Of a DNA stretch of 64,000 nt, positions 1-64,000 are shown in pieces. Source of the DNA: Candidatus Acetothermia bacterium (GTDB taxonomy: Bacteria; Bipolaricaulota; Bipolaricaulia; RBG-16-55-9; JANLFV01); contig JANLFV010000003.1 of assembly GCA_024653345.1 (NCBI GenBank), positions 62,001 to 126,000 on the forward strand. The letters are read 5' to 3'. The number at the start of each line of letters is the position of its first letter. Position 1 is the first letter of the stretch. Below the pieces are notes generated by a model. It searched no databases. It had not been told where the DNA came from and saw only the letters and a program-made list of their open reading frames with translations. The position numbers and the translations under genes are program-made.

Positions 1-278
1 TAGATCTCATCATCCCCGCGTTTGCCCACCAGGAAGATCGTTATCCTGCGGGCCGCATCATCGACCTCGTAGACTACCCGATACTCTCCGGAGGTGACCC
101 GATAGATCGAGTGTTCCAGCTTCTTGCTGTCTTGGGGCCGAGGATCGACCGAGAGCGAAAGAATTCTCCGGAGGAGTTGCAGCTGGACCTTGGCGGGATA
201 ACGCTTCGGGTCGCTCAATTCCTGGATGACCGCAGGGTCGACCACGACGCCGTAACGGCCTCGAGGAGAGATGCCCAC
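1..278 (-). CDS. RelE/ParE-family toxin, C-terminal end at window edge
   Basis: Reading the minus strand from a GTG at 276-278 gives about 92 codons that run to base 1, where only the last codon or stop is cut. The C-terminal half has the RelE/ParE core: a helical part rich in Leu and Arg, then YRVTSGEYRVVYEV, then ITIFLVGKRGDDEIY. This is the usual beta-sheet with conserved basic residues and a terminal Tyr. The family comprises ribosome-dependent mRNA interferases or gyrase poisons. The gene follows the Phd/YefM-type antitoxin on the same strand and in the same frame, 21 bases after its stop, so the two form one toxin-antitoxin operon. The start is uncertain because the Shine-Dalgarno signal is weak. 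The assignment to the RelE superfamily is well supported; the exact target is not known. Confidence 0.8.
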   Translation of the reverse strand, partial: MGISPRGRYGVVVDPAVIQELSDPKRYPAKVQLQLLRRILSLSVDPRPQDSKKLEHSIYRVTSGEYRVVYEVDDAARRITIFLVGKRGDDEI

Positions 279-299
279 TCGCCCTATCTGCGAGCTCGC

Positions 300-587
300 T
301 CAGCCGGAGATCGGTTGCTCCAGCTTTGACCCGAAGAGCTGCTCATACTGCTGGAGGAGCTCCTCCGCCGGCAAGGGCTCCTCTCCGCGGGCCTGAAGGA
401 GGCGGACCGTGGCCAGATCTAACAGGTCTTCTAGCCGCTCCAATCGCTCCAGGTCCTCGACGCGGACCAAGGCCGCTACTTCCTTGCCGTCCCGGGTGAT
501 AAGAAACCGCTCGCCAGCATAGCGAACCCGAGCTAAGAGCTCGCCCAGGCGGCTACGGACCTCGACTGCCCCCATTCTCTCGATCAT
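300..587 (-). CDS. Phd/YefM-type antitoxin
   Basis: The 95-residue product starts MIERMGAVEVRSRLGELLARV and continues with FLITRDGKEVAALVRVEDLERLE. That is the classic Phd/YefM fold: an N-terminal DNA-binding part in which small residues precede a helix, then 'ItrdGkpvAvLvs.edye.L'. The acidic, Gln/Glu-rich tail would wrap the toxin. The open frame extends upstream, but the extension has no antitoxin-like sequence. I chose the ATG at 585-587, which overlaps the stop of the upstream small ORF as ATGA and suggests translational coupling; a second ATG at 573-575 is also possible. The RelE-type toxin follows 21 bases later. The antitoxin would neutralise the toxin and repress the operon, as is known for the family. 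Confidence 0.85.
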   Translation of the reverse strand: MIERMGAVEVRSRLGELLARVRYAGERFLITRDGKEVAALVRVEDLERLERLEDLLDLATVRLLQARGEEPLPAEELLQQYEQLFGSKLEQPISG

Positions 588-826
588 AGCAGTCCTAGGA
601 TACCGTGGAGGGATGGCGGAAGGCAACTGCAACGCCGATTCGCTCCAGACCCAGGCAGAAACACGCTGAACTGGGGCCGCCTCACCCCCTCCAGGTCCAG
701 CGCCCCGGTCCTCGGGTCGAGCCGGATCTCCCACTGCTCCATCGTGCGAGCGCCGATCAGGGCGTCCAGCTCTTTGCCGTCGATCCGAACGCAGATTGCG
801 TAACCGCCAGGCCTCTCTTGCTTCAT
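584..826 (-). CDS. small protein resembling the C-terminal half of a retropepsin-like protease
   Basis: This is an 80-residue ORF. Residues about 12-50 (GKELDALIGARTMEQWEIRL, then DPRTGALDLEGV) align with the C-terminal half of the retropepsin-like gene at 36499-36876, which has LIGYTTLEILGFKVNPITGR. It lacks the N-terminal half with the catalytic Asp-Thr-Gly motif, so it is unlikely to be a protease by itself. The last 25 residues look non-conserved and Ser/Pro/Leu-rich, which may reflect a frameshift. Its TGA stop overlaps the antitoxin ATG, and its ATG lies 3 bases after the stop of a frameshifted small gene, so it sits in a small accessory operon. Function unknown. Confidence 0.45.
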   Translation of the reverse strand: MKQERPGGYAICVRIDGKELDALIGARTMEQWEIRLDPRTGALDLEGVRRPQFSVFLPGSGANRRCSCLPPSLHGILGLL

Positions 827-829
827 AGT

Positions 830-1064
830 CTATTCCAGGAAGCGCTTGATCTGCAGCTTCTTCCGGCCAACGCCGTGAGCTTCATACCAATATAGCTCCA
901 CTCGGCCGACAGCTCCGCTGTGCAAGCGAGCTGTTGCCTTGCCTTTCAGCTTCCTCCACCGTCCCCCGACCGAACTACGCTCTTAGCCGTGCTCGCTCTC
1001 GCACCGCTAGACCCTTGGCGATGGTCGCGATTTCCTCGATCTCGCCGATGATCTCGAAATGCAT
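830..1064 (-). pseudogene. small conserved accessory gene (EIxxIETIA/GRWRK/WYEAHG family), frameshifted
   Basis: The frame from the ATG at 1062-1064 reads MHFEIIGEIEEIATIAKGL and meets TAG after 29 codons. A different frame then reads VGGRWRKLKGKATARL and ends VELYWYEAHGVGRKKLQ, stopping at 830-832. The two parts match one protein, and the paralogue at 37130-37327 has MYFEILGEITSIETIAVG followed by GSGRWRKRKG in a single frame. Deleting one base near 975-990 would restore the full-length frame of about 77 residues. The break could be real decay or an assembly error. I recognise the layout as a small uncharacterised family common in candidate phyla, but I know no function for it. Confidence 0.6.
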
Positions 1065-1169
1065 CCCCCCAGCCGTTGCTCAATTCCTACCATTCCGGGC
1101 GTGCCAACTGGATGAGGACCATCCGCGCCTGGAGTCAAGACACATCAGGCCAGAGATGTTGGTCTGCTC

Positions 1170-1766
1170 CTACATCACCGCCAGGGCGATCCCGATGATC
1201 CCCACGAACAGCCCCGCCAGGCCGATGATGAAGCTGGCGTTCGCCTGCTCCCGGAGCTTGGTCACATCGGGCGAGGCCGTCTTAGCGGAGCTGAGCTGGG
1301 CCTGGAGGGACTGGATCTGCTGGGCCTGCTGCTGGACCTTCGCCTGGAGGCTGGCCAGCTCCGTGGCGCTCGCGCCGGTCCCGCTCGACTCGAGCTTCTG
1401 GATCCGGTCGTTCACCTTGTAGATCAGCTCCTGCATCACCTTGAGGTCCTCGCTCTTGATCACATCCGGGTTGTTCAGGGCGAACCGCAGTGCCCGGGCG
1501 ACCATCGCCGCGCCGGCATAGCGGGTCATGGCCTGATCGCCCTTGAACTGCCCGCTGGGGAGGCCGGTGATGATCCCCCGCTCGACCAGGAACTGCAGGT
1601 CAGCGATCGCCCAGTGGTCGGCCGGGACATCGCTGAAGAGGCTCCCGGCCCTTGGGGCCACGCTCGTCCCCCCGGAAGTCGAGCCCGAGCCGTCCGAGAG
1701 GACCACACCGCCCAGGCCGAGGACTAAGAGCGCGCCGATCAGCCCGATTAAGGGAACTCTTGCCAT
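1170..1766 (-). CDS. single-SLH-domain, coiled-coil membrane protein
   Basis: The 198-residue product begins with a hydrophobic segment (about 5-24, signal peptide or anchor) and a Gly/Ser linker. One S-layer homology motif follows (about 43-95, FSDVPADHWAIADLQFLVERG then ITGLPSGQFKGDQAMTRY). Next comes a Gln-rich heptad-like coiled coil (about 110-165), and a hydrophobic segment ends the protein (about 177-197). SLH domains bind secondary cell-wall polymers or peptidoglycan, and one SLH plus a coiled coil is the plan of spacer proteins that tie the outer envelope to the wall. Here a single C-terminal membrane helix takes the place of the usual beta-barrel. The gene is alone, with a strong promoter and a leader of about 180 bases. 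Confidence 0.8.
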   Translation of the reverse strand: MARVPLIGLIGALLVLGLGGVVLSDGSGSTSGGTSVAPRAGSLFSDVPADHWAIADLQFLVERGIITGLPSGQFKGDQAMTRYAGAAMVARALRFALNNPDVIKSEDLKVMQELIYKVNDRIQKLESSGTGASATELASLQAKVQQQAQQIQSLQAQLSSAKTASPDVTKLREQANASFIIGLAGLFVGIIGIALAVM

Positions 1767-2180
1767 CTCGTGTCACCCCCGAGTTTCTGGCGGCCTCTGC
1801 CGCCGAGTTAAGTGGAAGGCCCAGCCTTCCCTGCCACCTCCTCGGGTTCTTCCTTGATGACCGCTCGCCAGACCTAGTCTCTGTCAAAGACCAGTCTCCC
1901 CTGATTTGCAGATGATGGTTGCAGTGTCCTCGATCAAGCCTCGAGGGGGATTATAGTCCGAGGGAGAGCCCTTGTCAAGGGATCTTCCGGCGGGGAGGCC
2001 GCGAGTGTCTCTTCCGTCACCATCAGCATTTTCTCGCGGTAACCCCCGTCACCGCCGTGGCCCGGGGATCGGGGAGATTACGCCCCTCGGCGGGGGAACC
2101 TTGTCCCGGACTGGCGGGTCAAGCCTACCCTGAGAAGCCCTGGCCGCTTCCCCAGCGCTCAAGAGATGTCCGGGCGCAGA
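1767..2180. other. intergenic stretch: SLH-gene leader and promoter
   Basis: Bases 1767 to about 1943 would form the 5' leader of the minus-strand SLH gene. I see no riboswitch I recognise in it. Bases about 1980-2180 lie after the lepB stop; I see no convincing hairpin with a T-tract there. Confidence 0.5.
1950..1978 (-). promoter_or_regulatory. sigma70-type promoter for the SLH gene
   Basis: On the minus strand TTGACA (1973-1978) and TATAAT (1950-1955) are separated by exactly 17 bases. Both hexamers match the consensus perfectly. Confidence 0.85.
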
Positions 2181-2975
2181 CTACCTCTTGCTCCCGAAGT
2201 AGCCGTTCATCGCGCCGAAGCGCGAGGGCGGCCAGACCCGGAGGAAGGGCTCGCCGATGAAGTCCTTCTCGCTGGCGAACCCCCAGAAGCGGCTGTCGAG
2301 GCTGTTGCGGGAATTATCCCCCAAGACGAAGTAATAGCCCTCAGGGACGGTCACGACCGTCTCGGGGTCGCTCATCGTGCAGTGGTCGCCCGTGGCCGCC
2401 CCGATCTGGCAGAAGTTGTAGCTCCCACTGTTGTAGTATGGCCTGGCGAACGCGGGCCCCTCGAGCCGCTTCCCGTCCACATAAAGGCCGCACTCCTCTT
2501 GGGGAAAGCGGTCGCACCCCTTGAGCTGGACCGTCTGGCCCGCGACGGCGATCAGGCGCTTGACATAGCGGATCTTCCCCGTCCGCTCGTAGTGCCAGAA
2601 GACGATGATGTCCCCGGGGACGGGCTTGCGGAAGTAGTAGGAGATCTTGTCGACGAAGAAGGAGTCGCCCTCCTCGATCGTGGGGATCATCGAGCCGGTG
2701 GGGACGCGCATCCGGACGAGGACGAAGGTCATGACGAGGTAGGCGAGCAGCCCGGCGACGACGATCACCTGGAGCCAATCGAGGGCCCACTCGGCCGTCT
2801 CGCCGGTCTGGACCCCGATCCGGTTGAGGAGCCGGGCGAGGAAGGGCTTCCTCCGGAGCGCCTGAGCCGGGGCCGCGGCTAGCGGCGCGGCCGCCGCGGG
2901 GCTCGGCTCGGCCTGGGCCTGGGGGTTAGTCTCCTCCCGCTCCAGCTCCTGCCCGCCCTCTTGCTCAGTGGACAT
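2181..2975 (-). CDS. lepB: signal peptidase I
   Basis: This 264-residue membrane serine protease removes signal peptides from secreted proteins. A poorly conserved Glu/Ala/Pro-rich cytoplasmic tail (about 1-60) precedes one transmembrane helix (about 68-88). The catalytic serine is Ser95 in the motif [10 protein letters not shown] and the catalytic lysine is Lys139 in [11 protein letters not shown]. The box [15 protein letters not shown] lies near the end. One transmembrane helix and a large external domain are normal for the family, but the long N-terminal tail is unusual. The start overlaps the end of rplS by 11 bases. This is the last gene of the ffh-rplS block, as in Thermotoga. Confidence 0.95.
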
Positions 2976-3288
2976 CCCGTCGCCTCCTCAGGTAGTAGGG
3001 TCTAGCGCGCCGGACCCGGCCCTCCTTCACCACCTCGATCTTGGCGATCTTGGGGGAGTGGAGGGGGAAGGTCCGCTCCACCCCGATCCCGGAGGAGATC
3101 TTCCGGACGGTGAACATCGCCGAGCTCCCGCGCCCGGACTTCTTGAGCACCACGCCCTCGAAGACCTGGACGCGCCCCTCCCGTCTTCCGGCCTCGGTCA
3201 GCCGCTCGTGGACCCGAATGAGGTCCCCGGGGCGGAAGGGGGGCCGCTCGTCCTGGACCTGCTGGGCTGCATTCAATAGCTCATCCAT
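2965..3288 (-). CDS. rplS: 50S ribosomal protein L19
   Basis: The 107-residue product has the L19 signatures [45 protein letters not shown] and a basic tail ([12 protein letters not shown]). L19 sits at the interface of the ribosomal subunits. The length is slightly short but normal. The gene overlaps lepB by 11 bases and follows the RNA methyltransferase gene by 12 bases, so it is co-transcribed in the translation operon. Confidence 0.97.
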
Positions 3289-3300
3289 CTCTAGCTCCTT

Positions 3301-3861
3301 CTATTTCCCTCTCAGGCGATCGAGTATGATCGCAGCCGCGGCGCGGACCGAGAGGTGGTTCCATTCGCCCGGCCCGAGAAGCGGGGGCAGGAGATAGTCG
3401 AGCCGCTCGAGCAGCGGCTTGGCCAGCCCCCAGCCGGTGCCGAAGAGAATATACACCGGCTGGGGCGAACTTTCAAGCTGGCGGCGGAGGGCCTCGTAGC
3501 CGATCTGGGGCCGGTCGAGCCGGCGCGCGGAGGTCCCGATCACCAGCGGCCTTTCCCCCTCGCGGCGCTCGATGGACCGGAGGCTCGCCTCGTAGCTCCC
3601 CACGATCTCCACCAGCTCGAGGGCCTCGCCCCGGTTGTGGCCCGCCTTGGTCTCGAGCCAGTAGCGCCTGATCCGCGCGGCGATCCCCTGCTGGGCCGGG
3701 ACCGGGGTGACGACGAAGTAGCGCTCGACCCCGTAGGTCTTGGCCGCGCGGGCGATGTCGTGGAGGTCGAGCCCGGTGAGCGCGGCGGTCGCCACCTCGC
3801 CCCGCTGATTCAGGACCGGGTAGTGGATCAGGCCGATGTATAAGTTGCCCATGATCGCCAA
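3301..3861 (-). CDS. SPOUT-type RNA methyltransferase (TM1570-like)
   Basis: The 186-residue product has an N-terminal part with RGEVATAALTGLDLHDIARA and YGVERYFVVTPVPAQQ. Its C-terminal trefoil-knot part has ILFGTGWGLAKPLLE and WNHLSVRAAAAIILDRL. This matches the family of predicted SAM-dependent RNA methyltransferases represented by Thermotoga TM1570, which sits in the same operon position between trmD and rplS. The RNA target is not known to me. A GTG or ATG start two or three codons later is possible; the ATG at 3859-3861 was kept. Confidence 0.88.
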   Translation of the reverse strand: MAIMGNLYIGLIHYPVLNQRGEVATAALTGLDLHDIARAAKTYGVERYFVVTPVPAQQGIAARIRRYWLETKAGHNRGEALELVEIVGSYEASLRSIERREGERPLVIGTSARRLDRPQIGYEALRRQLESSPQPVYILFGTGWGLAKPLLERLDYLLPPLLGPGEWNHLSVRAAAAIILDRLRGK

Positions 3862-3866
3862 GATCT

Positions 3867-3889
3867 CCTTCCCCCTTCAAGGGGGAAGG
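3867..3889. repeat. dispersed palindromic repeat
   Basis: An 11-bp perfect inverted repeat (CCTTCCCCCTT/AAGGGGGAAGG) with a one-base centre, followed by GAGGGATGAGGGTAG. It belongs to the palindrome family found throughout the intergenic regions of this window and lies just upstream of the RNA methyltransferase start. Confidence 0.75.
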
Positions 3890-3917
3890 GAGGGATGAGG
3901 GTAGCCCCAGCCAGGAG

Positions 3918-3953
3918 CCCCCTCACCTCAATCCTCTCCCCCAAGGGGAGAGG
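3918..3953. repeat. dispersed palindromic repeat
   Basis: CCCCTCACCTCAAT precedes the perfect inverted repeat CCTCTCCCC/GGGGAGAGG (3933-3953, 3-base loop). It differs by one base in the left arm from the copies at 4743 and 5245. Confidence 0.8.
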
Positions 3954-4036
3954 AGGTTCTTCTTACAGGCATCAGTCAGCTCAAGCCGCTCAAACTCCGG
4001 CACTGTCTCGGTCTAACGCCCACACACGCACACTTG

Positions 4037-4723
4037 CTAACGTCTTAGAAGATCCGGCCGATTCCGGGCCGTCTTCTCCAGGCGCTTCTGCCGGCGGAAC
4101 TCCGCGATCTCCTCGTGGTTGCCGGTGAGGAGGACCTCGGGGACGGCCAGGCCGCGATAGACCGGCGGCCTCGTCCACTGGGGCGGGCCGACCAGGTCCT
4201 CGTCGTAGAAGGCGTCGCCCTTCACCGACTCGTAGTCCCCGACCACCCCGGGGACGAGGCGCGAGACCGCCTCGGCCACGACCGCCGCGGCCAGCTCGCC
4301 CCCGGAGAGGACGAAGTCCCCGATCGAGAGCTCGTCCGTGCAGAGCTGGAGGACCCGCTCGTCCACCCCCTCGTAGCGGCCGCAGAGGAGGATGAGGCTC
4401 GCCTCCTGCGCCAGCTCCTTCGCCAACTCTTGGGTGAAGAGCCGCCCGCTGGCCGAGAGGAGGATCACCCGCGGCTCGACGCCCGGAGGAAGCTGCGCTC
4501 TGATGTGGTCGACCCCGCGGAAGAAGGGCTCGGGCTTCATGACCATCCCCGGCCCGCCGCCGTAGGGCCGGTCGTCGACCGTCCGGTGCTTATCGGTCGC
4601 GAAGTCCCGGAGGTTGTGCAGGTTGATCTCGATCAACCCCTCCGCCCGGGCCTGGCCGATCACCCCCGCGGAGAAGAAGCCCGCGAGCATCTCCGGGAAG
4701 ATCGTCAGGATATCAATCCGCAT
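4037..4723 (-). CDS. trmD: tRNA (guanine-37-N1)-methyltransferase
   Basis: The 228-residue SPOUT enzyme methylates G37 next to the anticodon and so prevents +1 frameshifting. Diagnostic segments are MRIDILTIFPEMLAGFFSAG at the start, RTVDDRPYGGGPGMVMKPEP, ILLCGRYEGVDERV and the knot loop DFVLSGGELAAAVVAEAVSR. The C-terminal helical part has LLTGNHEEIAEFRR. The length is normal. The gene follows the DUF559 gene, with repeats in the 172-base gap, and precedes the TM1570-like gene. rimM, which normally lies immediately upstream, is missing here. Confidence 0.97.
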   Translation of the reverse strand: MRIDILTIFPEMLAGFFSAGVIGQARAEGLIEINLHNLRDFATDKHRTVDDRPYGGGPGMVMKPEPFFRGVDHIRAQLPPGVEPRVILLSASGRLFTQELAKELAQEASLILLCGRYEGVDERVLQLCTDELSIGDFVLSGGELAAAVVAEAVSRLVPGVVGDYESVKGDAFYDEDLVGPPQWTRPPVYRGLAVPEVLLTGNHEEIAEFRRQKRLEKTARNRPDLLRR

Positions 4724-4742
4724 CGTGCCCTACCCTGCCTGA

Positions 4743-4780
4743 CCCCTCACCTCGATCCTCTCCCCCAAGGGGAGAGGAAG
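4743..4780. repeat. palindromic repeat, exact copy of 5245-5282
   Basis: A 38-base unit with a left arm CCCCTCACCTCGAT and a perfect 9-bp inverted repeat at 4757-4777. It is identical, and in the same orientation, to 5245-5282. The two copies bracket the DUF559 gene. Confidence 0.9.
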
Positions 4781-4849
4781 TTGCTCTCCCAAACATGCCT
4801 GCCACCCCGCAAGCGATCACTAGCCCCCGCATCCCTTTGAGCTGGAGCA

Positions 4850-4886
4850 CCTCTCCCTTGAGGGGAGAGGGCCAGGGTGAGGGTGA
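4850..4886. repeat. palindromic repeat, opposite orientation
   Basis: A CCTCTCCC/GGGGAGAGG core followed by GCCAGGGTGAGGGTGA. It is the reverse orientation of the family, directly after the DUF559 stop. Confidence 0.75.
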
Positions 4887-4895
4887 AGCCCGGCC

Positions 4896-5243
4896 TCATC
4901 CCAGCGCCTCCCTTATCCTCTCCAAGACACATTCCAGGTTCATGAGCACCTCATTATCCCAAAACCTCAGGACACGATAGCCCTGCTGCTCGAGCCAGGA
5001 TGCTCGCTCTCTGTCATTAGTCTGGTCGGGCTCCCGCGCATGCTGGCCCCCGTCGATCTCGATCACCAGATCTTGCTCGAGGCTGGCGAAGTCGACGATG
5101 AACCGGCCGATGGGCTGCTGTCGGCGGAACTTCACGCCCTCAAGCTGCCTGTTCCTCAGCCTTCCCCAGAGGACTCGCTCCGCTTCGGTCTGGCTCCGGC
5201 GGAGCTGGCGGGCGAGCTCGACCAGCGTGTGGCGCTTCTCCAT
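4896..5243 (-). CDS. DUF559 endonuclease-like protein in the rimM position
   Basis: This 115-residue protein matches the DUF559 domain, a Vsr-like member of the PD-(D/E)XK nuclease superfamily. Visible motifs are RRSQTEAERVLWGRLRNRQ, GVKFRRQQPIGRFIVDFAS, LVIEIDGGQH and GYRVLRFWDNEVLMN. The Asp of VDF and the Glu-Asp of EIDGGQH are the likely metal ligands. I chose the ATG at 5241-5243; the longer frame starting at 5270 only translates the adjacent repeat. The gene sits between khpA and trmD, where rimM is expected. Two identical 38-bp direct repeats flank it, suggesting it arrived as a small module. Function in the cell is unknown; DUF559 genes are common, often single, and horizontally spread. 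Confidence 0.85.
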   Translation of the reverse strand: MEKRHTLVELARQLRRSQTEAERVLWGRLRNRQLEGVKFRRQQPIGRFIVDFASLEQDLVIEIDGGQHAREPDQTNDRERASWLEQQGYRVLRFWDNEVLMNLECVLERIREALG

Positions 5244-5244
5244 A

Positions 5245-5282
5245 CCCCTCACCTCGATCCTCTCCCCCAAGGGGAGAGGAAG
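5245..5282. repeat. palindromic repeat, exact copy of 4743-4780
   Basis: A 38-base unit with its core inverted repeat at 5259-5279. It lies immediately upstream of the DUF559 start codon, so its transcript hairpin would sit close to that ribosome-binding site. Confidence 0.9.
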
Positions 5283-5336
5283 GTCTAGGACAGGCCATGA
5301 TTTCCCGGCATCTAGCTCGCTGGAAGCGAGCCAGAA

Positions 5337-5567
5337 CTAGACCACATCGACAACCGTCTCTTTCCCCTGCTTCGCGGCTATGGTCTGGATCACCTTCCGG
5401 ATTGCCTCGACCGTCCGCCCCTCCCGCCCGAGGAGCCGGCCCAGGTCCTTCCGCGAGACGGAGAGGTAGAAGAGCTCGACCTTCGGGGTGGAGATGTGAT
5501 CGATCTTCACCCGCTCCGGCTGCTCCACCACCTCCGCGACGAGGAATTGGAGGAGTTCCTTGAGCAT
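5337..5567 (-). CDS. khpA: KH-domain RNA-binding protein
   Basis: This 76-residue protein consists of one KH domain, with the GXXG loop in GRLLGREGRTVEAIRKVIQTI. It matches the KhpA/YlqC family, which lies between rpsP and rimM in many bacteria and binds structured RNA, often with KhpB/Jag. It starts MLKELLQFLVAEVVEQPE, typical for the family. It follows rpsP by 38 bases in the same operon. Confidence 0.93.
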   Translation of the reverse strand: MLKELLQFLVAEVVEQPERVKIDHISTPKVELFYLSVSRKDLGRLLGREGRTVEAIRKVIQTIAAKQGKETVVDVV

Positions 5568-5605
5568 CTCGGTTGCGCGTCTAGCGCCTCGCCCGGACCG
5601 AGGTA

Positions 5606-5881
5606 TCAGCCTGCCAACTTGCCGGCCTTCGCCTTATGCCACTCCTCCATCACCCCGAGCCGGGAGAGGAGGCTCCGGGCCGTCTCGCTCGGCTGGGCCC
5701 CCTGAAGGAGCCAGGCCAAGGCCCGCCCCTTGTCGATCTCCAGCCGGTCCTGCTTCGGGTCGAAGGAGCCGAGGTCCTCGACGACCCCTCCTCCCCGCGG
5801 GCGGGACTCCTCGGTCACCACCAGGCGATAGCTCGGCTGGCCGCGCCGGCCGATCCGCTTCAATCTGATCTTCACTGCCAT
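5606..5881 (-). CDS. rpsP: 30S ribosomal protein S16
   Basis: The 91-residue product starts MAVKIRLKRIGRRGQPSYRL and continues with VVTEESRPRGG and EDLGSFDPK. These are signatures of S16, which stabilises the 5' domain of 16S rRNA. The length and C-terminus (LLSRLGVMEEWHKAK) are normal. It lies downstream of ffh across a 134-base gap that holds two palindromic repeats. Confidence 0.97.
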   Translation of the reverse strand: MAVKIRLKRIGRRGQPSYRLVVTEESRPRGGGVVEDLGSFDPKQDRLEIDKGRALAWLLQGAQPSETARSLLSRLGVMEEWHKAKAGKLAG

Positions 5882-5903
5882 CGATCCTCCTTTTCAGATT
5901 CTC

Positions 5904-5927
5904 CCCTTCCCCCTGGACGGGGAAGGG
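5904..5927. repeat. dispersed palindromic repeat
   Basis: A perfect 9-bp inverted repeat CCCTTCCCC/GGGGAAGGG with a 6-base loop, followed by CACAGGATGGGGGTGA. It lies in the ffh-rpsP gap. Confidence 0.75.
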
Positions 5928-5958
5928 CACAGGATGGGGGTGATGATCATTCATGATC

Positions 5959-5996
5959 CCCCCTCACCTCTCTTCCTCTCCCGCCAGGGGAGAGGA
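5959..5996. repeat. dispersed palindromic repeat
   Basis: A CCCCTCACCTCTCTT arm followed by CCTCTCCC/GGGAGAGG (core 5975-5995). It sits just after the ffh stop codon. Confidence 0.75.
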
Positions 5997-6015
5997 GGCT
6001 CTTATGGTTAGGCCA

Positions 6016-7344
6016 TTAGAATGGTAACCCCTCCAAGGGTAGCTCCCCCCGTTTACTCAGCTTCCCCAACCGTTTCATCATCCTCCGGGCCTCGTTGAAC
6101 CGCTTCAAGAGGCGGTTCACCTCGCTCACCGCCGTCCCGCTCCCGCGGGCGATCCGCCGCTTTCGCGAGCCGTCGATGATCTGGGGGTTGAGCCGCTCCG
6201 CCCGCGTCATGGAGTTGATGATCGCCTCGACCTTGTCCAGCTCCTTGTCCTCGACCTGGACGCGGCCCGCACCGGGGAGCTTCTCCAGCAGCCGCTCGAG
6301 CGGCCCCATCCGGCGGACCTGTCTCAGCTGGTCGAGGAAATCCTGGAGCGTGAACTCCTCCTTCACCAGCCGCTCGGCCAGCTCCTCGGCCCGCTTCTGG
6401 TCGAGCCGCTCCTCGGCCTCCTCGATGAGCGAGAGGACATCGCCCATCCCCAGGATCCGGCCGGCCATCCGCTCGGGGTAGAACGGCTCGAGGTCCTCCA
6501 GCCGCTCGCCCACGCCCACGAACTTGATCGGGACCCCGGTCACCTCGACCATCGAGAGGGCCGCCCCGCCGCGGGCGTCCCCGTCGAGCTTGGTGAGGAT
6601 GATCCCGGTGAGCTTGAGGCGGCGGTGGAACTCCCCGGCGATCGCCACGGCCTCCTGGCCGGTCATGGCGTCCGCGACGAGGAGGACCTCGCGCGGCTCG
6701 AGCGCGCGGGCCTGGGCCTCCAGCTCGGCCATGAGGGGCTCATCGACCTGGAGCCGCCCGGCCGTGTCCAGGACCACCAGGTCGAACCCCTCGGCCCTGG
6801 CCCGCTCGAGGGCCTGGCGGGCGATCTCGAGCGGGGAGAGGGAGCCGTCGCCGAAGTAGGCGAACCCCAGCCGCTCGCTCAGTTGCCGGAGCTGCTCCCC
6901 CGCCGCGGGGCGGTAGACATCCGCGGCCACGAGGAGCGGGCGCTTGGCCTGGCCCCGCTTCACCAGGTAGCGGGCGAGCTTCCCCGCGGTCGTCGTTTTC
7001 CCCGACCCCTGGAGCCCGACGAGCATCACCACGCTCGGGAGGCACGCCTCCCCGGGCGAGAGATCGAGTTCGGCCCGCCCGCCGCCCATGAGCGCGGCCA
7101 GCTCGTCGTGGATCAGCTTGATCACCTGCTGGCCGGGGGTGAGGCTCTCGAGGATCTCTTGCCCGAGGGCCTTGGCGGCCACGCGCTCGGTGAAGCTCTT
7201 CGCCACCTTGTAGTTCACATCGGCCTCGAGGAGCACCCTGCGGACCTCCCGCAGGCCCTCCTCCACATCGGCCCGGGTGAGCCGGCCCTTCCGCCGGAGC
7301 CGGGTCAACACCTCCGTCAGCCGCTGGCCCAAGGAGTCGAACAT
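6016..7344 (-). CDS. ffh: signal recognition particle GTPase Ffh
   Basis: The 442-residue SRP54 homologue delivers nascent membrane proteins to FtsY. It has an N domain (from MFDSLGQRLTEVLTRL) and a G domain with the P-loop GLQGSGKTTTAGKLARYL at about 110-127, LLVAADVYRPAAGEQL, VLDTAGRLQVDEPLM and ILTKLDGDARGGAALSM. The C-terminal M domain has MGPLERLLEKLPGAG and RKRRIARGSGTAVSEVNRLL. I chose the ATG at 7342-7344 because it gives the family N-terminus. The longer frame from 7398 would start upstream of the promoter. The promoter at 7352-7380 predicts transcription starting within a base or two of this ATG, so the mRNA is probably leaderless. Confidence 0.96.
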   Translation of the reverse strand: MFDSLGQRLTEVLTRLRRKGRLTRADVEEGLREVRRVLLEADVNYKVAKSFTERVAAKALGQEILESLTPGQQVIKLIHDELAALMGGGRAELDLSPGEACLPSVVMLVGLQGSGKTTTAGKLARYLVKRGQAKRPLLVAADVYRPAAGEQLRQLSERLGFAYFGDGSLSPLEIARQALERARAEGFDLVVLDTAGRLQVDEPLMAELEAQARALEPREVLLVADAMTGQEAVAIAGEFHRRLKLTGIILTKLDGDARGGAALSMVEVTGVPIKFVGVGERLEDLEPFYPERMAGRILGMGDVLSLIEEAEERLDQKRAEELAERLVKEEFTLQDFLDQLRQVRRMGPLERLLEKLPGAGRVQVEDKELDKVEAIINSMTRAERLNPQIIDGSRKRRIARGSGTAVSEVNRLLKRFNEARRMMKRLGKLSKRGELPLEGLPF

Positions 7345-7351
7345 CGCCCGG

Positions 7352-7380
7352 ATTTTAGGAAAACAGGATAGGACTGTCAA
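7352..7380 (-). promoter_or_regulatory. promoter for the ffh operon, leaderless
   Basis: Minus-strand TTGACA (7375-7380), 17-base spacer, TAAAAT (7352-7357). The expected start site, about 7345-7346, touches the ffh ATG at 7344. Confidence 0.85.
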
Positions 7381-7391
7381 CCGCGGCGCGG

Positions 7392-7420
7392 TTGTCACTG
7401 GAGTGGAGATCGTTTATAAT
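7392..7420 (+). promoter_or_regulatory. divergent promoter for the CNNM-type gene
   Basis: TTGTCA (7392-7397), 17-base spacer, TATAAT (7415-7420). Its -35 region lies back-to-back with that of the ffh promoter. GAGGTG before the ATG at 7441 can act as the ribosome-binding site. Confidence 0.82.
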
Positions 7421-7440
7421 TTCAGCGAGGTGTTAGGCTG

Positions 7441-8718
7441 ATGAACCTCATTTGGGGGTTTGTCGCCCTCCTGGTGTTGGTCCTCTTCTCCGGGTTCCTC
7501 TCCGCGTCCGAGACGGCCCTCACCGCGATGGGGCGGGGCCGGTTGGGCTACCTAGTGAAGGCCCACCCCCGGAAGGCTAGAGCCCTCAAGGCGCTGCTGA
7601 ACGACCCCAACGGCCTGATCACCGCGCTGCTCATCGCCAACAACTTCGTGAACCTCCTCGCCTCCTCGATCGCCACGATCCTCTCGCTCCAGCTCCTCCG
7701 GCCTTATCTCTCCACGACCGCGGCGGGGCTGGTGGCGACCATCCTCATCACGCTCTACCTCCTGGCCTTGGGGGAGATCACCCCCAAGAGCTTGGCCAAG
7801 AACCATCCGGAGCGGTTCACCCTCGCCGCCATCTGGCCGGTCTATCTCCTCGCCCACCTCCTCAGGCCGCTTGTCCTCCTCTTCCGCAGGCTCGCAGCGG
7901 CCCTGACTGCGCTCCTCCCGGCCTCGTTCCAGGGGAAGGAGCAGCCGGGAGTGAGCGAGGAGCAGATCAAGTATCTCATCGAGGCGAGCCGCGAGCGCGG
8001 CTTGCTGGAGAAAGAGGATGTGGAGATGATCAAGCGGATCTTCACCTACGACGATATGACCGCGGAGCAGGTGATGGTCCCCCGGCCGGATGTCCAGGCG
8101 ATCGAGATCAACACCCCCTTGGAGGAGGCGAAGCGGATCATGGCCCAGGACCGGCACTCCCGCTTCCCGGCCTACGAGGGCGACCGGGACAATGTCATCG
8201 GCTTCCTCTACGCCAAGGACCTCCTCCAGGCCCGCCCGGGCCAGTCGCTCCGCGAGCTCCTCCGGCCCCCGTTCTACACCTCGACCACCCGCCCGATCAA
8301 CGAGCTCTTGCGGGACTTCCAGCGGGAGCACCAGCACATGGCCATGGTGGTCGACGAGTTCGGGGGGATGGCCGGGATCGTGACCCTCGAGGACATCCTC
8401 GAGGAGATCGTCGGGGAGATCGAGGACGAGTATGACCGCCCGGAGCAGCTGATCCAGCGGCTTTCGGCCAACGAATACCTCGTCGACGGGGACACGGAGG
8501 TCGACCTGCTGAACGAGAAGCTCGGGCTAGCGCTGCCGCTGGACGAGGGGGTGACGATCAGCGGGCTACTCCTGGCCCGGTTCGAGGACATCCCCGAGGA
8601 GGGGGAGTCGGTCGAGATCGACTCCGTCCGGCTGACGGTGGAGGAGGCGAGCGAGCGGGAGATCCTCAAGGTCCGGCTCGAGCTCCTCCCCGGCCAGGGC
8701 GCGGGCGATCGCAGTTGA
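7441..8718 (+). CDS. CNNM/CorC-type transporter (hemolysin-C family)
   Basis: The 425-residue membrane protein has a DUF21/CNNM transmembrane domain (about 1-185, with SGFLSASETALTAMGRGRL, ALLIANNFVNLLASSIAT and GEITPKSLAKNHPERF). A CBS-domain pair follows (about 200-330, with MVPRPDVQAIEINTPLEEA and MAMVVDEFGGMAGIVTLEDI). It ends in a CorC/HlyC transporter-associated domain (about 345-415). Family members are linked to Mg2+ or Co2+ export and, in some bacteria, to Mg2+ resistance; the old hemolysin name is historical. Length is typical. It has its own promoter divergent from ffh. Confidence 0.93.
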   Translation: MNLIWGFVALLVLVLFSGFLSASETALTAMGRGRLGYLVKAHPRKARALKALLNDPNGLITALLIANNFVNLLASSIATILSLQLLRPYLSTTAAGLVATILITLYLLALGEITPKSLAKNHPERFTLAAIWPVYLLAHLLRPLVLLFRRLAAALTALLPASFQGKEQPGVSEEQIKYLIEASRERGLLEKEDVEMIKRIFTYDDMTAEQVMVPRPDVQAIEINTPLEEAKRIMAQDRHSRFPAYEGDRDNVIGFLYAKDLLQARPGQSLRELLRPPFYTSTTRPINELLRDFQREHQHMAMVVDEFGGMAGIVTLEDILEEIVGEIEDEYDRPEQLIQRLSANEYLVDGDTEVDLLNEKLGLALPLDEGVTISGLLLARFEDIPEEGESVEIDSVRLTVEEASEREILKVRLELLPGQGAGDRS

Positions 8719-8743
8719 AGCGAACTGCGCATTCCTCTATAAT
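8715..8743 (+). promoter_or_regulatory. promoter for the M1 peptidase gene
   Basis: TTGAAG (8715-8720), 17-base spacer, TATAAT (8738-8743). It overlaps the stop of the upstream gene. AGGAGGAG follows just before the ATG at 8761. Confidence 0.8.
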
Positions 8744-8760
8744 CCCCGGTCAAGGAGGAG

Positions 8761-11538
8761 ATGATGAGAAGACTCTTGCCCCTGGCTCTCCCTGTCCTGA
8801 TCCTCTCCCTCGCCCTCACGGCCCAGGCGGAGGAGCGCTACAGCCTCAAGGTGAAGCTGGACCCTCAGACGGACACGCTCGCGGGAAGCGCACTGGTCGT
8901 CTATCAGAACGACTCCGAGGCCCCCCTGGACTCGCTCTACTTTCTCCTGCTCCCGAACTTCGGCCGGGAGCGGAACCCCTACCTCGATCGGTCCTACATC
9001 GATCAGTCCTACTGGGAGGGGTTCGACCCCTCCTGGCTCCAGGTCCAGGCGGTGACAGATGAGGGAGGCGAGCCGCTCCAGCACGAGCTTCTCGAGTCGC
9101 CCCCCGAGGTCCAGACCTATTCTTTGAAGGATACCTTCCTCCGCGTGGCCCTCCCTGCGCCGCTCGCGCCGGGCCAGACGGCTTCGGTGAAGATCGAGTT
9201 CGCCACGAAGTTCCCCGAGATGGTCGTGGGCGATCAGTGCCATCACCGCGAGATCTACACCTGGCGGTTCGGCTGGCACCCCATCGCCATCCCCGCGGAG
9301 AGCCTGGTCGAGGGCTTCCCTCAGCCTCCGCCGGGAGGGTATTACAAGTTCGAGCTCCCCGCCGCCTGGTATGAGGCCGAGCTGACCCTCCCCAAGGAAT
9401 ATGTGCTGGCCGCCGGGGCAGAGGAGCAGGAGCTGGTCCGGGAGGATGAGGGCTGGAAGACCTTCCTCCTCCGGAGCAATTTCCCCGTGAGGTCGATCCC
9501 CTGGAGCGCGGGGCCGGCCTTCGCCCGGTATGGGCTGGAAGCGGGCGGGCGGCTGGTCGAGGTCTACTACCTCCCCGATCACAAGGCCGCGGCCCGCCTC
9601 TTCGCCACCTATGCCGTGGAGGTCCTCGAGCGCTACGAACAGCTCTATGGCCCGCTGGACTATGAGCGCGTGGTGATCGTCGAGTCCTCGGCCCGCGGGC
9701 TCTTCGGGATGACAGCCGACGGGCTGGTGATCCTCGGCGACTCCTGGTTCCGGGAGAAGGACCTCGCGCTAGCGGGGATGATCGACCGGTTCGCCGAGTA
9801 TGTCCTGGCCCACGAGCTGGCCCACCTCTACTTCGGGGTCGGGGCGGGCGTGGACTTCAACGCCGAGAACTTCCTCAGCGAGGCCTTCGCCCAGTATCTC
9901 TCGATCAGCTACTACGAGGAGAAATACGGCGGGTTCGGGCCGAACGTCTTCGTCTTCAAGCGGAAGGGCCTGGTCCAGAACGTGATCGACTACTACCTGG
10001 GGTTCTACAACCTCCGGCAGCACAATGTCGAGCTGCCCTATCTCAAGGTCTTCAAGGACCGGTTCGACGAGGCCCTTGTCAAGCCGGAGAAGGAGGTGGA
10101 ATACGGGAACTACTCGACCGTCCGGCTTTATGACAAGGGCTATCTCGTCCTGCGGGCCCTGGCGGGGCAGATCGGCGAGGAGAGGATGCGGGAGCTGCTG
10201 GCAAGGGTCCACCGCGACTACGCGCACGAGATCTTCACCACCGCGGACCTCCAGCAGCTGGCCGAGGAGCTCTCCGGCCAGCAGCTCGAGGGGTTCTTCT
10301 CCAACTGGCTCTACGGGGCGGTGTCCGTGGACTACGGGATCAAGCGGGTCACCACGACCGGCGAGAGCGGGAACTACCTCACGGCCGCGCAGCTCGTCCG
10401 GCGCGGGGAGGGGGCCCTCCCCGTCGAGGTCGTGGCCCTCACCGAGGGGGGCGAGGAGCTGACGGAGCTGTGGGAGGCGAGCGAGCCGGAGGGGCGGGTC
10501 GAGTTCCGGACCGCCAGCCCGGTGAAGGAGATCCGGCTCGACCCCCGCGAGCTGACGCCCGATACCAATAGGCTCGACAACTTCTACCCCCCGAAGGTCC
10601 GGGTGATCACCACGGGGAAGAACGACCTCCCGCTCGACGCCTACCTCCTCCAGCTCGACCCGATGAGCCAGACGGTCGCGGGCGGCACGCTCTGGTATCG
10701 CTGGCTGGTGAGCGTGGCCCAGAAGGTGGGCGCGTTCGCGATCTACAACGGCCGGGGCTCGGTGACCCGGGGCTATCTCGACCTTGGCCCGCTCGATCAA
10801 TACGGGACGATCGCGGGGGAGTTGTCCCTCGAGCTCGCCCGCTACGCCAATCCGCCCGTCGGCTCGCCGGCGAAGTTCTGGGAGGCTCGGGACCAGCTCA
10901 GCTTCGCCATCGGCCGGGTCCTCGACGCCGGGGCCCGCCGGGGGATCAACTACCTCGGCCTGGGCTGGACGAGGAGCGAGGCGATCGCCGAGACCTACTC
11001 CTTCTCCGCGGAGCTGCTCGGCTACCCGCTGGAGTTCGGCCGGCTCGCGCTCACCAGTTGGCACAGCTTCCGGCTCCTCCCCCACCTCTACCTCGAGGAG
11101 CGGGTCCAGCTCGGGCTGGGGCTCGACCTCCCCGGGCCGTTCCGCTTCCGACTGGACGAGCTGCGGAGCTTCTACCAGCAGGTCGAGGGGAAGTGGGTGA
11201 AGGCCAGCTTCCCCGGAAATGCCAAGTTGGCCGGCCAGCTCTCGCTGAGCCTCCCGGCCAAGCGGGAGCTGGACTACGACCTGGCGAACCTCGCCGTGCT
11301 CGACGAGCTGCGGTTGTCGCTCTTCCTAGCCTTCGGGAAGACCTGGGAGCGGTTCGAGAACCTCGACCTCAAGGAGTTTCACGTGGAGGTCGGGGCTGAG
11401 GGGCGGCTGAGCGGGGAGACGCTCGGCGGCCTCTTCCCCGTCTCCTTCACCGTCGGGTTCGCCTACCCCCTCCTGGGGATCGAGCCGGAGGGCCGTCGCG
11501 CTCAGCTCTACCTCGAGGCGGAGATCCCGCTCCTCTGA
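8761..11538 (+). CDS. secreted M1-family (gluzincin) peptidase with C-terminal probable beta-barrel
   Basis: The 925-residue product has a signal peptide (ends AQAEE, about residue 23), an N-terminal beta-sandwich (about 25-270) and an M1 peptidase domain. The zinc site is HELAH followed 18 residues later by Glu in SEAFAQY, the exact M1 spacing. In place of GAMEN it has a GMTADGLVIL segment. After about residue 590 it departs from known M1 enzymes. The last 330 residues alternate polar and hydrophobic positions and carry repeated amphipathic beta-strands (LSLFLAFGKTWERF, EGRLSGETLGGLFPVSFTVG, AQLYLEAEIPLL) like the Omp85/D15 surface-antigen barrel. I infer an outer-membrane peptidase-barrel fusion. 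An alternative is a plain beta-sandwich tail. The peptidase call is firm; the barrel is inference. Confidence 0.82.
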   Translation: MMRRLLPLALPVLILSLALTAQAEERYSLKVKLDPQTDTLAGSALVVYQNDSEAPLDSLYFLLLPNFGRERNPYLDRSYIDQSYWEGFDPSWLQVQAVTDEGGEPLQHELLESPPEVQTYSLKDTFLRVALPAPLAPGQTASVKIEFATKFPEMVVGDQCHHREIYTWRFGWHPIAIPAESLVEGFPQPPPGGYYKFELPAAWYEAELTLPKEYVLAAGAEEQELVREDEGWKTFLLRSNFPVRSIPWSAGPAFARYGLEAGGRLVEVYYLPDHKAAARLFATYAVEVLERYEQLYGPLDYERVVIVESSARGLFGMTADGLVILGDSWFREKDLALAGMIDRFAEYVLAHELAHLYFGVGAGVDFNAENFLSEAFAQYLSISYYEEKYGGFGPNVFVFKRKGLVQNVIDYYLGFYNLRQHNVELPYLKVFKDRFDEALVKPEKEVEYGNYSTVRLYDKGYLVLRALAGQIGEERMRELLARVHRDYAHEIFTTADLQQLAEELSGQQLEGFFSNWLYGAVSVDYGIKRVTTTGESGNYLTAAQLVRRGEGALPVEVVALTEGGEELTELWEASEPEGRVEFRTASPVKEIRLDPRELTPDTNRLDNFYPPKVRVITTGKNDLPLDAYLLQLDPMSQTVAGGTLWYRWLVSVAQKVGAFAIYNGRGSVTRGYLDLGPLDQYGTIAGELSLELARYANPPVGSPAKFWEARDQLSFAIGRVLDAGARRGINYLGLGWTRSEAIAETYSFSAELLGYPLEFGRLALTSWHSFRLLPHLYLEERVQLGLGLDLPGPFRFRLDELRSFYQQVEGKWVKASFPGNAKLAGQLSLSLPAKRELDYDLANLAVLDELRLSLFLAFGKTWERFENLDLKEFHVEVGAEGRLSGETLGGLFPVSFTVGFAYPLLGIEPEGRRAQLYLEAEIPLL

Positions 11539-11563
11539 GCCGCCAGCCCGAGGGGGAATGGAC

Positions 11564-11592
11564 TTGACTCGGAACCTCTCCGGTGTTATATT
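11564..11592 (+). promoter_or_regulatory. promoter for the FadR-type regulator gene
   Basis: TTGACT (11564-11569), 17-base spacer, TATATT (11587-11592). The expected start at about 11599 leaves only about three leader bases before the ATG at 11602. Confidence 0.78.
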
Positions 11593-11593
11593 C

Positions 11594-11612
11594 TTACCGT
11601 AATGCCAGGTAA
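11594..11612 (+). promoter_or_regulatory. candidate autoregulatory operator
   Basis: Perfect inverted repeat TTACC-N9-GGTAA covering the predicted transcription start and the start codon of the FadR-type gene. The TnGT/ACnA-like half-sites resemble those of GntR/FadR-family operators. Binding would block initiation. Confidence 0.4.
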
Positions 11613-12318
11613 TGTGGTATTTCGCGCCGTGGGGGCGCAGAAGAAGAGCGTCCAGGTGGCCGAGCAGATCCTCGAGGCGATCCAGCGCGGGGTCTATCGC
11701 GTGGGGGACAAGCTCCCCCCGGAGCGGGTGATCGAGCAGGAGACGGGCGTGAGCAAGACCTCGGTCCGGGAGGCCCTCAGTGCGCTCCACCTCGCGGGGA
11801 TCGTCGAGCGGATCGCCGGGAGCGGGACCTTCGTCCGGAGCTGCCCTCAGGGCTGGGGGGCCCTAGCCCTGCTGGAGGAGAGCGAGAGCGTCGAGGATGC
11901 GCTCGAGGCCCGGAGGGTCGTGGAGCGGGGCGTGCTCGAGCTGGCCATCGAGCAGGCCGAGGAAGCCCAGCTCGGGGCGGTCCAGCGTGTCTCGGAGGAG
12001 ATGCGCTCGCTCCTCGGCGCGAAGGACTACGAGCGGTTCTTCGACCTGAACGAGGAGTTCCACCTCGCGGTCGCCGAGAGCACCGGGAACCCGCTGATCG
12101 TCAAGGTCGTCCGGCTCCTACTGCAGGTGACCCGCCAGCGGCTGTGGAAGCAGATGATCACGGACTACTTCCTCCGGGATGAGCGCCACTTCCGCCGGGC
12201 GATCGAGGACCATCGTCGGATCGGCGCGGCCCTGGCCAAGCGAGACAAGGAGAGAGTCGTCCGGGCGATGGAGGAGCACTTCATCTCGGCGAAGCGGATC
12301 CTCCAGGAGGGCAGCTAG
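11602..12318 (+). CDS. GntR-family (FadR subfamily) transcriptional regulator
   Basis: The 238-residue product has a winged helix-turn-helix (about 12-75, with GDKLPPERVIEQETGVSKTS and REALSALHLAGIVERIAGSG). An FCD ligand-binding domain follows (about 85-235, helical, with FFDLNEEFHLAVAESTGNPL and a C-terminal EDHRRIGAALAKRD). FCD domains sense small carboxylates, often with a metal bound by conserved Asp/His residues. No ribosome-binding site is visible, in line with a near-leaderless mRNA. It precedes the peptide-transport and peptidase cluster, which it may control; that link is inference. Confidence 0.92.
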   Translation: MPGNVVFRAVGAQKKSVQVAEQILEAIQRGVYRVGDKLPPERVIEQETGVSKTSVREALSALHLAGIVERIAGSGTFVRSCPQGWGALALLEESESVEDALEARRVVERGVLELAIEQAEEAQLGAVQRVSEEMRSLLGAKDYERFFDLNEEFHLAVAESTGNPLIVKVVRLLLQVTRQRLWKQMITDYFLRDERHFRRAIEDHRRIGAALAKRDKERVVRAMEEHFISAKRILQEGS

Positions 12319-12437
12319 CTCTGGAAGCTCGGCAAGTTCAAGCGTTACGACCGAGGCGGAGGGAGGTGGTCAAGGAGGGCGAACCTTCGAGATCCAGACG
12401 GGCTCTTTCTTATCTAGTCTAGTTGAGGAGGTATGAG

Positions 12438-13982
12438 ATGAGAAGCAGACTGGGCATACTGATGGCGGGTCTACTGGCCTTGGTGTTCCTGTTCGGGCTG
12501 ACGGGGCCGGCCCAGAAGGCCGGCGGGCAACTGACGATCGCGATCCAGGCCGAGCCGCCGGGGCTCAACCTCATCCTCACCGCGGCCGCGGCGAGCTATC
12601 AGATTGTATACTACAACATCAACGAGCCGCTCCTCCGCTACACCCCGGAGGGGCAGATCGTCCCGCTCCTCGCCGAGAGCCTGCCGCAGGTCACCGAGAC
12701 CGCGGACGGGGCGGAGTATACCTTCCGCCTCCGGCGGGGGGTCCAGTTCCACAACGGCGCGCCGCTCACGGCCGCGGATGTGAAGTATACCTTTGACACC
12801 CTCCGCGATCCCGCGACCGCCTCGCCGAACGCCGTCCCCTTCGCCGATGTCAAGGAGGTCCTGGCCGTCGATGACTACACTGTGAAGTTCATTACCAAGG
12901 GGAAGGCCGCCTCGCTGTTGGGCGAGCTCGCCTCCTCGAAGGGCGCGGGGATTATCCCCCAGGGCTCGAACATGGAGGAGCTGAAGTCCAACCCGATCGG
13001 GACCGGGCCGTTCAAGTTCGCCGAGTGGGTCCCCGGCGACCACATCACCTTCGTGAAGAACGAGAACTACTGGCAGCCGGGCATCCCCTACCTCGACAGG
13101 GTGGTCTTCAAGATCATCCCCGAGCAGGCCGCCTCGCTGGCCGCTCTTCTGGCCGGGGATGTGGACTTCGTCGACCGGATGGTCGCGGAGAACGCGATCC
13201 AGATCGAGGGAGATCCGCGGTTCAAGATCGCCTCCGCCCCGTCGAACCTCGCCCAAGTCCTGGTGATGAACAACAGCCGGGCGCCGTTCGACAATGTGCT
13301 CGTCCGGCGGGCGATCAACTACGCGCTCGACCGGGACGAGATCATCCTGGCCACCGACCTCCGCCCGGAGTGGGGGAGCAAGATCGTCTCCCACATGTGC
13401 CCCCTCAACCCCTACTACATCGACCTGACCGGGATGTATCCGCATGATCCGGAGAAGGCCCGCGCCCTCTTGGCCCAGGCCGGCTATCCGAACGGGTTCG
13501 AGACCACGATCTTCCTCCCCCAGCCCTACGAGTTCCACATCCGGACTGGAGAGGTGATCGCCGACCAGCTGGCTCAGGTCGGGATCAGGGCCAAGCTCGA
13601 GATCATCGAGTGGGGCCGCTGGCTCGATCAGGTCTACACCCGCTGGGACTACGATATGACGGTCATCGGCCACGACCAGGGGCTCGAGCCCGCGGCGAAC
13701 TTCGTCAAGGCCTTCGAGAGCGCCAAGCCCGACGGCTCGTCCGCCTACTACTGGCAATACACCAACTACTTCATCCGCGACCTCCTCCAGCGCGGGAGGA
13801 ACACCTTCGACCTCAGCGAGAGGAAGGTCATCTACGCCATGGTCCAGGCGATCATCGCCGACGACGCCGTCAACGCTTGGATTCAGGACCCCCACATGCT
13901 GGAGGGGATGAAGGCCGGGATCGAGGGCTTCCACATCCTCCCCATGTATGTCACGGACCTGAGCACGATCTATTGGAAGTAG
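12438..13982 (+). CDS. peptide-type ABC transporter substrate-binding protein (SBP_bac_5 family)
   Basis: The 514-residue exported protein has a signal peptide (MRSRLGILMAGLLALVFLFG, cleaved near AQKAGG). It also has the family-5 signature ITFVKNENYWQPG plus RRAINYALDRDEI and DPEKARALLAQAGYPNGFET. I chose the ATG at 12438, seven bases after GAGGAGG; the longer TTG start lies before that signal. Family 5 proteins bind peptides, nickel or sugars, and the nearby peptidases suggest peptides. A strong hairpin follows the gene, a common way to keep binding-protein mRNA more abundant than that for the permeases. Confidence 0.9.
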   Translation: MRSRLGILMAGLLALVFLFGLTGPAQKAGGQLTIAIQAEPPGLNLILTAAAASYQIVYYNINEPLLRYTPEGQIVPLLAESLPQVTETADGAEYTFRLRRGVQFHNGAPLTAADVKYTFDTLRDPATASPNAVPFADVKEVLAVDDYTVKFITKGKAASLLGELASSKGAGIIPQGSNMEELKSNPIGTGPFKFAEWVPGDHITFVKNENYWQPGIPYLDRVVFKIIPEQAASLAALLAGDVDFVDRMVAENAIQIEGDPRFKIASAPSNLAQVLVMNNSRAPFDNVLVRRAINYALDRDEIILATDLRPEWGSKIVSHMCPLNPYYIDLTGMYPHDPEKARALLAQAGYPNGFETTIFLPQPYEFHIRTGEVIADQLAQVGIRAKLEIIEWGRWLDQVYTRWDYDMTVIGHDQGLEPAANFVKAFESAKPDGSSAYYWQYTNYFIRDLLQRGRNTFDLSERKVIYAMVQAIIADDAVNAWIQDPHMLEGMKAGIEGFHILPMYVTDLSTIYWK

Positions 13983-13990
13983 CAGCGCCC

Positions 13991-14020
13991 GAGGGGGCCG
14001 GGGCTGGTCCCGGCCCCCTC
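13991..14020 (+). terminator. strong intercistronic hairpin after the binding-protein gene
   Basis: A perfect 12-bp stem (GAGGGGGCCGGG/CCCGGCCCCCTC) with a 6-base loop, followed by only a poor T-run. It probably acts as a partial terminator or as an mRNA-stabilising end that sets the binding protein to permease ratio. Confidence 0.65.
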
Positions 14021-14039
14021 AGCCTTCTTGGGCCAGGGG

Positions 14040-14915
14040 ATGGCTAGGCGATTCAAGCTCGGCCTCGGGGCGGTCATCAGCCTCGTCGGGGACGATGAGC
14101 GGCAGTGGGAGGAGCAGGCCGCGCTCGTCCGCTCCGAGGAGGCGGAGTTCGCCGAGGTCTGGGTCGAGCACTGGCGGGGGAACCGCTGGCTGCTCGAAAA
14201 GAAGGTCGGCCGGCTGAACCGGCTGCTCGAGGGGATGGAGGTCATCCTCCATGCCCCCTTCCTCTGGAGCTCGTTGATCACCCCGACGGTGGCAGTCCGG
14301 CGCTACACCCTGGAAGAGCTGAGGGCCACGATCGAGCTGGGGGCAGCCCTGGGAGCCCGGGGCCTCACGGTCCATGGCGGGGTCTTCTACGCCCCTTACC
14401 TCCGGACGGAGGCCGACGGGAAGGCGATCCTCGCCGAGAACCTCGGCGAGCTCCTGCCCCTGGCCCAAGGGACGGGGCAGTTCCTGGCGGTGGAGAACCT
14501 TCCCGCTTGGACCGGGCTCCCGCGGAGCATGGTCTACCCCAGCCAGTGCGCGGACTTGCTCGAGCTCGCCTCGCTCGCGCCCGGGGTTCGGGCCACCCTG
14601 GACATCGGCCATGTCTTGCAGAGCAACGAGGCCCCGGTGGAGAACCTGCCGCGGCTCCTCCCGATCCTGGCCAACATCCACCTCCATAGCTGCAACGCGC
14701 AGGGGCAGGCCCACCAGCCTTTGGGGGCCGGCGTGCTCGAGCTGGAGGCCCTCCTCCAGGCCCTCTTGCAAGGCGGATACGAGGGTTACCTCACGCTGGA
14801 GGTCTCCGATCCGACCGCGGACCATCGGCTCATTCGTGATTCATATCGGCTCCTCCAGCGGTCGGTGGCCGGACTCGAAGGTCGGGCGAGCCTGGCCCGG
14901 GCCGCTCGTCACTGA
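14040..14915 (+). CDS. TIM-barrel sugar-phosphate isomerase/epimerase-like (AP endonuclease 2 fold) protein
   Basis: The 291-residue product fits the xylose-isomerase-like TIM barrel. Metal-ligand candidates sit at strand ends: VHGG, FLAVENLPAW, ATLDIGHVL, NIHLHSCN and GYLTLEVSDP, that is His, Glu, Asp/His, His and Glu in order. The substrate cannot be read from sequence. I took the ATG at 14040 rather than the TTG twelve bases upstream. The gene lies between the binding-protein and permease genes, so it is probably co-transcribed and may act on an imported compound. An endonuclease IV role is less likely in this context. Confidence 0.75.
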   Translation: MARRFKLGLGAVISLVGDDERQWEEQAALVRSEEAEFAEVWVEHWRGNRWLLEKKVGRLNRLLEGMEVILHAPFLWSSLITPTVAVRRYTLEELRATIELGAALGARGLTVHGGVFYAPYLRTEADGKAILAENLGELLPLAQGTGQFLAVENLPAWTGLPRSMVYPSQCADLLELASLAPGVRATLDIGHVLQSNEAPVENLPRLLPILANIHLHSCNAQGQAHQPLGAGVLELEALLQALLQGGYEGYLTLEVSDPTADHRLIRDSYRLLQRSVAGLEGRASLARAARH

Positions 14916-14966
14916 GGGGGAGTGGAGCTGCTGGCAGGGGAGCAAGGCAGGAATTGAGGAGGCAGA

Positions 14967-15911
14967 GTGCGAGCTTACATCCTGAGGCGTCTCGGGGCGC
15001 TGGTCTTGACTCTGCTTCTCATCTCGATCATCGTCTTCCTGGTGATGCGCGTCCTCCCGGGCGACCCGGCCCAGATCATCCTCGGGACCGAGGCCGACCC
15101 GGCCCTGCTGGCCCAGATGCGGGAGAAGCTCGGCCTGAACCGGCCCCTCCCCGTCCAATACGGCGAGTGGCTGAAGGGCGTCCTGACCGGGGACCTCGGC
15201 GAGTCCATTACTTACAACACTCCCGTCGCGGGCCTGATCGCGAGCCGCCTGGCCGTCACCGGCCCGCTGGCCGCTCTCGCCCTGCTCCTCACCGCGGTCA
15301 TCTCCATCCCTCTAGGAATCCACGCCGCCACGCATCATAACCGTCTGGGAGACTACGGGATCATGCTCTTCTCCCAACTGGGGATCTCCATCCCCGAGTT
15401 CTGGCTCGGGATCCTGCTCATCCTCCTCTTCGCCGTCTACGCCCGTTGGTTCCCCGCGGGGGGGTTCACCGAATGGGCCGAGAGCCCCCTGGGGGCCCTC
15501 AGGTCGCTCCTGCTCCCCGCGTTAGCGCTCGGGGTGGTCCGCGCCGCGATCATCACCCGGATCGCCCGCTCCTCGCTCCTCGAGGTGCTCGGCGAGGACT
15601 ATGTCCGGACGGCCCGGAGCAAGGGCCTCCCCGAGGGCGTCGTGATCACCAAGCACGCCCTGCGGAACTCGCTCATCTCCGTGGTGACCGTCCTCGCGCT
15701 CCAGCTTGGGGGCCTCTTGGCGGGGACGATCATCATCGAGAGCGTCTTCTACCTCCCGGGGATGGGAAGGCTCGTGATCCTGGCGATCGCCCAGCGCGAC
15801 CTCCCCGTGGTCCAGGGGGTGGTGATCTTCATCGCCGGGGTCATCATCTTAGTCAACTTCCTTGTTGACATCCTCTACGGCTTCCTCGATCCGCGGATCA
15901 GATATGACTAG
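14967..15911 (+). CDS. ABC transporter permease, DppB/OppB type
   Basis: The 314-residue inner-membrane protein has six predicted transmembrane segments, starting MRAYILRRLGALVLTLLLIS. It carries the early motif RVLPGDPAQIILG and the EAA-type cytoplasmic loop RTARSKGLPEGVVITKHALR. It ends NFLVDILYGFLDPRIRYD, the usual DppB end. The start is GTG at 14967, four bases after AGGAGG. It overlaps the next permease gene by 8 bases. It would pair with the next gene and the binding protein at 12438. No ATP-binding subunit genes are adjacent. Confidence 0.94.
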   Translation: MRAYILRRLGALVLTLLLISIIVFLVMRVLPGDPAQIILGTEADPALLAQMREKLGLNRPLPVQYGEWLKGVLTGDLGESITYNTPVAGLIASRLAVTGPLAALALLLTAVISIPLGIHAATHHNRLGDYGIMLFSQLGISIPEFWLGILLILLFAVYARWFPAGGFTEWAESPLGALRSLLLPALALGVVRAAIITRIARSSLLEVLGEDYVRTARSKGLPEGVVITKHALRNSLISVVTVLALQLGGLLAGTIIIESVFYLPGMGRLVILAIAQRDLPVVQGVVIFIAGVIILVNFLVDILYGFLDPRIRYD

Positions 15912-16746
15912 GCGCTATCTGAGAAGCCGGAACTTCGCCGTGGGGCTCTCCCTGGGGACGATCGTGGTCGTCGCGGCCCTGGTCAGCTTCTTCTACACCC
16001 CTTATGACCCGAACAAGATGGAGGTCTCCGCCCGCCTCCAGGGGCCGGGGCGGGCCCATTGGTTCGGGACGGACCAATTCGGGCGGGACATCTTCAGCCG
16101 GGTGATGAAGGGCGCGGTGAACTCGATCGCCGTGGGGCTGATCGCGGTCGGGATCGGGATGAGCCTGGGGGTCTTCAGTGGCGTGCTCGCCGGCTATTAC
16201 GGCTCCTGGCTCGACGAGGGGATCATGCGGCTGATGGACGCGCTCTACGGCTTCCCCGCGATCCTGCTCGCCATCTTGATCACCTCAGTCTTGGGGCCGG
16301 GGATCAAGAACAGCATGATCGCGATCGGGCTCTCCTACGCCCCGCTCTTCGCTCGGCTGGCAAGGGGGAACTTCCTCTCCCTCCGGGAGAGGGAGTTCGT
16401 GGTCGCCGCGCGCGCGGCCGGCCGGAGCGGCTTCTCCATCGCCTGGCGGCACATCCTGCCCAACACCTTCGCCATCCTCATCGTCCAGGCCACGGTTTGC
16501 TTCGCCACCGCGATCCTGGCCGAGGCGGGGCTGAGCTACCTCGGCCTGGGGACCCAGCCGCCGGACCCAAGCTGGGGGAGGATGCTCAAGGAGGCCCAGA
16601 CCTTCATGCGGCTCTCCCCCTGGTCGGCGATCTTCCCCGGCCTGGCGATCATGGTCGCGGTCCTGGGGTTCAACCTCCTCGGTGATGGCCTCCGGGACAT
16701 CCTCGACCCGCGGATCAAGTTCCTCAAGGGGGGCAAGCGAAGCTGA
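15904..16746 (+). CDS. ABC transporter permease, DppC/OppC type
   Basis: The 280-residue protein has an N-terminal helix, then GRAHWFGTDQFGRDIFSRVM, the hallmark of DppC proteins. The EAA loop is VVAARAAGRSGFSIAWRHIL. Near the C-terminus come LSYLGLGTQPPDPSWGRML and the ending DGLRDILDPRIKFLK. I chose the ATG at 15904, which overlaps the stop of the dppB-like gene; the longer frame from 15862 lies inside that gene. It forms the translocation pore with the preceding gene product. Confidence 0.94.
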   Translation: MTRRYLRSRNFAVGLSLGTIVVVAALVSFFYTPYDPNKMEVSARLQGPGRAHWFGTDQFGRDIFSRVMKGAVNSIAVGLIAVGIGMSLGVFSGVLAGYYGSWLDEGIMRLMDALYGFPAILLAILITSVLGPGIKNSMIAIGLSYAPLFARLARGNFLSLREREFVVAARAAGRSGFSIAWRHILPNTFAILIVQATVCFATAILAEAGLSYLGLGTQPPDPSWGRMLKEAQTFMRLSPWSAIFPGLAIMVAVLGFNLLGDGLRDILDPRIKFLKGGKRS

Positions 16747-16765
16747 ATGGATGGAAGGAGTGGAG

Positions 16766-18070
16766 ATGAAAGAAGCTGAACGGAAAGCGGTGCTGGCCCA
16801 AATTCATGAGGAAGAGCTCGTCGAGCTCACGCGCGCTCTCGTCCAGATCCCCAGCGTGGTCCGGGCCGACGGCTCGGGGGACGAGGGGGAGGTGGCCCAG
16901 TTCGTGGCCGCGAAGCTGCGCGAGCTCGGGCTCGAGGTGGCCCTGGAGGAGGTCCACCCCGGCCGGCCGAATGTGATCGGGCTAGCTCGCGGCTCGGGGC
17001 CGGGGAGGACGATCTTGTTCGAGGCCCACTCCGATGTGGTGACCGAGGGCGATCCCCGGGAGTGGCGGTTCCCCCCGTTTGGGGCCGAGGTCGCGGAGGG
17101 GCGGATCTACGGCCGTGGGGCCTGCGACACCAAGGGGAACCTGGCCGCGGCCATACTGGCGATCGCGGCCATCCTGCGCGCGGGGGTCCGCTTCTCAGAG
17201 AAGATCATGCTCGCCGTCCCGGTCGACGAGGAGGGGATGATGACCGGGATCAAGCAGCTCATCAAGGCCGGCTGGGCCGACGATGTAGATGGGGCGATCA
17301 TCTGCGAGCCGGAGGATAACCAGCTCTGCCTCACCCAGAAGGGGGCCCTGCGGGCGGTGCTCACCAGCACTGGGAAGATGAGCCATGGCTGCATGCCGCT
17401 CGCGGGGTTCAACCCCATACCCCCGACGGCGAAGATCCTCCTCCGCCTCCAGGAGCTGGAGCGGCGGGAGATCGCCCGGCTCGGCTACCACCGGTATTTG
17501 GGCTTCCCGAGCATCACCCCGACGGTCCTGCGGGCCCCCGTGGCGGGCGAGCCCCAGCTGAATGTGATGGCCCGGGACTGCCAGGCCTGGCTCGATATCC
17601 GGACGGTCCCGGGCCAGGACCACAAAGAGCTGAAGGAGGCTCTAGCCAGGCTCGTGGCCGAGGTGGAGGAGGAGACCAAGGCCGACCTGGAGAGGGGCTT
17701 CGAGGGGGAGGTCCGGGCGGCCCTGGCGGAGCACGAGCGGCTCCCCGAGGGGATCAGCTATCAAGCCCGACTGGAGTTCATCGAGGAGCGGCCCTGGACC
17801 GAGACCCCGAAGGATGAGCCGCTCGTTAAAGCGGTGGAGACGGCGATCCGGGCCGTGACCGGGCGAGAGCCGGTCTACAACGGCGTCCCCGGGGCCACGG
17901 ACGGGACCTTCCTCTGGGCCTGGAAGGGGATCCCGGTCGTCACCATCGGCGCGGGCGAGCGGATGGTCCCGCACCAGCGGGACGAATGGGTCTCGATCGC
18001 GCAGCTGGTGGAGACGACGAAGATCTACACCCTGAGCGCGCTCGAGTTCCTGATCCTGAAAGAGGGGTGA
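16766..18070 (+). CDS. M20-family metallopeptidase (ArgE/DapE/carboxypeptidase-like)
   Basis: The 434-residue product has the M20 two-zinc active site in order: the first zinc His with catalytic Asp in FEAHSDVVTEGDP, the bridging Asp in GRGACDTKGNLAA, catalytic Glu-Glu in VPVDEEGMM, and IICEPEDNQL. The last His is in MVPHQRDEW near the end. A dimerisation domain interrupts the catalytic domain. The family removes acyl groups or cleaves dipeptides, and the exact substrate cannot be told. ATG at 16766 follows AAGGAG; the longer frame lies inside the permease gene. Its stop overlaps the start of the P1 peptidase gene (TGATG), so the two are probably made together. Confidence 0.9.
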   Translation: MKEAERKAVLAQIHEEELVELTRALVQIPSVVRADGSGDEGEVAQFVAAKLRELGLEVALEEVHPGRPNVIGLARGSGPGRTILFEAHSDVVTEGDPREWRFPPFGAEVAEGRIYGRGACDTKGNLAAAILAIAAILRAGVRFSEKIMLAVPVDEEGMMTGIKQLIKAGWADDVDGAIICEPEDNQLCLTQKGALRAVLTSTGKMSHGCMPLAGFNPIPPTAKILLRLQELERREIARLGYHRYLGFPSITPTVLRAPVAGEPQLNVMARDCQAWLDIRTVPGQDHKELKEALARLVAEVEEETKADLERGFEGEVRAALAEHERLPEGISYQARLEFIEERPWTETPKDEPLVKAVETAIRAVTGREPVYNGVPGATDGTFLWAWKGIPVVTIGAGERMVPHQRDEWVSIAQLVETTKIYTLSALEFLILKEG

Positions 18071-19095
18071 TGGCTAAGATGGCCGGCGCGATAACCGATG
18101 TTCCAGGCGTGGAGGTCGGCCATGCCAGCGACTTCGAGGGGCTGACCGGCTGCACCGTCGTCCTCTTCCGCGAGGGGGCGATTGGGGGCGGCTTGGCCCC
18201 GGGGATGGCCGCGGGGACGAGAGGGATGGACATCTTCCGCAGCCTACATCTCCGCGATGAGATCCACGGGGTCCTGCTCGCCGGGGGTAGCGGGTTCGGG
18301 CTCGATGCCACCGGTGGGGTGATGCGCTACCTCGAGGAGCAGGGGATCGGCTTCGATGTCGGGATCACCCGCGTCCCGCGGGTCCCGAGCGCGGTGATCT
18401 TCGACCTCCCTCTGGGGAACTGCCGCCGGAGGCCCGATGTCGAGATGGGCTACCAGGCCTGCCTCAATGCCAAAAGCGGCCCGGTCGAGCAGGGGAGCGT
18501 GGGCGTGGGGACCGGCGCGACCGTGGGGAAGCTCTACGGCCTGAAACGGGCGATGAAGGGCGGGGTGGGGACCGCCAGCATCGCGGGCCCCTACGGGGTC
18601 GTGGGGGCCCTGGCGGTGGTCAACGCCTTCGGGGATGTCCTCGACTACCGGACTGGGGAGATCCTCGCCGGGCTGCGGGACGAGTCCGGGACGAGGCTCA
18701 TCAGCACCGTCGAGGAGATGAAGAAGGGGAAGGTCCCCCGGGCCTTCGACTTCGGCTTCCGCGTGGCGCGCCACGAGGGACAGAACACCACCCTGGCAGT
18801 CGTGGCCTTCGAGGCCGCACTGATCAAGCCGGAGCTGAATGTCCTGGCCCTCATGGCCCAGCGGGCCCTGGTGAAGACGATCTCACCGATCCACACCACC
18901 TTCGACGGGGATGTGATCTTCACCGCCTCGGTCGGGAGGTATAAGGGCCAGGCCGACCTGAATGTCCTGGGGATCCTCGCGGAGGAGGTCCTGGCCGAAG
19001 CGGTGAACAACGCCGTCAAGGCGGCCAAGGGGCTGGGCGGGGTCCCCTCGAGGAGCGACCTGCTCGAACTGAATCCAAAGCTTAAGGAGGGATGA
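18070..19095 (+). CDS. P1-family N-terminal-nucleophile aminopeptidase (DmpA/BapA-like)
   Basis: The 341-residue product has the S58/P1 signatures: ITDVPGVEVGHASD at the N-terminus, LAGGSGFGLDATGGVM, GSVGVGTGATVGKL and MKGGVGTASIAGPYGVVG. Family members cleave themselves before a Ser or Thr that becomes the nucleophile; here the likely site is Gly167-Thr168. Known relatives release N-terminal D-amino acids, beta-alanine and similar residues, or cut nylon oligomers. The ATG at 18070 overlaps the M20 stop, and the stop overlaps the panB start, which places it in the pantothenate operon. A supply of beta-alanine for pantothenate is a testable idea. Confidence 0.88.
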   Translation: MAKMAGAITDVPGVEVGHASDFEGLTGCTVVLFREGAIGGGLAPGMAAGTRGMDIFRSLHLRDEIHGVLLAGGSGFGLDATGGVMRYLEEQGIGFDVGITRVPRVPSAVIFDLPLGNCRRRPDVEMGYQACLNAKSGPVEQGSVGVGTGATVGKLYGLKRAMKGGVGTASIAGPYGVVGALAVVNAFGDVLDYRTGEILAGLRDESGTRLISTVEEMKKGKVPRAFDFGFRVARHEGQNTTLAVVAFEAALIKPELNVLALMAQRALVKTISPIHTTFDGDVIFTASVGRYKGQADLNVLGILAEEVLAEAVNNAVKAAKGLGGVPSRSDLLELNPKLKEG

Positions 19096-19946
19096 TGGCT
19101 CAAGGCCAAGGTCAGGAGAAGATCACGGTCCAGGCGCTCCAGCGGATGAAGGAGGCGGGGGAGAAGATCTCGATGATCACGGCCTACGACTACCCCACGG
19201 CCCTGCTGGTCGACCGGGCGGGGCTCGAGCTGATCCTGGTAGGGGACTCCGTGGGGAACACGGTCCTGGGGTATGAGAGCACGATCCCCGTCGAGCTGGA
19301 GGACATCCTCCATCATGCCAAGGCGGTGATGCGTGCGGTCAAGCGGGCCTTCGTCGTGGGGGACATGCCCTTCATGTCCTTCAACATCTCCCCGGAAGAG
19401 GCCCTCCGGAACGCCGGGCGGCTGATGAAGGAGGCCCAGGTCGACGGGGTGAAGCTCGAGGGGGGCTCTGAGGTGGCCGAGATCGTGGAGAAGATCGTCC
19501 GCCGGGGCGGGATCCCCGTGATGGGCCACATCGGGCTCACACCTCAGCGGGCCTCCCAGCTCGGGGGGTTCAAGGTCCAAGGCCGGGACAAGGAGACGGC
19601 CAAGAAGCTCCTCGAGGACGCCGAGTGCCTCGAGGAGGCGGGGATCTTCGCCCTGATCCTGGAGTGCGTCCCCTACCAACTGGCGAGGTTGATCACCAAG
19701 CGGATAGCGGTCCCGACGATCGGGATCGGGGCCGGCCCATACTGCGACGGCCAGGTCCTGGTCTTCCACGACCTCGTGGGGCTCTCCTTCCGGTTCTCTC
19801 CCAAGTTCGTCAAGCGCTACCTCGATCTGGCGGGGGAGATCGAGCGGGCGCTGCGGGCCTACAAGGAGGAGGTCAAGGCCGGGGAGTTCCCCGAGCTGGA
19901 GGCCCACAGCTTCAAGATGAGCGAGGAGGTCCTCAAGGAGCTGTGA
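19092..19946 (+). CDS. panB: 3-methyl-2-oxobutanoate hydroxymethyltransferase
   Basis: The 284-residue TIM-barrel enzyme makes ketopantoate from 2-oxoisovalerate and methylene-tetrahydrofolate, the first committed step to pantothenate and CoA. Signatures are MITAYDYPTALLVDRAGLE, LVGDSVGNTVLGYESTIPVE, FVVGDMPFMSF, VKLEGGSEVA, GHIGLTPQRASQLGGFKVQG and IGIGAGPYCDGQVLVFHDLVG, covering the Mg2+ Asp residues and the catalytic Glu. The start is one of two tandem ATGs (19092 or 19095) after AAGGAGGG. It overlaps the genes on both sides. Confidence 0.97.
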   Translation: MMAQGQGQEKITVQALQRMKEAGEKISMITAYDYPTALLVDRAGLELILVGDSVGNTVLGYESTIPVELEDILHHAKAVMRAVKRAFVVGDMPFMSFNISPEEALRNAGRLMKEAQVDGVKLEGGSEVAEIVEKIVRRGGIPVMGHIGLTPQRASQLGGFKVQGRDKETAKKLLEDAECLEEAGIFALILECVPYQLARLITKRIAVPTIGIGAGPYCDGQVLVFHDLVGLSFRFSPKFVKRYLDLAGEIERALRAYKEEVKAGEFPELEAHSFKMSEEVLKEL

Positions 19947-20860
19947 AGATCGCGATCATCGGGGCCGGGGCCCTGGGGAGCCTCTTCGGAGGCCTGCTCG
20001 TCCGAAGCGGTGAGGAAGTCCATCTCTTCGACCCGATCGCCAAGGAGCATATCGCCGCGATCAACGCCGCTGGGCTGGTCATCGAGGAGGCCGGGGAGAT
20101 GATCCGCGTCGCGGTCCGGGCCACCACCTCGATCGAGGAGGTCGGCCAGGCCGAGCTGGTGGCCCTCTTCGTCAAGGCCCCCCAGACCGAGGCGGCGATC
20201 CGCGGGGCGCTCCCCGCGATCGGGCCTTCGACTCTGGTCCTGAGCCTCCAGAACGGGTTAGGACTTGAAGAGCTCATGGAGAAGTATCTCCCGAAGTCGA
20301 GGCTCCTGCGGGGGGTCACGGCCCAGGGGTCGACCCTCCTCGGCCCGGGGAGGGTCCGGCATGCCGGGCGGGGGCCGACCTGGCTCGGCCCCTTGGGCCA
20401 GGTGGGCCGAGAGAGGCTCGAAGGGATCGTGCGGGCCTTCAACCGCGCGCGGATCGAGACCTATCTTGAGCTTGACATCGCCCGACTGGTCTGGAAGAAG
20501 CTCCTCATCAACGCGGGGATCAACGCCCTCACCGCGATCTTCGGCGTCCCGAACGGGAAGCTGGTCGAGGACCCCGAGCTCAACGCGATCATGCGCGGGG
20601 CCCTCGCCGAGGCGGTCGAGGTCGCGCGTGCCCAGGGGCTCGAGTTCCGCCTCCCCGAGGTGGTCGCGGAGGTCGAGGAGGTCTGCCGCCTCACCGCGGC
20701 GAACCTCTCCTCGATGCTCCAGGATGTGAGGCGGGGGAGCGAGACGGAGATAGACTACATCAACGGGGCGGTCGTCCGCTTGGGCGAGGAGCGCGGGCTC
20801 CCGACCCCGCTCAACCGGCTCTTGGTGAGGCTGGTCAAGGAAGGAGGTAAGCCAAGGTGA
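19943..20860 (+). CDS. panE: 2-dehydropantoate 2-reductase
   Basis: The 305-residue ketopantoate reductase reduces ketopantoate to pantoate with NADPH. It has the nucleotide-binding motif IAIIGAGALGSLFGGLL at the start, LSLQNGLGLEELMEKYL, and RGVTAQGSTLLGPGRVRHAG. The catalytic-Lys helix is RLVWKKLLINAGINALTAIF, and SSMLQDVRRGSETEIDYING lies near the end. The start is GTG at 19943, overlapping the panB stop; the longer frame from 19625 is panB read out of frame. It is followed by coaX with a 4-base overlap. Confidence 0.95.
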   Translation: MKIAIIGAGALGSLFGGLLVRSGEEVHLFDPIAKEHIAAINAAGLVIEEAGEMIRVAVRATTSIEEVGQAELVALFVKAPQTEAAIRGALPAIGPSTLVLSLQNGLGLEELMEKYLPKSRLLRGVTAQGSTLLGPGRVRHAGRGPTWLGPLGQVGRERLEGIVRAFNRARIETYLELDIARLVWKKLLINAGINALTAIFGVPNGKLVEDPELNAIMRGALAEAVEVARAQGLEFRLPEVVAEVEEVCRLTAANLSSMLQDVRRGSETEIDYINGAVVRLGEERGLPTPLNRLLVRLVKEGGKPR

Positions 20861-21651
20861 GGCTCCTGGCGATCGATGTGGGGAATACCAACATCTCGGC
20901 CGGGCTCTTCTCCGACTCGGGCGAGCTGGAGGAGGCCTGGAAGGTCCCGAACTCCTCGGAGTTCTGGGCCGAGGCGGCCCGGCGGCTCGGAAGGCGGTTT
21001 AACGGAATTGAGGCGGTCGGCCTCTCCTCGGTGGTCAAGGGGCTGGCAGAGCAGCTCAAATCCGGGCTCTCCGAATTCTTTGCCTCATGCGGGCTGGGCA
21101 GGCCGCCCCAGGTGAGGGTGCTCACCAAGGACACACGCTGGCCGCTTCCGTCGGCCTACAAGCCCGGGCTGGGGACCGACCGGATGCTCGCGGCCATCGC
21201 CGCTTCCAGGCTCTACGGCCGGCCGGTGATCGTGGTCGACATCGGGAGCGCGGTGACCGTCGACTTCGTGGATAAGGAGGGGGTCTTCCGCGGGGGGCTG
21301 ATCCTCGCCGGGGCGGGGATGCGCCTCCGCGCGCTGGCGCAGTTCACCTCGGCCCTACCCGAGATTCCCATCCCCGACCCCGAGGAGCCCCCGCCGCTCA
21401 TCGGGACCGATACTGTCAGTTGCATGAGCGCCGGGGTCCACCACGGGCTGCGGCAGGAGATCCAAGGGCTCGTCCGGGCGATCCAAGCTCAGGCGGCTCA
21501 GGAAGGCGCACCCGAGGCCGCGGTCGCCCTGACCGGCGGCGGGAGCCGGCTCTTCGCCAAAGACTGCCCCGAAGGCTGGCGGCTCGACCCCTGGCTGGTC
21601 CTGAAGGGGATCTACTTTGTGGTGGTGGAGGAGGGTTCTAAGGACCGATGA
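20857..21651 (+). CDS. coaX: type III pantothenate kinase
   Basis: The 264-residue ASKHA-fold kinase phosphorylates pantothenate, the first step of CoA synthesis. It has the phosphate-binding motif LLAIDVGNTNISAGLF, YKPGLGTDRMLAAIAAS and VVDIGSAVTVDFVDKEGVFR with the catalytic Asp, and GGLILAGAGMRLRALAQFT. It starts at GTG 20857, overlapping the panE stop. With panB and panE it gives three steps toward CoA; panC and panD are not in the window. Confidence 0.94.
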   Translation: MRLLAIDVGNTNISAGLFSDSGELEEAWKVPNSSEFWAEAARRLGRRFNGIEAVGLSSVVKGLAEQLKSGLSEFFASCGLGRPPQVRVLTKDTRWPLPSAYKPGLGTDRMLAAIAASRLYGRPVIVVDIGSAVTVDFVDKEGVFRGGLILAGAGMRLRALAQFTSALPEIPIPDPEEPPPLIGTDTVSCMSAGVHHGLRQEIQGLVRAIQAQAAQEGAPEAAVALTGGGSRLFAKDCPEGWRLDPWLVLKGIYFVVVEEGSKDR

Positions 21652-22076
21652 GGCCGCACCCGCGAGTGGTGTGCACCAAGAGCCCGGAGGAGACCGCCGC
21701 GTTGGGCGAGCGGCTCGCTGAGGAGCTCAAGCCCGGGGCCTGTGTGGCCCTGATCGGGGAGCTCGGGGCAGGGAAGACGACCCTGATCAAGGGCCTGGCC
21801 CGCGGACTGGGGGTCCCCGAGAAGGAGGTCCTCTCGCCCACATTCGTCCTGGTCCGGGAGCATCGCGGCGGCCGGCTCCCGCTCTTCCATGTCGACGCCT
21901 ACAGGCTCGCCGGGCCGGAGGAGCTTCAGGAGATCGGGCTGGAGGAATACTTGCTCTCCGAGGGAATCACGGTGATCGAGTGGGCCGACCGGATCCCTCA
22001 GGCTCTCCCTCCGGGCTGCCTCGAGATCAGGCTGGAGATCATCTCCGAGCGAGAGCGGCGAATCACCCTGGGCTAG
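21648..22076 (+). CDS. tsaE: tRNA threonylcarbamoyladenosine biosynthesis ATPase TsaE
   Basis: The 142-residue P-loop protein has Walker A in ALIGELGAGKTTLIKGLARG (about 35-54), VLSPTFVLVREHRGG, LFHVDAYRLAG and ITVIEWADRIPQALP. TsaE drives the TsaB-TsaD complex that forms t6A37 on ANN-decoding tRNAs. Length is normal. Its ATG overlaps the coaX stop by 4 bases, so it ends this operon; a promoter for ykuK follows. Confidence 0.95.
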   Translation: MRPHPRVVCTKSPEETAALGERLAEELKPGACVALIGELGAGKTTLIKGLARGLGVPEKEVLSPTFVLVREHRGGRLPLFHVDAYRLAGPEELQEIGLEEYLLSEGITVIEWADRIPQALPPGCLEIRLEIISERERRITLG

Positions 22077-22109
22077 CCCGGACCTTCCCGCTGGCGGGAG
22101 AGATAGCGC

Positions 22110-22138
22110 TTGCTTTGGCGAGGCGCCGAGCTTATAAT
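22110..22138 (+). promoter_or_regulatory. promoter for ykuK
   Basis: TTGCTT (22110-22115), 17-base spacer, TATAAT (22133-22138). The -10 matches the consensus. Confidence 0.75.
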
Positions 22139-22158
22139 GCTCCCTGAGATGATCGAGG

Positions 22159-22677
22159 ATGGATGATTCGTTATTCTACAGCCCCACAGAAGGGGAGCTG
22201 ACCTTCGCCCAGGTCCTGGCCGAGATCGTCGAGCTGATGAACCACGAGCCCCAGGGGCAATACGAGATCGTCGTCGGGACCGACTGCCACGATACGCCCG
22301 TCGCGGAGGAGTTCAACCGCCATCGGCTGAAGAAGGCCCCGCCCATGGAGTTCGTGACCGCGGTCATCATCCACCGCCTGGGGAAAGGGGGCCGCTACTT
22401 CTGGCGCCGCGTCCGGGAAGAGAACATCTACACCCTCCGGCAGAAGATCTACAAGGAGGCGACCCTCTCCTTCGAGCTGGCCCGGAGGCTGATGCGCGAG
22501 CTGGCGGCCCAGACGATGCTCGAGTATAACCTCGAGATCCACATCGATGTGGGCAAGCACGGCCGGACGCGCGAGCTGATCGACGAGGTGGTGGGCTACA
22601 TCCGCGGGAGCGGGTTCGCCGTCAAGACCAAGCCCGAGGCCTACGCCGCCTCCTCGGTGGCTGACAAGTATGCTTGA
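22159..22677 (+). CDS. YkuK-family protein (ribonuclease H-like fold)
   Basis: The 172-residue product matches the YkuK/DUF458 family of predicted RNase H-like nucleases. It has YEIVVGTDCHDT, FVTAVIIHRLGKGGRYFWRR, LRQKIYKEATLSFELARRL, LEIHIDVGKHGRTRELIDEV and a C-terminal AYAASSVADKYA. The acidic residues in VGTDCHD and HIDVG are the likely metal-binding positions. The family is found in Bacillota and thermophilic lineages, and its role is not established. It ends inside the end of the convergent rsmI gene (37-base overlap). Confidence 0.88.
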   Translation: MDDSLFYSPTEGELTFAQVLAEIVELMNHEPQGQYEIVVGTDCHDTPVAEEFNRHRLKKAPPMEFVTAVIIHRLGKGGRYFWRRVREENIYTLRQKIYKEATLSFELARRLMRELAAQTMLEYNLEIHIDVGKHGRTRELIDEVVGYIRGSGFAVKTKPEAYAASSVADKYA

Positions 22678-23360
22678 GGAGCTAAGGCTCCTCTTATTAC
22701 CAGGACTAGCTCGCCCTTGACCTGCGCCCTTTTCTTGAGGATCTCCAGCACCTCCGCCGGCTTCCCCCGGAGGACCTCCTCGTGGAGCTTGGTGAGCTCC
22801 CGGCAGAGGGCCACCTTCCGCTCGGGGAGGGCCTCGGCGATCAGCTCCAGGGTCTTCAAGATCCGGTGGGGCGACTCATATAGCACGACCGTCCGGCGCT
22901 CGCCGCGAAGCGATTGAAAATACTCCCGTCGCTGCTTCTCCTTCCTCGGCGGGCTGCCGTCGAAGATGAAGGCGTTCGTGGGGAAGCCGGAGAGGATCAG
23001 GGCCGGGATGAGGGCCGTCGGCCCGGGGAGGGCCACCACCTCGATCCCGCGCGCTAGGGCCTCCCTCACCAGCGGGTAGCCGGGGTCGGCGATCAGCGGC
23101 GTCCCGGCGTCCGAGATCAGGGCGATGTCCTTCCCCTCCTCCAGGAGCTTGATGATCCCGCCCACCCGCTCCCGCTCTACGCCCTGGTAGTAGCTTGTGG
23201 TGAACGGGGTCCTGATGTTGTATCGCTCCAGCAGGACCCGGCTGTGGCGGCTGTCCTCGGCCACGATCAGGTCGGCCTCCCTCAGGGTCCGGATCGCCCG
23301 GAGGGTGATGTCCTCGAGGTTCCCGATCGGGGTGGGGCAGATGAAGAGCCGCCCGCTCAA
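22641..23360 (-). CDS. rsmI: 16S rRNA (cytidine-1402-2'-O)-methyltransferase
   Basis: The 239-residue tetrapyrrole-methylase-fold enzyme methylates the ribose of C1402 in the decoding centre. Signatures are GRLFICPTPIGNLEDITLRA, AEDSRHSRVLLERY, ALISDAGTPLIADPGYPLV, VVALPGPTALIPALILSGFP and TVVLYESPHRILKTL. I placed the start at TTG 23358-23360, eight bases after GAGGAGG; the upstream part of the frame is antisense to prfB. The short C-terminal domain runs 37 bases into the end of ykuK. The prfB gene is divergent. Confidence 0.92.
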   Translation of the reverse strand: MSGRLFICPTPIGNLEDITLRAIRTLREADLIVAEDSRHSRVLLERYNIRTPFTTSYYQGVERERVGGIIKLLEEGKDIALISDAGTPLIADPGYPLVREALARGIEVVALPGPTALIPALILSGFPTNAFIFDGSPPRKEKQRREYFQSLRGERRTVVLYESPHRILKTLELIAEALPERKVALCRELTKLHEEVLRGKPAEVLEILKKRAQVKGELVLVIRGALAPQAYLSATEEAA

Positions 23361-23429
23361 GCGCTTGACCTCCTCAGGGAAAGATTCTAAACTCGCAGGG
23401 CCGTTCGGGCAATCAAGAAGGAGGAAGCG

Positions 23430-24507
23430 ATGCTGGAGCAGTTGCGAGCGCGGCTGGAGAAGCTCGGTGATCGCCTTTGACTTGGAGCGGCTGAAGGGCG
23501 AGATCGCCGAGCTGGAGCGGGAGATGGCCACTCCGGGCTTCTGGGAGGACCGGGCCAAGGCCAAGGAGGCGAGCCAGCGGCTCGAGGAGGCGCGCGAGCG
23601 CCTTCAGAGCTACCAGGAGCTTCGCGAGGGCCTGGAGGAGTTGGAACTCCTTCAGGAGCTGCTGCTCGAGGAGGGGAAGGACCTAGCTGAGCTCGAGCCC
23701 CAGGCGCTGGCCCTCGCCCGCAGACTGAAGGACCTGGAGCTGAGGATCTTCCTCCAAGGCGAGTTCGACCCCAATGACTGCTATCTCTCGCTCAACGCCG
23801 GCGCGGGCGGGACGGACGCTCAGGACTGGGCCGAGATGCTCCTGCGGATGTATCTCCGGTTCCTGGAGCGGCGAGGCTACCGGGCTCAGCTCCTCGAGGT
23901 GAGCCCGGGCGAGGAGGCGGGGATCAAGTCCGCGACGGTCGATGTCCGCGGGGAGTATGCCTACGGCTACCTCAAGGGGGAGCGCGGGGTCCACCGGCTC
24001 GTCCGGATCTCACCGTTCGACGCGGCCCACCGGCGGCACACCTCCTTCGCCTCGGTCAATGTGGTCCCCCAGGTCGAGGATGTGGCGCTCGAGCTGGACG
24101 AGAAGGACCTGAGGATCGAGACCTACCGGGCCTCCTCCGCCGGAGGGCAGCATGTGAATGTCACCGACTCCGCCGTGAGGATCACCCACCTCCCCACGGG
24201 GATCACCGTCCAGTGCCAGAACGAGCGCTCGCAGCACCAGAACAAGGAGACGGCCCTCAAGGTCCTCAAGGCCCGGCTCTACGAGCTCTCGAGGCGCGAG
24301 CGGGAGGAGGAGCTCCGCCGGCTCCAGGGGGAGCTGAAGCAGATCGAGTGGGGGAGCCAGATCCGAAGCTATGTCCTCCACCCCTACAAGCTTGTCAAGG
24401 ACCATCGGACGGGCGTCGAGACGGGGAATGTCGAGGCGGTCCTCGACGGCGAGCTGGAGGAGTTCATCGAGGGCTACCTCCACAGCTCGAGCGGGGTGAG
24501 GGCTTGA
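23430..24507 (+). CDS. prfB: peptide chain release factor 2 with programmed +1 frameshift
   Basis: The start ATG at 23430 follows AAGGAGGAAGCG. The first 16 codons end at CTT TGA, and the product continues in the +1 frame from GAC at 23479, giving 358 residues. RF2 recognises UGA and UAA; low RF2 slows termination at the UGA and favours the shift, a known autoregulatory loop. The body has the coiled-coil N-terminal domain and the GGQ loop ASSAGGQHVNVTDSAVRITH, which is essential for peptide release. It also has GVHRLVRISPFDAAHRRHTS and CQNERSQHQNKETALKVLKA. The tripeptide region (SPF) matches RF2 and not RF1. The stop overlaps the TTG start of the exporter gene. Confidence 0.94.
23475..23481 (+). 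promoter_or_regulatory. prfB programmed frameshift site
   Basis: CTTTGAC, the canonical RF2 slip site, is in frame at codons 16-17 of prfB. The upstream stimulatory Shine-Dalgarno-like element is weak (only GGTGA a few bases upstream). Confidence 0.9.
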
Positions 24508-25280
24508 GTCTCATCCTCCTCGGCCTGGGCGGGGCGGCGGTCTTCATCGGCCTGATCGCGAGCATGATCGGGGTCGGCGGGGGGATCTTCATGGTCCCCT
24601 TGCTCTCGCTCTCCCACCTGGTGGGGACGACCCAGGAGGCGGTCGGGACGAGCCTCGCGGCGATCATCTTCACCTCGCTCTCGAGCTCGCTCGCCTACCG
24701 GCGACAGCGGGTTCTGGACCTTCGGCTCGGGCTGGCGGTGATGCCCGGGGCGGTCGCGGGGGCCTGGCTCGGGGCCTACCTCACGCGGTTCATCTCCTCG
24801 GGCTGGCTCGCGGTCGCCTTCGGGATCTTCTTGCTCTACCCCGCGGGGATGATGCTCCGGGGGAGGCAGCCGCGGGAGATCGCGCTCCTCTTTCGAAGGA
24901 GCCGGGCCGAGGGGCGCTACCATCCCCTGGAGGCCGCGGCTCTGGGGTTGGGCTCGGGGCTCGCCGCCGGCTTCTTCGGGATCGGCGGGGGGATCGTGAT
25001 GGTCCCGGCGATGGCCATCTTCCTCGGGCTGGACATCGTCCAGGCCGTGGCGACGAGCCTCTTCGTCATGGGCCCCTCGGCCCTCATCGGCTCGATGGAG
25101 CACCTCCTCCAGAGGCATGTTCACCTCGAGCTGGCCCTGCCGCTGATCCTGGGGATCACCTTAGGGGCCCAGCTCGGGCCGCGGATCTCGACGAGGATGC
25201 CCAAGGCCCGGCTCCGCCAGCTCTTCGGGCTCGTCCTGCTCTACAGCTCGGTGAACATGATCCTCAGCGGGCTGAGGTGA
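24504..25280 (+). CDS. TauE/SafE-family membrane transporter
   Basis: The 258-residue protein has about eight hydrophobic segments and two internal repeats with the family motif: LIASMIGVGGGIFMVPLLS near the N-terminus and GLAAGFFGIGGGIVMVPAMA in the middle. Family members move sulfoacetate, sulfite, taurine breakdown products or other anions out of or into the cell; the substrate here is unknown. The TTG at 24504 overlaps the prfB stop (TTGA), so it is translationally coupled to a housekeeping gene, which is unusual. No ATG gives the family N-terminus. Confidence 0.85.
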   Translation: MSLILLGLGGAAVFIGLIASMIGVGGGIFMVPLLSLSHLVGTTQEAVGTSLAAIIFTSLSSSLAYRRQRVLDLRLGLAVMPGAVAGAWLGAYLTRFISSGWLAVAFGIFLLYPAGMMLRGRQPREIALLFRRSRAEGRYHPLEAAALGLGSGLAAGFFGIGGGIVMVPAMAIFLGLDIVQAVATSLFVMGPSALIGSMEHLLQRHVHLELALPLILGITLGAQLGPRISTRMPKARLRQLFGLVLLYSSVNMILSGLR

Positions 25281-25298
25281 GCCCAGTCCAAAGCGGCC

Positions 25299-25327
25299 TT
25301 GTCAAGAGGCCTGGTCTGTGCTAGTAT
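25299..25327 (+). promoter_or_regulatory. promoter for the giant beta-helix gene
   Basis: TTGTCA (25299-25304), 17-base spacer, TAGTAT (25322-25327). GGGAGG at 25341-25346 then precedes the ATG at 25355. Confidence 0.75.
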
Positions 25328-25354
25328 TCAGTCAGTGAAAGGGAGGTGACGAGG

Positions 25355-28300
25355 ATGAACATCTCCAAGAAGCAACCCAAGCTGCTCGGTTCGTTGGTAG
25401 CCCTCTGGCTGCTCCTTCTGTTGGGAATAGGGTGGTCCGCCCAGGCCGATACCCTCGAGGTCCCCAGCACGCGGTATAGCACTCTGCAGGAGGCGATCGA
25501 TGATGCCGGCCCCGGGGATGAGATCGTGATCACCACTTCTCAGACCTTCCGGGAGAACATCAAGGTCCGGAACAAGCGGCGGATCACGATCAAGACCGAA
25601 TGGATGGCACGGAAGGCCACGATCCAGGCGCGGCGGGAGACCGACCCGACGGTGACGATCACCTCCTCCTCCGATATCACCTTCGAGAACATCATCATTA
25701 CCGGGGGAGCAATCGGCGTGACCGCGGAGAACAGCACGAAGATCCTCTTCAAGAACTGCGAGATCAAGGGGAACAAGGGGGTCGGGCTCAGCGGGACGGG
25801 CCTCTCGCTCGATAAGAGCACCGTCACGGAGAACGCCACCTGGGGGCTCGAGCTGACGGGCGAGGTGAGCGCGACCATTACCAGCAGCACGATCTCGAAG
25901 AACCCCTCCGGGGGGATTAGCGTCCGGAGCGCGACCCTGGAGATGCAGGGGAGCACCCTCGAGGCGAACGGGACCTACGGGCTGGTCGTGAGCGACAGTG
26001 GGAAGGCCACACTCGTCGAGACTACGATCACCGGCCATCCCCAGGGCGGGGTCCATGTGATCTCCGGCGCTACGGCCACGCTCGGGGGGACGATCAAGGA
26101 CAACCAGGGCGCGGGCGGCTTGGCGGAGGGGGCGACAATGAACCTCGCCCAGGCCACGGTCTCCGGCCACCCCGAGGGCGGCCTGATCTACAGGAACGCG
26201 AGCGGGAGGATCGAGTCCAGCCAGATCACCGCCAACGCGAAAGAGGGAATACTCCTCGTCAACTCCCAGGTCCAGATCGAGGGCAGCGAGATCAAGGCTA
26301 ACGCCGCCAACGGGATCTACGCCACCAGCTCCTCCCAAGTCGCCCTCGCGGGCAACTCGACCATCTCGGAGAACGCTCAGGACGGGCTGGTCCTCGAGGC
26401 CGCGAGCGCGACGGTGAGCGAGTCGCAGATTGTGGCGAACCGCGCGAACGGGATCTTCGGGACGAGCGGGGCCACGGCCGCGGTCAGCGGCTCGACGATC
26501 GCGAGCCAGGCCCAGGCCGGGGCGAGCCTAACGAATAGCTCGATCGAGCTCCGCGCCAGCCAGGTCCGAGAGAACGGCTCACACGGGGTCTACGCCACCT
26601 CCGGCTCACAGGTCCTCGTCGCCCAGCAGTCGATCGTCTCTGGGAACGGCCGGGACGGGGTGGCCTTGGACGCCTCCTCAGCTACGATCAGCGATTCCCA
26701 GCTCCTCAGCAACCAGGCTAACGGCTTGAGCGAGGTCAATAACGCCTCCGCGCGAGTGGCGAGCAGCATTGTGGCCGGCAACAGTGCCGAAGGGCTGCTC
26801 CTGAGCGACTCGACACTCGAGATCCAGGCTAGCCAGGTCAAGGAGAACGGCCAGAACGGGCTCAAGGCGACCGCGGGCTCGCAAGTGACCGTCGGCGGGG
26901 GCTCTGTCATCTCCGCGAACGGGGTGAACGGCGTCCTTCTGGACAGCTCGACCGGCGCGATCAGCGCCTCCCAGGTCTTGAACAACAAGGCGAACGGGAT
27001 CAGCGGGGTAGCCCAAGCGAACGCGACGATCACCTCCGCCACGATCGCTTCGAACGCCGAGGAGGGGATCCTGCTGAATAACTCCAAGGCCACGGTGAGC
27101 GCGAGCGAGGTCAGGGACAACGGGAAGAACGGGGCCTATGCCACCGCCGGGTCCGAGCTCGCGGCCAGCGGCTCGACCTTCTCCGGGAACAAGCTGAGCG
27201 GGATCTTGCTCGACGGCTCGACGGCCACGATCACCGACTGCCAGATCTTGAACAATGGCCTGAACGGCCTCCGCGGGGTGAGCCGCTCCCAGGCCACGAT
27301 GAGCGGGAGCACCGTCTCCGGCCACCCTGACGACGGGGTCTATCTCGAGAGCTCGACCGCCACGATCTCGACCTCCACGATCAAGGAGAACCGGGGCGAA
27401 GGGCTCCACGGGGTGGCCCAGGCCGCGGCCTTCCTCAAGGATAGCCATATCTTGAACAACAGCAAGAACGGGATCTTGCTCGAGAACAGCGCGGTCGAGA
27501 CCGAGGGGTGCGAGATCCGTGCGAACGGGCTCAACGGGATCTACGAGAAATCCTCCTCGGCCAAGGTGGACACCACGGTGATCGCCGACCACCCCCAGAA
27601 CGGGCTGCTCCTGGAGAATAGCTCGACCACGATCACCTCCTCCCAGATCCTCACCAACCAGGGCGAGGGGGTCCTCGCGAGCCAGTCGAAGCTGGCGATC
27701 GGCGACTCCACGATCGACGGGAACAAGAAGAACGGCCTTCTCCTGACCAACTCGACGGCCGACATCACCGGGACGAGGATCACGAACAACGGGATCCGAG
27801 GGATCGATGCGAGGCAGAACTCGAGCTTGACCATGACCACCAGCCTCGTCTCGGGCCACCCCAGCGACGGGATCTTCCTCCAGAATAGCTCGGCGGACAT
27901 CCTGAAGAGCGAGATCAAGGACAACGGGGCGCGGGGCCTCGGGGCGGAGGTCTCGACCGTGGTGATGGAGGCCTGCCTCGTCTCGGGGAACGCCAGCCAC
28001 GGCCTGGACCTGCTCAACTCGACCGCGGACCTCACCTCCACCAAGATTCTCAATAACCGCGGGCGGGGCATTAACTCCCAGGACTCGACGGCCGCGCTCG
28101 TGGAATGCACCATCTCCGGCCAGCCGGTCGAGGGCGTGGTCTTGGTCAACTCCGCCGCGGGGTTCGAGACCACGGCCATCGACTCAAACGGGAGCTTCGG
28201 CCTCTTGGCCCAGAACGCCGTGGCCGCCTTCTCCGGCGGCTCGGTCTCGAACAACGGCCAAGACGGCTTCTCCCTCACCAAGGCCTCGATCGACGCCAAA

Positions 28301-30715
28301 GACCTGAAGGTCGAGGGGAACCGCGGCCACGGACTCAAGGCCGAGTCCTCGAAGGCGAGCTTCCGGAACTCGACCATAACCCGGAACACCGGGAATGGGC
28401 TCTGGCTCAAGTTCTCCCAGGCCTCGCTCGAGCGGAGCCAGATCACCACGAACGGCGGCTACGGGATCGAGGCCAGCGAGCGCTCAAGGGCCACGGTCTC
28501 GAACAGCGTGATCTCCGGCCACCCGAAGGACGGGCTCAACCTGGCCGACTCGACCGCCGACTTGCGCGCGAGCCAGGTGAAGGACAACCGGGGCGAGGGG
28601 ATCGCGGCCCAGAACTCGGTGGTCAAGCTCCTCGACGCGAGCGAGGTCTCGGGCCATCCGAACAACGGCCTCCGGCTCGCTAACAGCTCGGCCGAGCTGC
28701 GCGGGAGCACGATCAGGGCCAATAACGAGAACGGGGTCCTCGCCCAAAGCTCGATCGTCCTCGCCGTGGGGTCGAAGATCGAGAACCACCCCCAGGACGG
28801 GCTCAATCTGACGGACTCCAAGGCCGACCTCGAGTCGTCCCAAGTGACGGGCAACCGCGGCAGGGGGATCTACGGAGCCAGCAACTCCGAGGCGAAGCTG
28901 GTGAACACCACCATCTCCGGGAACGGCCAGGAGGGGGCCTTCCTGGACGGTAGCTCGCTCGAGGCCAAGGGGAGCCAGATCGAGCGGAACGGGACGAGCG
29001 GCCTGAGCGGGACGAACTCGAAGATCACCCTCACCGAGTCGAAGGTGAGCGGCCATCCTCAGGACGGGCTCGCCTTGAGCGGCTCGACGGCCGAAATCTC
29101 GGGGAGCGAGATCACCGACAACCGGGCTCACGGGATCAATGCCACGGCTAGCTCGACCGCCTCGCTCGCCAACTCGAAGGTGAGCAAGAACGGCCAGGAG
29201 GGGCTCCTGCTCGCGGACTCGGCCGCGGATCTCACCGCCAGCAGCATTCAAGACAACGGCGCGGCGGGCGTCCGGGCCACGAGGTCGATCCTCAACCTCG
29301 CCAAGGGGAGCACGGTCAGCAACCATCCGAACGAGGGGATCGTCCTCGAGAGCAGCTCGGCCAAGGTGAGCGAGTCGACGATCAGCGGGAACCGGGGCCA
29401 CGGCCTGGCCGGCACCGGCTCGAAGGCCACCCTCGAGGGGAGCACCCTCACTAGCAACGGCGGGAACGGGCTCGAGCTGAGCGGGAGCTCCCTGACCGCC
29501 TCGACCTGCCAGCTCACGGCCAATGGCGGCTCGGCGGTGAACGCCCGCGAGCGGTCGAGAGTGGCGCTGATCGGGAGCCGGGTCTCCGGCCATCCGCGGG
29601 ACGCGATCGTGCTCGACACCAGCGCGGTCGACCTCGAAGATACCGAGGTTCGCGACAACAGCGCCCGGGGGGTCGTGGCCGCGAGCGGGACCCTCACGAT
29701 CGCTGGGAGCCTGATCTCCGGCCACGGCGGCGTCGGGATCTATCTCGACAGCTCGAAGGCCGATGTGAAGAGCTCCCAGATCAAGGCCAATCGCGGCCAG
29801 GGGATCAGCGCGACGAAGTCCACGATCGCCGTGAGCGACTCCACCATCTCCGGCCACCCGAACGAGGGGGTCCTCCTCGAGGAGTCCTCGCTCGACCTCG
29901 TGGGGAGCTTCGTGACCGACAGCGGCGGGGCGGGGATCGTGGCCCGCGACTCCCAAGCCACCGTCTCCGGGAGCACGATCTCGGGGAGCAAGAGCTTCGG
30001 GCTGGACCTTCTGAACAGCTCGGCCGTGGTCATGGACAAGTCCGAGCTCAAGGAGAACGGGAGCATCGCGATCAACACGGCCAACTCGACCGTCACGCTC
30101 CTCGACTCCTTGATCAGCGACCACCCCGCGACCGGGCTCCTGTTGAAGAACTCCCCCGCCTCGGTCACGACGATGAGGATCAGCGGGAACGCCGGCTGGG
30201 GGATCGAGGCCCAGGACCGCTCGGCGATGATGGTCACCGACTCGCTCATCTCGGGGAATCGGCTGGGCGGGATCTCGCTCATCAGCGCCGTGGCCGCCCT
30301 GATGGGCGGTGAGGTGAGCGCGAACCTCGCCGACGGGCTGGCCCTGAGCCAGCGCTCGGCGGTGATGCTCATCGGGACCGCAGTCAAGGAGAACCAGGGC
30401 GACGGGCTCTCGCTCGAGAGCAGCTCGGCCTCGGTCCGCGGGGCCACGATCTCCGGGAACGCGGGCCATGGGCTGATCTTGACAACCCAGTCGGTCCTCT
30501 CGCTCTACCAGTCCACCGTCTCGGGGAACAGGCTGGACGGGGTCCACCTCGAGGCTTCGCTCGCCTCGATCCGGATTAGCCAGATCACGAACAACGCCGG
30601 CTACGGGATCTTCGCGGACGCGGCCTCGACGGTCGCGGGCTACGGGAACACCGTCTCGGGGAACGGGACGGATCTGTCGGACAATGTCCCGCCGAGCGTA
30701 ACCGAAGAGCGGTAG
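25355..30715 (+). CDS. giant secreted right-handed parallel beta-helix protein
   Basis: The 1786-residue protein has a signal peptide (cut near SAQA-DT, about residue 31) and an N-terminal cap (STLQEAIDDAGPGDEIVI) typical of NosD/pectate-lyase-like helices. About 70 rungs of about 23 residues follow. Rungs carry S/A-x-x-x-S-x-I-x-x-N-x-G-x-G-I/L, and every second or third is marked SGHPxxG(L/V). The sequence is rich in Ser, Asn, Gly and Ala, low in aromatics and very low in Cys. At about 0.48 nm per rung the helix would be roughly 33 nm long. I see no catalytic site, no membrane anchor, no cell-wall motif and no dockerin. I chose the ATG at 25355, spaced eight bases from GGGAGG; a GTG at 25346 is less likely. 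Likely roles are adhesin, sheath or polysaccharide binding, but none is shown. Confidence 0.85.
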   Translation: MNISKKQPKLLGSLVALWLLLLLGIGWSAQADTLEVPSTRYSTLQEAIDDAGPGDEIVITTSQTFRENIKVRNKRRITIKTEWMARKATIQARRETDPTVTITSSSDITFENIIITGGAIGVTAENSTKILFKNCEIKGNKGVGLSGTGLSLDKSTVTENATWGLELTGEVSATITSSTISKNPSGGISVRSATLEMQGSTLEANGTYGLVVSDSGKATLVETTITGHPQGGVHVISGATATLGGTIKDNQGAGGLAEGATMNLAQATVSGHPEGGLIYRNASGRIESSQITANAKEGILLVNSQVQIEGSEIKANAANGIYATSSSQVALAGNSTISENAQDGLVLEAASATVSESQIVANRANGIFGTSGATAAVSGSTIASQAQAGASLTNSSIELRASQVRENGSHGVYATSGSQVLVAQQSIVSGNGRDGVALDASSATISDSQLLSNQANGLSEVNNASARVASSIVAGNSAEGLLLSDSTLEIQASQVKENGQNGLKATAGSQVTVGGGSVISANGVNGVLLDSSTGAISASQVLNNKANGISGVAQANATITSATIASNAEEGILLNNSKATVSASEVRDNGKNGAYATAGSELAASGSTFSGNKLSGILLDGSTATITDCQILNNGLNGLRGVSRSQATMSGSTVSGHPDDGVYLESSTATISTSTIKENRGEGLHGVAQAAAFLKDSHILNNSKNGILLENSAVETEGCEIRANGLNGIYEKSSSAKVDTTVIADHPQNGLLLENSSTTITSSQILTNQGEGVLASQSKLAIGDSTIDGNKKNGLLLTNSTADITGTRITNNGIRGIDARQNSSLTMTTSLVSGHPSDGIFLQNSSADILKSEIKDNGARGLGAEVSTVVMEACLVSGNASHGLDLLNSTADLTSTKILNNRGRGINSQDSTAALVECTISGQPVEGVVLVNSAAGFETTAIDSNGSFGLLAQNAVAAFSGGSVSNNGQDGFSLTKASIDAKDLKVEGNRGHGLKAESSKASFRNSTITRNTGNGLWLKFSQASLERSQITTNGGYGIEASERSRATVSNSVISGHPKDGLNLADSTADLRASQVKDNRGEGIAAQNSVVKLLDASEVSGHPNNGLRLANSSAELRGSTIRANNENGVLAQSSIVLAVGSKIENHPQDGLNLTDSKADLESSQVTGNRGRGIYGASNSEAKLVNTTISGNGQEGAFLDGSSLEAKGSQIERNGTSGLSGTNSKITLTESKVSGHPQDGLALSGSTAEISGSEITDNRAHGINATASSTASLANSKVSKNGQEGLLLADSAADLTASSIQDNGAAGVRATRSILNLAKGSTVSNHPNEGIVLESSSAKVSESTISGNRGHGLAGTGSKATLEGSTLTSNGGNGLELSGSSLTASTCQLTANGGSAVNARERSRVALIGSRVSGHPRDAIVLDTSAVDLEDTEVRDNSARGVVAASGTLTIAGSLISGHGGVGIYLDSSKADVKSSQIKANRGQGISATKSTIAVSDSTISGHPNEGVLLEESSLDLVGSFVTDSGGAGIVARDSQATVSGSTISGSKSFGLDLLNSSAVVMDKSELKENGSIAINTANSTVTLLDSLISDHPATGLLLKNSPASVTTMRISGNAGWGIEAQDRSAMMVTDSLISGNRLGGISLISAVAALMGGEVSANLADGLALSQRSAVMLIGTAVKENQGDGLSLESSSASVRGATISGNAGHGLILTTQSVLSLYQSTVSGNRLDGVHLEASLASIRISQITNNAGYGIFADAASTVAGYGNTVSGNGTDLSDNVPPSVTEER

Positions 30716-30727
30716 GGAATCAGGCAG

Positions 30728-30768
30728 GAGAGGGGCAGGGCGTCAGAGGGCCCTGCCCCTCTCTTTTT
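30728..30768 (+). terminator. rho-independent terminator of the beta-helix gene
   Basis: A perfect 14-bp GC-rich stem (30728-30741 with 30750-30763) and an 8-base loop, then TTTTT (30764-30768). It is followed directly by the stop codon of the convergent gene. The stem could also work weakly for the other strand. Confidence 0.93.
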
Positions 30769-32780
30769 CACATCAGCTCGATGATCCGCAGGCCGCCCTC
30801 ACGGTCGGCCACATAGGCGTATTCGTCGGTCACGAAGACGCTCACCGCGCTCCCGGGGGTGTCGAGCATCGCGACCGGGCGGGGCGCGGCGGGATCGGCC
30901 AGGCTGAGCACGAGCAGTCCGGCCCCGTAGTCCGCGACATAGAGGTAGCCGCCCCTCATGAAGAGCCCGCTCACCTCGCCGGGGGTGTCATAGGACCCGA
31001 CCTCCCGGGGATTGGCCGGGTCGGAGATGTCCACGATCTCGACCCCGCGATAGCCGCTCGCGACATAGGCGTAGTTCCCGTTCACCCAGGCGGCGTGAGA
31101 CTCGCCCAAGAGGTCGACCCAGCCCACGCCCGCGGGCTTGGCCGGATCGGAGATGTCCACGATCTCCAGGCCCGCGTCCCCGGTCGAGATGTAGGCGTAG
31201 CGGCCGGATAAATAGACTCCTTCAGCATAACCCCTCGTGCTCCATGAGCCGACCCCTTTGGGGCTGGTCGGGCTGGAGATGTCCACAATCTGGAGGCCGC
31301 CCTGGTTGTCGGCAATGTAGGCGTAGCGGCCGTGGACGGCCACATCCTGGGCCGAGCCGGGGGTGTTGAAGGTCGCGACCTCCTCGGGCCTGGTCGGGTC
31401 GGAGATGTCCAGGATCACCAGCCCGCCGCCCCGGTCGGCACGATAGGCGTATCTTCCCTGGACCTCGATCGAGCGGGCGTAGCCTCTCGTGCTGTGGGAC
31501 CCGACCTCCTTCGGGCTGGCCGGATCGGAGACATAGACGACGAGCAGCCCGAAGACCCCTACGACGAGGTAGGCGAACTGCCCCTCGACCCAGACATCGA
31601 GGGCGTAGCCGGAGGGCTTGAACGAGCCGACCTCGCGGAGCTGGAGGACCGCGCTGATCGTGAGCGTGTAAGCGCCGGTCCCGTCCGGCCGGGCGTGCCG
31701 GACTGAGACGAAGTAGGTCCCCGAGGCGGGGCAGCTCCACTCGAGCCGCGAGGCCCGCCCGCCGCCGCTGTTGTCGTCCTCCGCCAGGACCGTCCGGCCG
31801 TCGGGGCCGTAGAGCGTCAGGAAAGTGTCCATCTCGCTGCTCAGGTCGCTCGTGGCGATCGTGTATTTGGCCTCGGCCTTGGCGGAGAAAGAGAAAAAGT
31901 CCACATCCCCGGGGACCTCGATCCGACCCGCCAGGGCCGTCCCGTCGGTCGGGACCGCCACGGCCGTCGCCGGGCTGTTCCCGTAGTCGTCCCCGTAGCC
32001 GGTCTTCTTGACCGTCAGGGCATAGCCGCCGGTGCCGTTCGGGTCCGCGTGCCGGACGGCCACGAAGTAGGTCCCGCTCGCGGGCGCGGCCCAGGCGAGC
32101 CGCGAGGCCCGCCCCCCGCCGGAGTTGTCGTCCTCCGCCAGGACTGTCCGCCCGTCGGGGGCGTAGAGCGTGAGTAGAGTGTCCATCTCCGCGCTCAGTT
32201 GCTCGGTCGCGAGGAGATAGCTCCAGTTGGCCTCGGCGCTGAAGAGGAAGTAGTCCACATCCCCGGGGACCTCGATGTAGCCCGCGATCGGGCTCCCATC
32301 GGTCGAGATGGGCGTAGCGCTCAAGGGGTCGTCCCCGTGATCATCGGCCTGGGCGGCGCTGACCGTCAGGCCGCAGCAGCCGGTGCCGGTGGTGGCCTGG
32401 GCGTGCCGGACCATCACGAAATATGCCCCGGAAGCGGGGCAGCTCCACTCGATCTTCGAGGCCCGCCCCCCGCCGGAGTTGTCATCGACGGCCAGGATCG
32501 TCTGCCCGTCGGTCCCGAAGAGGTAGATGAGCGTGTCCATCTCCGGGGTGAGATGGCTGGTCTGGATGAGGTATCTCCTCCCTCCCACGGCGCCAAATAG
32601 GAAGTAATCGATATCGCCCGCCGGCTCGATGCAGCCGGTGATGAGCTCACCATCCGCCGCGATCGGGGTGGCGGTGAGCGGGGTGTTCCCGTGGTCATCC
32701 GCGTTCGCCGCGCCCAGGCTCGCCCCCACCAGCCCGAAGAGCAGGACCAGCGTCGCCCACCTCAAGCCCCGCTTGATCAT
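30768..32780 (-). CDS. secreted protein with three PPC domains and an LVIVD beta-propeller
   Basis: The 670-residue protein begins with a signal peptide (cut near AANA-DD, about residue 27). Three near-identical PPC (pre-peptidase C-terminal) beta-sandwich domains follow (about 28-145, 146-260 and 262-375), each with PGDVDYF, DGRTVLAEDDNSGGGRASRL and SGTYFVAVRHA. Seven LVIVD repeats (about 385-670) follow, of the form GYAYVAD..GGLxIVDISDPxxP, and predict a beta-propeller. Such proteins are extracellular and often bind polymers or proteins; no catalytic domain is seen. The three PPC copies are alike enough to be recent duplications. It converges on the beta-helix gene. Its ATG overlaps the ruvX stop or start region by 4 bases. 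Confidence 0.87.
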   Translation of the reverse strand: MIKRGLRWATLVLLFGLVGASLGAANADDHGNTPLTATPIAADGELITGCIEPAGDIDYFLFGAVGGRRYLIQTSHLTPEMDTLIYLFGTDGQTILAVDDNSGGGRASKIEWSCPASGAYFVMVRHAQATTGTGCCGLTVSAAQADDHGDDPLSATPISTDGSPIAGYIEVPGDVDYFLFSAEANWSYLLATEQLSAEMDTLLTLYAPDGRTVLAEDDNSGGGRASRLAWAAPASGTYFVAVRHADPNGTGGYALTVKKTGYGDDYGNSPATAVAVPTDGTALAGRIEVPGDVDFFSFSAKAEAKYTIATSDLSSEMDTFLTLYGPDGRTVLAEDDNSGGGRASRLEWSCPASGTYFVSVRHARPDGTGAYTLTISAVLQLREVGSFKPSGYALDVWVEGQFAYLVVGVFGLLVVYVSDPASPKEVGSHSTRGYARSIEVQGRYAYRADRGGGLVILDISDPTRPEEVATFNTPGSAQDVAVHGRYAYIADNQGGLQIVDISSPTSPKGVGSWSTRGYAEGVYLSGRYAYISTGDAGLEIVDISDPAKPAGVGWVDLLGESHAAWVNGNYAYVASGYRGVEIVDISDPANPREVGSYDTPGEVSGLFMRGGYLYVADYGAGLLVLSLADPAAPRPVAMLDTPGSAVSVFVTDEYAYVADREGGLRIIELM

Positions 32781-33211
32781 CGCTCCTCCCTCTCTCGAGC
32801 GCGATGCTCCAAATAGGCCTGGAGGATCAGCGCGGCGGCCAGGCCGTCACGGAGCCGCCTCCGCTTCTTGCGAGAGAGATTGGCCTCGAGCAGGACCCGC
32901 TCGGCCTCGGCGGTCGTGAGCCGCTCATCGACGAGCGCCACGGGGAGCCCGAGGCGCGCCTCGAGCAGCCGCTTGAACTCCAGCGCCCGCTTTGCCTGCT
33001 CCCCGAGCGAGCCGTCCATGTTCTCCGGCAGGCCGAGCACGATCTCCCCGATCCCCTCCTCTTCCACCAGTCGGCGAAGATACTCCAAGTCCTCGTCGAT
33101 GTTTCGCCGGGGGTAGACCCAATGACTGCCGGCCAGGAGCCCCTCCGGGTCGCTGACTGCCAGGCCGAGCCGCTTCTCACCGAGGTCCAAGGCTAAGATC
33201 CGTCTGTCCAT
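32777..33211 (-). CDS. ruvX: Holliday junction resolvase-like pre-16S rRNA nuclease
   Basis: The 144-residue YqgF/RuvX protein has an RNase H-like fold. The first Asp is in ILALDLGEKRLGLAVSDPEG, the conserved Glu is in VALVDERLTTAEAERVL, and the last Asp is in RRRLRDGLAAALILQAYLE. It processes the 5' end of 16S rRNA in Escherichia coli. I chose the ATG at 33209-33211 because the promoter's -10 box lies just upstream, leaving almost no leader. It shares a 4-base overlap with the next gene, which codes for a secreted protein, an odd pairing. Confidence 0.93.
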   Translation of the reverse strand: MDRRILALDLGEKRLGLAVSDPEGLLAGSHWVYPRRNIDEDLEYLRRLVEEEGIGEIVLGLPENMDGSLGEQAKRALEFKRLLEARLGLPVALVDERLTTAEAERVLLEANLSRKKRRRLRDGLAAALILQAYLEHRAREREER

Positions 33212-33220
33212 CTCTCCTCG

Positions 33221-33249
33221 AGGATAGGAGATCACGCCCCCTTTTTCAA
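33221..33249 (-). promoter_or_regulatory. promoter for ruvX
   Basis: Minus-strand TTGAAA (33244-33249), 17-base spacer, TATCCT (33221-33226). It predicts an mRNA that begins about three bases before the ruvX ATG. Confidence 0.65.
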
Positions 33250-33268
33250 GCTAGGCCCGGTGCAGATC

Positions 33269-33297
33269 TTGACAGGTGGGATTGGGGAGGATAGCAT
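33269..33297 (+). promoter_or_regulatory. promoter upstream of a structured intergenic RNA
   Basis: TTGACA (33269-33274), 17-base spacer, TAGCAT (33292-33297). The predicted start at about 33304 is the base before a long inverted repeat. Confidence 0.65.
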
Positions 33298-33304
33298 TTG
33301 CGAT

Positions 33305-33366
33305 GGGGTGCAGCCTGCCTCCTTTGGGTTGTCAGACCCCTAGCAACCCCCCCCTGGCTGCACCCC
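33305..33366 (+). ncRNA. candidate small structured RNA
   Basis: An 11-bp perfect outer stem (GGGGTGCAGCC at 33305-33315 with GGCTGCACCCC at 33356-33366) encloses a 6-bp inner stem (GGGTTG at 33326-33331 with CAACCC at 33344-33349). The inner stem has a 12-base loop. The 5' end coincides with the predicted transcription start. There is no T-run after the stem and no ORF inside. It could be a short RNA, a 5' element of the downstream Rad52 operon or a protein-binding palindrome. I do not recognise it as any known riboswitch. Confidence 0.4.
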
Positions 33367-33395
33367 CTTCTATCAGCTAGGATTAATCCCAAGAG

Positions 33396-33424
33396 TTGCA
33401 AGTTGCAGCCACGCATGGCATAAT
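33396..33424 (+). promoter_or_regulatory. second promoter before the Rad52 operon
   Basis: TTGCAA (33396-33401), 17-base spacer, CATAAT (33419-33424). It predicts a leader of only about four bases before the ATG at 33434. Confidence 0.55.
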
Positions 33425-33433
33425 CAAGAGAAG

Positions 33434-33640
33434 ATGGCGATCAAGGACCTAGCGGAGGGGCTGACAGCGAGCGAGACGCTGGTGAGCGTCTGGCACGATT
33501 CCGAAGAGCAGGAGGTCTTCCTCCAGTATGGCTACGCCGCGCTGAGCCTGCCGCGGGAGGACTTCCACGACCTGGTGGCGCTGCTGGTCGCGGCGGAGCA
33601 GGAGCTGGAGAGGCTGAAAGGAGGGGGTGCCCATGGATGA
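33434..33640 (+). CDS. small acidic protein upstream of the Rad52-family gene
   Basis: The 68-residue protein has VSVWHDSEEQEVFLQYGYAA, then LSLPREDFHDLVALLVAAEQ with a helical C-terminus. It overlaps the next gene by 8 bases, so the two are almost certainly translated together. I do not recognise the family. A plausible role is a partner or regulator of the recombinase, inferred only from coupling. Confidence 0.65.
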   Translation: MAIKDLAEGLTASETLVSVWHDSEEQEVFLQYGYAALSLPREDFHDLVALLVAAEQELERLKGGGAHG

Positions 33641-34352
33641 GAAGGAGCTCTTCTCCCAGCCGGCCCGAGGCGGGCCCGGGCCGGCCCGGAGCCAGTTGAC
33701 CGAGGAGCAGCTCGCGGAGCTCAAGAAGCCGCTGGACGAGAAGCGGGTCGAGCGGCGGAAGGCCAAGTTCGGGACGGTCGAGTATCTCCCGACCTGGGAT
33801 GTGATCAACCGGGCGAACGAGATCTTCGGCTACGGCGGCTGGCAGCGGGAGATCATCCGCCTGGAGAAGGTCTACGAGGAGGAGCTGGACGGGACCTACA
33901 CCGTCGGCTACCTCTGCGAGTCGCGGGTCGTGGTGGGCGAGACGGTCCACGAGGATGTGGGCTTCGGGGCCGCGATCAACTATGCCGAGCCCACAGCGGC
34001 CCACGAGAAGGCGATGAAGGCCGCGGTCTCCGACTCTCTAAAGCGATGCCTGCGGGCCTTCGGGCCGCAGTTCGGCCTCTCGCTCTACAAGTCCGCCGAG
34101 CGGCGAGACGTCGAGGAGGGCGAAGCGCGCGAAGCGCCCCGGGGGATCACGGAGAAGCAGCTCGCCCGGCTCCGGCGGGACCTGAAGGCCCAGGGCCTCC
34201 GCGAGGAGGACCTGGTCGAGTATATCAACCTCAAGACGGGCAGGGACTACGCCAGCCTCGAGGACCTCCCCTTGCGCCTGGCCAGCCGGGCGATCACCCG
34301 CTTCTCTGAAGACGGCCCGGCCTTCGCCAAGGAGATCCGACAGGCGCTCTAG
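33633..34352 (+). CDS. Rad52/22-family single-strand annealing protein
   Basis: The 239-residue protein has the Rad52 core at about 20-150: ELKKPLDEKRVERR, VEYLPTWDVINRANEIFGYG, GWQREI, an acidic turn, DVGFGAAINYAEPTAAHEKA and the DNA-binding helix KAAVSDSLKRCLRAFGPQFG. Rad52 oligomers anneal complementary single strands; bacterial copies mostly derive from phage recombinases. The C-terminal part (160-239) is charged and poorly conserved. I chose the ATG at 33633 after a GGAGGGGG signal. There is no phage context here. It sits in an accessory island next to a candidate RNA. Confidence 0.88.
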   Translation: MDEKELFSQPARGGPGPARSQLTEEQLAELKKPLDEKRVERRKAKFGTVEYLPTWDVINRANEIFGYGGWQREIIRLEKVYEEELDGTYTVGYLCESRVVVGETVHEDVGFGAAINYAEPTAAHEKAMKAAVSDSLKRCLRAFGPQFGLSLYKSAERRDVEEGEAREAPRGITEKQLARLRRDLKAQGLREEDLVEYINLKTGRDYASLEDLPLRLASRAITRFSEDGPAFAKEIRQAL

Positions 34353-34583
34353 GGGCGTTCTAGCTTGAAGGGGAGCGGCTCTTCCGCGGCCCGGCCTCGG
34401 CGATCCCTGAGCTGGAGAGGAATCTCCCCGTCGGCCGGCTCGGCCGAGCGAGGCCACTCTCGAATTGAAGAGCAGGCCAGGCTCATGAAGTCCTTCCACT
34501 CTTCCCAACGGAGCTAACGGAATCGCGCTTCCCGGATTGCATCTTTTGATCGGCCTTTCTCCTCTCCTCCCTTCGCGGAGGAC
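34353..34583. other. stretch without recognisable genes
   Basis: This 231-base gap follows the Rad52-family gene. I see no coding potential, T-tract terminator or repeat family in it. Confidence 0.5.
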
Positions 34584-34613
34584 TTGACAAATCCAGGGGG
34601 TATGATGTATATT
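34584..34613 (+). promoter_or_regulatory. promoter for the PKD lipoprotein gene
   Basis: TTGACA (34584-34589), 18-base spacer, TATATT (34608-34613). It leaves a leader of about 160 bases before the ATG at 34778. Confidence 0.7.
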
Positions 34614-34667
34614 TAGCTTTGCGCGTTGGCAGGGAGTGAGGCCTTTGACGGGTTAAGGGGCTTGCGA

Positions 34668-34763
34668 ATGAGAAGTTGGCGCGCGAAGGAGGTGGTGGAA
34701 GAGGGAGCTTCTCCTGAGTCCAAAGGCCCGGAGGACTCTTTTCTGCGCAGAAAAGCGAGGTAA
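34668..34763 (+). CDS. possible 31-residue leader ORF
   Basis: The ATG at 34668 has AAGGGG seven bases upstream, and the 31-residue frame ends at TAA (34761-34763), 14 bases before the lipoprotein ATG. The product (MRSWRAKEVVEEG and a charged tail) is unrecognised. It could be a leader peptide or chance. Confidence 0.25.
   Translation: MRSWRAKEVVEEGASPESKGPEDSFLRRKAR
34738..34755. promoter_or_regulatory. perfect 18-bp palindrome in the leader
   Basis: CTTTTCTGCGCAGAAAAG, perfectly self-complementary, inside the leader 23-40 bases before the lipoprotein start. Just upstream, GAGTCC and GGACTC form a further stem. It may be a protein-binding site or an RNA element. Confidence 0.45.
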
Positions 34764-34777
34764 AGGGAGGTTAAAGC

Positions 34778-36232
34778 ATGGGGCTGAAGAGAGTCCTAAG
34801 GTTGTTGCCTTTGTAGCAGTCTTGGCCTGGTTGGGCTGGACTCTCACGGGCTGCTGGGGCCCGACGGCACCCCTGGCGGCCTTCATCGCCGCTCCTACTA
34901 CTGGCCTAATGCCACTAGCAGTCCAATTCACTGACCAGTCTTCGGGGAGCGTGACTGATTGGCTTTGGGACTTCGGCGATGGGACGACCTCGACGGAGCA
35001 GAATCCGCTCCATGTCTATGCAAAGGGCGGGAAGTTCACTGTCACTCTCACCGTGGGTTACAGCGGGCTGGTCACCAGCACGGTGACTAAGACGAACTAC
35101 ATCATCGTGACCTGGGCAGTCGGGCCGACGCCGGGCATGTGCACGACCATTCAAGGTTGCATCGACGCTGCAGCTCCAGGCGACACGATCGTCATCAAGG
35201 ACGGCACCTACATCGAGAATCCCAACATCTCGAAGCCCTTGACGCTGATGGCTGGATCAACGCCGCTCGTCCAGGGCAACATGACGATCAGCTCCTCAGG
35301 CGTGACTGTAAAGGGGCTGAAGATCACTGGCGATTTGATTGTCCAGGCCGGGGCTGAGGACGCGGTGGTCACCGGCTGCGTCATCGACGGCGTTGCAAAA
35401 CTGCCTGCTGGGTCGTTGACTACGACTAACTTCGATGCTTGGGGAGGAGTTGACGGAACGGACTACAAGATCGAGTTCGATGTCGATGCGGCTGGGGTCG
35501 GCAATGTCGGCCTGAGGATGTATGTCTATGGCCTGGACATGAGCCAGGTGATCTATGCGGGTAGCTGGGGATGGCCGCCAACTCTGGACGATCTCGGCGG
35601 CTGCGCGATGGCCGGGATAACCGGCAGCTCTAGCATCGAATTCGACAGGCCGAACGCGGGCTGGTTCCAGCTGCACAGTGCCTTGGGAACCGAGAAGAGC
35701 TGGGAGCAGGTCCTGGTAGACCAAAATACCCACCGCAAGTACCTGCTCCAGGCCTGGCATCGCGGCCTTACCGGGGGCAAAGTCTTCCCCGATGGACCAA
35801 ATGGCCATCAGTACAATGTCGAGCGTTACCTCGGCCCGGCAGGGAGGCCCGAAGCAGGCTGCAGTGGATACACACCGGACCCGGAGTATGACACCTTCGA
35901 CCTGAAGATCGACTTCACCCCGCTCGGAGGCGGGCAATACAAGATGGAGGGCTGGGTCAGGTTGCATAAGGCCTCCTCATGGGATGAAATGATCTGCAAG
36001 CCCCACTCGTTCAAGTGGCAGTGGAACAAAGCCATTAACAATGTGGCTGACCCCAGTGACGCGTGGGTGAGGATCGGTGGTCACCTGGCCCCCAGACAAG
36101 CAGTATCGGATCATAAGCAATGCAGACTTCTCCAAGGTCTTCCCCTTTATCAACGTCGCCAACTGGGGCACGACCCAGGTGAACTATCATACAGTGAGCT
36201 GGGACAGCATCGAGGTAGACGGGACACCATAA
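34778..36232 (+). pseudogene. PKD-domain surface lipoprotein, twice frameshifted
   Basis: GGGAGG and the ATG at 34778 begin MGLKRVL, but this frame stops at 34814-34816. The lipoprotein signal (VVAFVAVLAWLGWTLTGC, lipobox LTGC) lies in another frame from about 34798. That frame holds a PKD domain (about 34880-35110, WDFGDGTTSTEQNPLHVYAK), a short beta-helix part (DTIVIKDGTYIENPNISKPL, VKGLKITGDLIVQA) and a longer C-terminal domain to about 36075. The true end then continues in a third frame (KQYRIISNADFSKVFPFINV, VNYHTVSWDSIEVDGTP) to TAA at 36230-36232. Two indels at opposite ends mean a decayed gene or assembly errors. GC content and the presence of GTAC differ from the neighbours, suggesting recent transfer. 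Confidence 0.7.
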
Positions 36233-36439
36233 GGACTTGAATTGCCACAGGTGACAGTATGCGGCATTGACCGTGGGCAATAGACCTGTTCCAGGAAAGA
36301 AAGGAGCAGCAAGCAGCTGTAAGCACTGACTGGCTGTGAGCGATTAGACCGGAGGCCCCATCGAGGACGGTGGGGCCTTCTGGTTTCTGGATGAAAGGCT
36401 TGAATCCGCTATTTGACTAGAGTAATCGAAAGAAAGGGC
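36233..36439. other. gap after the PKD gene
   Basis: Noncoding apart from the terminator at 36353-36378. The segment with GTAAGC and GAGCGATTAGACC is related to the one after the protease gene (about 36874-36895). Confidence 0.45.
36353..36378 (+). terminator. rho-independent terminator of the PKD gene
   Basis: AGGCCCCA (36353-36360) pairs with TGGGGCCT (36371-36378), 10-base loop, followed by a T-rich tail (TCTGGTTTCTGG). The sequence is homologous to the terminator at 36896-36937. Confidence 0.7.
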
Positions 36440-36468
36440 TTGACGAGGGGTAGCAGATCGTCTATCAT
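36440..36468 (+). promoter_or_regulatory. promoter for the retropepsin-like gene
   Basis: TTGACG (36440-36445), 17-base spacer, TATCAT (36463-36468). A decayed but alignable copy lies upstream of the pseudogene at 42530-42773. Confidence 0.72.
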
Positions 36469-36498
36469 GTATGCGAAGGCCGAGGAGAAAGAAAGAGA

Positions 36499-36876
36499 AT
36501 GGGCGAGACACGCGCGCCTTTCAAGGTCTACGGGCCAAATGGCAAGGTCGTCGAGCTGGAAGCCTTGGTGGATACCGGTGCGACCTTCACCAAGCTCCCC
36601 GGGCCGGTGGCCGGGGAGCTCGAACTTAAAGCCAGATACGAGACGGAGGTCGAGCTGGCAGACGGCAGGCGCGTTAGGCGCGGGCTCGCTTTGGCTGAAG
36701 TGGAGATAGAAGGGGTGAAGAGGCCGGTCCTTATCGCCGCTGGAGGGGAGAAGGAGAAACCACTCATCGGCTATACCACTCTCGAGATTCTGGGATTCAA
36801 GGTAAATCCGATTACCGGCAGGCTCGAAAGGACTATTGCCATAGAATATAAGGGGAGCAGAATCGCGGAGCGGTAA
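36499..36876 (+). CDS. retropepsin-like (clan AA) aspartic protease
   Basis: The 125-residue protein has the single catalytic motif ALVDTGATFTKLPGPVAGEL (Asp-Thr-Gly-Ala) near residue 25. The C-terminal flap-like half has PLIGYTTLEILGFKVNPITG. The single-lobe size implies a working homodimer, as in retroviral proteases; bacterial members are small accessory proteins of unknown substrate. A signal peptide is absent, so it is cytoplasmic. It has its own promoter and terminator, so the module is self-contained. Three other copies or halves occur in this window (584-826, 37436-37603, 42530-42773), all damaged or partial. Confidence 0.82.
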   Translation: MGETRAPFKVYGPNGKVVELEALVDTGATFTKLPGPVAGELELKARYETEVELADGRRVRRGLALAEVEIEGVKRPVLIAAGGEKEKPLIGYTTLEILGFKVNPITGRLERTIAIEYKGSRIAER

Positions 36877-36895
36877 GCGGTTGTAAGCGATAAGA

Positions 36896-36937
36896 GAGGA
36901 GGCCCCACCTGCGCAGCGGTGGGGCCTCCTCGTTTTT
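36896..36937 (+). terminator. strong bidirectional terminator
   Basis: A perfect 14-bp stem (36896-36909 with 36918-36931), 8-base loop, TTTTT at 36933-36937. It lies between convergent genes and can end transcription of the protease gene; the opposite side is A-poor. Confidence 0.92.
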
Positions 36938-36942
36938 GCCCT

Positions 36943-37182
36943 TTAGCCTGGGGAGCGGGTTAGGGCCTCCACGGCGGCTTGGGGCAGCTCCACAGGGACA
37001 AAATAGTCCGTCGGATAGAGATAGTCCTCCCCGGACTCATCGACTATGCGCACCATGCGATGCTCCGCGGCGTGCGCGTCGGGCACCAGGCGGTAAATCT
37101 TGCCCACCTCCAAGGAGGCCTTATAGCCCTCATTGTTGATGCAAACCACAAATTCTGTCCTCAGCCTTGCATACCGTGCCAT
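36943..37182 (-). CDS. small conserved accessory protein of unknown function
   Basis: The 79-residue protein has FVVCINNEGYKASLEVGKIY, RLVPDAHAAEHRMVRIVDES, then GEDYLYPTDYFVPVELPQAA. I recognise this as a small family usually paired with the gene upstream (37130-37327), of unknown function. The first 10 residues (MARYARLRTE) are not family-like and come from a DNA junction that fused it with the truncated upstream gene. The original start was probably lost. It overlaps that gene by 53 bases. Confidence 0.6.
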   Translation of the reverse strand: MARYARLRTEFVVCINNEGYKASLEVGKIYRLVPDAHAAEHRMVRIVDESGEDYLYPTDYFVPVELPQAAVEALTRSPG

Positions 37183-37327
37183 CTGCCAGGCGCACCATCG
37201 CTACCCCTTTTCGCTTCCTCCACCGGCCGCTGCCATAGACCTTGCGTAAGCGCTCAATCTCGCGGATAGACCTGCCAACGGCGATGGTCTCAATACTTGT
37301 GATCTCTCCAAGAATCTCAAAATACAT
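37130..37327 (-). pseudogene. truncated EIxxIETIA/GRWRK family gene
   Basis: The frame MYFEILGEITSIETIAVG, IREIERLRKVYGSGRWRKRK then VRLADGTVCKAE matches the family seen at 830-1064. It lacks the expected C-terminal WYEAHGxGR part. After KAE it runs out of frame into the start of the downstream gene and ends RICGLHQQ. An internal deletion joining the two genes explains both odd ends. Confidence 0.6.
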
Positions 37328-37435
37328 GTATGTAGCTGTGGCTTACAAAGATCCTTGATCGAATTGTAGAGTGGACTGACTTCAAGATCAAGCCCGAAAA
37401 GTAGTATCTGAATCACCTGGACCGCGCCAGTCGAG

Positions 37436-37603
37436 GCGCGGGAGAAGCCGCTCATCGGCTATACGACCCTCGAGATCCTGGGATTCAGGGCAAATCCGAG
37501 CACTGGCCGGCTCGAACGGACCATTGTTAGCAGTAAGCGGCCGTGGATGGGCGAGCCCCCTCGGCGGGGCCGGCGACTGGAATCTAGCCCGAGGTTGTGC
37601 TAA
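37436..37603 (+). pseudogene. C-terminal fragment of a retropepsin-like gene
   Basis: From about 37442 the plus strand reads EKPLIGYTTLEILGF and continues ANPSTGRLERTIV. This nearly equals the C-terminal end of the protease at 36499-36876. No N-terminal half or Asp-Thr-Gly motif precedes it. It is followed by AGTAAGCGG, as after the intact gene. It is the remnant of a second copy. Confidence 0.75.
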
Positions 37604-37618
37604 AATAAACAACGACCC

Positions 37619-37707
37619 GGAGGGGTAGTCTAGCGGTCTAAGACGGCGGTTTGCTAAACCGTTGCAGGGCCAAAACTCTGCCGTGGGTTCGAATCCCACC
37701 CCCTCCG
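37619..37707 (+). tRNA. tRNA-Ser (anticodon GCU)
   Basis: An 89-base cloverleaf. The acceptor stem GGAGGGG (37619-37625) pairs with CCCCTCC (37700-37706). The anticodon stem-loop is GCGGT-TTGCTAA-ACCGT, a long variable arm marks a class II tRNA (GTTGCAGGGCC to CTGCC), and the T arm is GTGGG-TTCGAAT-CCCAC. The discriminator is G; CCA is not encoded. A TAAAAT hexamer at 37601-37606 may be its -10 box. It reads AGC/AGU codons. Confidence 0.95.
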
Positions 37708-37710
37708 CCC

Positions 37711-37786
37711 GCGCCTGTAGCTCAGTGGACAGAGCGACGGACTCCGGATCCGTAGGCCGGGGGTTCAAATCCTCCCAGGCGCACCA
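37711..37786 (+). tRNA. tRNA-Arg (anticodon CCG)
   Basis: Acceptor stem GCGCCTG (37711-37717) pairs with CAGGCGC (37776-37782). The anticodon stem-loop is ACGGA-CTCCGGA-TCCGT, the T loop is GGGGG-TTCAAAT-CCTCC, the discriminator is A, and CCA is encoded at 37784-37786. It reads CGG, a frequent codon here. It follows tRNA-Ser after 3 bases, so both are processed from one transcript. Confidence 0.95.
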
Positions 37787-37809
37787 GGCGGCGCAGCCGC
37801 CTCTCTGTG

Positions 37810-37833
37810 TTGGCCGGCCCGAAGGCCGGCCAA
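37810..37833 (+). terminator. hairpin after the tRNA pair
   Basis: A perfect 10-bp stem TTGGCCGGCC/GGCCGGCCAA with a CGAA tetraloop, preceded by a smaller GGCGGC/GCCGCC hairpin (37787-37801). No T-run follows, so it may be processing- or stability-related rather than a terminator. Confidence 0.55.
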
Positions 37834-37849
37834 GGATTAAATAGGGCCG

Positions 37850-38797
37850 ATGTCTAGCGAAGCGGGCTTGCGAGTGCGGGAGTATTGCTCCAGCGACTTC
37901 GAGCCGATGCTGGCGCTCGGGAAGGTGGCCTTCGCCCCGGAGATGGAGGTCTTCGGGCTCGACGAGCAGACCTTCCGGAAGCAGGCCCGCCTCTACGCTG
38001 CCCTCCGGCTCATCCAGCGGCTCACCGGGCGGTTCTTCTTCAAGATCTATGTGGGCGAGGTCGGCGAGGAGCTGGTGGGGACTGTGAGCCTGAGCCGCGA
38101 GGGCCAGGCCTGGTATCTCGGCACGGTGATGGTCGCGCCCCAGCATCGCCGCCGGGGCTACGGGAGGGCGCTCGTCGAGGCGGCCTGCGCCGAGGCCCGC
38201 GCGCGGGGCGTGAAGCGGGTCATCCTCCATGTCCGGGAAGACAATGCCCCGGCGAAGAACCTCTACCTCTCGCTCGGGTTCGGCCTCTTCGAGCGCGAAT
38301 TCCATCTCGTCCGTGAGCTGGGCGAGCCTGGGCCGGAGCCTGGCCCTTTGCCCCCAGGCTACCGGCTGAGGAGGGTCGGGGAGTTCGACCGGCGGGCGTT
38401 CGAGGTGGTCGATGCCTGCCGGGAGGCGCGCTCGGCCGAGGTCTACGGCCCGAGCTACTATCCCCCGCTCTGGATCAGGCTGCTGATGAGCCTCTTCCGG
38501 CCCGAGGCACTCGAGCGGTATGCCCTCCTCGCCGATGGCGACTGGGCCGGGGTCTACACCTTCCGATTCACCTCGCGGCGAGAGGCCGCGAGCGCCGGGG
38601 TCCGGCTCTATCCCCAGCACCGCGGGCGAGGGCTCGAGCCGGCGCTCCTCGCGCGGGCCCTCAAGCAGGCCAAGGAGCTGGGCGCCCCGAAGCTGGCGAT
38701 CGTGGCCCACGAGGCGAATCGCGACCTGCTCGCGGCCTGCGCCGAGCTGGGGTTCGTCAAGGCCTTCACGCGGGAGGGGATGGTCCGGGAGCTCTAG
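37850..38797 (+). CDS. tandem GNAT-family acetyltransferase
   Basis: The 315-residue protein has two GNAT domains. The first (about 1-160) carries the acetyl-CoA loop VAPQHRRRGYGRALVEAACA followed by VILHVREDNAPAKNLYLSLG. The second (about 165-315) carries LYPQHRGRGLEPALLARALK and AHEANRDLLAACAELGF. Such tandem enzymes acetylate amines, peptides or antibiotics; the target is unknown. No strong ribosome-binding site precedes the ATG. It ends 1 base before the hydantoinase A start, so the three genes are probably one operon. Confidence 0.85.
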   Translation: MSSEAGLRVREYCSSDFEPMLALGKVAFAPEMEVFGLDEQTFRKQARLYAALRLIQRLTGRFFFKIYVGEVGEELVGTVSLSREGQAWYLGTVMVAPQHRRRGYGRALVEAACAEARARGVKRVILHVREDNAPAKNLYLSLGFGLFEREFHLVRELGEPGPEPGPLPPGYRLRRVGEFDRRAFEVVDACREARSAEVYGPSYYPPLWIRLLMSLFRPEALERYALLADGDWAGVYTFRFTSRREAASAGVRLYPQHRGRGLEPALLARALKQAKELGAPKLAIVAHEANRDLLAACAELGFVKAFTREGMVREL

Positions 38798-40804
38798 ATG
38801 CTGGTCGGGGTCGACATCGGCGGGACCTTCACCGACATCGTCGCCCTCCACTCCGGGGAGCTGACCGTCCTGAAGCTCCCCTCCCGGCGAGAGCAGGAGG
38901 AGGGGGTTCGCGCGGGCCTGGAGGCCCTGAGAAGCAAGCTCGGTCCGGCCAAGCCCGAGCGGCTCGTCCACGGCACGACCGTAGCGACGAACGCGCTTCT
39001 CGAGGGGAAGTGGGCCCGGACGGCGCTGGTCACGACCGCGGGGTTCCGGGACCTCCTCGAGATCGGGCGGCAGGACCGCCCCAGGATCTACGACCTACAG
39101 GTCGAGCGCCCGCGGGCGCTCGTCCCGCGCTCGCTGCGGTTCGAGGTCCCCGAGCGGCTCGACTACCGCGGCGCCGTTGTCCGGCCGCTCGACGAGCGGG
39201 CGCTCGAGGAGTTGGCCGGGAAGCTCGCGGCGGAAGGCGTCGAGGCCGTGGCGATCGTTTTCCTCTTCTCATATGCGAACCCCACTCACGAGCGCCGCGC
39301 GGGGGAGATCCTCGCGCGGCAGCTCGGCTGCCCGCTCTCGCTCTCCTGCGAGGTCCTCCCCGAGTTCCGGGAGTATGAGCGGACAGTCACCACCGCAGTG
39401 AACGCCGCCCTCCAGCCCGTGGTCGGGGCCTATCTCCGGAGGCTCGAGCTGGTCTCGCCCGGCTGGCAGATCATGCAGTCGAATGGCGGGATCGGGGACA
39501 CCGAGGAGGCAGGCCACTATCCCGTGAGGATCGTCCTCTCCGGCCCCGCGGCGGGGGTGGAGGGGGCCCGGTTCGTCGGGGAGCTCACGGGCTTTCGGGA
39601 CCTGATCACGCTGGACATGGGCGGGACGAGCTGCGATCTCTCGCTCGTCCAGAGAGGGCAGGTCGCCTTCACCACCACCGGCCGGATCGCGGGCTATCCC
39701 CTCAAGGTCCCGATGGTCGATGTCCACACCATCGGGGCAGGCGGGGGCTCGATCGCCTGGCTCGACCGGGGCGGGGCGCTACGCGTCGGGCCCGAGAGCG
39801 CGGGGGCCGACCCCGGCCCGGCCTGCTACGGCCGAGGCGGGACTGAGCCGACAGTCACCGACGCCCAGGTCGTGCTAGGCCGGATCGACCCCCGAGCGCC
39901 GTTGGGCGGGCTGGAAGAGCTGGATCAGCAGGCGGCCCGAAAGGCGATCATGGCCCGGATCGGGAGGCCCCTCGGGCTCGGCCTCGAGGAGGCGGCCGAG
40001 GGGATCCTCACCGTGGTCGAGGCGAACATGGAGCGGGCGATCCGGGTGATCTCGGTCGAGCGGGGCCATGATCCGCGGGCGTTCGTGCTCACCGCCTTCG
40101 GCGGGGCCGGGCCGCTCCACGGGGCCGCGCTCGCCTCGAGGCTCGGGATCAAGCGGGTCCTCGTCCCGGCCCTGGCCGGAGCCCTCTCGGCCCTCGGGCT
40201 GCTCGCGGCCGACCTGGTCCACGACTATGTCCGGACGATCGCCCGCCCGCTCGCGGAGGTGGAACTGGCGGAGCTCGAGCGGGTCTGGCAAGGACTCCGC
40301 GAGCAGGGCCGCGCGGCCCTCCGCCGCGAGGGCGTCCCGGATGAGCGGATCGCCTACCGGCCCTCGCTTGACCTCCGCTACCTCGGCCAGGCCCACGAGC
40401 TGAACATCCCGCTCCCTCAGGGAACGGCTGGGGCAGAGCTGGGGCCCGTGGAGGAGGAGTTCCATCGCGCGCACGAGCGGGCCTTCGGCCACGCCGCGCC
40501 CGGCGCTCCGATCGAGCTGGTGAACCTCCGCCTCCGCGCGATCGGCAGGGTCGAGCGGCCTGAGCTCAGGCCGGCCGACCAGGGCGAGCTCGAGGCGGCT
40601 CGACGGGGCTCGAGGCCGGTCCACTTCCCCGAGCCCGGCTGGCTCAAGACCGCAGTCTTCGCGCGGGAGCTCCTCCCGCCGGGGACGAGCCTGGCCGGAC
40701 CGGCGGTCCTCGCAGGGCGGGAGTCGACGGTCCTCCTCCCCCCGGGAAGCCGGGCCGAGGTCGATTGCCTGGGGAACTTGATCGTCGCGGTCGGAGGAAG
40801 CTGA
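38798..40804 (+). CDS. hyuA: hydantoinase/oxoprolinase subunit A
   Basis: The 668-residue ASKHA-fold ATPase subunit begins MLVGVDIGGTFTDIVALHSG, the phosphate-binding start. It has RLVHGTTVATNALLEGKWAR, RTVTTAVNAALQPVVGAYLR, LITLDMGGTSCDLSLVQRGQ and ADPGPACYGRGGTEPTVTDA. It forms a complex with HyuB and uses ATP to open cyclic amides such as 5-oxoproline or hydantoins. It overlaps hyuB by 1 base (ATGA-type junction). The substrate cannot be told from sequence. Confidence 0.93.
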   Translation: MLVGVDIGGTFTDIVALHSGELTVLKLPSRREQEEGVRAGLEALRSKLGPAKPERLVHGTTVATNALLEGKWARTALVTTAGFRDLLEIGRQDRPRIYDLQVERPRALVPRSLRFEVPERLDYRGAVVRPLDERALEELAGKLAAEGVEAVAIVFLFSYANPTHERRAGEILARQLGCPLSLSCEVLPEFREYERTVTTAVNAALQPVVGAYLRRLELVSPGWQIMQSNGGIGDTEEAGHYPVRIVLSGPAAGVEGARFVGELTGFRDLITLDMGGTSCDLSLVQRGQVAFTTTGRIAGYPLKVPMVDVHTIGAGGGSIAWLDRGGALRVGPESAGADPGPACYGRGGTEPTVTDAQVVLGRIDPRAPLGGLEELDQQAARKAIMARIGRPLGLGLEEAAEGILTVVEANMERAIRVISVERGHDPRAFVLTAFGGAGPLHGAALASRLGIKRVLVPALAGALSALGLLAADLVHDYVRTIARPLAEVELAELERVWQGLREQGRAALRREGVPDERIAYRPSLDLRYLGQAHELNIPLPQGTAGAELGPVEEEFHRAHERAFGHAAPGAPIELVNLRLRAIGRVERPELRPADQGELEAARRGSRPVHFPEPGWLKTAVFARELLPPGTSLAGPAVLAGRESTVLLPPGSRAEVDCLGNLIVAVGGS

Positions 40805-42468
40805 TGCCGATCGACGCCGTGACTCTGGAGGTCCTGCGGAACGCGCTCGTGGGCGTGGCGGAGGAGATGAACGCCAACCTGGTCCGGACCGGCTTCAGCC
40901 CGAACATCAAGGAGCGGCGGGACTGCTCGGCCGCGCTCTTCGACCCTCGGGGGCGGTTGGTGGCCCAAGCCGAGTCGATCCCCGTCCACCTCGGGGCGAT
41001 GCCCTTCTCCGTCCGCGCGGCACTCGAGCGGTTCCCCGAACTGGCCCCGGGCGACACCGTCGTCCTCAACGACCCCTTCGCCGGGGGAGCCCACCTCCCC
41101 GACCTCACCTTCGTCACCCCGGTCTTCCACGGCCAGGAGCTGGTGGCTCTCGCCGCCAATCGGGCCCACCACGCCGACATCGGCGGCCAGGCCCCGGGGA
41201 GCCTGGCGGGCGACTCGACCGAGATCTACCAGGAGGGGCTCCGTCTCCCCCCGGTCAGGCTCTGGAAGGCCGGCAGGCTCGATGAGGAGCTGCTCGGGCT
41301 GATCCTAGCGAATGTCCGGACGCCCGAGGAGCGCTGGGGCGACCTGCGGGCCCAGTTCGCGGCCAACGAGACCGGGAGGCGGCGCTTCCTCGAGCTGCTC
41401 GACCGCTACGGCCCGGAGCTCTTGGCGGAGGCGCTCGAGGCCCTGCTCGACTACTCTGAGCGGCGGATGCGGGCGGCGCTCGCCGCCATCCCTCCCGGAG
41501 TCTATGAGGCCGACGACTCCCTCGACGGGCCAGCGGCGGGCGGGGAGCCGGTCAAGATCCGGGCTCGGGTGACGATCTCCGGGGACGAGATCGCGGTGGA
41601 CTTCTCCGGGAGCGCGGCCCAGGTCGAGGGGCCGATCAACGCCGTCTACGCCGTCACCGCCTCGGCGGTCTACTACACCGTCCGGGCCCTCACCGACCCG
41701 GACATCCCCCCGAACGAGGGCTGCTACCGGCCGATCAGGATCAACGCGCCCGAGGGGACGATCGTCAATGCCCGTCCCCCGGCAGCGGTCGTGGGCGGGA
41801 ACCTCGAGACCTCCCAGCGGATCGTCGATGTGCTGATCCGCGCGCTCGCTCCGGCCATGCCGGAGAGGGCGATCGCGGCCTGCCAGGGGACGATGAACAA
41901 CCTGGCCCTCGGGGGGCTCGACCCCCGGACCGGGCGGGCTTATACCTTCTACGAGACGATCGGGGGCGGCTTCGGCGCGCGGGCCGGGAAGGACGGCCTG
42001 GACGGGGTCCACTCGCACATGACGAACACCCTCAACACCCCGATCGAGGCCCTCGAGATCGCCTATCCGCTTAGGGTCGAGCGGTATGAGCTCCACGAGG
42101 ACAGCGGCGGGGCGGGCCGCTGGCGCGGCGGGCTGGGGATCAGGCGGGAGATCCGCGTTCTCGGCCGCCGAGCCAGGCTCTCCCTCCTGGCCGATCGCCG
42201 GACCAGCGCCCCTTACGGGCTCTTCGGGGGAGAGCCCGGCGAGCTGGGGGCGGACGCTGTCCTGAGCAATGGCGAGTGGCGGCCGATTCCGGGCCGGGCG
42301 GCGCTGGTCCTCGAACCTGGCTCGGTCGTGCGGATCGAGACCCCCGGCGGCGGGGGCTACGGTGACCCCCGAGAGCGGGAGAGGGCCTTGATACTGAGAG
42401 ACCTTCGCGAGGGGCGGCTCTCGCGAGCCCGCGCGATCGAGTCCTACGGGTTCGACCCCGAGGGGTGA
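40804..42468 (+). CDS. hyuB: hydantoinase/oxoprolinase subunit B
   Basis: The 554-residue partner of HyuA begins MPIDAVTLEVLRNALVGVAE and has NIKERRDCSAALFDPRGRLV, VVLNDPFAGGAHLPDLTFVT, ANRAHHADIGGQAPGSLAGD and a C-terminal ETPGGGGYGDP. I chose the ATG at 40804, which overlaps the hyuA TGA; the longer frame from 40765 lies inside hyuA. The complex may recycle 5-oxoproline or act on related compounds. Confidence 0.93.
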   Translation: MPIDAVTLEVLRNALVGVAEEMNANLVRTGFSPNIKERRDCSAALFDPRGRLVAQAESIPVHLGAMPFSVRAALERFPELAPGDTVVLNDPFAGGAHLPDLTFVTPVFHGQELVALAANRAHHADIGGQAPGSLAGDSTEIYQEGLRLPPVRLWKAGRLDEELLGLILANVRTPEERWGDLRAQFAANETGRRRFLELLDRYGPELLAEALEALLDYSERRMRAALAAIPPGVYEADDSLDGPAAGGEPVKIRARVTISGDEIAVDFSGSAAQVEGPINAVYAVTASAVYYTVRALTDPDIPPNEGCYRPIRINAPEGTIVNARPPAAVVGGNLETSQRIVDVLIRALAPAMPERAIAACQGTMNNLALGGLDPRTGRAYTFYETIGGGFGARAGKDGLDGVHSHMTNTLNTPIEALEIAYPLRVERYELHEDSGGAGRWRGGLGIRREIRVLGRRARLSLLADRRTSAPYGLFGGEPGELGADAVLSNGEWRPIPGRAALVLEPGSVVRIETPGGGGYGDPRERERALILRDLREGRLSRARAIESYGFDPEG

Positions 42469-42529
42469 AGCGCCCCGCGACGGCCTGCGACAAGCTCGGG
42501 CCCTGGCTAGGGGTTCGCGCGGCCTTCAG

Positions 42530-42773
42530 CGCGCAGCCGCGAAGGAGCGGTCTCTCCACCCGATCTAGCTCCACCTCGGCTAAGGCGAGCCCGCGCTTGT
42601 CTCGGCTGCCGACCGCCAGCTCGACCTCCGTTTCACACTTAGCCTTAGGTTCGAGCTCCCCGGCCGCTGGCCGGGGGATCTTGGCCAAGGCCGCACCGGT
42701 GTTCACCTCGCCCCAGCTCGGCAAGCTTGCCCTTTCGTCCGTAGATATTGAACGGTGCCCGAGTCTCGCCCAT
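42530..42773 (-). pseudogene. decayed retropepsin-like aspartic protease copy
   Basis: The ATG at 42771-42773 begins MGETRAPFNIYGRKGKLAEL, nearly identical to the start of the protease at 36499-36876 (MGETRAPFKVYGPNGKVVEL). A frameshift follows, then GEVNTGAALAKIPRPAAGEL, where the catalytic Asp of DTGA has become Asn. RDKRGLALAEVELDRVERPL follows, and similarity stops before the C-terminal half. The promoter-like segment (GGCTTG, GTCGTCTATG) upstream also aligns with that of the intact gene, so the whole module was duplicated and is now dead. Confidence 0.8.
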
Positions 42774-42903
42774 CCTTTTGTCCTGCGCCTGGGCATAGAC
42801 GACAAACTGTCTACCCCCCCTTTCAGCAAGCCTTCTTGACCTAACCTCCGGTCATGAGGTCGGACATCGACAGACTCAATCGGGGAACCGGGGAGGGACT
42901 GCC

Positions 42904-42936
42904 CCTCTCCCTTGAGGGGAGAAGGGTGAGGGTGAC
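42904..42936. repeat. dispersed palindromic repeat
   Basis: A CCTCTCCC/GGGGAGAAGG core (one mismatch) followed by GTGAGGGTGA. It is the same orientation as the copy at 4850. Confidence 0.65.
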
Positions 42937-42955
42937 GGATTAACCCCTTCCGTTG

Positions 42956-42999
42956 ACCCTCCCGCGTCGGGGAGGGGAATGGGAGAGCGGTCCCATTCC
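42956..42999. repeat. two adjacent inverted repeats
   Basis: CCCTCCC/GGGGAGGGG at about 42956-42977 overlaps GGAATGGGA/TCCCATTCC (42976-42984 and 42991-42999). They resemble the palindrome family in the mutS2 leader. Confidence 0.5.
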
Positions 43000-43211
43000 G
43001 AGGCGAGTCTCTTGCCGGAAACTCGCGTCCGAAAGCCCGTTCTCGATCCCTCCCCCCTCCTTCTCCAACTCCCCCGGAAGCAGAAGAGAAGGGGGAATCC
43101 GCCCTTTGGATAGGCCCTTCCGCCCATCCTGGCATCGAAAAGGGCCTACAAAACTGATATATCGTCTTGACCTCTCCCGCCCTCTTCCTAACGGCCGGCC
43201 GGGCCAGCTCC

Positions 43212-43240
43212 TTGCAGCGCACCGCGCGATCGACTAGACT
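43212..43240 (+). promoter_or_regulatory. promoter for mutS2
   Basis: TTGCAG (43212-43217), 17-base spacer, TAGACT (43235-43240). The predicted start at about 43247 leaves three bases before the ATG at 43250, so the mRNA would be nearly leaderless. Confidence 0.65.
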
Positions 43241-43249
43241 GTGGCCGGA

Positions 43250-45595
43250 ATGGAAGTGGCGAACGAGCGGACCCTCCGCGACCTGGAATACGCGAAAGTC
43301 AAGGAGATCATCAGTGGCTACGCCACCTCCCCCTTGGGCCGGGAGTGGATCTTAAGACTGGAGCCGTCGGCCAACCCCGCGGTCATCCGCATCCGGCTCG
43401 AGCGGGTCGAGGAGCTCCGTCGGCTGCTCGAGGAGCAGCCCTTCTCCCTCGGGCCGATCCACGACCTCCGGCCGGTCCTCGAGGAGGCCCGCCAGTCCAC
43501 CTCGCTCGCCCCGGAGGAGTTCCTCCCGATCCTCGAGACGCTCCGGACGGCCCGGCTCACGCGAGAGCGGCTCCTCCGGCTCACGGGCTTCCCCAGGCTG
43601 GCCGAGATCGCTCAGGGGATCGCGGTCTTCCGCGAACTGGAGGAGAACATCGCCCGGACGATCGATGAGCAGGGCCAGCTCAAGGACGGGGCCTCCTCGC
43701 GCCTGCGGGAGCTGACCGATCGCCGCCGAGCGGTCGAGGAGCGCGTCAAGACCGAGCTCGAGCAACTCCTCCAGTCCCCGGCCTACGCCAGCATGGTCCA
43801 GGACACCGTCGTCGCCCGCCGGGGCGGGAGGCTGACCGTCCCGATCAAGGCCGGGGCGAAGCACCTCCTCGATTGGGTGGTTCAGGACAGCTCGGAGAGC
43901 GGCCAGACACTCTATGTCGAGCCGCCGGCGGTCGTGGAGGGGAACAACGAGCTCCGCGAGCTCGAGGGGGAGATCCGCGAGGAGCGCCTCCGGGTCCTGA
44001 AGGAGCTGACGGCCCGGCTCAAGCTCGAGGAGCGCAAGCTCCTCAAGACCCTCCGGGCCCTGGGGATGCTGGACGCGCTCTACGCCCAGGCCCGCTACGG
44101 CCAGGAGCTCCGTTGCACCAGCCCCAGGCTCAACTCCCACGGCCGCCTCAGCTTGCTTGCCGCCCGCCACCCGCTGCTCCCGCAGCGGACGGTCGTCCCG
44201 ATCGACCTCAGCTTCGGCGCGAGCAGTCAAGGGGTCCTCATCACCGGCCCGAACACCGGCGGGAAGACCGTGACGCTCAAGACCGTCGGCCTGCTCACCC
44301 TTCTGGCCCAATCGGGGCTCCAGATCCCGGCCTCCCCCGATAGCGAGCTGGCGATCTTCAAGCGCGTGCGGAGCGACATCGGGAGCGAGGAGTCGATCGA
44401 GCAGAGCCTGTCAACCTTCTCCTCTCATATGCGGAACATCATCGAGATCCTGAGGGAGGTGGACGGTGAGACGCTCGTGCTGCTGGACGAGCTCGGGGCG
44501 GGGACCGACCCGCAGGAGGGGGCGGCCCTGGGGATCGCCATCCTGAGATACCTTCTGCTGAAGGGGGCCAAGCTAGCCGTGACCACCCACTTCTCGGCCC
44601 TGAAGCGGTTCGCCTACCTCAACCCGCGGCTCAAGACCTGCTCGGTCGAGTTCGATGTCGAGACCCTCTCGCCGACCTTTCGCCTTCTCGAGGGGGTGGG
44701 GGCGAGCAACGCGCTGATCGTGGCCGAGCGGCTCGGCCTCTCCCGGGAGATCGTCGAGGAGGCCAAGCGGACGATCCCCGAGGGGGAGGTCCGGGTCGAG
44801 GAGATCATCCGCGACCTGCAGCAGGAGCGGAGCCTGATCCGGGCCGAGCGGCAGCGGCTGGAGGAGCAGCTCCGCGAGGCGGCGCGCCTCCGGGCCGAGC
44901 TGGAGGACCGCCTCCGCCGGGCGAGGGAGGAAAAGGAGAGCGCGCTCTCCGCCGAGCTCCAGCAGGTCGAGGCCCTGCTCCGCGAGACGAGGCGGGCGCT
45001 CGAGGGGGCGCTCCACCAGGCCCGCGAGGAGGCCGCGGCCCGGCAGGCCCTCCAGGAGACCCTGGCCCTCGAGCAGGGGCTGAAGGCCGCGGCTGAGCGG
45101 CTCGCGGCCCAGGAGACCGGCCCGATCCGGTTCGAGGAGCTGCGCGAGGGCGAGCGGGTCTTCCTCCAGGGCGCGGAGAAGGTCGCAGTGGTCCGGAAGA
45201 TCGCCGGGCCGGAGCGGATCGAGCTGGACCTGGCAGGGGTGCGGATCTGGGCCAAGCTCGCGGACCTCCGCTGCCCTCCGGAGGAGCCGGTCAAGGAGGC
45301 GGTCCGCCCCAGGCTGAGCTACGAGCTTCACGCCCGGCCGGAGGTGAAGCTCGAGCTCTCCGTCCACGGCCTCACGGTCGTCGAGGCCCTGAGCAAGGTC
45401 GACCGCTACCTCGACCAACTGCTCCTCGCCGAGATGTCAAGGGGCTATATCATCCACGGGAAGGGGACGGGGGCGCTCCGGCGGGCGATCCGGGAGCACC
45501 TGAAGGAGCTGCCTTTTGTGAAGGCCTTCTATCCCGCCCCGCCACGGGAGGGCGGGGACGGCGTGACGGTCGTCGAGCTCGAGACAACTGCCTGA
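43250..45595 (+). CDS. mutS2: endonuclease MutS2
   Basis: The 781-residue protein has the MutS core, lever and ATPase domains with Walker A GPNTGGKTVTLKTVGLLTLL at about 333-352 and Walker B LVLLDELGAGTDPQEGAALG. A long coiled coil, rich in Glu/Arg (about 500-610), follows. The C-terminal Smr nuclease domain has LELSVHGLTVVEALSKVDRY and GYIIHGKGTGALRRAIREHL. MutS2 lacks the mismatch-recognition domain and acts on recombination intermediates and, in some bacteria, on collided ribosomes. I chose the ATG at 43250 rather than the GTG at 43241 because of the promoter. Confidence 0.95.
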   Translation: MEVANERTLRDLEYAKVKEIISGYATSPLGREWILRLEPSANPAVIRIRLERVEELRRLLEEQPFSLGPIHDLRPVLEEARQSTSLAPEEFLPILETLRTARLTRERLLRLTGFPRLAEIAQGIAVFRELEENIARTIDEQGQLKDGASSRLRELTDRRRAVEERVKTELEQLLQSPAYASMVQDTVVARRGGRLTVPIKAGAKHLLDWVVQDSSESGQTLYVEPPAVVEGNNELRELEGEIREERLRVLKELTARLKLEERKLLKTLRALGMLDALYAQARYGQELRCTSPRLNSHGRLSLLAARHPLLPQRTVVPIDLSFGASSQGVLITGPNTGGKTVTLKTVGLLTLLAQSGLQIPASPDSELAIFKRVRSDIGSEESIEQSLSTFSSHMRNIIEILREVDGETLVLLDELGAGTDPQEGAALGIAILRYLLLKGAKLAVTTHFSALKRFAYLNPRLKTCSVEFDVETLSPTFRLLEGVGASNALIVAERLGLSREIVEEAKRTIPEGEVRVEEIIRDLQQERSLIRAERQRLEEQLREAARLRAELEDRLRRAREEKESALSAELQQVEALLRETRRALEGALHQAREEAAARQALQETLALEQGLKAAAERLAAQETGPIRFEELREGERVFLQGAEKVAVVRKIAGPERIELDLAGVRIWAKLADLRCPPEEPVKEAVRPRLSYELHARPEVKLELSVHGLTVVEALSKVDRYLDQLLLAEMSRGYIIHGKGTGALRRAIREHLKELPFVKAFYPAPPREGGDGVTVVELETTA

Positions 45596-45648
45596 CGGAA
45601 CACCTCTCGAGTGACCAAAGTAAGGCCACCGGATGAGGCCTCCCTTCT

Positions 45649-45688
45649 CCTTCTCCCCCGGAGGGAGAAGGCCGGGATGAGGGGGGAG
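45649..45688. repeat. dispersed palindromic repeat
   Basis: CCTTCTCCC/GGGAGAAGG inverted repeat (45649-45671) followed by CCGGGATGAGGGGGGA. Confidence 0.7.
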
Positions 45689-45729
45689 ATTCGCCCTCAC
45701 TACTTATCCGCCCGAGCCGGGTCCGCCCG

Positions 45730-45767
45730 CCCTCACCCTTCCTCTCCCCTCGAGGGAGAGGGGGAAG
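45730..45767. repeat. dispersed palindromic repeat
   Basis: CCCTCACCCTT arm followed by CCTCTCCC/GGGAGAGG (45741-45761). Confidence 0.75.
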
Positions 45768-45845
45768 GTCGCTGCGAGTGCGATAGTCCCCGGCCGGCCT
45801 TGCCGCGGGGCAACCATTCGAGCCTCCTGGAAGGCTTCTCCCTGA

Positions 45846-45877
45846 AAAAGGGGAGGGGCTCCGAAGAGCCCCTCCCA
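45846..45877 (-). terminator. rho-independent terminator of the liv operon
   Basis: On the minus strand a perfect 10-bp stem GGGAGGGGCT/AGCCCCTCCC with a 6-base loop (CTTCGG) is followed by CTTTTT. It lies 24 bases after the binding-protein stop. Confidence 0.9.
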
Positions 45878-45900
45878 GGGGAGTCCGCTCGTTCTCGACC

Positions 45901-47091
45901 CTAATACTGGGTCCAGTCCCACTCCTCGAGGAAGACCGCCCCGCCGCCGCGGAGCGCCACGAGCCAGAGGGCCTCGATCCCGCAGTGATCTGTGGGCGAG
46001 AAGGTGATCTTCGGCGTCAGGCCGTGCTCCCAGTCCTTGAAGGTCTCCAGAGCCTGGATGAACTTCTCCCGCGTGAGATCAGGCCCGGCGATCGAGAGGG
46101 CGTCCGTGACCATCTGAGCCCCGATGTAGGCGATCTCGGAGTAGCCGCTGGGGGCCTCCCCGGGGAAGTAGCGATTGAGCAGCAAGGTGAAGAGGTAGGC
46201 CTCGGGATGGTAGGGCGTCCCCGGGTCGGTGGCGAAGCCGATGAAGATCAGGTCCTCCGCCGCGGTCCCGGCGAGCTGGTAGAGGACGGGGGTGATGGTG
46301 TTCGTCCCGAGCCACTGGGGCTTGTAGCCCAAGGTCTCCGCCTCGCGGAGGATCGCGGCCGCGTCGGCCAGATAGCCCAAGAGGATCACGGCCTCCGCGC
46401 CCGCCTGCTGGAGCTGGAGGACATAGGAGCTGAAGTTCGTCTCCGTCCCCGGATAGGAGACGGTCGCGACGGGCGTGACGCCGCGCTTGCTCAGCTCGTC
46501 CGTCACATACTGATAGAGCTCAGCCCCGAAGGCGTCCTGAACATAGGAAATCCCGATCTTCTGCTTCTCGAGCTTGAGGACCGCATACTGGGCCAGGGTC
46601 CGCCCGAAGGCGATGTTGTTCGGCTGGATCGAGAAGGCCGTGTGGACGGTCGGCTGGCACATGAAGACCGCGTTCCCGTGGGGCGAGACGACCGGGACGC
46701 CGTTCTGGACCAGGTAGTCGAAGACCGCCTGATAGGTGATCGTCCCCAGGGGGTTGACGATCGCGAAGACCTTCTCCTCCTCCACGAGCTTCTTCACCAC
46801 CGCCACGGTGTTCGCGGGGTTGAAGCCGTCGTCGAGGGCGATGAACTCGATCTTCCGCCCGTAGATCCCGCCCCACTGGTCGTTGATGAAGTTATACCAT
46901 GTCTGAGCCCCGTGGACTACGGGGATCCCGATCGGGGCCACCGCTCCGGACTGGGCGATGAAGCTCCCCAGCTTGATCGTGTCCGCGGTGACGCCGGGGA
47001 CTTCCTCCTGCTGGGCGATGGAGAGCCCAGCGACCGTGAAGACCAGCGCGCTGACCACCAGCCAGCGCAGAACCTTCATCTTGCGCAGCAT
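45901..47091 (-). CDS. branched-chain-amino-acid-type ABC transporter substrate-binding protein
   Basis: The 396-residue exported protein (type I periplasmic-binding fold, Peripla_BP_6) has a signal peptide (cut near SIAQQ). It has IKLGSFIAQSGAVAPIGIPV, ALDDGFNPANTVAVVKKLVE, AEAVILLGYLADAAAILREA and ALSIAGPDLTREKFIQALET. Members bind leucine, other amino acids, urea, short acyl acids or aromatic acids. Because the upstream operon codes for acyl-CoA ligases, an organic acid is a reasonable guess. I chose the ATG at 47089-47091 after GGAGGAGA; the longer frame overlaps livF. It is the last gene of the liv operon. Confidence 0.9.
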   Translation of the reverse strand: MLRKMKVLRWLVVSALVFTVAGLSIAQQEEVPGVTADTIKLGSFIAQSGAVAPIGIPVVHGAQTWYNFINDQWGGIYGRKIEFIALDDGFNPANTVAVVKKLVEEEKVFAIVNPLGTITYQAVFDYLVQNGVPVVSPHGNAVFMCQPTVHTAFSIQPNNIAFGRTLAQYAVLKLEKQKIGISYVQDAFGAELYQYVTDELSKRGVTPVATVSYPGTETNFSSYVLQLQQAGAEAVILLGYLADAAAILREAETLGYKPQWLGTNTITPVLYQLAGTAAEDLIFIGFATDPGTPYHPEAYLFTLLLNRYFPGEAPSGYSEIAYIGAQMVTDALSIAGPDLTREKFIQALETFKDWEHGLTPKITFSPTDHCGIEALWLVALRGGGAVFLEEWDWTQY

Positions 47092-47140
47092 CTTGTCTCC
47101 TCCTTCTGATAGATGATCTGAGCGCTCATTCCCGCAAAGA

Positions 47141-47896
47141 CTATGCACCGCCGCTCTCACCTCCTCCTCTTGGGGTCATGGGCGATCGCTCTCTGATCCC
47201 GAGGTAGAGCTGCTTGACCTTCTTATTGGCCCGCAACTCCTCGCTCTTTCCCGCCAGCCCGATCCGCCCGGTCTCTAGAATATAGCCATAGCGGGCGATC
47301 GTCAAGGCCATGTGCGAGTTCTGCTCGGCCAGGACCATCGTTGTCCCCTCGCCGTTCAGGGTCCGCAAGATGGTGAAGAGCTCCCGGACGAGGATCGGCG
47401 AGAGCCCCAGGGACGGCTCATCGAGGAGCAGGAGCCTCGGGCGGGCCATGAGCGCCCTCGCGATCGCCAGCATCTGCTGCTCCCCGCCGGAGAGGGTCCC
47501 CGCGAGCTGCCCGCGCCGGTCCATCAAGACCGGGAAGTGGGCGAAGACCCGCTCCAGGCTCTCCTTGATCCCGCGATGGTCCCGCTGGACGAACGCGCCC
47601 ATCCTCAAGTTCTCCGCGACCGTGAGGTCGGGGAAGAGCTGCCTTCCCTCGGGGACCTGGATGATCCCGAGCCGGACGATCCGCTCGGTCGGGAGCCGAT
47701 CGATCCTTCTCCCCTCGAAGGTGATCTGCCCCCCGCGAGGGTGGAGGAGCCCGGAGATGGTGTTCATCAGGGTCGTCTTCCCCGCGCCGTTCGCCCCGAG
47801 CACGGCCACGACCGCCCCCTCTTCCACCTCGAGGGTGATCTCCTTGAGCGCCTGGATCGGGCCGTAGTAGGTGCTCACCCCCTCGAGCCTAAGCAA
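47141..47896 (-). CDS. livF: branched-chain-amino-acid-type ABC transporter ATPase LivF
   Basis: The 251-residue ATPase has Walker A VLGANGAGKTTLMNTISGLL, Q-loop region GIIQVPEGRQLFPDLTVAEN, the signature GTLSGGEQQMLAIARAL and Walker B PRLLLLDEPSLGLSP. The EGRQLFP segment distinguishes LivF from LivG. The start is TTG at 47894-47896, six bases after GAGGAGG inside livG; it overlaps livG by 8 bases. Confidence 0.93.
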   Translation of the reverse strand: MLRLEGVSTYYGPIQALKEITLEVEEGAVVAVLGANGAGKTTLMNTISGLLHPRGGQITFEGRRIDRLPTERIVRLGIIQVPEGRQLFPDLTVAENLRMGAFVQRDHRGIKESLERVFAHFPVLMDRRGQLAGTLSGGEQQMLAIARALMARPRLLLLDEPSLGLSPILVRELFTILRTLNGEGTTMVLAEQNSHMALTIARYGYILETGRIGLAGKSEELRANKKVKQLYLGIRERSPMTPRGGGESGGA

Positions 47897-48656
47897 CCTC
47901 GACCTCCTCGCCCAAGTAGGCCTCGATCACCGCCGGGTTGTGCTGGACCTCCTCGGGCGTCCCCTCGGCGATCTTCCGCCCGAAGTCCAGCACGACCACC
48001 CGCTCGCAGATCCCCATCACCAGGGACATATCGTGCTCGACCAAGAGGACCGTCAGGCCGTATTCGTCTCGGACCCGCTTGATGAACTGGCCCATCATCT
48101 GGGTCTCGGCGGCGTTCATCCCCGCCACGGGCTCATCCAGCAGGAGGAGCTTCGCGCGGGCCATGAGGGCCCTCGCCAGCTCGATGAACTTCTGCGTCCC
48201 GTAGGGGAGGAAGCCGACGACCGCCCCTTTAAGGGGGGCCAGCCCGAGCCGCTCCAGAAGCTGCTCAGCCTCGGCGCGGAAGGCCCGCTCCTCCCGCTGC
48301 CCCAGCCCGAGGGCCAGGGCCCAGGACGAGGTCCGGAAGTGGATGTGCCTTCCCACCAGCAGATTGTCGAGCACGGTCATGTAGGGGAAGAGGCCGAGGT
48401 TCTGGAAGGTCCGGGCGATCCCCAGCTGCAGCACCTGGTGGGGCTTAAGCCGGAGGAGGTCCTTCCCCTGGAAGCTGATCCGCCCGCCGACCGGCTGGTA
48501 GAAGCGGCTGATGAGGTTGAAGACCGTGGTCTTCCCCGCCCCGTTCGGGCCGATCAAGCCGACGATCCGCCCTTCCTCGACGGCGAAGCTCAGCCCGTCG
48601 AGGGCCTTCAGGCCTCCGAACCTCATCGTCAGCTCCTCGACCTCCAGCATCGCCAT
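47889..48656 (-). CDS. livG: branched-chain-amino-acid-type ABC transporter ATPase LivG
   Basis: The 255-residue ATPase has Walker A LIGPNGAGKTTVFNLISRFY, GIARTFQNLGLFPYMTVLDN, KFIELARALMARAKLLLLDE and the characteristic LivG end AEGTPEEVQHNPAVIEAYLG. The usual LSGGQ is replaced by LPYGTQKFIELARAL, a common LivG variant. It is paired with LivF to energise LivHM, and overlaps livF. Confidence 0.94.
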   Translation of the reverse strand: MAMLEVEELTMRFGGLKALDGLSFAVEEGRIVGLIGPNGAGKTTVFNLISRFYQPVGGRISFQGKDLLRLKPHQVLQLGIARTFQNLGLFPYMTVLDNLLVGRHIHFRTSSWALALGLGQREERAFRAEAEQLLERLGLAPLKGAVVGFLPYGTQKFIELARALMARAKLLLLDEPVAGMNAAETQMMGQFIKRVRDEYGLTVLLVEHDMSLVMGICERVVVLDFGRKIAEGTPEEVQHNPAVIEAYLGEEVEVA

Positions 48657-48660
48657 CCCA

Positions 48661-49635
48661 TCACCCCCGGACGAACTCGACCACCGCCCGCAGGGGGCGG
48701 GGGAGCCGCTGGAGCTTGTCAGGCATCGTCCAGCGCCGGACGAACCCCCAGATCCCGTAAGGGGCGAAGATCACGACCAGGACCAGCGCGGCGCCGTAGA
48801 TGAACTGCTGCAGCCCCCTGAACCCGCTCAGCCAGTGGGGCAGGAAGGTGAGGAAGACCGCCCCGACGACCGACCCGGGGATCGAGCCCATCCCGCCGAG
48901 AGCCATCATCATGAAGATCAAGAGGGACTTGGCGAGGTCGAACTCCCCCGGGCTGATGTAGCCCACTACGAAGCTATACAAGGCCCCGGCGATCCCGGTG
49001 TAGAAGGCGCTGATGAAGAAGGCCGAGGCCTTATACTTCGTCAAGCTGATCCCCAAGGCCTGGGCCGCCCGTTCTTGGTCCCGGATGGCCACGAAGGCCC
49101 GCCCCAGCTTCGAGCCGACGATGTTCCGCGCGAGGAGGATCATGAGGATCACGATGATCAAGGCCAGGTAGTAGAGCTTGACATCGGAGTCCAGGGTCAG
49201 GCCAAGGAACGCGGCCTTGGGGACCTTCATCCCCTGGTAGCCCCCGGTCACGGCCGTCCAGCGGGGGAGGATCTCGGCCACTGCCGCGCCGAAGCCGAGG
49301 GTGGCGATCGCCAGATATATCGCGGTGAGCCGGAGGGCCGGGATGAGCAGGATGAACCCTGCCAGGCCGCTGATGATCCCCGCGAGCGGGATCGAGAGCC
49401 AGAAGGGGACCGCGAGCTTGGCCGGCAGCAGCGCCCCGGCATAGGCCCCGATCGCCAGGAACCCGGCGTGGCCGATCGAGAGCTGCCCCGTGTAGCCGGT
49501 CAGCAGGTTCAGCCCGAGCGTGGCTACGAGATAGACCCCGGCCATGTTCAGGATGTAGAGGGTGTAGCTTCGCAGGAAGAGCGGGGCGAGCGCGAGCAGG
49601 CAGAGAGCGCCGCTCCAGAGGATGAACCGCCTCAT
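48661..49635 (-). CDS. livM: branched-chain-amino-acid-type ABC transporter permease LivM
   Basis: The 324-residue membrane protein with about eight to ten transmembrane segments has TGYTGQLSIGHAGFLAIGAY near residue 50, the loop RAFVAIRDQERAAQALGISL (the family's coupling loop) and VGYISPGEFDLAKSLLIFMM. It ends GAALVLVVIFAPYGIWGFVR. It lies 4 bases after livG in translation order and 5 bases before it. Confidence 0.94.
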   Translation of the reverse strand: MRRFILWSGALCLLALAPLFLRSYTLYILNMAGVYLVATLGLNLLTGYTGQLSIGHAGFLAIGAYAGALLPAKLAVPFWLSIPLAGIISGLAGFILLIPALRLTAIYLAIATLGFGAAVAEILPRWTAVTGGYQGMKVPKAAFLGLTLDSDVKLYYLALIIVILMILLARNIVGSKLGRAFVAIRDQERAAQALGISLTKYKASAFFISAFYTGIAGALYSFVVGYISPGEFDLAKSLLIFMMMALGGMGSIPGSVVGAVFLTFLPHWLSGFRGLQQFIYGAALVLVVIFAPYGIWGFVRRWTMPDKLQRLPRPLRAVVEFVRG

Positions 49636-49640
49636 CCCTG

Positions 49641-50516
49641 CTAGACCCTCCTCCCGACCGACTCGCCCAGGAGCCCCTGGGGCCGGATGGCCAAGACGAT
49701 GATGATCAAGAGGAAGACGAAGGTGGTCTTGAGCGGCGCCAAGGCCGCGGGCATGTAGATCGTGAGGTTCTCCATCACCCCGAGGAGGAGCCCGCCCACG
49801 ATCGCCCCGGGGAGGCTGGTGAACCCGCCCAAGACCGCCGCGGCCACGGCCTTGATCATCACCAGGATCATCCTCGTCAGGTCGAGGAAGACGATCGGGG
49901 CGATCAGGACCCCCGCGAGGGCCCCCAGCCCCACGCCGATCGCCCAGCTCCAGGTGGCGATCTGGCCGACATTGATCCCCATCAGTCTCGCGGCCCGCTT
50001 GTTCTGGGCCGTGGCCCGCATGGCGATCCCGATGTCCGTGAACTTGAACATTGCGAAGAGGAGGAGCGCGATCGCGGCCGCGATCGCGAAGACCAGCAGA
50101 TCGTGCCGGCGGATCACCACGCTCCCCAGGAGGACCGGCGGCCCCTTGATGATGTAGGGGAACGGCTTGGTGTCGTAGCCCCAGACCCAGCCGGCCACGG
50201 CCTCGAGGATCATCCCGATCCCCAAGGTGGCGATGAAGAGGCTGGTGATCGGGGCGTTCTTCGCCATCTTCAGGAAGCCGCGGTCCACGATGATCCCCAA
50301 GAGGAAGCCGCAGGCGATCGCCCCGAGGAAGGCCACCGCGAACGGGAGCTTATACCAGGTGAGGAGCATGTAGGCGATGAAGGTGCTGAACATCGTCATG
50401 TCGCCGTAGCCGAAGTTGAGGATGTGCGTGGTCTTGTAGACGAGGATCAGGCCGATGGCCATCATCGCGTAGAGGCTCCCCGAGGCCAGGCCGCTCACGA
50501 TCAGTTGCGCCAGCAC
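49641..50516 (-). CDS. livH: branched-chain-amino-acid-type ABC transporter permease LivH
   Basis: The 291-residue membrane protein has LIVSGLASGSLYAMMAIGLI and VYKTTHILNFGYGDMTMFST at the start, MRATAQNKRAARLMGINVGQ (the coupling loop) and AAAVLGGFTSLPGAIVGGLL near the end. Start GTG at 50514-50516 follows GGAGGGG. It opens the transporter operon, whose promoter lies at 50601-50629. Confidence 0.94.
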   Translation of the reverse strand: MLAQLIVSGLASGSLYAMMAIGLILVYKTTHILNFGYGDMTMFSTFIAYMLLTWYKLPFAVAFLGAIACGFLLGIIVDRGFLKMAKNAPITSLFIATLGIGMILEAVAGWVWGYDTKPFPYIIKGPPVLLGSVVIRRHDLLVFAIAAAIALLLFAMFKFTDIGIAMRATAQNKRAARLMGINVGQIATWSWAIGVGLGALAGVLIAPIVFLDLTRMILVMIKAVAAAVLGGFTSLPGAIVGGLLLGVMENLTIYMPAALAPLKTTFVFLLIIIVLAIRPQGLLGESVGRRV

Positions 50517-50600
50517 TGCCGAGACCCCTCCATCTCTTCCGCAGTCAGCATTGAGGAACGGACCGCCACGTCGGCGGAGATGACCCGCTCACTTCGTGCA

Positions 50601-50629
50601 ATCATAGCGACCGGGTCGGCGCGCGTCAA
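50601..50629 (-). promoter_or_regulatory. promoter for livHMGFK
   Basis: Minus-strand TTGACG (50624-50629), 17-base spacer, TATGAT (50601-50606). It overlaps the stop codon of the upstream hydrolase gene, so the transporter genes can be read separately from the acyl-CoA operon. Confidence 0.7.
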
Positions 50630-51441
50630 ACCGCCTCCTTCTTGAGGCCCCGCTGCTTGGCGAGGAACCCCAGGACCAGGGTGTTGAACGCATCCGGGGC
50701 CTCCCAGCAGAGCGCGTGCCCGGCGTTCGGGACGACGAAGAACTCGGCATTCGGAATGGCGCGGGCGATCAGCTCCGAGTATCTCCGCGGCTTGAGGATG
50801 TCCTGCTCGCCGACCAGCACCAGCGCGGGGGCCGCGATCTTCTGCAACTCCCCGGTCAGATTCAGCCGCAAGAAGCTATCGAGGAGCTCGAGGAAGGCCT
50901 CGAAGTCCAGGAGCTTGTAGCGCTGGCGCGAGGCCTCGAGGAGCCGGCGGTTCGCCCCCAGCCAGGCTTCGGAGAAGCTGAGTGGCGAGACGACTCGGTA
51001 TAGCAGTTCGGGGTCCCTGGCGCGAGCGGCCGCGGCCCAGCCCTCGATGAACGACCTGAGCTGCGGCTCGACCTGGCTGACGGCCGAGGAGAGGATGAGG
51101 CTCCGAGTCTTCTCCGGGTATTTGAGGCCGAAGGCCATGCTGATCTCGGCCCCGTAGGAGATCCCGCCGATGTGCGCCCGCGCGATCCCCAGGGCCTCCA
51201 GCAGCGCGGCCAGGTCGTCGGCGTGCAGCTCCATGGAATAGGGCCCCGGGGGATGGTCGGACTGCCACATCCCGCGGCAGTCGTAGAGCAAGAGGCGGTA
51301 GTGCCTGGAGAGGACCGGCACCTGATGGACCCAGCCGGCGGTGTTCATCAGCACGCCGTTCGAGAGGACGAGCACCTCGGCGCCCTCCGGGCCGTGGAGC
51401 TCGTAGTAGATCTCGATGCCGTTCGCTCTTATCTTGGGCAT
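50626..51441 (-). CDS. alpha/beta-hydrolase (paralogue of the gene at 55741)
   Basis: The 271-residue alpha/beta-hydrolase begins MPKIRANGIEIYYELHGPEG, almost as does the protein at 55741-56553. The nucleophile is Ser95 in GGISYGAEI, a GxSxG variant. The acid (GEQDILKP) and the His (NAGHALCWE) follow at the expected places. Such enzymes open lactones (3-oxoadipate enol-lactonase type) or cleave esters. It ends the acyl-CoA operon, and its substrate is unknown. Confidence 0.88.
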   Translation of the reverse strand: MPKIRANGIEIYYELHGPEGAEVLVLSNGVLMNTAGWVHQVPVLSRHYRLLLYDCRGMWQSDHPPGPYSMELHADDLAALLEALGIARAHIGGISYGAEISMAFGLKYPEKTRSLILSSAVSQVEPQLRSFIEGWAAAARARDPELLYRVVSPLSFSEAWLGANRRLLEASRQRYKLLDFEAFLELLDSFLRLNLTGELQKIAAPALVLVGEQDILKPRRYSELIARAIPNAEFFVVPNAGHALCWEAPDAFNTLVLGFLAKQRGLKKEAV

Positions 51442-51444
51442 AGC

Positions 51445-51864
51445 CTAGGGCTGGAACCCCAGGGATGTCCGGCGGGCCTGGCCCTCCCCGCGCTCGAGGA
51501 AGACCGCCTTAAGCGGGGCGCCGAGCTTGATCCCTTCTGGCCTTTTGGGGTCGAACCCCAGGATCTGGGCGCTGATCGCCGGCCCCTCCTCGAGCTTCAC
51601 AATCCCGGTGCAGTAGGGGTTATCCCGGCCATAGCCCGCGGCGACCATCCCCGTCGGGGCGACATGGACCGCAGTGAAGGCCAGGAGCCGCCCGCGGCCG
51701 CTCATCTCGGCCCACGCCATCTCCTCGCGGAAGCACTCGGGGCAGAGCGGCCTTGGGGGGAGATAGGTCCGCCCGCAGGCCCGGCACCGCGAACCCATCA
51801 GCTTATGCTCATTGAGAAATTTGTAGAACGAAGCGGCTGTGAACTCCCGATCAATCGACGCCAT
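51445..51864 (-). CDS. DUF35 OB-fold protein with zinc ribbon
   Basis: The 139-residue product has an N-terminal zinc ribbon CRACGRTYLPPRPLCPECF (two CxxC pairs) and a C-terminal OB fold. DUF35 proteins bind acyl-CoA and partner thiolases, as shown for archaeal acetoacetyl-CoA thiolase/HMG-CoA synthase complexes. Here it lies 5 bases after the thiolase gene, supporting that partnership. I chose the ATG at 51862-51864; the longer frame lies inside the thiolase gene. Confidence 0.88.
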   Translation of the reverse strand: MASIDREFTAASFYKFLNEHKLMGSRCRACGRTYLPPRPLCPECFREEMAWAEMSGRGRLLAFTAVHVAPTGMVAAGYGRDNPYCTGIVKLEEGPAISAQILGFDPKRPEGIKLGAPLKAVFLERGEGQARRTSLGFQP

Positions 51865-51868
51865 GGCC

Positions 51869-53137
51869 TCACCCCCTTCGGAAGATGTGGACCACGCAGG
51901 TCTGGCCGGTCCCGCCGACATTGTGGGTCAGCCCTAAAGCCGGCTCGCCCGGGACCTGGCGGGGGCCGGCCTGGCCGCGGAGCTGCTGCCAGAGCTCGAC
52001 CGCCTGGGCCGCGCCGGAGGCCCCCACGGGATGGCCCTTGGCCTTGAGCCCCCCGGAAGTGTTGATCGGTCTCGGGCTGTGAAGGGAGGTCAGGCCCTCC
52101 ATCGCGGCCTTCCAGCCCTCTCCCGGGGGGAAGAAGCCCAGGTCCTCGGTGGCGATGAGCTCGGCGATCGTGAAGCAGTCGTGGACCTCGGCCAGCCTGA
52201 TGTCTTTGGGCCCGACCCCGGCCATCGCGTAGGCCTCCTGGGCCGCGAGCTTCGCGGCCCGGATCGAGGCAAGCTCGGGCCGGCTGTGGAGGGCCCCATC
52301 GCTCGCTTGCCCCGAGCCGATGAGGTAGACCGGCTTGTCCGTGAAATCTTTGGCCCGCTCTTCGGCCACCAGGAGCAAGGCCGCCGCGCCGTCGGAGATC
52401 GGCGAGCAGTCGAAGAGCCTCAAGGGCCAGGCGATCACCGGGTTCGCGGCCTCGTCCCGGAGGAAGTCGAGCTCGCCGGCCCAGGAGGGGAGGGGCCTCC
52501 CCTGGGCTTTGGCCTTGGCGAGCTTGTTCTCCATGATCTGGCGGATCGTGAGGTTGAACTGGGCCTTCTCGTTGAGCGCCCCGTGCTTGTGGTTCTTGAT
52601 CCCCACGCGCATCAGCGCCTCCAGCGGCGCGCCATACTTGTGTATGTAAGCCGTGGCCATGGCCGCGTAGAACCCGGGGAAGGTGAACCCCGCGGGGATC
52701 TCGAAGAGCGCATCCCCGCCGGTCGCAAGGACATCGGTCACCCGCTCGGTCGGGAGGGAGGTCATCTTCTCGACCCCGCCGACCAGGACCACATCGTATA
52801 ATCCGGAGGCGATCGCGAGCGCCCCCTGGCGGAGGGCCACTCCACTACTGGCGCAGGCGTCCTCGATCCTCGTGGCCGGCCGCGGCGCAAGCCCCACCCA
52901 GTCGGCGATGATCGGGGCGATATGCCCCTGGCCCTCGAAGAGGTCGCTCGAGTAGTTCCCGAGGTAGATCGCCTCGATCTCGCGCGGATCGAAGCCCTTG
53001 TCCACCGAGGCCAGAAGCTCCCGGAAGGCCTCGAAGAACAGGTCTCTCCCCGTCTTCTCCGGGAAGGAGCCGAACTTGCTCATCCCCGCACCGACGAGGG
53101 CCACCCCGCGGCCGAGCTTCCTAGCCTTCGCTTTCAC
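51869..53137 (-). CDS. thiolase (SCP-x/archaeal-type acetyl-CoA acetyltransferase)
   Basis: The 422-residue thiolase has the acyl-binding Cys95 in RIEDACASSGVALRQGA, EVHDCFTIAELIATEDLGFF, the catalytic His in KAKGHPVGASGAAQAVELW, and LGLTHNVGGTGQTCVVHIF at the end. In place of the usual Cys near the C-terminus it has GGTGQTCVVHIF. The type with a DUF35 partner is common in archaea and deep bacteria. It cleaves or forms 3-oxoacyl-CoA. The start is GTG at 53135-53137. It overlaps the ligase gene by 17 bases. Confidence 0.9.
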   Translation of the reverse strand: MKAKARKLGRGVALVGAGMSKFGSFPEKTGRDLFFEAFRELLASVDKGFDPREIEAIYLGNYSSDLFEGQGHIAPIIADWVGLAPRPATRIEDACASSGVALRQGALAIASGLYDVVLVGGVEKMTSLPTERVTDVLATGGDALFEIPAGFTFPGFYAAMATAYIHKYGAPLEALMRVGIKNHKHGALNEKAQFNLTIRQIMENKLAKAKAQGRPLPSWAGELDFLRDEAANPVIAWPLRLFDCSPISDGAAALLLVAEERAKDFTDKPVYLIGSGQASDGALHSRPELASIRAAKLAAQEAYAMAGVGPKDIRLAEVHDCFTIAELIATEDLGFFPPGEGWKAAMEGLTSLHSPRPINTSGGLKAKGHPVGASGAAQAVELWQQLRGQAGPRQVPGEPALGLTHNVGGTGQTCVVHIFRRG

Positions 53138-54701
53138 TTCCGCCTCCTTCCTGCTCCTGGACGAACTTGGCCCTCAGTTCCCGCTTGAGGACCTTCCCCA
53201 TCCCCGAGAGGGGCAACTCCTTCAGGAAGACCACGCTCTTGGGGACCTTATAGCTCGCGAGATGCCCCTTCATGAAGGCGATCAACTCCTCCTCCGTGGC
53301 CTTCGCCCCCGGCTTGAGGACCACGCAGGCCTTCCCTACCTCGCCCCACTTCGGGTCAGGGACCCCGATCACGGCGCACATCTGAACCGCCGGATGCTGG
53401 TAGAGGACATTCTCGATCTCCACGGGGTAGATGTTCTCCCCGCCGGAGATGAACATGTCCTTCTTCCGGTCCAGGACATAGAAATACCACTCCTCGTCGT
53501 AGCGGACGATGTCGCCGGTGTGGAACCAGCCCTCCTCATCCAAGGCGGCCGCGCTCGCCTCGGGGTCGTTCCAGTAGCCGGAGGAGCGGGAGGGCCCCTT
53601 GAGGACCAGCTCGCCGGGCTCGTTCGGCCCGACCGGCCTGTTTTGGTCGTCCACGACCCGGACATCGACGAAGAAGTTCGGCCGGCCGATGCTCCCGGCC
53701 TTCCGCTCGGCATCCTCCGGTGCGAGGGCGAACAGCCCCGGGCCGAACTCGGTCATCCCGAAGCCTTGCTTGAACCGGACGCCCTTCTCCTTCATGTATT
53801 TTTGGATCAGCGGGACCGGGAGGGGCGCCCCTCCAGAGGTGCAGAACCGCAGAGAGCTCAAGTCCGCGGTCGGCCAGTTCGGGGCCTCGGTCAGCATCTG
53901 ATACATCGTCGGGACCCCGGCGAAGACGGTCACCCGTTCTCGCTCGATCAGCTCCAACACCTTTTCCGGCTCGAACTGTCGGACGAGGATGCTCGTATTC
54001 CCCAGGATCACCTGAGAGGAGAGGTAGGTGAAGAGCCCGCCGGTGTGGAAGAGGGGGAAGACATTCAGGTAGATGTCGCCATGCCGGAGGTCGTGGATGA
54101 TCGTGTTCAAGACATTCCAACAGATCATCCGGTGGCTGATCATCGCCCCCTTGGGGAGGCCGGTCGTCCCCCCGGTGAAGAGTAGGCAGGCGATCTCCTC
54201 GGCCTCGAGGGTCTCGCAGGTGACGGGCGCATCAGGGGAGGATTCCAGGACCTGCTCGTAGGGGATGCTCCCGGGGAGGCCCTCCCCCTCGAGATGGATG
54301 TAATGCTTGATGGCATGGGGCTTATCGCTTATGGCGGCCTTGATCTCACTGACCTTCTCCTTGAAGTCGTCGGAGAAGAAGAGGACCTTCGGGCTTGTAT
54401 TCTCGATCAGGGCCAGGAGCTCGCGCCAGTGGAGCCGCCAGTTGAAGGGGGTATGGATCGCCCCGAGCTTCCCGCAGGCGAAGAAGGAGTCGAGGTGCTC
54501 GATCCCGTCCCGGGCGAGGATCGCCACCCGGTCGCCCTTGGCGATCCCGGCCTCGGCCTTGAGCCAGTTGGCCAGCCGGTTGACCCGGCGGTTCCACTCC
54601 CGATAAGTCAGCCGGAGCTCCGGGCTCTTCCCGGCATCGATGATCGCCAGCCTCTCCGGGCTGTAGATCTCGCGTCGCCCCAAATAATCGCCGATATACA
54701 T
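53121..54701 (-). CDS. acyl-CoA ligase (AMP-binding)
   Basis: The 526-residue member of the ANL superfamily has the P-loop CLLFTGGTTGLPKGAMISHR, the adenylate motif KQGFGMTEFG, WFHTGDIVRYDEEWYFYVLD and the hinge RKKDMFISGGENIYPVEIE. The catalytic Lys lies in LSGMGKVLKRELRAK near the end. It activates a carboxylic acid as acyl-AMP and then acyl-CoA; the substrate cannot be told. I chose the ATG at 54699-54701 rather than the upstream frame, which extends into the KAS III-like gene. A second ligase lies at 56568. Confidence 0.92.
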   Translation of the reverse strand: MYIGDYLGRREIYSPERLAIIDAGKSPELRLTYREWNRRVNRLANWLKAEAGIAKGDRVAILARDGIEHLDSFFACGKLGAIHTPFNWRLHWRELLALIENTSPKVLFFSDDFKEKVSEIKAAISDKPHAIKHYIHLEGEGLPGSIPYEQVLESSPDAPVTCETLEAEEIACLLFTGGTTGLPKGAMISHRMICWNVLNTIIHDLRHGDIYLNVFPLFHTGGLFTYLSSQVILGNTSILVRQFEPEKVLELIERERVTVFAGVPTMYQMLTEAPNWPTADLSSLRFCTSGGAPLPVPLIQKYMKEKGVRFKQGFGMTEFGPGLFALAPEDAERKAGSIGRPNFFVDVRVVDDQNRPVGPNEPGELVLKGPSRSSGYWNDPEASAAALDEEGWFHTGDIVRYDEEWYFYVLDRKKDMFISGGENIYPVEIENVLYQHPAVQMCAVIGVPDPKWGEVGKACVVLKPGAKATEEELIAFMKGHLASYKVPKSVVFLKELPLSGMGKVLKRELRAKFVQEQEGGGSESEG

Positions 54702-54715
54702 CGCCTCTCGCCTCC

Positions 54716-55732
54716 TCAGCTGCTCCCTTGGGTCCACCGCCAGACCGAGGCGGCCATGGTGATCCCTCCCCCGCTGGTGCAGAAGACGATGATCTGGCCG
54801 GGCTTGGGGCCCTTCCCCTGAGCGATGGCGTCATCCAGGGCCATCGCCACGCACGGCGAGCCGGTGTAGCCCCACTTGTCCATCACCCAGTGGGTCTTCT
54901 CCAGCGGCTGGCCCAGAAGCTCCATCATATGCTCGATCGTCCGGAGGTTGAGCTGGGTGAAGAGGAAGAGGTCGGCATCTTCCACGGCCAGGCCGGCCTT
55001 CTCCAGCGCCTCCCGGACCAGCCTGGGCCAATACTCGGTATTGAAGGTCCGGGGGAACTTCTTCACGAACTCGACCCGCGGGGGGCCGTATCTTGCGAGG
55101 TTCTCGGGGGTGCAGGGGCGGAAGGCCCCGCCGGTGTAGATCCCCAGAGCGTCGTGGAACTCACCCCGCGCGAGGAAGCGACTGGCCAGGAAGCCCGGCT
55201 CCTCGCCCGGCCCGAGGATGACCGCCCCGGCCCCATCGGCGAAGAGGTTGGCGGTCTTCTTGTCCTTGAGGTCGAGGAACCGGCTCATTCCATAACCCCC
55301 GGCCACGAGGACATACCGGAACGAGGGCTCGGTCGCGATGTAGCGGGCCCCCTGGTCTAAGGCCGTGACCCAGCCGGCGCAGGCGCTGTTGACATCCCAG
55401 CAGCCGGCGTTGACCGCCCCGAGCTTGTGCTGGACCACCACCGAGGTCGAGGGGGAGAGGTAGTCGGGCGTATCAGTGGAGACGATAATCAGGTCCAGCT
55501 CTTCCGGCCTCACACCGGCCCGCTCCAGGGCCCTCCGCGAGGCCTCCACCACCAGGTCGGAGGTGGTCTGGTCGGGGGCCATCCACCTCCGCTCGCGGAT
55601 CCCGACATTCTCGATCAGCCACTGATCGGTCGGTTCACCGAGGATCTGGTCGATCTCGGCGTTAGTCACCACCCTCTCGGGGACATAGCTTCCTGTGGAG
55701 AGGATCTGGGCGTGACGGTGATTTGCCCTCAT
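54716..55732 (-). CDS. KAS III-like 3-oxoacyl-ACP synthase (FabH-related), non-canonical active site
   Basis: The 338-residue thiolase-fold protein has STGSYVPERVVTNAEIDQIL, WLIENVGIRERRWMAPDQTT and the nucleophile Cys118 in DVNSACAGWVTALDQG. The canonical FabH His-Asn pair is absent: the HQAN position reads FTQLN (Thr259), and the GNT position reads GYTGSPC (Tyr289). A known subfamily shows this pattern, whose exact reaction I cannot name. It may form or cleave a carbon-carbon bond with an unusual acyl donor, or act as a decarboxylase or transferase. It sits in the acyl-CoA operon 8 bases after a hydrolase gene. Confidence 0.85.
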   Translation of the reverse strand: MRANHRHAQILSTGSYVPERVVTNAEIDQILGEPTDQWLIENVGIRERRWMAPDQTTSDLVVEASRRALERAGVRPEELDLIIVSTDTPDYLSPSTSVVVQHKLGAVNAGCWDVNSACAGWVTALDQGARYIATEPSFRYVLVAGGYGMSRFLDLKDKKTANLFADGAGAVILGPGEEPGFLASRFLARGEFHDALGIYTGGAFRPCTPENLARYGPPRVEFVKKFPRTFNTEYWPRLVREALEKAGLAVEDADLFLFTQLNLRTIEHMMELLGQPLEKTHWVMDKWGYTGSPCVAMALDDAIAQGKGPKPGQIIVFCTSGGGITMAASVWRWTQGSS

Positions 55733-55740
55733 CTTCCGGC

Positions 55741-56553
55741 CTATTCCTTCAGGAATTCTAGGACCACCTTAACCGCCGCTTCGGGGGCCTCGAGGGGGAA
55801 GAAGTGGCCCGCGTCCTTCAGTATCCGGACGGTGCTGTTCGGGATCGCCTTGGCCAGGAGATCGGCGTTCCCCGGCGGGACCACCCTATCGTGCTCCCCG
55901 AAGAGGATGAGGGTCGGGATCCGAACACCCTTGAGCTTCTTCTCGAAGGAGGCCTCCTCAGAGAGCAAGGCCAGGCCGACCGCCATCTGGGCCTGGTAGG
56001 CCGCGGGGTCGAGCGGGTTCTTCGCCCGGTAGGTGAGCCACTCCCGGACCAGCTCGGGCTCCCGCTCGGCGAACCCCGGAGCGGTGCTGATCACGATCCC
56101 CCGCCGGAGGCGCTCGAGTGGGTCCCCGGTCATGTCGGTGAGCACGGCCAGGGCCTCCGGGGTGATCGGGATGTGGCGCGGCCCGCCGAAGTTTGTGGCA
56201 GCCAGGATCAATTTGCTCACCAGCTCCGGGCGGCTCAGGACCAGCGCCTGGGCCACGAACCCGCCCATCGAGTGGCCGAGCACGGCCGCGCGACTGATCC
56301 CCAGGGCCTGGAGCAAGCCGGCGGTGTCGTCCGCCAGCAGCTGGGCGGTATACGGCCCGAGAGGTTTATCAGTCTGCCCTACGCCCCGGTTGTCGAAAAT
56401 GATGACCTGGAGATGCTCCGCCAGGCCGGGGACCATCCTGTGCCACATCCAGTGGTCGTAGCCCAGCCCGGCGATCAGGACCAGCGGCTCGCCTTCAGCC
56501 GGGCCGTGGACCTCGTAGTAGATGTCGATCCCGTTCGCGCGCACCTTAGGCAT
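55741..56553 (-). CDS. alpha/beta-hydrolase
   Basis: The 270-residue enzyme begins MPKVRANGIDIYYEVHGPAE and has the nucleophile Ser95 in VLGHSMGGFVAQAL, acid in LFGEHDRVVPPGNADLLAKA and His in DAGHFFPLEAPEA. It is close to enol-lactonases and esterases. It is a paralogue of the gene at 50626, and both flank the acyl-CoA ligase/thiolase genes. The ATG at 56551-56553 follows AAGGAGGCTACG. Confidence 0.9.
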   Translation of the reverse strand: MPKVRANGIDIYYEVHGPAEGEPLVLIAGLGYDHWMWHRMVPGLAEHLQVIIFDNRGVGQTDKPLGPYTAQLLADDTAGLLQALGISRAAVLGHSMGGFVAQALVLSRPELVSKLILAATNFGGPRHIPITPEALAVLTDMTGDPLERLRRGIVISTAPGFAEREPELVREWLTYRAKNPLDPAAYQAQMAVGLALLSEEASFEKKLKGVRIPTLILFGEHDRVVPPGNADLLAKAIPNSTVRILKDAGHFFPLEAPEAAVKVVLEFLKE

Positions 56554-56567
56554 CGTAGCCTCCTTCG

Positions 56568-58118
56568 CTAGCCCACAAACCTCTTCCGCAGCTCGGCCTT
56601 GATCACCTTCCCGTAGGGCGAGTAGGGCAAGGAATCGGTGAAGACGACCCTCTTGGGGATCTTGTAGCGGGCCAGCTTCCCCTCGCAGAAGGCCCGGAGC
56701 TCCTCTTCGGTGGCCTTCCTCCCCTCCTTGAGGACCACGACCATCAGCCCGACCTCGCCCCACTTCTCGTCCGGCACGCCGATGAGGGCCGCCTCGGCCA
56801 CCGCGGGGTGCTCGCGGAAGACGGCCTCGACCTCGGCGGCGTAGATGTTCTCCCCGCCGCTCTTGATCATGTCTTTGTAGCGCCCGACGATGTAGTAGAA
56901 CCCCTCCTCATCCCTCCGGGCGATGTCCCCGGTCCGGAACCACGGCCCGCCGGGCTCATCGGAGAAGGCCTCGGCCGTGGCCTGAGGGTCCCGCCAGTAG
57001 CCCGAGCAGACATGCGGCCCGGCGAGCCAGAGCTCACCCTCCTCGCCCGGGGGGACATCCCGACCGGTCTCGGGGTCCACCACCCTCGCCCGGCTGTGGA
57101 AGATCGGCTTCCCGACCGAGCCGGCCTTCCGAACGGCCTCCTCATCGGTCATGGTGAAGCAGTTGACCCCCGCCTCGGTGAGGCCGTAGCCCTGGCGGAA
57201 GTTGACCCCCTTGGCCTTCCGCCAGGCCTCGATGAGCGAGATAGGGCAGGGCGCTCCACCGCTGATGAAGAACCGGACCGAGCTGAAGTCGGCCTCGGGG
57301 AAGTAGGCCGCCTCCATCCAGAGCTTGAAGAGCGTGGGGACCCCCAGGATCACAGTGCACCGCTCTTCGGCGATCGTCCGGAGGGAGGCCTCCGGGTCGA
57401 ATGTCCTTGCCAGGACGAGCCTCCCACCAAGGTAGAAGAGCGGTGTGAGGAAGGCGAAGAGCCCGCCGGCGTGGAAGAGCGGGGTGAAGACCGGCGAGAC
57501 ATCTTGCTCGGTCAGCCCCCAGCTCACGGCGGTGTTGATGCAATTCCACAGGACCTGGCGGTGGGGGATCATCGCCCCCTTCGGCCGGCCGGTGGTCCCC
57601 GAGGTGTAGAGGATGCAGCAGGTGGCCTCCTCGTCGAGCTGGGGGCGGACCGGCTCCGCCGCGGAGGCCCGGGCCGTCTCCCGCTCGTAGTCGTAGGAGA
57701 GGGCCCCGGGGATCGTCGCCCCTTCTAGGGCCACATAATGCGGCACTCTCACCAAAGGCCGGAGCTCTTCGATCAGGCCCACGAACTCCGGGCCGAAGAG
57801 GAGGACCTTCGGCTCGCAGTCGTTGACGATGTAGGCGAGCTCGCGGGCGGTCAATCGCCAGTTCAGCGGGGCGAAGATCGCCCCGAGCTTGGCCAGGCCG
57901 AAGAATAGGTCGATGTAGACGACGCTGTTGTGGGCCAGGATCGAGACCCGGTCCCCTTGCTCGACCCCCAGCCGGCGGAGCCAGTTGGCCAGCCGGTTGG
58001 CCCGCGCGTTCAGCTCGGCATAGCTATACCTCCGGCCGGTCGCGAGCTCGACCAGGGCCACTCGATCGGGGGTCAGCTCCGCCCGCTTGCTCAAGAGGTC
58101 GCCTGCATTCACATGCAT
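56568..58118 (-). CDS. acyl-CoA ligase (AMP-binding), second copy
   Basis: The 516-residue ANL-superfamily enzyme has CCILYTSGTTGRPKGAMIPH, NFRQGYGLTEAGVNCFTMTD, WFRTGDIARRDEEGFYYIVG and the hinge RYKDMIKSGGENIYAAEVE. The catalytic Lys lies in YSPYGKVIKAELRKRF. It is clearly a paralogue of the ligase at 53121 but diverged in the acyl-binding region, so it probably uses a different acid. I chose the ATG at 58116-58118; the longer frame lies in the reductase gene. Confidence 0.92.
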   Translation of the reverse strand: MHVNAGDLLSKRAELTPDRVALVELATGRRYSYAELNARANRLANWLRRLGVEQGDRVSILAHNSVVYIDLFFGLAKLGAIFAPLNWRLTARELAYIVNDCEPKVLLFGPEFVGLIEELRPLVRVPHYVALEGATIPGALSYDYERETARASAAEPVRPQLDEEATCCILYTSGTTGRPKGAMIPHRQVLWNCINTAVSWGLTEQDVSPVFTPLFHAGGLFAFLTPLFYLGGRLVLARTFDPEASLRTIAEERCTVILGVPTLFKLWMEAAYFPEADFSSVRFFISGGAPCPISLIEAWRKAKGVNFRQGYGLTEAGVNCFTMTDEEAVRKAGSVGKPIFHSRARVVDPETGRDVPPGEEGELWLAGPHVCSGYWRDPQATAEAFSDEPGGPWFRTGDIARRDEEGFYYIVGRYKDMIKSGGENIYAAEVEAVFREHPAVAEAALIGVPDEKWGEVGLMVVVLKEGRKATEEELRAFCEGKLARYKIPKRVVFTDSLPYSPYGKVIKAELRKRFVG

Positions 58119-58119
58119 C

Positions 58120-58884
58120 TTAAGTCCCGACCACGATCCCCCCGTCGACCCGCAGGACCGCCCCGGTGATGAAGCTCGCCTCCTCCGAGGCGAGGAAGAG
58201 GTAGACATTCGCGACCTCATGGGGCTGGCCGAGCCTTCCCAGGGGCGTGCGGGCCTTCATTGCTTCGAGGATCTTCTCCGGCATGGACTTGAGGATGTCG
58301 GTGGCGATGAACCCCGGGGCGACGGCGTTGACCCGGATGTTGTAGCGCCCGAGCTCTCTCGCCCAGACCTTGGTCATCCCGATGATCCCGGCCTTGCTGG
58401 CCACATAATTGGTCTGGCCGAAGTTCCCGTCCAGGCCCACGACCGAGGCGGCGTTCAGGATCACGCCCCCGCCCTGGCGGATCATGTAGGGGACGACCGC
58501 CTGGGTGCAGTTGAAGGTCCCCTTGAGGTTGACGGCGATCACCAGGTCGAAGTCGGCCTCCGCCATCTGGCCGACCACCGCCCCGTCCTTCCACTTCACC
58601 AGCTGGCTGTCCCGCAAGATCCCGGCGTTGTTCACCAGGATGTCGATCCGGCCGAACTTGGCGGCCACATCGTCCACCCAGGCCTGGACCGCCTTCCGGT
58701 CGGTCACATTAACTTTATAGAAGCTCGCCTGAGGGCCGAGGGCCTTTGCCGTCTCCTTTCCGGCCTCTTCGGCCACATCGCAGATCGAGACCTTGGCCCC
58801 TTCTGCAATGAACCGCTCGGCCGTGGCCTTCCCGATCCCCGCCGCCCCGCCGGTGATCAACGCCACCTTGCCCTGAAGGCGCAT
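58120..58884 (-). CDS. short-chain dehydrogenase/reductase (FabG-like)
   Basis: The 254-residue NAD(P)-dependent enzyme has the cofactor loop TGGAAGIGKATAERF (about 11-25), NNAG at 85-88, and the catalytic Ser147, Tyr160 and Lys164 (NAASVVGLDGNFGQTNYVASK). Asn119 completes the tetrad. It would reduce 3-oxoacyl thioesters or oxidise 3-hydroxyacyl thioesters in the acyl pathway. It is the first gene of the operon, downstream of the promoter at 58919-58947. Confidence 0.92.
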   Translation of the reverse strand: MRLQGKVALITGGAAGIGKATAERFIAEGAKVSICDVAEEAGKETAKALGPQASFYKVNVTDRKAVQAWVDDVAAKFGRIDILVNNAGILRDSQLVKWKDGAVVGQMAEADFDLVIAVNLKGTFNCTQAVVPYMIRQGGGVILNAASVVGLDGNFGQTNYVASKAGIIGMTKVWARELGRYNIRVNAVAPGFIATDILKSMPEKILEAMKARTPLGRLGQPHEVANVYLFLASEEASFITGAVLRVDGGIVVGT

Positions 58885-58918
58885 CGTTTTCCCTCCTTCC
58901 TCTCTTCAAGCCCGGAAT

Positions 58919-58947
58919 TCTATATGATCGCCCTGCGGGGCGGTCAA
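58919..58947 (-). promoter_or_regulatory. promoter for the acyl-CoA operon
   Basis: Minus-strand TTGACC (58942-58947), 17-base spacer, TATAGA (58919-58924). The leader of about 35 bases holds a GGAGGGAAAAC ribosome-binding site. It would drive genes from 58884 down to 50626. Confidence 0.75.
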
Positions 58948-58985
58948 GTCTCAGCAGATGTTAGGGAGGCCGCTCGAGCGGGCCC

Positions 58986-59585
58986 CTAGAGCTCGCTCCG
59001 GCCGCGGAGGGCTTGCGAGAGGGTCAGCTCGTCCGCCAGCTCGAGATCGCGACCGAGGGGGATGCCCAGGGCGATCCTCGTGACCCTGATCCCGAGCGGC
59101 CTGATCCGCCTGACGAGGAACATCGCCGTGGCCTCGCCCTCGACCTTGGGGTCCAGGGCCAGGATCACCTCCTTGACCTCGCCGGACTTGAGCCGCTCCT
59201 CCAGCGCGGCGATGTGGAGGTCCTCCGGCGCGACCCCCTCGACCGGGGAGATCAGCCCGCCCAGGACATGGTAGAGCCCGTGATACTCGTTCGTTCGCTC
59301 GATCTTCCAGAGCTCTTGGGGCTGGGAGACCACGCAGATCGTCGCCCGGTCCCTCCCCGGGTCGGCGCAGAGCGGGCAGACCTCGTCTTCACTGTAGTTG
59401 TAACAGATCCGACACTCCCTGATCCGGGTCTTGGCCGCGGCGATCGCCCCGGCCAGCTGCTCCGCCGACTCCTCATCTTGCTTCAGGATGTAGAATGCCA
59501 GCCGCTCGGCCGTCTTCCGCCCGATCCCGGGGAGCCGGCCGAGCTCGCGGATCAGCGCTTCGAGCGGCTCGGGGTATTGGGCCAT
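58986..59585 (-). CDS. recR: recombination protein RecR
   Basis: The 199-residue protein has a helix-hairpin-helix (LPGIGRKTAERLAFYILKQD), a C4 zinc finger with Cys58, Cys61, Cys70 and Cys73, and a Toprim domain (RATICVVSQPQELWKIERTN, EVILALDPKVEGEATAMFLV). It acts with RecF/RecO to load RecA on single-stranded DNA. It overlaps ybaB by 1 base. It is the last gene of the dnaX-ybaB-recR group. Confidence 0.96.
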   Translation of the reverse strand: MAQYPEPLEALIRELGRLPGIGRKTAERLAFYILKQDEESAEQLAGAIAAAKTRIRECRICYNYSEDEVCPLCADPGRDRATICVVSQPQELWKIERTNEYHGLYHVLGGLISPVEGVAPEDLHIAALEERLKSGEVKEVILALDPKVEGEATAMFLVRRIRPLGIRVTRIALGIPLGRDLELADELTLSQALRGRSEL

Positions 59586-59917
59586 CAGAAGAGCCCCGGG
59601 ATGTTCGGCAGCCCCAGCCCGCCGAGGAGGCCGCCCATCTCCTTCTGGGCCACCTCCTTCGCCTTGGCCCTGGCCTCCCTCAGCGCCGCCAGGATCAGGT
59701 CCTCGAGCATCCCCACATCCTGAGGGTCGACGACCTCCGGGGCGATCTTGATGTCCAGCACCTCCTCCCGACCGTTCACGACCACCTTGACCATCCCCCC
59801 GCCGCTAGAGGCCTCGATCCTCAGCTCCCCCAGCTCCGCCTGCTTCTTCTCCAGCAGCTCCTGGGCCCGCTTCACCTGGCGCATGATCTCCTGGATGTTC
59901 CCTGGCATGCCTTTCAT
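59585..59917 (-). CDS. YbaB/EbfC-family nucleoid-associated protein
   Basis: The 110-residue protein has IQEIMRQVKRAQELLEKKQA, VKVVVNGREEVLDIKIAPEV and EDLILAALREARAKAKEVAQ. EbfC proteins are small dimers that bind DNA. I chose the ATG at 59915-59917 because a promoter (59946-59975) lies between it and the more upstream ATG at 59947. That would place the longer start before the transcript begins. It is coupled to recR (overlapping start and stop). Confidence 0.9.
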   Translation of the reverse strand: MKGMPGNIQEIMRQVKRAQELLEKKQAELGELRIEASSGGGMVKVVVNGREEVLDIKIAPEVVDPQDVGMLEDLILAALREARAKAKEVAQKEMGGLLGGLGLPNIPGLF

Positions 59918-59945
59918 CTCCGACCCTTCACCTCCGGGTTGAGCC

Positions 59946-59975
59946 ATTATATCCTTCTGAAAAGCGGTCCTTCAA
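59946..59975 (-). promoter_or_regulatory. internal promoter for ybaB-recR
   Basis: Minus-strand TTGAAG (59970-59975), 18-base spacer, TATAAT (59946-59951). It allows ybaB-recR to be transcribed apart from dnaX. Confidence 0.65.
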
Positions 59976-60007
59976 GGGACCAGGCTGGAGCCACCGATCA
60001 GAGCGGC

Positions 60008-61480
60008 CTAGCCCACGAGCCTCCCGTGGAAGGAGCGCTTGATCAGCTCGACCTTCTGGCGGAGCTGGGTCTTCTTCTGATCCGCACCGGCGGGCGCGTG
60101 GGCGGCAAAGCCGATCTCGACCGCGAGATCGCCGTAGAACTTGCGGACCATCTCCAGGAGGAAGGAGCGGTTCTCGGCCTTCTCCAGGCTCTCCTTGTGG
60201 AACCTGTAGTCCGGGCCGTATTCGATGCACAGCCTCCCCTCGCGGAACGAAGGCCGCCCCTCGGCGAGGAAGGCGTAGACCGCCACCCGCTCCTGCTTGA
60301 TCTCCTCCAGCATCAGCCGCCACTTCTCGTCCGGCTCCGCGGGCGGGGCAGGCGGCTGGGGGGCCTGCTCCGGCTTGGCGCGCGGCCGCGCAGGATTGCC
60401 CGAGCCCTTCCGCTCGAGGCCCTTCAGCCCCTCGATGATCCGCAGTGTCCCCACCTCGAGCACAATCCGCTTGTCCAGGAGGAAGCGGAGCTCCCGCTTC
60501 AGCTCGAGGAGCCGATCGGAGAGGAAGACCAGCTCGTCATTCGAGAACTCAAGCTCCGGGAGGGCGCTCTCCTCGCCCTTCCCCAGCCGGGCGATGAGCC
60601 AGTCGCGGCAGAGCTCGACCGCCCCCTCGAGGAAGAGCTCGGGGTCCTTCCCCGCCTCGCTCACCCGGGCGATGATCTCGAGGGCCGCCGAGGCGTCGCG
60701 AGCCAAGCAGGCCCTGAGATACTCCGCCAGGACCTCCTCTCGCGGCAGGCCCAGGAGCTGGAGGAGGTCCTCTTCCTCGATCCGGGCCTCGCTCTTGTAG
60801 GAGGCGAGCTGTTCAAGTAGCACCTCCGCGTCGCGGAAGGAGCCCTTGGCCCGGCGGGCGATCGCCCGGAGAGCCTGCGGGCTCACCTTGATCCCCTCAG
60901 CCTTGGAGATCTCCTGGAGCTTCCGCGCGATCAGCTCGGGCGGGATGTTCTTGAACTCGAACGCCTGGCAGCGCGAGGCGACCGTCGGCGGGAGCTTGTG
61001 CGGCTCGGTGGTGGCAAAGATGAAGATGACCCGCCGCGGCGGCTCCTCCAGGGTCTTCAGCAGGGCATTGAAGGCCTCGTTGGTCAGCATGTGGACCTCA
61101 TCGATGATGTAGACCTTGTATTTCACCTCGGCGGGGACGAAGTTCACCTCCTCGCGGAGCTGCCGGATCTGGTCGATCCCGCGGTTGCTCGCCCCGTCGA
61201 TCTCCAGGAGATCGAGGGAGATCCCCCGCCCGATCCGCTGGCAGGCCGGGCACTCGTTGCACGGCTCCCCTTCCCTGGGAGCCTCGCAGTTCACCGCCTT
61301 GGCGAAGATCCGGGCCACCGAGGTCTTCCCCGTCCCCCGCGGGCCGGCGAAGAGGTAGGCGTGGTGGAGTCGGCCCTGGGCCACGGCATTCTGCAATGTC
61401 TTGACGGTATAGTCCTGCCCGATGACCTCGCTGAAGCGCTGGGGCCGCCAACGGCGGTAGAGCGACTGACTGGTCAGCAT
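60008..61480 (-). CDS. dnaX: DNA polymerase III subunit gamma/tau
   Basis: The 490-residue clamp-loader ATPase has Walker A GPRGTGKTSVARIFAKAVNC (about 46-65), a zinc finger with Cys65, Cys74, Cys77 and Cys80, YIIDEVHMLTNEAFNALLKT (Walker B) and sensor motifs near ATTEPHKLPPTVASRCQAFE. A Pro/Ala-rich linker (about 360-385) precedes a tau-like C-terminal domain. It loads beta clamps and bridges the replicase. I see no obvious slippery A-run, so only one long form is predicted from the sequence. Confidence 0.96.
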   Translation of the reverse strand: MLTSQSLYRRWRPQRFSEVIGQDYTVKTLQNAVAQGRLHHAYLFAGPRGTGKTSVARIFAKAVNCEAPREGEPCNECPACQRIGRGISLDLLEIDGASNRGIDQIRQLREEVNFVPAEVKYKVYIIDEVHMLTNEAFNALLKTLEEPPRRVIFIFATTEPHKLPPTVASRCQAFEFKNIPPELIARKLQEISKAEGIKVSPQALRAIARRAKGSFRDAEVLLEQLASYKSEARIEEEDLLQLLGLPREEVLAEYLRACLARDASAALEIIARVSEAGKDPELFLEGAVELCRDWLIARLGKGEESALPELEFSNDELVFLSDRLLELKRELRFLLDKRIVLEVGTLRIIEGLKGLERKGSGNPARPRAKPEQAPQPPAPPAEPDEKWRLMLEEIKQERVAVYAFLAEGRPSFREGRLCIEYGPDYRFHKESLEKAENRSFLLEMVRKFYGDLAVEIGFAAHAPAGADQKKTQLRQKVELIKRSFHGRLVG

Positions 61481-61870
61481 CTCTTCTCCATTAGGGCATT
61501 CTGAAGGCCAATTTCAACGGTTGCCCGCCCCCTTTATTCCCCATCCCCGGTGGCCCGTCAAGCCCGGCTGTCATCCCGTGGATCGGCGGAAAGCCTTTCG
61601 GGATGAGATCTTCCTGGGCGGGAATCTCCCCCTCGATCTGGAGTTGTGCTCTTCCGGGAGGCCAAACGGCGATTGGCCCCTGCCAGTCTGAGCCGAGATC
61701 AGGCGAACCGGAGGCGAGGACATTCGTTCCGCGCAACTCTCCTCCAGGGCCGTGGAGCGCTCCATCGCGGGACGAGGCGGCCTGCTCTGGCCCTCGCCTC
61801 ACCCGGGGATGGGCGACGGCGAGGGATAGCATCTGCTCCTGGGGAGGGAGCGCCCTTGGAGCTTTTCTGC
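61481..61870. other. 390-base gap without a real gene
   Basis: The region between dnaX and the meaB-type gene (both minus strand) holds only short frames with no family resemblance, no T-tract terminator I can see, and no palindromic repeat of the common family. A weak minus-strand TTGAAA element (about 61509-61514) could serve dnaX, but its -10 is poor. Confidence 0.5.
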
Positions 61871-62800
61871 TTAGCGGCCGATCTCCCGGAGGATCTCCTC
61901 AGCCACCTGATGCGGCCCCGCCCGCCGCTCCAGGAGGGCCTCGACCTTGCCGTTCAGGGCTTCCAGACCGCGCTCGTCCCAGAGCTGCCGCTCTAGCTCC
62001 TCGGCGATGATCCGCTTCAAGAAGGCCCGGAGCCTCCCCCGCCGCCGCTCGAGGAGCGGCCCGCCCTCAAGATACTGTCGATGGCGCGCGAGGGCCTTCG
62101 CCAGTTCTGGGATGCCCTCGCCATCCTCCGCCGCCGCGCGGATCACCGGCGGCCGCCAGTCGCGCGAGGAGAGGCTGAGGGCCGACTCGAGATTCTGGAG
62201 CGCGGCGTCCGCCCCGCCCTGATCCGACTTGTTCACCACGAGAATATCGGCGATCTCCATCAGCCCGGCCTTCATCGCCTGGATCGCGTCCCCCGACTGG
62301 GGCGTGAGGACCACGACCACGGTGTCCGCGGCCTCGACGATCTCCACTTCGGCCTGGCCGACCCCGATGGTCTCGAAGATGATCAGCTCGAACCCCGCGG
62401 CCTCCAGGAGGAACGCCGCCTCGTGCGTCGCCCGCGCCAGGCCCCCGAGCGCCCCGCGAGTGGCCATGCTCCGGATGAATACGCCCTCTCTCTGGTCAAT
62501 CCCGCGCATCCGGATCCGGTCCCCGAGGAGGGCCCCTTCCGAGAAGGGGCTCGAGGGGTCGCAGGCCAGGATTGCCGTCCTCCCGTGACTCTCCTGCAGC
62601 AAGGGGACGAGCCGGTCGACGATGGTGGACTTCCCCACCCCAGGGGGCCCGGTGATCCCCAAGCGGTAGGCCCCGCCGGTATGAGGGAAGGCCCGCTCGA
62701 TCAGCTCCTTCGCCCGCGGGTCGCGGTCCTCCACCAGGCTGATCGCGCGGGCGAGGGCCCGCTCCTCGCCCCGGAGAAGCCCCTGGACCAGCTCTTTCAC
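61871..62800 (-). CDS. MeaB/ArgK-type GTPase (cobalamin-dependent mutase chaperone)
   Basis: The 309-residue G3E GTPase has the P-loop RLGITGPPGVGKSTIVDRLV (about 47-66), ILACDPSSPFSEGALLGDRI, FELIIFETIGVGQAEVEIVE and ADILVVNKSDQGGADAALQN. Family members guard B12-dependent acyl-CoA mutases such as methylmalonyl-CoA mutase against inactivation. Its ATG overlaps the stop of the DUF35 gene (ATGA). No mutase gene lies in the window; it may be beyond its right edge. Confidence 0.92.
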   Translation of the reverse strand: MKELVQGLLRGEERALARAISLVEDRDPRAKELIERAFPHTGGAYRLGITGPPGVGKSTIVDRLVPLLQESHGRTAILACDPSSPFSEGALLGDRIRMRGIDQREGVFIRSMATRGALGGLARATHEAAFLLEAAGFELIIFETIGVGQAEVEIVEAADTVVVVLTPQSGDAIQAMKAGLMEIADILVVNKSDQGGADAALQNLESALSLSSRDWRPPVIRAAAEDGEGIPELAKALARHRQYLEGGPLLERRRGRLRAFLKRIIAEELERQLWDERGLEALNGKVEALLERRAGPHQVAEEILREIGR

Positions 62801-63267
62801 TTGATGGGCCGGAAGTAGCGGATGTCAGTGACCTTCCCCTCGCGCTCGCGCTTCGGCTTGAGGACCGCCTCGACCTCCATCCCGATGTAGACCTCCTCCG
62901 GCTCGACCTCGCCGAGAAGGTGCAATAGGTCCGTTGTGTCCTCCCCGAAGGAGATGAGGGCCCGGATCTCCGGCGGGTCCAGAGGGCGGCCGTCCCGATC
63001 GATCCTGGCGATGGTGAAGCTCCTCACCTCCCCTTCGAGGCCGAGGTCTACATACTCATCCAGCTCGGCGAAGCACTCCTCGCAGTAGATCCGCGGCGGG
63101 ATGTAGGTCACGCCGCAGCTCTCGCAGCGCGCCCCGAGGAGCTTACCCTCCTCCCGCAATGCGGTGAAGAACCGCTCGCCCGCCAGCCCGACTGTATAGT
63201 GGTAATGGTCGACCTCCATGTGGCCGAGCTGGTGCTTGATCTCCGTCGGCTTGGAAATCTTCTCCAT
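62797..63267 (-). CDS. DUF35 OB-fold protein with zinc ribbon (first of two here)
   Basis: The 156-residue product has the ribbon CESCGVTYIPPRIYCEECFA followed by an OB fold ending GKVTDIRYFRPIK. It is 30-40 percent alike, by eye, to the next gene. I chose the ATG at 63265-63267, which shares bases with the stop of the upstream gene. It probably binds acyl-CoA and partners the thiolase-like protein. Its N-terminus (TEIKHQLGHMEVDHYHYTVG) is unlike the second copy. Confidence 0.86.
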   Translation of the reverse strand: MEKISKPTEIKHQLGHMEVDHYHYTVGLAGERFFTALREEGKLLGARCESCGVTYIPPRIYCEECFAELDEYVDLGLEGEVRSFTIARIDRDGRPLDPPEIRALISFGEDTTDLLHLLGEVEPEEVYIGMEVEAVLKPKREREGKVTDIRYFRPIK

Positions 63268-63776
63268 TATTGCCGATCCTCCTTCCTCCGCGGCCGGAAA
63301 TACTTGATGTCCGTGATCGCCCCTTCTCGCTCGGCTTGGGGCTTCCAGACCGGCTCGACCTCCATCCCGATGTAGAGCTTCTCGGGCGCGACCTCCCCGA
63401 AGTAGTGCATGATCCCGCAGCCCTCGCTCGCCCCGTCGAAGGCCAGCACTCCCACGAGGATCGGCTTCGCTATCCGATTGGCGTCCGTGTCGATGTAGGA
63501 GATGCTGTAGGTCTGGATCGTCCCCGTCCCGGGAAGATAGACCCACTCATCGGTCGGGCGGAAGCACCTCTCGCAGAACATCCTCGGGGGGACGAGGACC
63601 CGCCCGCAGCCGTTGCACCTCCGGGCGAGGACCCTCCCCTCTTTCAATTCCTCGAGGAACCGGCCCGTCGCCGGCCCGGCGGACCAGGCATAGCGGGCCT
63701 TCGGCCGGGCGACGACATGCGGCACGCGCTCTGCCTCTTCCCTGGAGAGCTTCCTCCCTCTGGGCTGGCTGATCAT
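63267..63776 (-). CDS. DUF35 OB-fold protein with zinc ribbon (second of two here)
   Basis: The 169-residue product has the ribbon CNGCGRVLVPPRMFCERCFR and an OB fold ending ITDIKYFRPRRKE. The N-terminal part (RKLSREEAERVPHVVARPKA) is family-typical. The gene lies 3 bases after the thiolase-like gene and is coupled to the next gene by TAATG. Tandem DUF35 genes next to a thiolase-like gene suggest a heteromeric acyl-CoA enzyme. Confidence 0.86.
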   Translation of the reverse strand: MISQPRGRKLSREEAERVPHVVARPKARYAWSAGPATGRFLEELKEGRVLARRCNGCGRVLVPPRMFCERCFRPTDEWVYLPGTGTIQTYSISYIDTDANRIAKPILVGVLAFDGASEGCGIMHYFGEVAPEKLYIGMEVEPVWKPQAEREGAITDIKYFRPRRKEDRQ

Positions 63777-63779
63777 TCT

Positions 63780-64000
63780 CTACCTCCTTCGCATCACTAG
63801 GACGCTGCTGAACTGCATCAGGTCCCCCCAGGCCTGGCAGACCCCGGTCACGGGGTCGTTCCTCACCTGGCGCTTCCCGGCCTTCCTCGCGAGCTGCCAG
63901 TAGATCTCTCCAACCTTGATCCCCATCGTCGCGGCGATCGGGTTCCCCACCCCGAGCAAGCCCCCGCTCGGGCAGACTGGGAGCCTGCCATCCCGCTGGG
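63780..64000 (-). CDS. thiolase-like protein, C-terminal end at window edge
   Basis: Reading minus from the window edge gives about 72 residues to a TAG at 63780-63782. It begins QRDGRLPVCPSGGLLGVGNP and continues IAATMGIKVGEIYWQLARK. It then reads VTGVCQAWGDLMQFSSVLVM. This is the C-terminal thiolase core, but the catalytic GHP motif reads GNP: the His is replaced by Asn. Proteins of this kind form complexes with DUF35 partners. The rest of the gene lies outside the window. Confidence 0.75.
   Translation of the reverse strand, partial: QRDGRLPVCPSGGLLGVGNPIAATMGIKVGEIYWQLARKAGKRQVRNDPVTGVCQAWGDLMQFSSVLVMRRR

Follow-up and report, generated by a model that had tools for sequence, protein, structure and literature searches.

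In the window (the whole 64,000-nucleotide stretch that was analysed), a DUF559 gene lies between the KH gene and trmD and is enclosed by copies of a dispersed palindromic repeat, with two gene-less pairs of such repeats within the same gene cluster. An earlier note on this DNA had described identical 38-bp direct repeats in the same orientation around the gene; the repeat search of the window showed that these are real, with two 100% identical, co-oriented copies located 502 bp apart (4742-4780 and 5244-5282), whereas their length is 39 bp and the coordinates had been off by one base. The only gene between them, read in that note as a DUF559 nuclease-like protein, does match PF04480 (137.6 bits against a cut-off of 20.6) and is the sole PF04480 match in the 1.71-Mb assembly according to the Pfam search. 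Two features had been overlooked: a third copy in inverted orientation directly past the DUF559 stop codon (4850-4885), and the zero gap between the upstream repeat (5244-5282) and the DUF559 ATG. Read in gene sense, the order is motif, DUF559 gene, inverted motif and, 69 bp further on, the second identical direct copy. Because of the third, inverted copy after the stop codon, the element was delimited as 4850-5282 with inward-facing inverted ends. The previously proposed 502-bp unit of one repeat plus gene was rejected, since elements elsewhere do not have that unit; the unit is 433 bp with inverted ends, and the second direct copy lies 69 bp outside it. The two identical copies of the motif termed TM_A may be the footprint of cut-and-repair, or a neighbouring copy homogenised by conversion. 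The features in the window are as follows:

4850..5282, minus strand: putative autonomous element of 433 bp, consisting of an inverted triplex motif, the DUF559 gene and a triplex motif (from motif positions; the length equals the median of 83 elements elsewhere)
4896..5243, minus strand: DUF559 (PF04480) gene, 115 aa, predicted Vsr/EDxHD-type nuclease, ATG 5243-5241, stop 4898-4896 (Pfam 137.6 bits; ATG from the sequence; fold match to 3hrl, I-Bth0305I and Vsr)
5244..5282, minus strand: predicted triplex motif TM_A, directly adjacent to the start codon, third strand gene-ward (repeat search and motif scan)
4850..4885, plus strand: predicted triplex motif TM_C, past the stop codon, inverted, third strand gene-ward (repeat search and motif scan)
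4742..4780, minus strand: second identical TM_A copy, 69 bp outside the element, one of the direct repeats of the earlier note (repeat search and motif scan)
3866..3955, no strand assigned: gene-less inverted doublet (TM_B plus, TM_A minus) beyond the trmD stop codon, MITE-like (motif scan; absent from the G001 alignment)
5904..5997, no strand assigned: gene-less inverted doublet (TM_B plus, TM_A minus) between the SRP (ffh) gene and rpsP, MITE-like (motif scan; absent from the G001 alignment)
45649..45762, no strand assigned: gene-less inverted doublet of another flavour (motif scan)
42902..42987, no strand assigned: weaker doublet of another flavour, motif fit 0.80-0.86 (motif scan; a similar one lies elsewhere in the genome, L264)

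The assignment of the repeats to a dispersed palindrome family was borne out by eight occurrences in the window with at most three mismatches, compared with 0.68 expected, and none of 100 shuffles reached eight. Across the genome, 23 places match the palindrome pattern with at most two mismatches, five of them within 2.1 kb around the DUF559 gene, compared with three places for a reversed control pattern. A separate short hairpin, CTAGCTCGCTGGAAGCGAGCCAG, is present just outside the element at 5310-5335, beside the KH gene stop.

In each repeat, a loop joins a pyrimidine arm to its complementary purine arm, and a short spacer leads on to a second purine strand. Judged by this grammar, the window repeats are BoxC/PIT/TM class II purine-motif intrastrand triplex motifs as defined in the available text of Holder et al. 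2015 (PMC4666352): the third purine strand mirrors the purine arm, with T allowed opposite A, and the fit is 0.9-1.0 for TM_A and TM_C. According to the same text, the E. coli motif forms a triplex in vitro (PMC4666352). The initial scanner could not tell a mirror from a direct third strand, but a test of asymmetric arms could. It was applied to 267 hairpins with a fitting purine tail from the loci then at hand, which were pre-selected for at least 75% tail fit to either model and include related, non-independent sequences; of the 228 with an asymmetric arm, the mirror was better in 155 and the direct strand in 12, with 61 ties, and 1,971 of 2,076 tail positions fit the mirror. Covariation of the mirror strand in this way provides evidence from evolution for conservation of the three-strand grammar as such, which in vivo footprinting had not demonstrated.

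A profile search of solved structures with DUF559 returned 3hrl (E 3e-35) and 3r3p, the homing endonuclease I-Bth0305I (E 6e-7). The structure model (mean pLDDT 89.7) was matched to 3hrl (Z 16.0, rmsd 0.8, 90 aligned), 3r3p_A (Z 11.8, rmsd 2.6, 92 aligned), Vsr 1cw0_A (Z 10.6, rmsd 1.9, 97 aligned) and TnsA 1t0f_B (Z 7.6, rmsd 3.5, 103 aligned), so that the window protein is, by its model, an EDxHD/Vsr-like PD-(D/E)XK nuclease fold, as are I-Bth0305I and Vsr. Residues E21, D50, E61, D63, H67 and D76 are invariant in 20 sequences, including that of the window, and are presumably catalytic. No HuH (Y1) transposase is encoded with the window repeats, as Pfam detected no domain in the gene other than PF04480 and the related PF18741, and the predicted fold is PD-(D/E)XK.

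The same operon was compared in relatives. In G001, a genome of the same genus with 93% TrmD identity, 26 bp separate the KH gene from trmD, with neither gene nor palindrome between them, compared with 613 bp in the window genome, and the aligned blocks also exclude both gene-cluster doublets; G001 is a 73%-complete draft with three palindromes, compared with 18 in the window genome. The KH-stop search succeeded at five of 17 trmD loci, and the spacer comparison comprises G000, G001 and three distant relatives (9, 10 and 6 bp). The relatives therefore do not all carry the gene at this place with unrelated flanks, the pattern that the earlier note had named as contradicting its proposal of a small cassette that entered by recombination between, or together with, palindromes. 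Arrival of a small cassette together with dispersed palindromes is supported by the empty site in G001, while recombination between palindromes is unsupported, as that site has no palindrome. At the site of a second element, L005, G011 has the full element, G018 an element of which one end is broken, G017 a solo motif, G004 a remnant and G007 nothing.

The palindrome load of a genome was also linked with the gene. Of 60 Bipolaricaulota genomes, 10 have a strong solo DUF559 (E at most 1e-25), and their median palindrome count is 14, compared with 1.5 for the remaining 50 (Mann-Whitney p 8e-5); within the order the comparison of seven genomes with and 12 without gave p 0.012; for 41 Alphaproteobacteria, the medians were 31 (nine with DUF559) vs. 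0 (other 32; p 2.7e-6), all three p values being uncorrected for shared ancestry. Many palindromes were also counted in genomes without a strong DUF559, some of which are incomplete drafts (G016 with 49, G025 with 26, G015 with 20 and G009 with 16).

The search for other genes flanked by the same repeat, as the earlier note had suggested, leads to DUF559 itself in many phyla. Genome contigs were scanned with a ten-sequence alignment. At the best 80 of 583 relatives, the density of perfect hairpins was 7.9 per kb in the first 100 nt upstream of the gene and 8.8 per kb in the first 100 nt downstream, compared with 0.4-0.6 per kb farther than 500 nt away; the motif flanked 75 of 78 core genes at these best-80 loci and 53 of 1,560 controls. 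Because this sample could be biased, palindrome-blind Pfam searches were added for Bipolaricaulota (60 genomes, 26 loci scanned), Alphaproteobacteria (41, 28 loci), Gammaproteobacteria (56, 27 loci) and Cyanobacteria with Gastranaerophilales, the phylum of G062 (59, 30 loci), with class and phylum names taken from the centre genomes. The resulting 111 loci include three from a prior retrieval (L191, L206, L192); the Alphaproteobacteria and Cyanobacteria sets contained further matches without a locus, and L199 and L215 were left out. These loci comprise 70 core genes (A1 profile at least 70 bits, near full length), seven partial, 25 weak and nine below threshold.

With a scanner allowing a nested hairpin, 58 of the 70 core genes have a motif within 170 nt (8/12 in Bipolaricaulota, 17/18 in Alphaproteobacteria, 14/16 in Gammaproteobacteria and 19/24 in Cyanobacteria with Gastranaerophilales), and for the remaining 12 no motif was detected within that distance; a stricter scanner found it at 55 of 70. 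Random gene-sized placements in the same loci, more than 1.1 kb away, had a motif in 29 of 1,400 cases (15/240, 0/360, 8/320 and 6/480 for the four sets in the same order), with the placements not matched for intergenic position and all scanner thresholds set after the flanks of part of the best-80 loci were seen. The motif was present at three of 25 weak DUF559 members and within 400 nt of none of the 29 Vsr genes (PF03852, same fold) of Alphaproteobacteria, two of which are below the family cut-off. In 83 elements with both ends facing inward, the best-80 set included, the outer length has a median of 433 bp (IQR 418-450, range 373-649); in the L005 group, the third strands point outward, unlike the inward ends elsewhere. 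Protein and motif distances were weakly correlated (Mantel r 0.18, p 0.001, 105 loci). For viral contigs, 14 of 37 core genes were flanked, but so were 152 of 740 control placements, and nothing was therefore inferred from them. DUF559 matches were also present in 44 plasmid records. A DUF559 relative of 37-45% identity is encoded on each of 19 viral contigs of 4-9.5 kb (L138-L156), which may be small phages; most of these genes have no flanking motif.

Shortened and gene-less copies reuse the same two ends. When the L005 element of G011 was searched as DNA in ten relatives, both ends were found in many dispersed copies, often with the left and right ends a few bases apart and no gene between them. 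Both ends were detected by BLAST at 11 of 20 fetched places (L237-L244, L249, L252, L253), eight of the 20 having been picked because they were visible as pairs; L256 has a partial right end and L247 is a variant by eye. These doublets are ~82 bp long with outer GACCT...AGGTC, and at L252 one sits within another motif. On the 4.2-Mb contig of G089, 14 of 16 fetched places were found by regular expression to pair a single A end, which has a short spacer, with a single inverted B end, in which a hairpin separates the purine arm from the third strand: 11 are gene-less, two surround a full DUF559 gene (L338, L343) and one surrounds a truncated gene covering profile part 56-108 of 109 (L337). Of the two remaining places, L345 combines an A end with a degenerate B end by eye and L346 is a lone palindrome. 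Overall, the gene-less inverted doublets are ~80-115 bp long and MITE-like. No target duplication was visible in the comparison of one doublet with diverged empty sites, where the doublet apparently took the place of ~20 bases. A different dispersed repeat of ~48 bp (L005 2970-3017) has dozens of copies in the G004-G018 group.

At several loci, translation runs through the palindromes, and a conserved protein contains DUF559 in frame, as seen from Pfam domains. The hosts are class I tRNA synthetases (L047, L051, L091), PrmA (L098) and a GHMP kinase (L105), with DUF559 inside a domain or between domains, and DnaE (L088), with DUF559 between its alpha and finger domains. The host-protein sequences read as IleRS, ValRS, LeuRS and IspE, names that are our own reading. 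Pfam also places DUF559 in HsdS, HsdM and two methylases (L083, L003, L094, L010). Rickettsia palindromic elements are likewise palindromes inserted in frame in protein genes; they are not known to encode a protein, unlike the DUF559 element. At L010 (1-3306), a TIGR01443 intein C-terminal splicing region follows DUF559 within a DNA methylase, and this DUF559, at which the scan found no motif, therefore appears to serve an intein. The available text of PMC9403480 already places a DUF559 gene among EDxHD homing endonucleases in its intein section.

Further arrangements were observed. L393, from the phylum of G062, has DUF559 in an intein-like methylase insertion that resembles L010 by eye and has no triplex motifs. 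A 577-aa frame (G062:C3:93779-95140; L192, L209) contains two DUF559 copies at the same place in two Gastranaerophilales genomes, and the end of the frame resembles the IspE-type kinase of L105. At L003 (46-2349), HsdM, DUF559 and a GIY-YIG domain share a single frame. In four Xanthomonas-like loci (L082, L086, L095, L106), DUF559 keeps a position just before a gene with an hmgA-like start by eye, with the upstream motif present.

Combined, the nuclease, the derivatives with common ends, the defined length and orientation, the presence and absence at single sites, the gene-linked palindrome load and the in-frame copies in conserved genes argue for a mobile-element family. We consider it likely that the DUF559 gene and its palindromes form one mobile element, with the nuclease probably acting on the motif, repair spreading the element or its ends, and the doublets representing non-autonomous derivatives. 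The ends would be ~37-bp motifs, inverted, each with a pyrimidine arm, a purine arm and a mirror-image third strand, and the sole gene a Vsr/EDxHD-type PD-(D/E)XK nuclease. The probable substrate of the enzyme is the motif, recognised in the form of a duplex, an extruded hairpin or a triplex and then nicked or cut. PD-(D/E)XK nucleases hydrolyse DNA and do not transfer strands, so insertion would need host repair: repair or recombination would copy the whole element, or just its two ends, to a new place, and gene-less doublets, such as BoxC/PIT/TM pairs, would arise as non-autonomous derivatives. We thus infer movement, action of the nuclease on the motif and an insertion route from these patterns; for the route from hydrolysis to a new insertion, cutting with repair is our first choice and hairpin-directed copying the next. 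Besides the hydrolytic chemistry, several points weigh against this reading: no target duplication was visible in the one doublet compared, a motif was not detected at 12 of 70 core genes, some palindrome-rich genomes lack a strong DUF559, protein and motif distances are weakly correlated, and DUF559 has other uses, in inteins and, as proposed for Caulobacter VsrA, in mismatch repair.

Three other explanations were weighed. DUF559 could be a free-standing homing endonuclease that cuts existing motifs, the gene being copied in through homologous repair at the motif arms without creating motifs elsewhere. The homology to I-Bth0305I, the use of DUF559 in inteins, the solo motif that G017 has where G011 has the element and the two identical TM_A copies around the window gene are all in line with homing; but the empty sites of G001 and G007 have no motif, the doublets sit at unrelated places and the solo motif may be a deletion product, and we regard homing by itself as unlikely. 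Alternatively, the motifs could spread through accidents of replication or repair, such as slippage or template switching at stable hairpins, with DUF559 riding between them and kept for another job, e.g., mismatch repair. TM-rich genomes without a strong DUF559 exist, and hairpins are known to provoke such accidents (PMC4666352, available text); the Caulobacter DUF559 protein VsrA is required for the DNA-damage response in cells lacking a methyltransferase, and a role in mismatch repair was proposed for it (PMC12907096, available text). Accidents with a random passenger would not, however, be expected to produce the fixed element length, the pairing of one A with one B end in all scored G089 doublets, or the enrichment of the motif at DUF559 but not at Vsr, which makes a passenger role quite unlikely. 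That the palindromes are terminators or ribosome-binding leaders which DUF559 genes happen to need, as the G-rich tail of the upstream motif at the Shine-Dalgarno position and the possible termination of transcription at the downstream motif might suggest, is highly improbable because the same two ends occur as gene-less doublets and copies are translated through inside other proteins, and PIT motifs had no promoter or terminator activity in prior work cited in the available text of PMC4666352.

The preferred reading, a nuclease-encoding mobile element, shares features with several known systems. According to the available text of PMC4666352, BoxC/PIT/TM repeats are likewise dispersed and built of a pyrimidine arm, a purine arm and a reverse-Hoogsteen purine strand, and the E. 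coli pairs are inverted and always combine type A with type B, as in the G089 doublets; the authors found no mobility gene near these orphan repeats, whereas here such repeats form both ends of a nuclease element. The REPIN/RAYT (TnpAREP) system, as described in the available text of PMC3116915 and PMC8266576, similarly combines non-autonomous inverted palindrome doublets, dispersed in the genome as was found here, with a solo nuclease gene near repeats; repeat and enzyme vary together there, as they do here, where the correlation is weak. RAYT, however, is a HuH tyrosine transposase of the IS200/IS605 type and DUF559 a predicted PD-(D/E)XK nuclease, and the REP tags GTAG/CGTC (PMC3733652, available text) differ from the purine-triplex motif. 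EDxHD/Vsr-like homing endonucleases such as I-Bth0305I have a homologous nuclease domain, and DUF559 occurs in inteins as well; the known members reside in introns or inteins and possess additional DNA-binding regions according to the available text of PMC3943268, while here a bare ~115-aa domain occupies its own palindrome-ended element. As with insertion sequences and MITEs, autonomous, internally truncated and gene-less copies have common inverted ends; unlike insertion sequences, the element has no DDE, HuH or recombinase gene; no target duplication was visible in the one doublet compared with diverged empty sites.

We read this, from sequence comparisons, as a new mobile-element family that would work like REPIN/RAYT with a Vsr/EDxHD-type nuclease; neither its enzyme nor its ends fit a described mobile-element class, though the general logic resembles REPIN/RAYT. 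Both halves were known, and the joint element is not in print as far as the searched literature goes: a link between DUF559 and triplex repeats, or a spreading enzyme for BoxC/PIT/TM, was not found in that literature, whose coverage excluded most subscription papers and bioRxiv preprints. A stronger version, in which the nuclease would recognise a triplex (or a single strand folding into one), the ends would be selected as three-stranded and DUF559 would be the mover of BoxC/PIT/TM repeats across bacteria, is possible but doubtful; if true, triplex ends would be a first among mobile-element families. The nuclease element may explain how a long-known triplex-forming bacterial repeat family spreads, and joining these repeats with DUF559, a widespread family filed under unknown function, offers a directly testable answer for both. 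It would be a selfish element of ~430 bp with one nuclease, small enough for in-frame residence in conserved genes.

The E. coli DUF559 gene ycjD was considered as a clean case of presence and absence and rejected, since the three lacking strains inspected have a TetR/efflux operon beside fabI; at least 80% of the ycjD region is present in 3,362 of 5,426 E. coli genomes. The strict scanner found no motif at ycjD itself (0/1). In E. coli K-12 (L107 3690-4320), the start of the gene carries a long inverted repeat with a different sequence and the stop a decayed GC palindrome, with a BoxC copy ~170 bp beyond the stop palindrome, and the ycjD locus may be a fossil element.

Follow-up and report, generated by a model that had tools for sequence, protein, structure and literature searches.

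The window analysed here, a stretch of 64,000 nucleotides from a Candidatus Acetothermia bacterium, encodes a giant protein that is a real, conserved and ordered variant of the common beta-helix fold. The protein is marked by (i) a strict alternation of two rung types, (ii) a conserved register of His-Pro (HP) turns, (iii) a fixed length and (iv) linkage to a partner gene. We infer its function, its location and the meaning of the HP turns: with a probability of about 0.55, the exported single chain is a rigid rod that acts, with a secreted partner, as a structural or spacer element of fixed length in the Bipolaricaulota cell envelope or extracellular matrix. In such a rod, a signal peptide and an N-terminal cap would precede a stack of about 74 rungs closed by a C-terminal cap, without a catalytic domain or loop insertions; the stack would measure about 36 nm at the textbook rise of 4.8 Å per rung.

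The giant gene and its predicted fold

The open reading frame is intact from 25346 or 25355 to 30715 (+ strand). The best predicted start is ATG 25355, as the Shine-Dalgarno sequence GGGAGGTGA (25340..25349, + strand) stands before it; this start gives 1786 residues, the length stated in the initial annotation. An alternative start at GTG 25346 gives 1789 residues, and residue numbers in the comparisons follow this longer count. The gene stands alone, flanked upstream by a promoter-like site (TTGTCA-17-TAGTAT with extended TG; 25299..25327, + strand) and downstream by a strong intrinsic-terminator hairpin (16 bp stem, -36 kcal/mol, then T5; 30725..30768) located between two convergent genes. 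The promoter-like site is suggestive, with one site found in the consensus scan and 0.5 expected by chance. Neighbours at the locus are prfB, a TauE/SafE permease gene, a gene for a PPC+LVIVD protein and a ruvX-like gene, in a host genome of 1.71 Mb that is 92% complete. The AT skew is strong across the giant gene (+0.23 to +0.25, window 26000-30000), plausibly because the rung code is rich in Thr, Asn, Ser and Ile.

The encoded chain (all coordinates on the + strand) begins with a predicted signal peptide (25355..25450; a predicted helix at residues 14-26, then a weakly predicted stretch), and the protein is predicted to be exported. The N-terminal cap that follows (25451..25681), which starts with VPSTRYSTLQEAIDDAGPGDEI, is delimited by ortholog comparison and AF2 and has VP and PGD motifs conserved in orthologs. 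Rungs 0-7 (25682..26221) form an irregular N-terminal zone that is poorly conserved and variable in rung number; this zone includes HP rungs 5 and 7 (His codons 26036 and 26168). The anchor choices for rungs 0-6 are uncertain, as one other parse differed for some of them, and no claim depends on these rungs. Rungs 8-72 (26222..30582) are strictly alternating two-rung units of 22-24 residues per rung, as delimited by register, shuffling and AF2. Among orthologs, conservation of outward-facing residues is best in the C-terminal rungs 67-73 and the end cap NGTDLSDN (30154..30712). The beta-helix totals about 74 rungs with a mean of 22.35 residues and stops no more than about 12 residues short of the C terminus, leaving a short tail after the last rung.

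The predicted fold is a right-handed beta-helix. Pfam matches the protein to PF13229 Beta_helix in 18 stretches (701.3 bits, E 1e-213; curated cut-off 25.9 bits) and to NosD PF05048 (294 bits), and the profile search finds no other Pfam family. AF2 models, which cover parts of the chain, predict an uninterrupted three-strand helix (pLDDT of 96.8 for residues 640-1789 and 94.7 for residues 1-700; pTM of 0.64 for the long part), in which DSSP assigns three parallel strands to each rung, with every rung at 22-24 residues and no inserted loops. The protein shares with PF13229/PbH1 repeats the right-handed three-strand rungs of about 22 residues and the NxxxG(I/L/V) turns, but differs in its 74 uninterrupted rungs, its strict two-rung alternation and an HP turn mostly at every fourth rung. 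NosD (PF05048, TIGR04247) has the same fold; however, the match is to the repeat-level PF05048 only, the TIGR04247 equivalog is not listed by NCBIfam at E 1e-3, and no nitrous-oxide cluster is found among the immediate neighbours of the giant gene.

Many right-handed beta-helices are carbohydrate-active enzymes, and Foldseek lists PL6 lyases and AlgG/AlgE for the rod. That the protein is itself a lyase or epimerase is nevertheless quite improbable. While the mannuronan epimerases AlgE4/AlgG and the PL6 alginate lyases share the right-handed beta-helix, they have active-site loops, whereas the rungs of the rod are uniform at 22-24 residues throughout and lack long loops that could make up a cleft. 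In addition, no enzyme family is matched in Pfam or NCBIfam, and conservation is spread along the rod with its peak at the C-terminal cap. The only solved chain found by sequence is the tail fibre gp15 of Staphylococcus phage Andhra (PDB 8egr; profile E 3e-15), which is also the best fold match to the rod (E 3e-12); gp15 is a 609-residue phage receptor-binding protein, by contrast, and the likeness amounts to about 15% identity over generic beta-helix.

Two-rung alternation and the HP turns

With the rung register set on the G of the NxxxG(I/L) turn (position 0), rung identity over rungs 8-72 is 21% at lag 1, 33% at lag 2 and 38% at lag 4. When the order of these rungs is shuffled 500 times, none of the shuffles reaches the even-lag values and all lie above the odd-lag values. 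The ordered alternation proposed in the initial annotation is thus real and its periods are regular, although the rung and the two-rung pair measure 22.35 and 44.7 residues rather than about 23 and 46-48. The strongest marker is position +3: all 33 even rungs have Leu there, whereas 26 of the 32 odd rungs have Ala or Gly. Rung length is 22 residues in 32 of 33 even rungs and ranges from 22 to 24 in odd rungs. Across orthologs, Asp/Glu occupies position -1 in 60% of even rungs versus 9% of odd rungs, and position +9 in 70% versus 3%. As position +3 faces inward by the strand pattern, the alternation may be read as a stacking of large and small residues. The two-rung unit would then be one of core and charge packing: within a single core column, layers of Leu take turns with layers of Ala/Gly, and the acidic positions at the edge (-1 and +9) are confined to alternate rungs. 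A Leu layer and an Ala/Gly layer, with acids on every second rung, would represent a natural design rule for long stable beta-helices.

This order had been called unusual, and it is indeed absent from eight other beta-helix proteins, all of the same phylum, on which the contrast with ordinary beta-helices rests (z of -1.6 to +1.2, no HP rungs). No description of the family, or of its two-rung/four-rung code, was found in the open-access literature. A frame-shuffled origin of the pattern, raised at the outset as one case that would overturn it, is dismissed by a dN/dS of 0.26 against the same-genus ortholog.

HP replaces Asn-x at positions -4/-3, with the His at the usual Asn position of the turn. 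Thirteen rungs carry HP (nine GHP and four other xHP, where about ten GHP and four variants had been counted), besides which there are QP and GHG relics. In the regular zone, HP falls on rungs 24, 28, 32, (36, as QP), 42, 44, 46, 50, 54, 58, 62 and 66. The conserved sites (27323..30127, + strand) have His codons that start at 27323, 27590, 27857, 28520, 28655, 28787, 29054, 29324, 29591, 29855 and 30122, and the relics in the series are QP at 28121 and GHG at 29723 (+ strand). The earliest two HP rungs, 5 and 7, precede the regular zone; the later ones are even in 11 of 11 cases (P = 2e-4), with seven gaps of exactly four rungs (P = 0.0014 given even-only). Two rung types therefore exist as first described, but they do not oppose HP to Asn: even rungs carry either His or Asn, and HP comes mostly at every fourth rung. 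In ten orthologs of about 37-40% identity, the same rungs bear HP or a relic, and odd rungs never do. In the proposed rod, an HP turn would stand in place of Asn-x on every second even rung.

The HP residues take the same turn in each rung that bears them and are in this way aligned along one edge, which upholds one part of the suggested His-lined face; the face is not continuous, as Asn holds this edge in three of four rungs. For the same reason, successive His residues are mostly about 19 Å apart; the nearest are 9.6 Å apart and never closer than two rungs, distances derived from the register at an assumed textbook rise of 4.8 Å per rung. A metal-binding His face along the helix is highly improbable on this geometry. 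Although the His residues share an edge and Asp/Glu stands at -1 in most even rungs, the His residues are two to six rungs (9.6 Å or more) apart, so that two of them cannot hold one metal ion. Moreover, odd rungs have Asn in 98% of cells at the HP-edge position, the whole protein has only 24 His, and NosD-type names rest on the shared fold.

Judging by the sequences compared, the two-rung period runs through the rung as a whole, whereas period 4 is limited to the HP turn. At the HP turn, lag 4 is clearly above lag 2 in nearly all orthologs (weakest in L039), while outside it lag 4 is about equal to lag 2 in all of them. Duplication plainly gave rise to the two-rung units, and doubling them once more would yield a four-rung step; the period-4 pattern could thus be a functionless fossil of an ancestral four-rung duplication. 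This origin is rather unlikely, as a duplication control in which the four-rung phase was predicted with the three HP-turn positions excluded finds no period-4 memory outside the turn (permutations at least as good in 274 of 500 for even and 435 of 500 for odd rungs). Also against it, all lineages compared share a step of six rungs, from 36 to 42, and the HP register is still kept.

The HP turn may be a structural variant of the turn or a regular docking mark at steps of about 19 Å. If it is a mark, one edge of the rod could bind a linear polymer with a repeating unit, such as polysaccharide or peptidoglycan strands, with HP as the contacts about 19 Å apart. HP spacing is kept over class-level divergence although other outward positions drift, and phage receptor-binding fibres, alginate epimerases and alginate lyases are among the solved structures nearest in fold. 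Polymer binding is still unlikely: such fold matches are to be expected of any beta-helix, conservation of outward-facing residues is no higher near HP than elsewhere, and the His may point into the turn, in the usual place of Asn. Aromatics, which commonly contact sugars, are also rare, the exception being position -1 of odd rungs (13%). A wider scheme, which we regard as doubtful, joins two nested periods under separate selection with an HP docking ruler, a class-wide rod of fixed length and a linked propeller partner; here the two-rung unit would set core packing and charge, and the HP ruler would dock a partner or polymer in steps of about 19 Å.

Fixed length and distribution in the phylum

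From residue 640 onwards, the C-terminal core spans 1145-1150 residues in members of families f1, f2, f3 and f5, and about 1104 residues, i.e., two rungs fewer, in complete members of f6. The same-genus ortholog, at 83% identity, likewise has 1789 residues and aligns without a gap. Change in copy number, which the length of the repeats had suggested, is rejected: the core is constant within the order, no indel separates the same-genus pair, repeat copies are at most 75% identical at the DNA level, and TRF detects no rung-length tandem array in the giant gene. In the N-terminal third, rung number differs between genera, and slow change did therefore happen there. While most repeat proteins gain or lose units, this one has held both its number of rungs and the register of one minor motif over class-level divergence, which points to a job that depends on length and position.

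Of 100 Bipolaricaulota genomes, about 18 carry the giant form (families f1, f2, f3, f5 and part of f6). Family f4 has relatives of about 1000 residues with partial alternation and HP at four-rung steps (L046, L047 and L048), and no giant gene was found in complete f7 genomes. With a suitable root, the tree agrees with vertical descent. Where relatives of the locus are named, they belong to Candidatus Bipolaricaulota (Acetothermia, Fraserbacteria). A search of genome contigs with two short HP-type patterns, which is blind to HP-poor relatives elsewhere, finds no member of the family outside records that are either assigned to Bipolaricaulota or co-located with them. The search for close relatives in plasmids gives three weak generic beta-helix matches, and that in phages gives none. 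In the single-contig genome G085 (L104), the giant gene appears split into two frames, possibly by sequencing error.

Secreted partners and the cell envelope

The proposed partner in the window is a secreted 670-residue protein with PPC domains and an LVIVD beta-propeller (30768..32780, - strand), encoded by the convergent neighbour of the giant gene. Orthologs of this PPC+LVIVD protein occur in 9 of 99 genomes (E < 1e-60), all nine with a giant gene in convergent orientation (the window, G001, G027, G036, G041, G051, G085, G090 and G095); in G090, the two genes are separated by a 307-aa ORF. The chance of this overlap is about 3-5e-8 if genomes are independent, a value that is too optimistic because the genomes are related. 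In f2 and f3, a different secreted protein (SNase+PKD+LTD) is encoded directly downstream of the giant gene on the same strand (L038:10423-11685, L042:4156-5409, L043:3618-4859 and L044:4399-5727; genomes G002, G003, G008 and G012), with a broken or split copy in G006 and a fragment on another contig in G010. The full SNase+PKD+LTD architecture is not seen in other genomes at a comparable score. That two lineages each keep a secreted protein beside the rod supports a joint function, while gene adjacency is no proof of physical contact and convergent genes are no operon. The rod would work with a separate secreted partner, namely the PPC+LVIVD propeller in f1/f6 and the SNase+PKD+LTD protein in f2/f3.

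A long beta-helical stalk outside the cell is also known from the adhesins pertactin and antigen 43. These are autotransporters, whereas the rod has no Pfam match to an autotransporter C-terminal outer-membrane barrel domain; nor is an anchor, sorting signal or surface-tether domain recognised in it. The host genome encodes Omp85, and a 198-aa ORF of the window (1170-1766, - strand) has an SLH domain, the sole SLH match found in the genome. Omp85 together with SLH suggests a tethered outer membrane and a diderm envelope, in line with the simple Thermotoga-like diderm envelope proposed for a member of the Acetothermia (PMC6092417). The Bipolaricaulota are little studied; some members have polar prosthecae, and their surface proteins are largely unknown (PMC6092417). 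In Ran1, prosthecae are reported, while adhesins or pili were not recognised (PMC6092417). The rod would provide the phylum with a concrete candidate envelope component, together with candidate partners.

Elsewhere in the window, an ORF at 34822-36240 (+ strand) encodes a PKD domain and, after it, a weak NosD-like stretch; the ORF seems to end out of frame. This ORF sits in a dip in G+C (61% to 58% over 34-38 kb), directly after which tandem genes for tRNA-Ser(GCT) and tRNA-Arg(CCG) are located (37618-37786, + strand).
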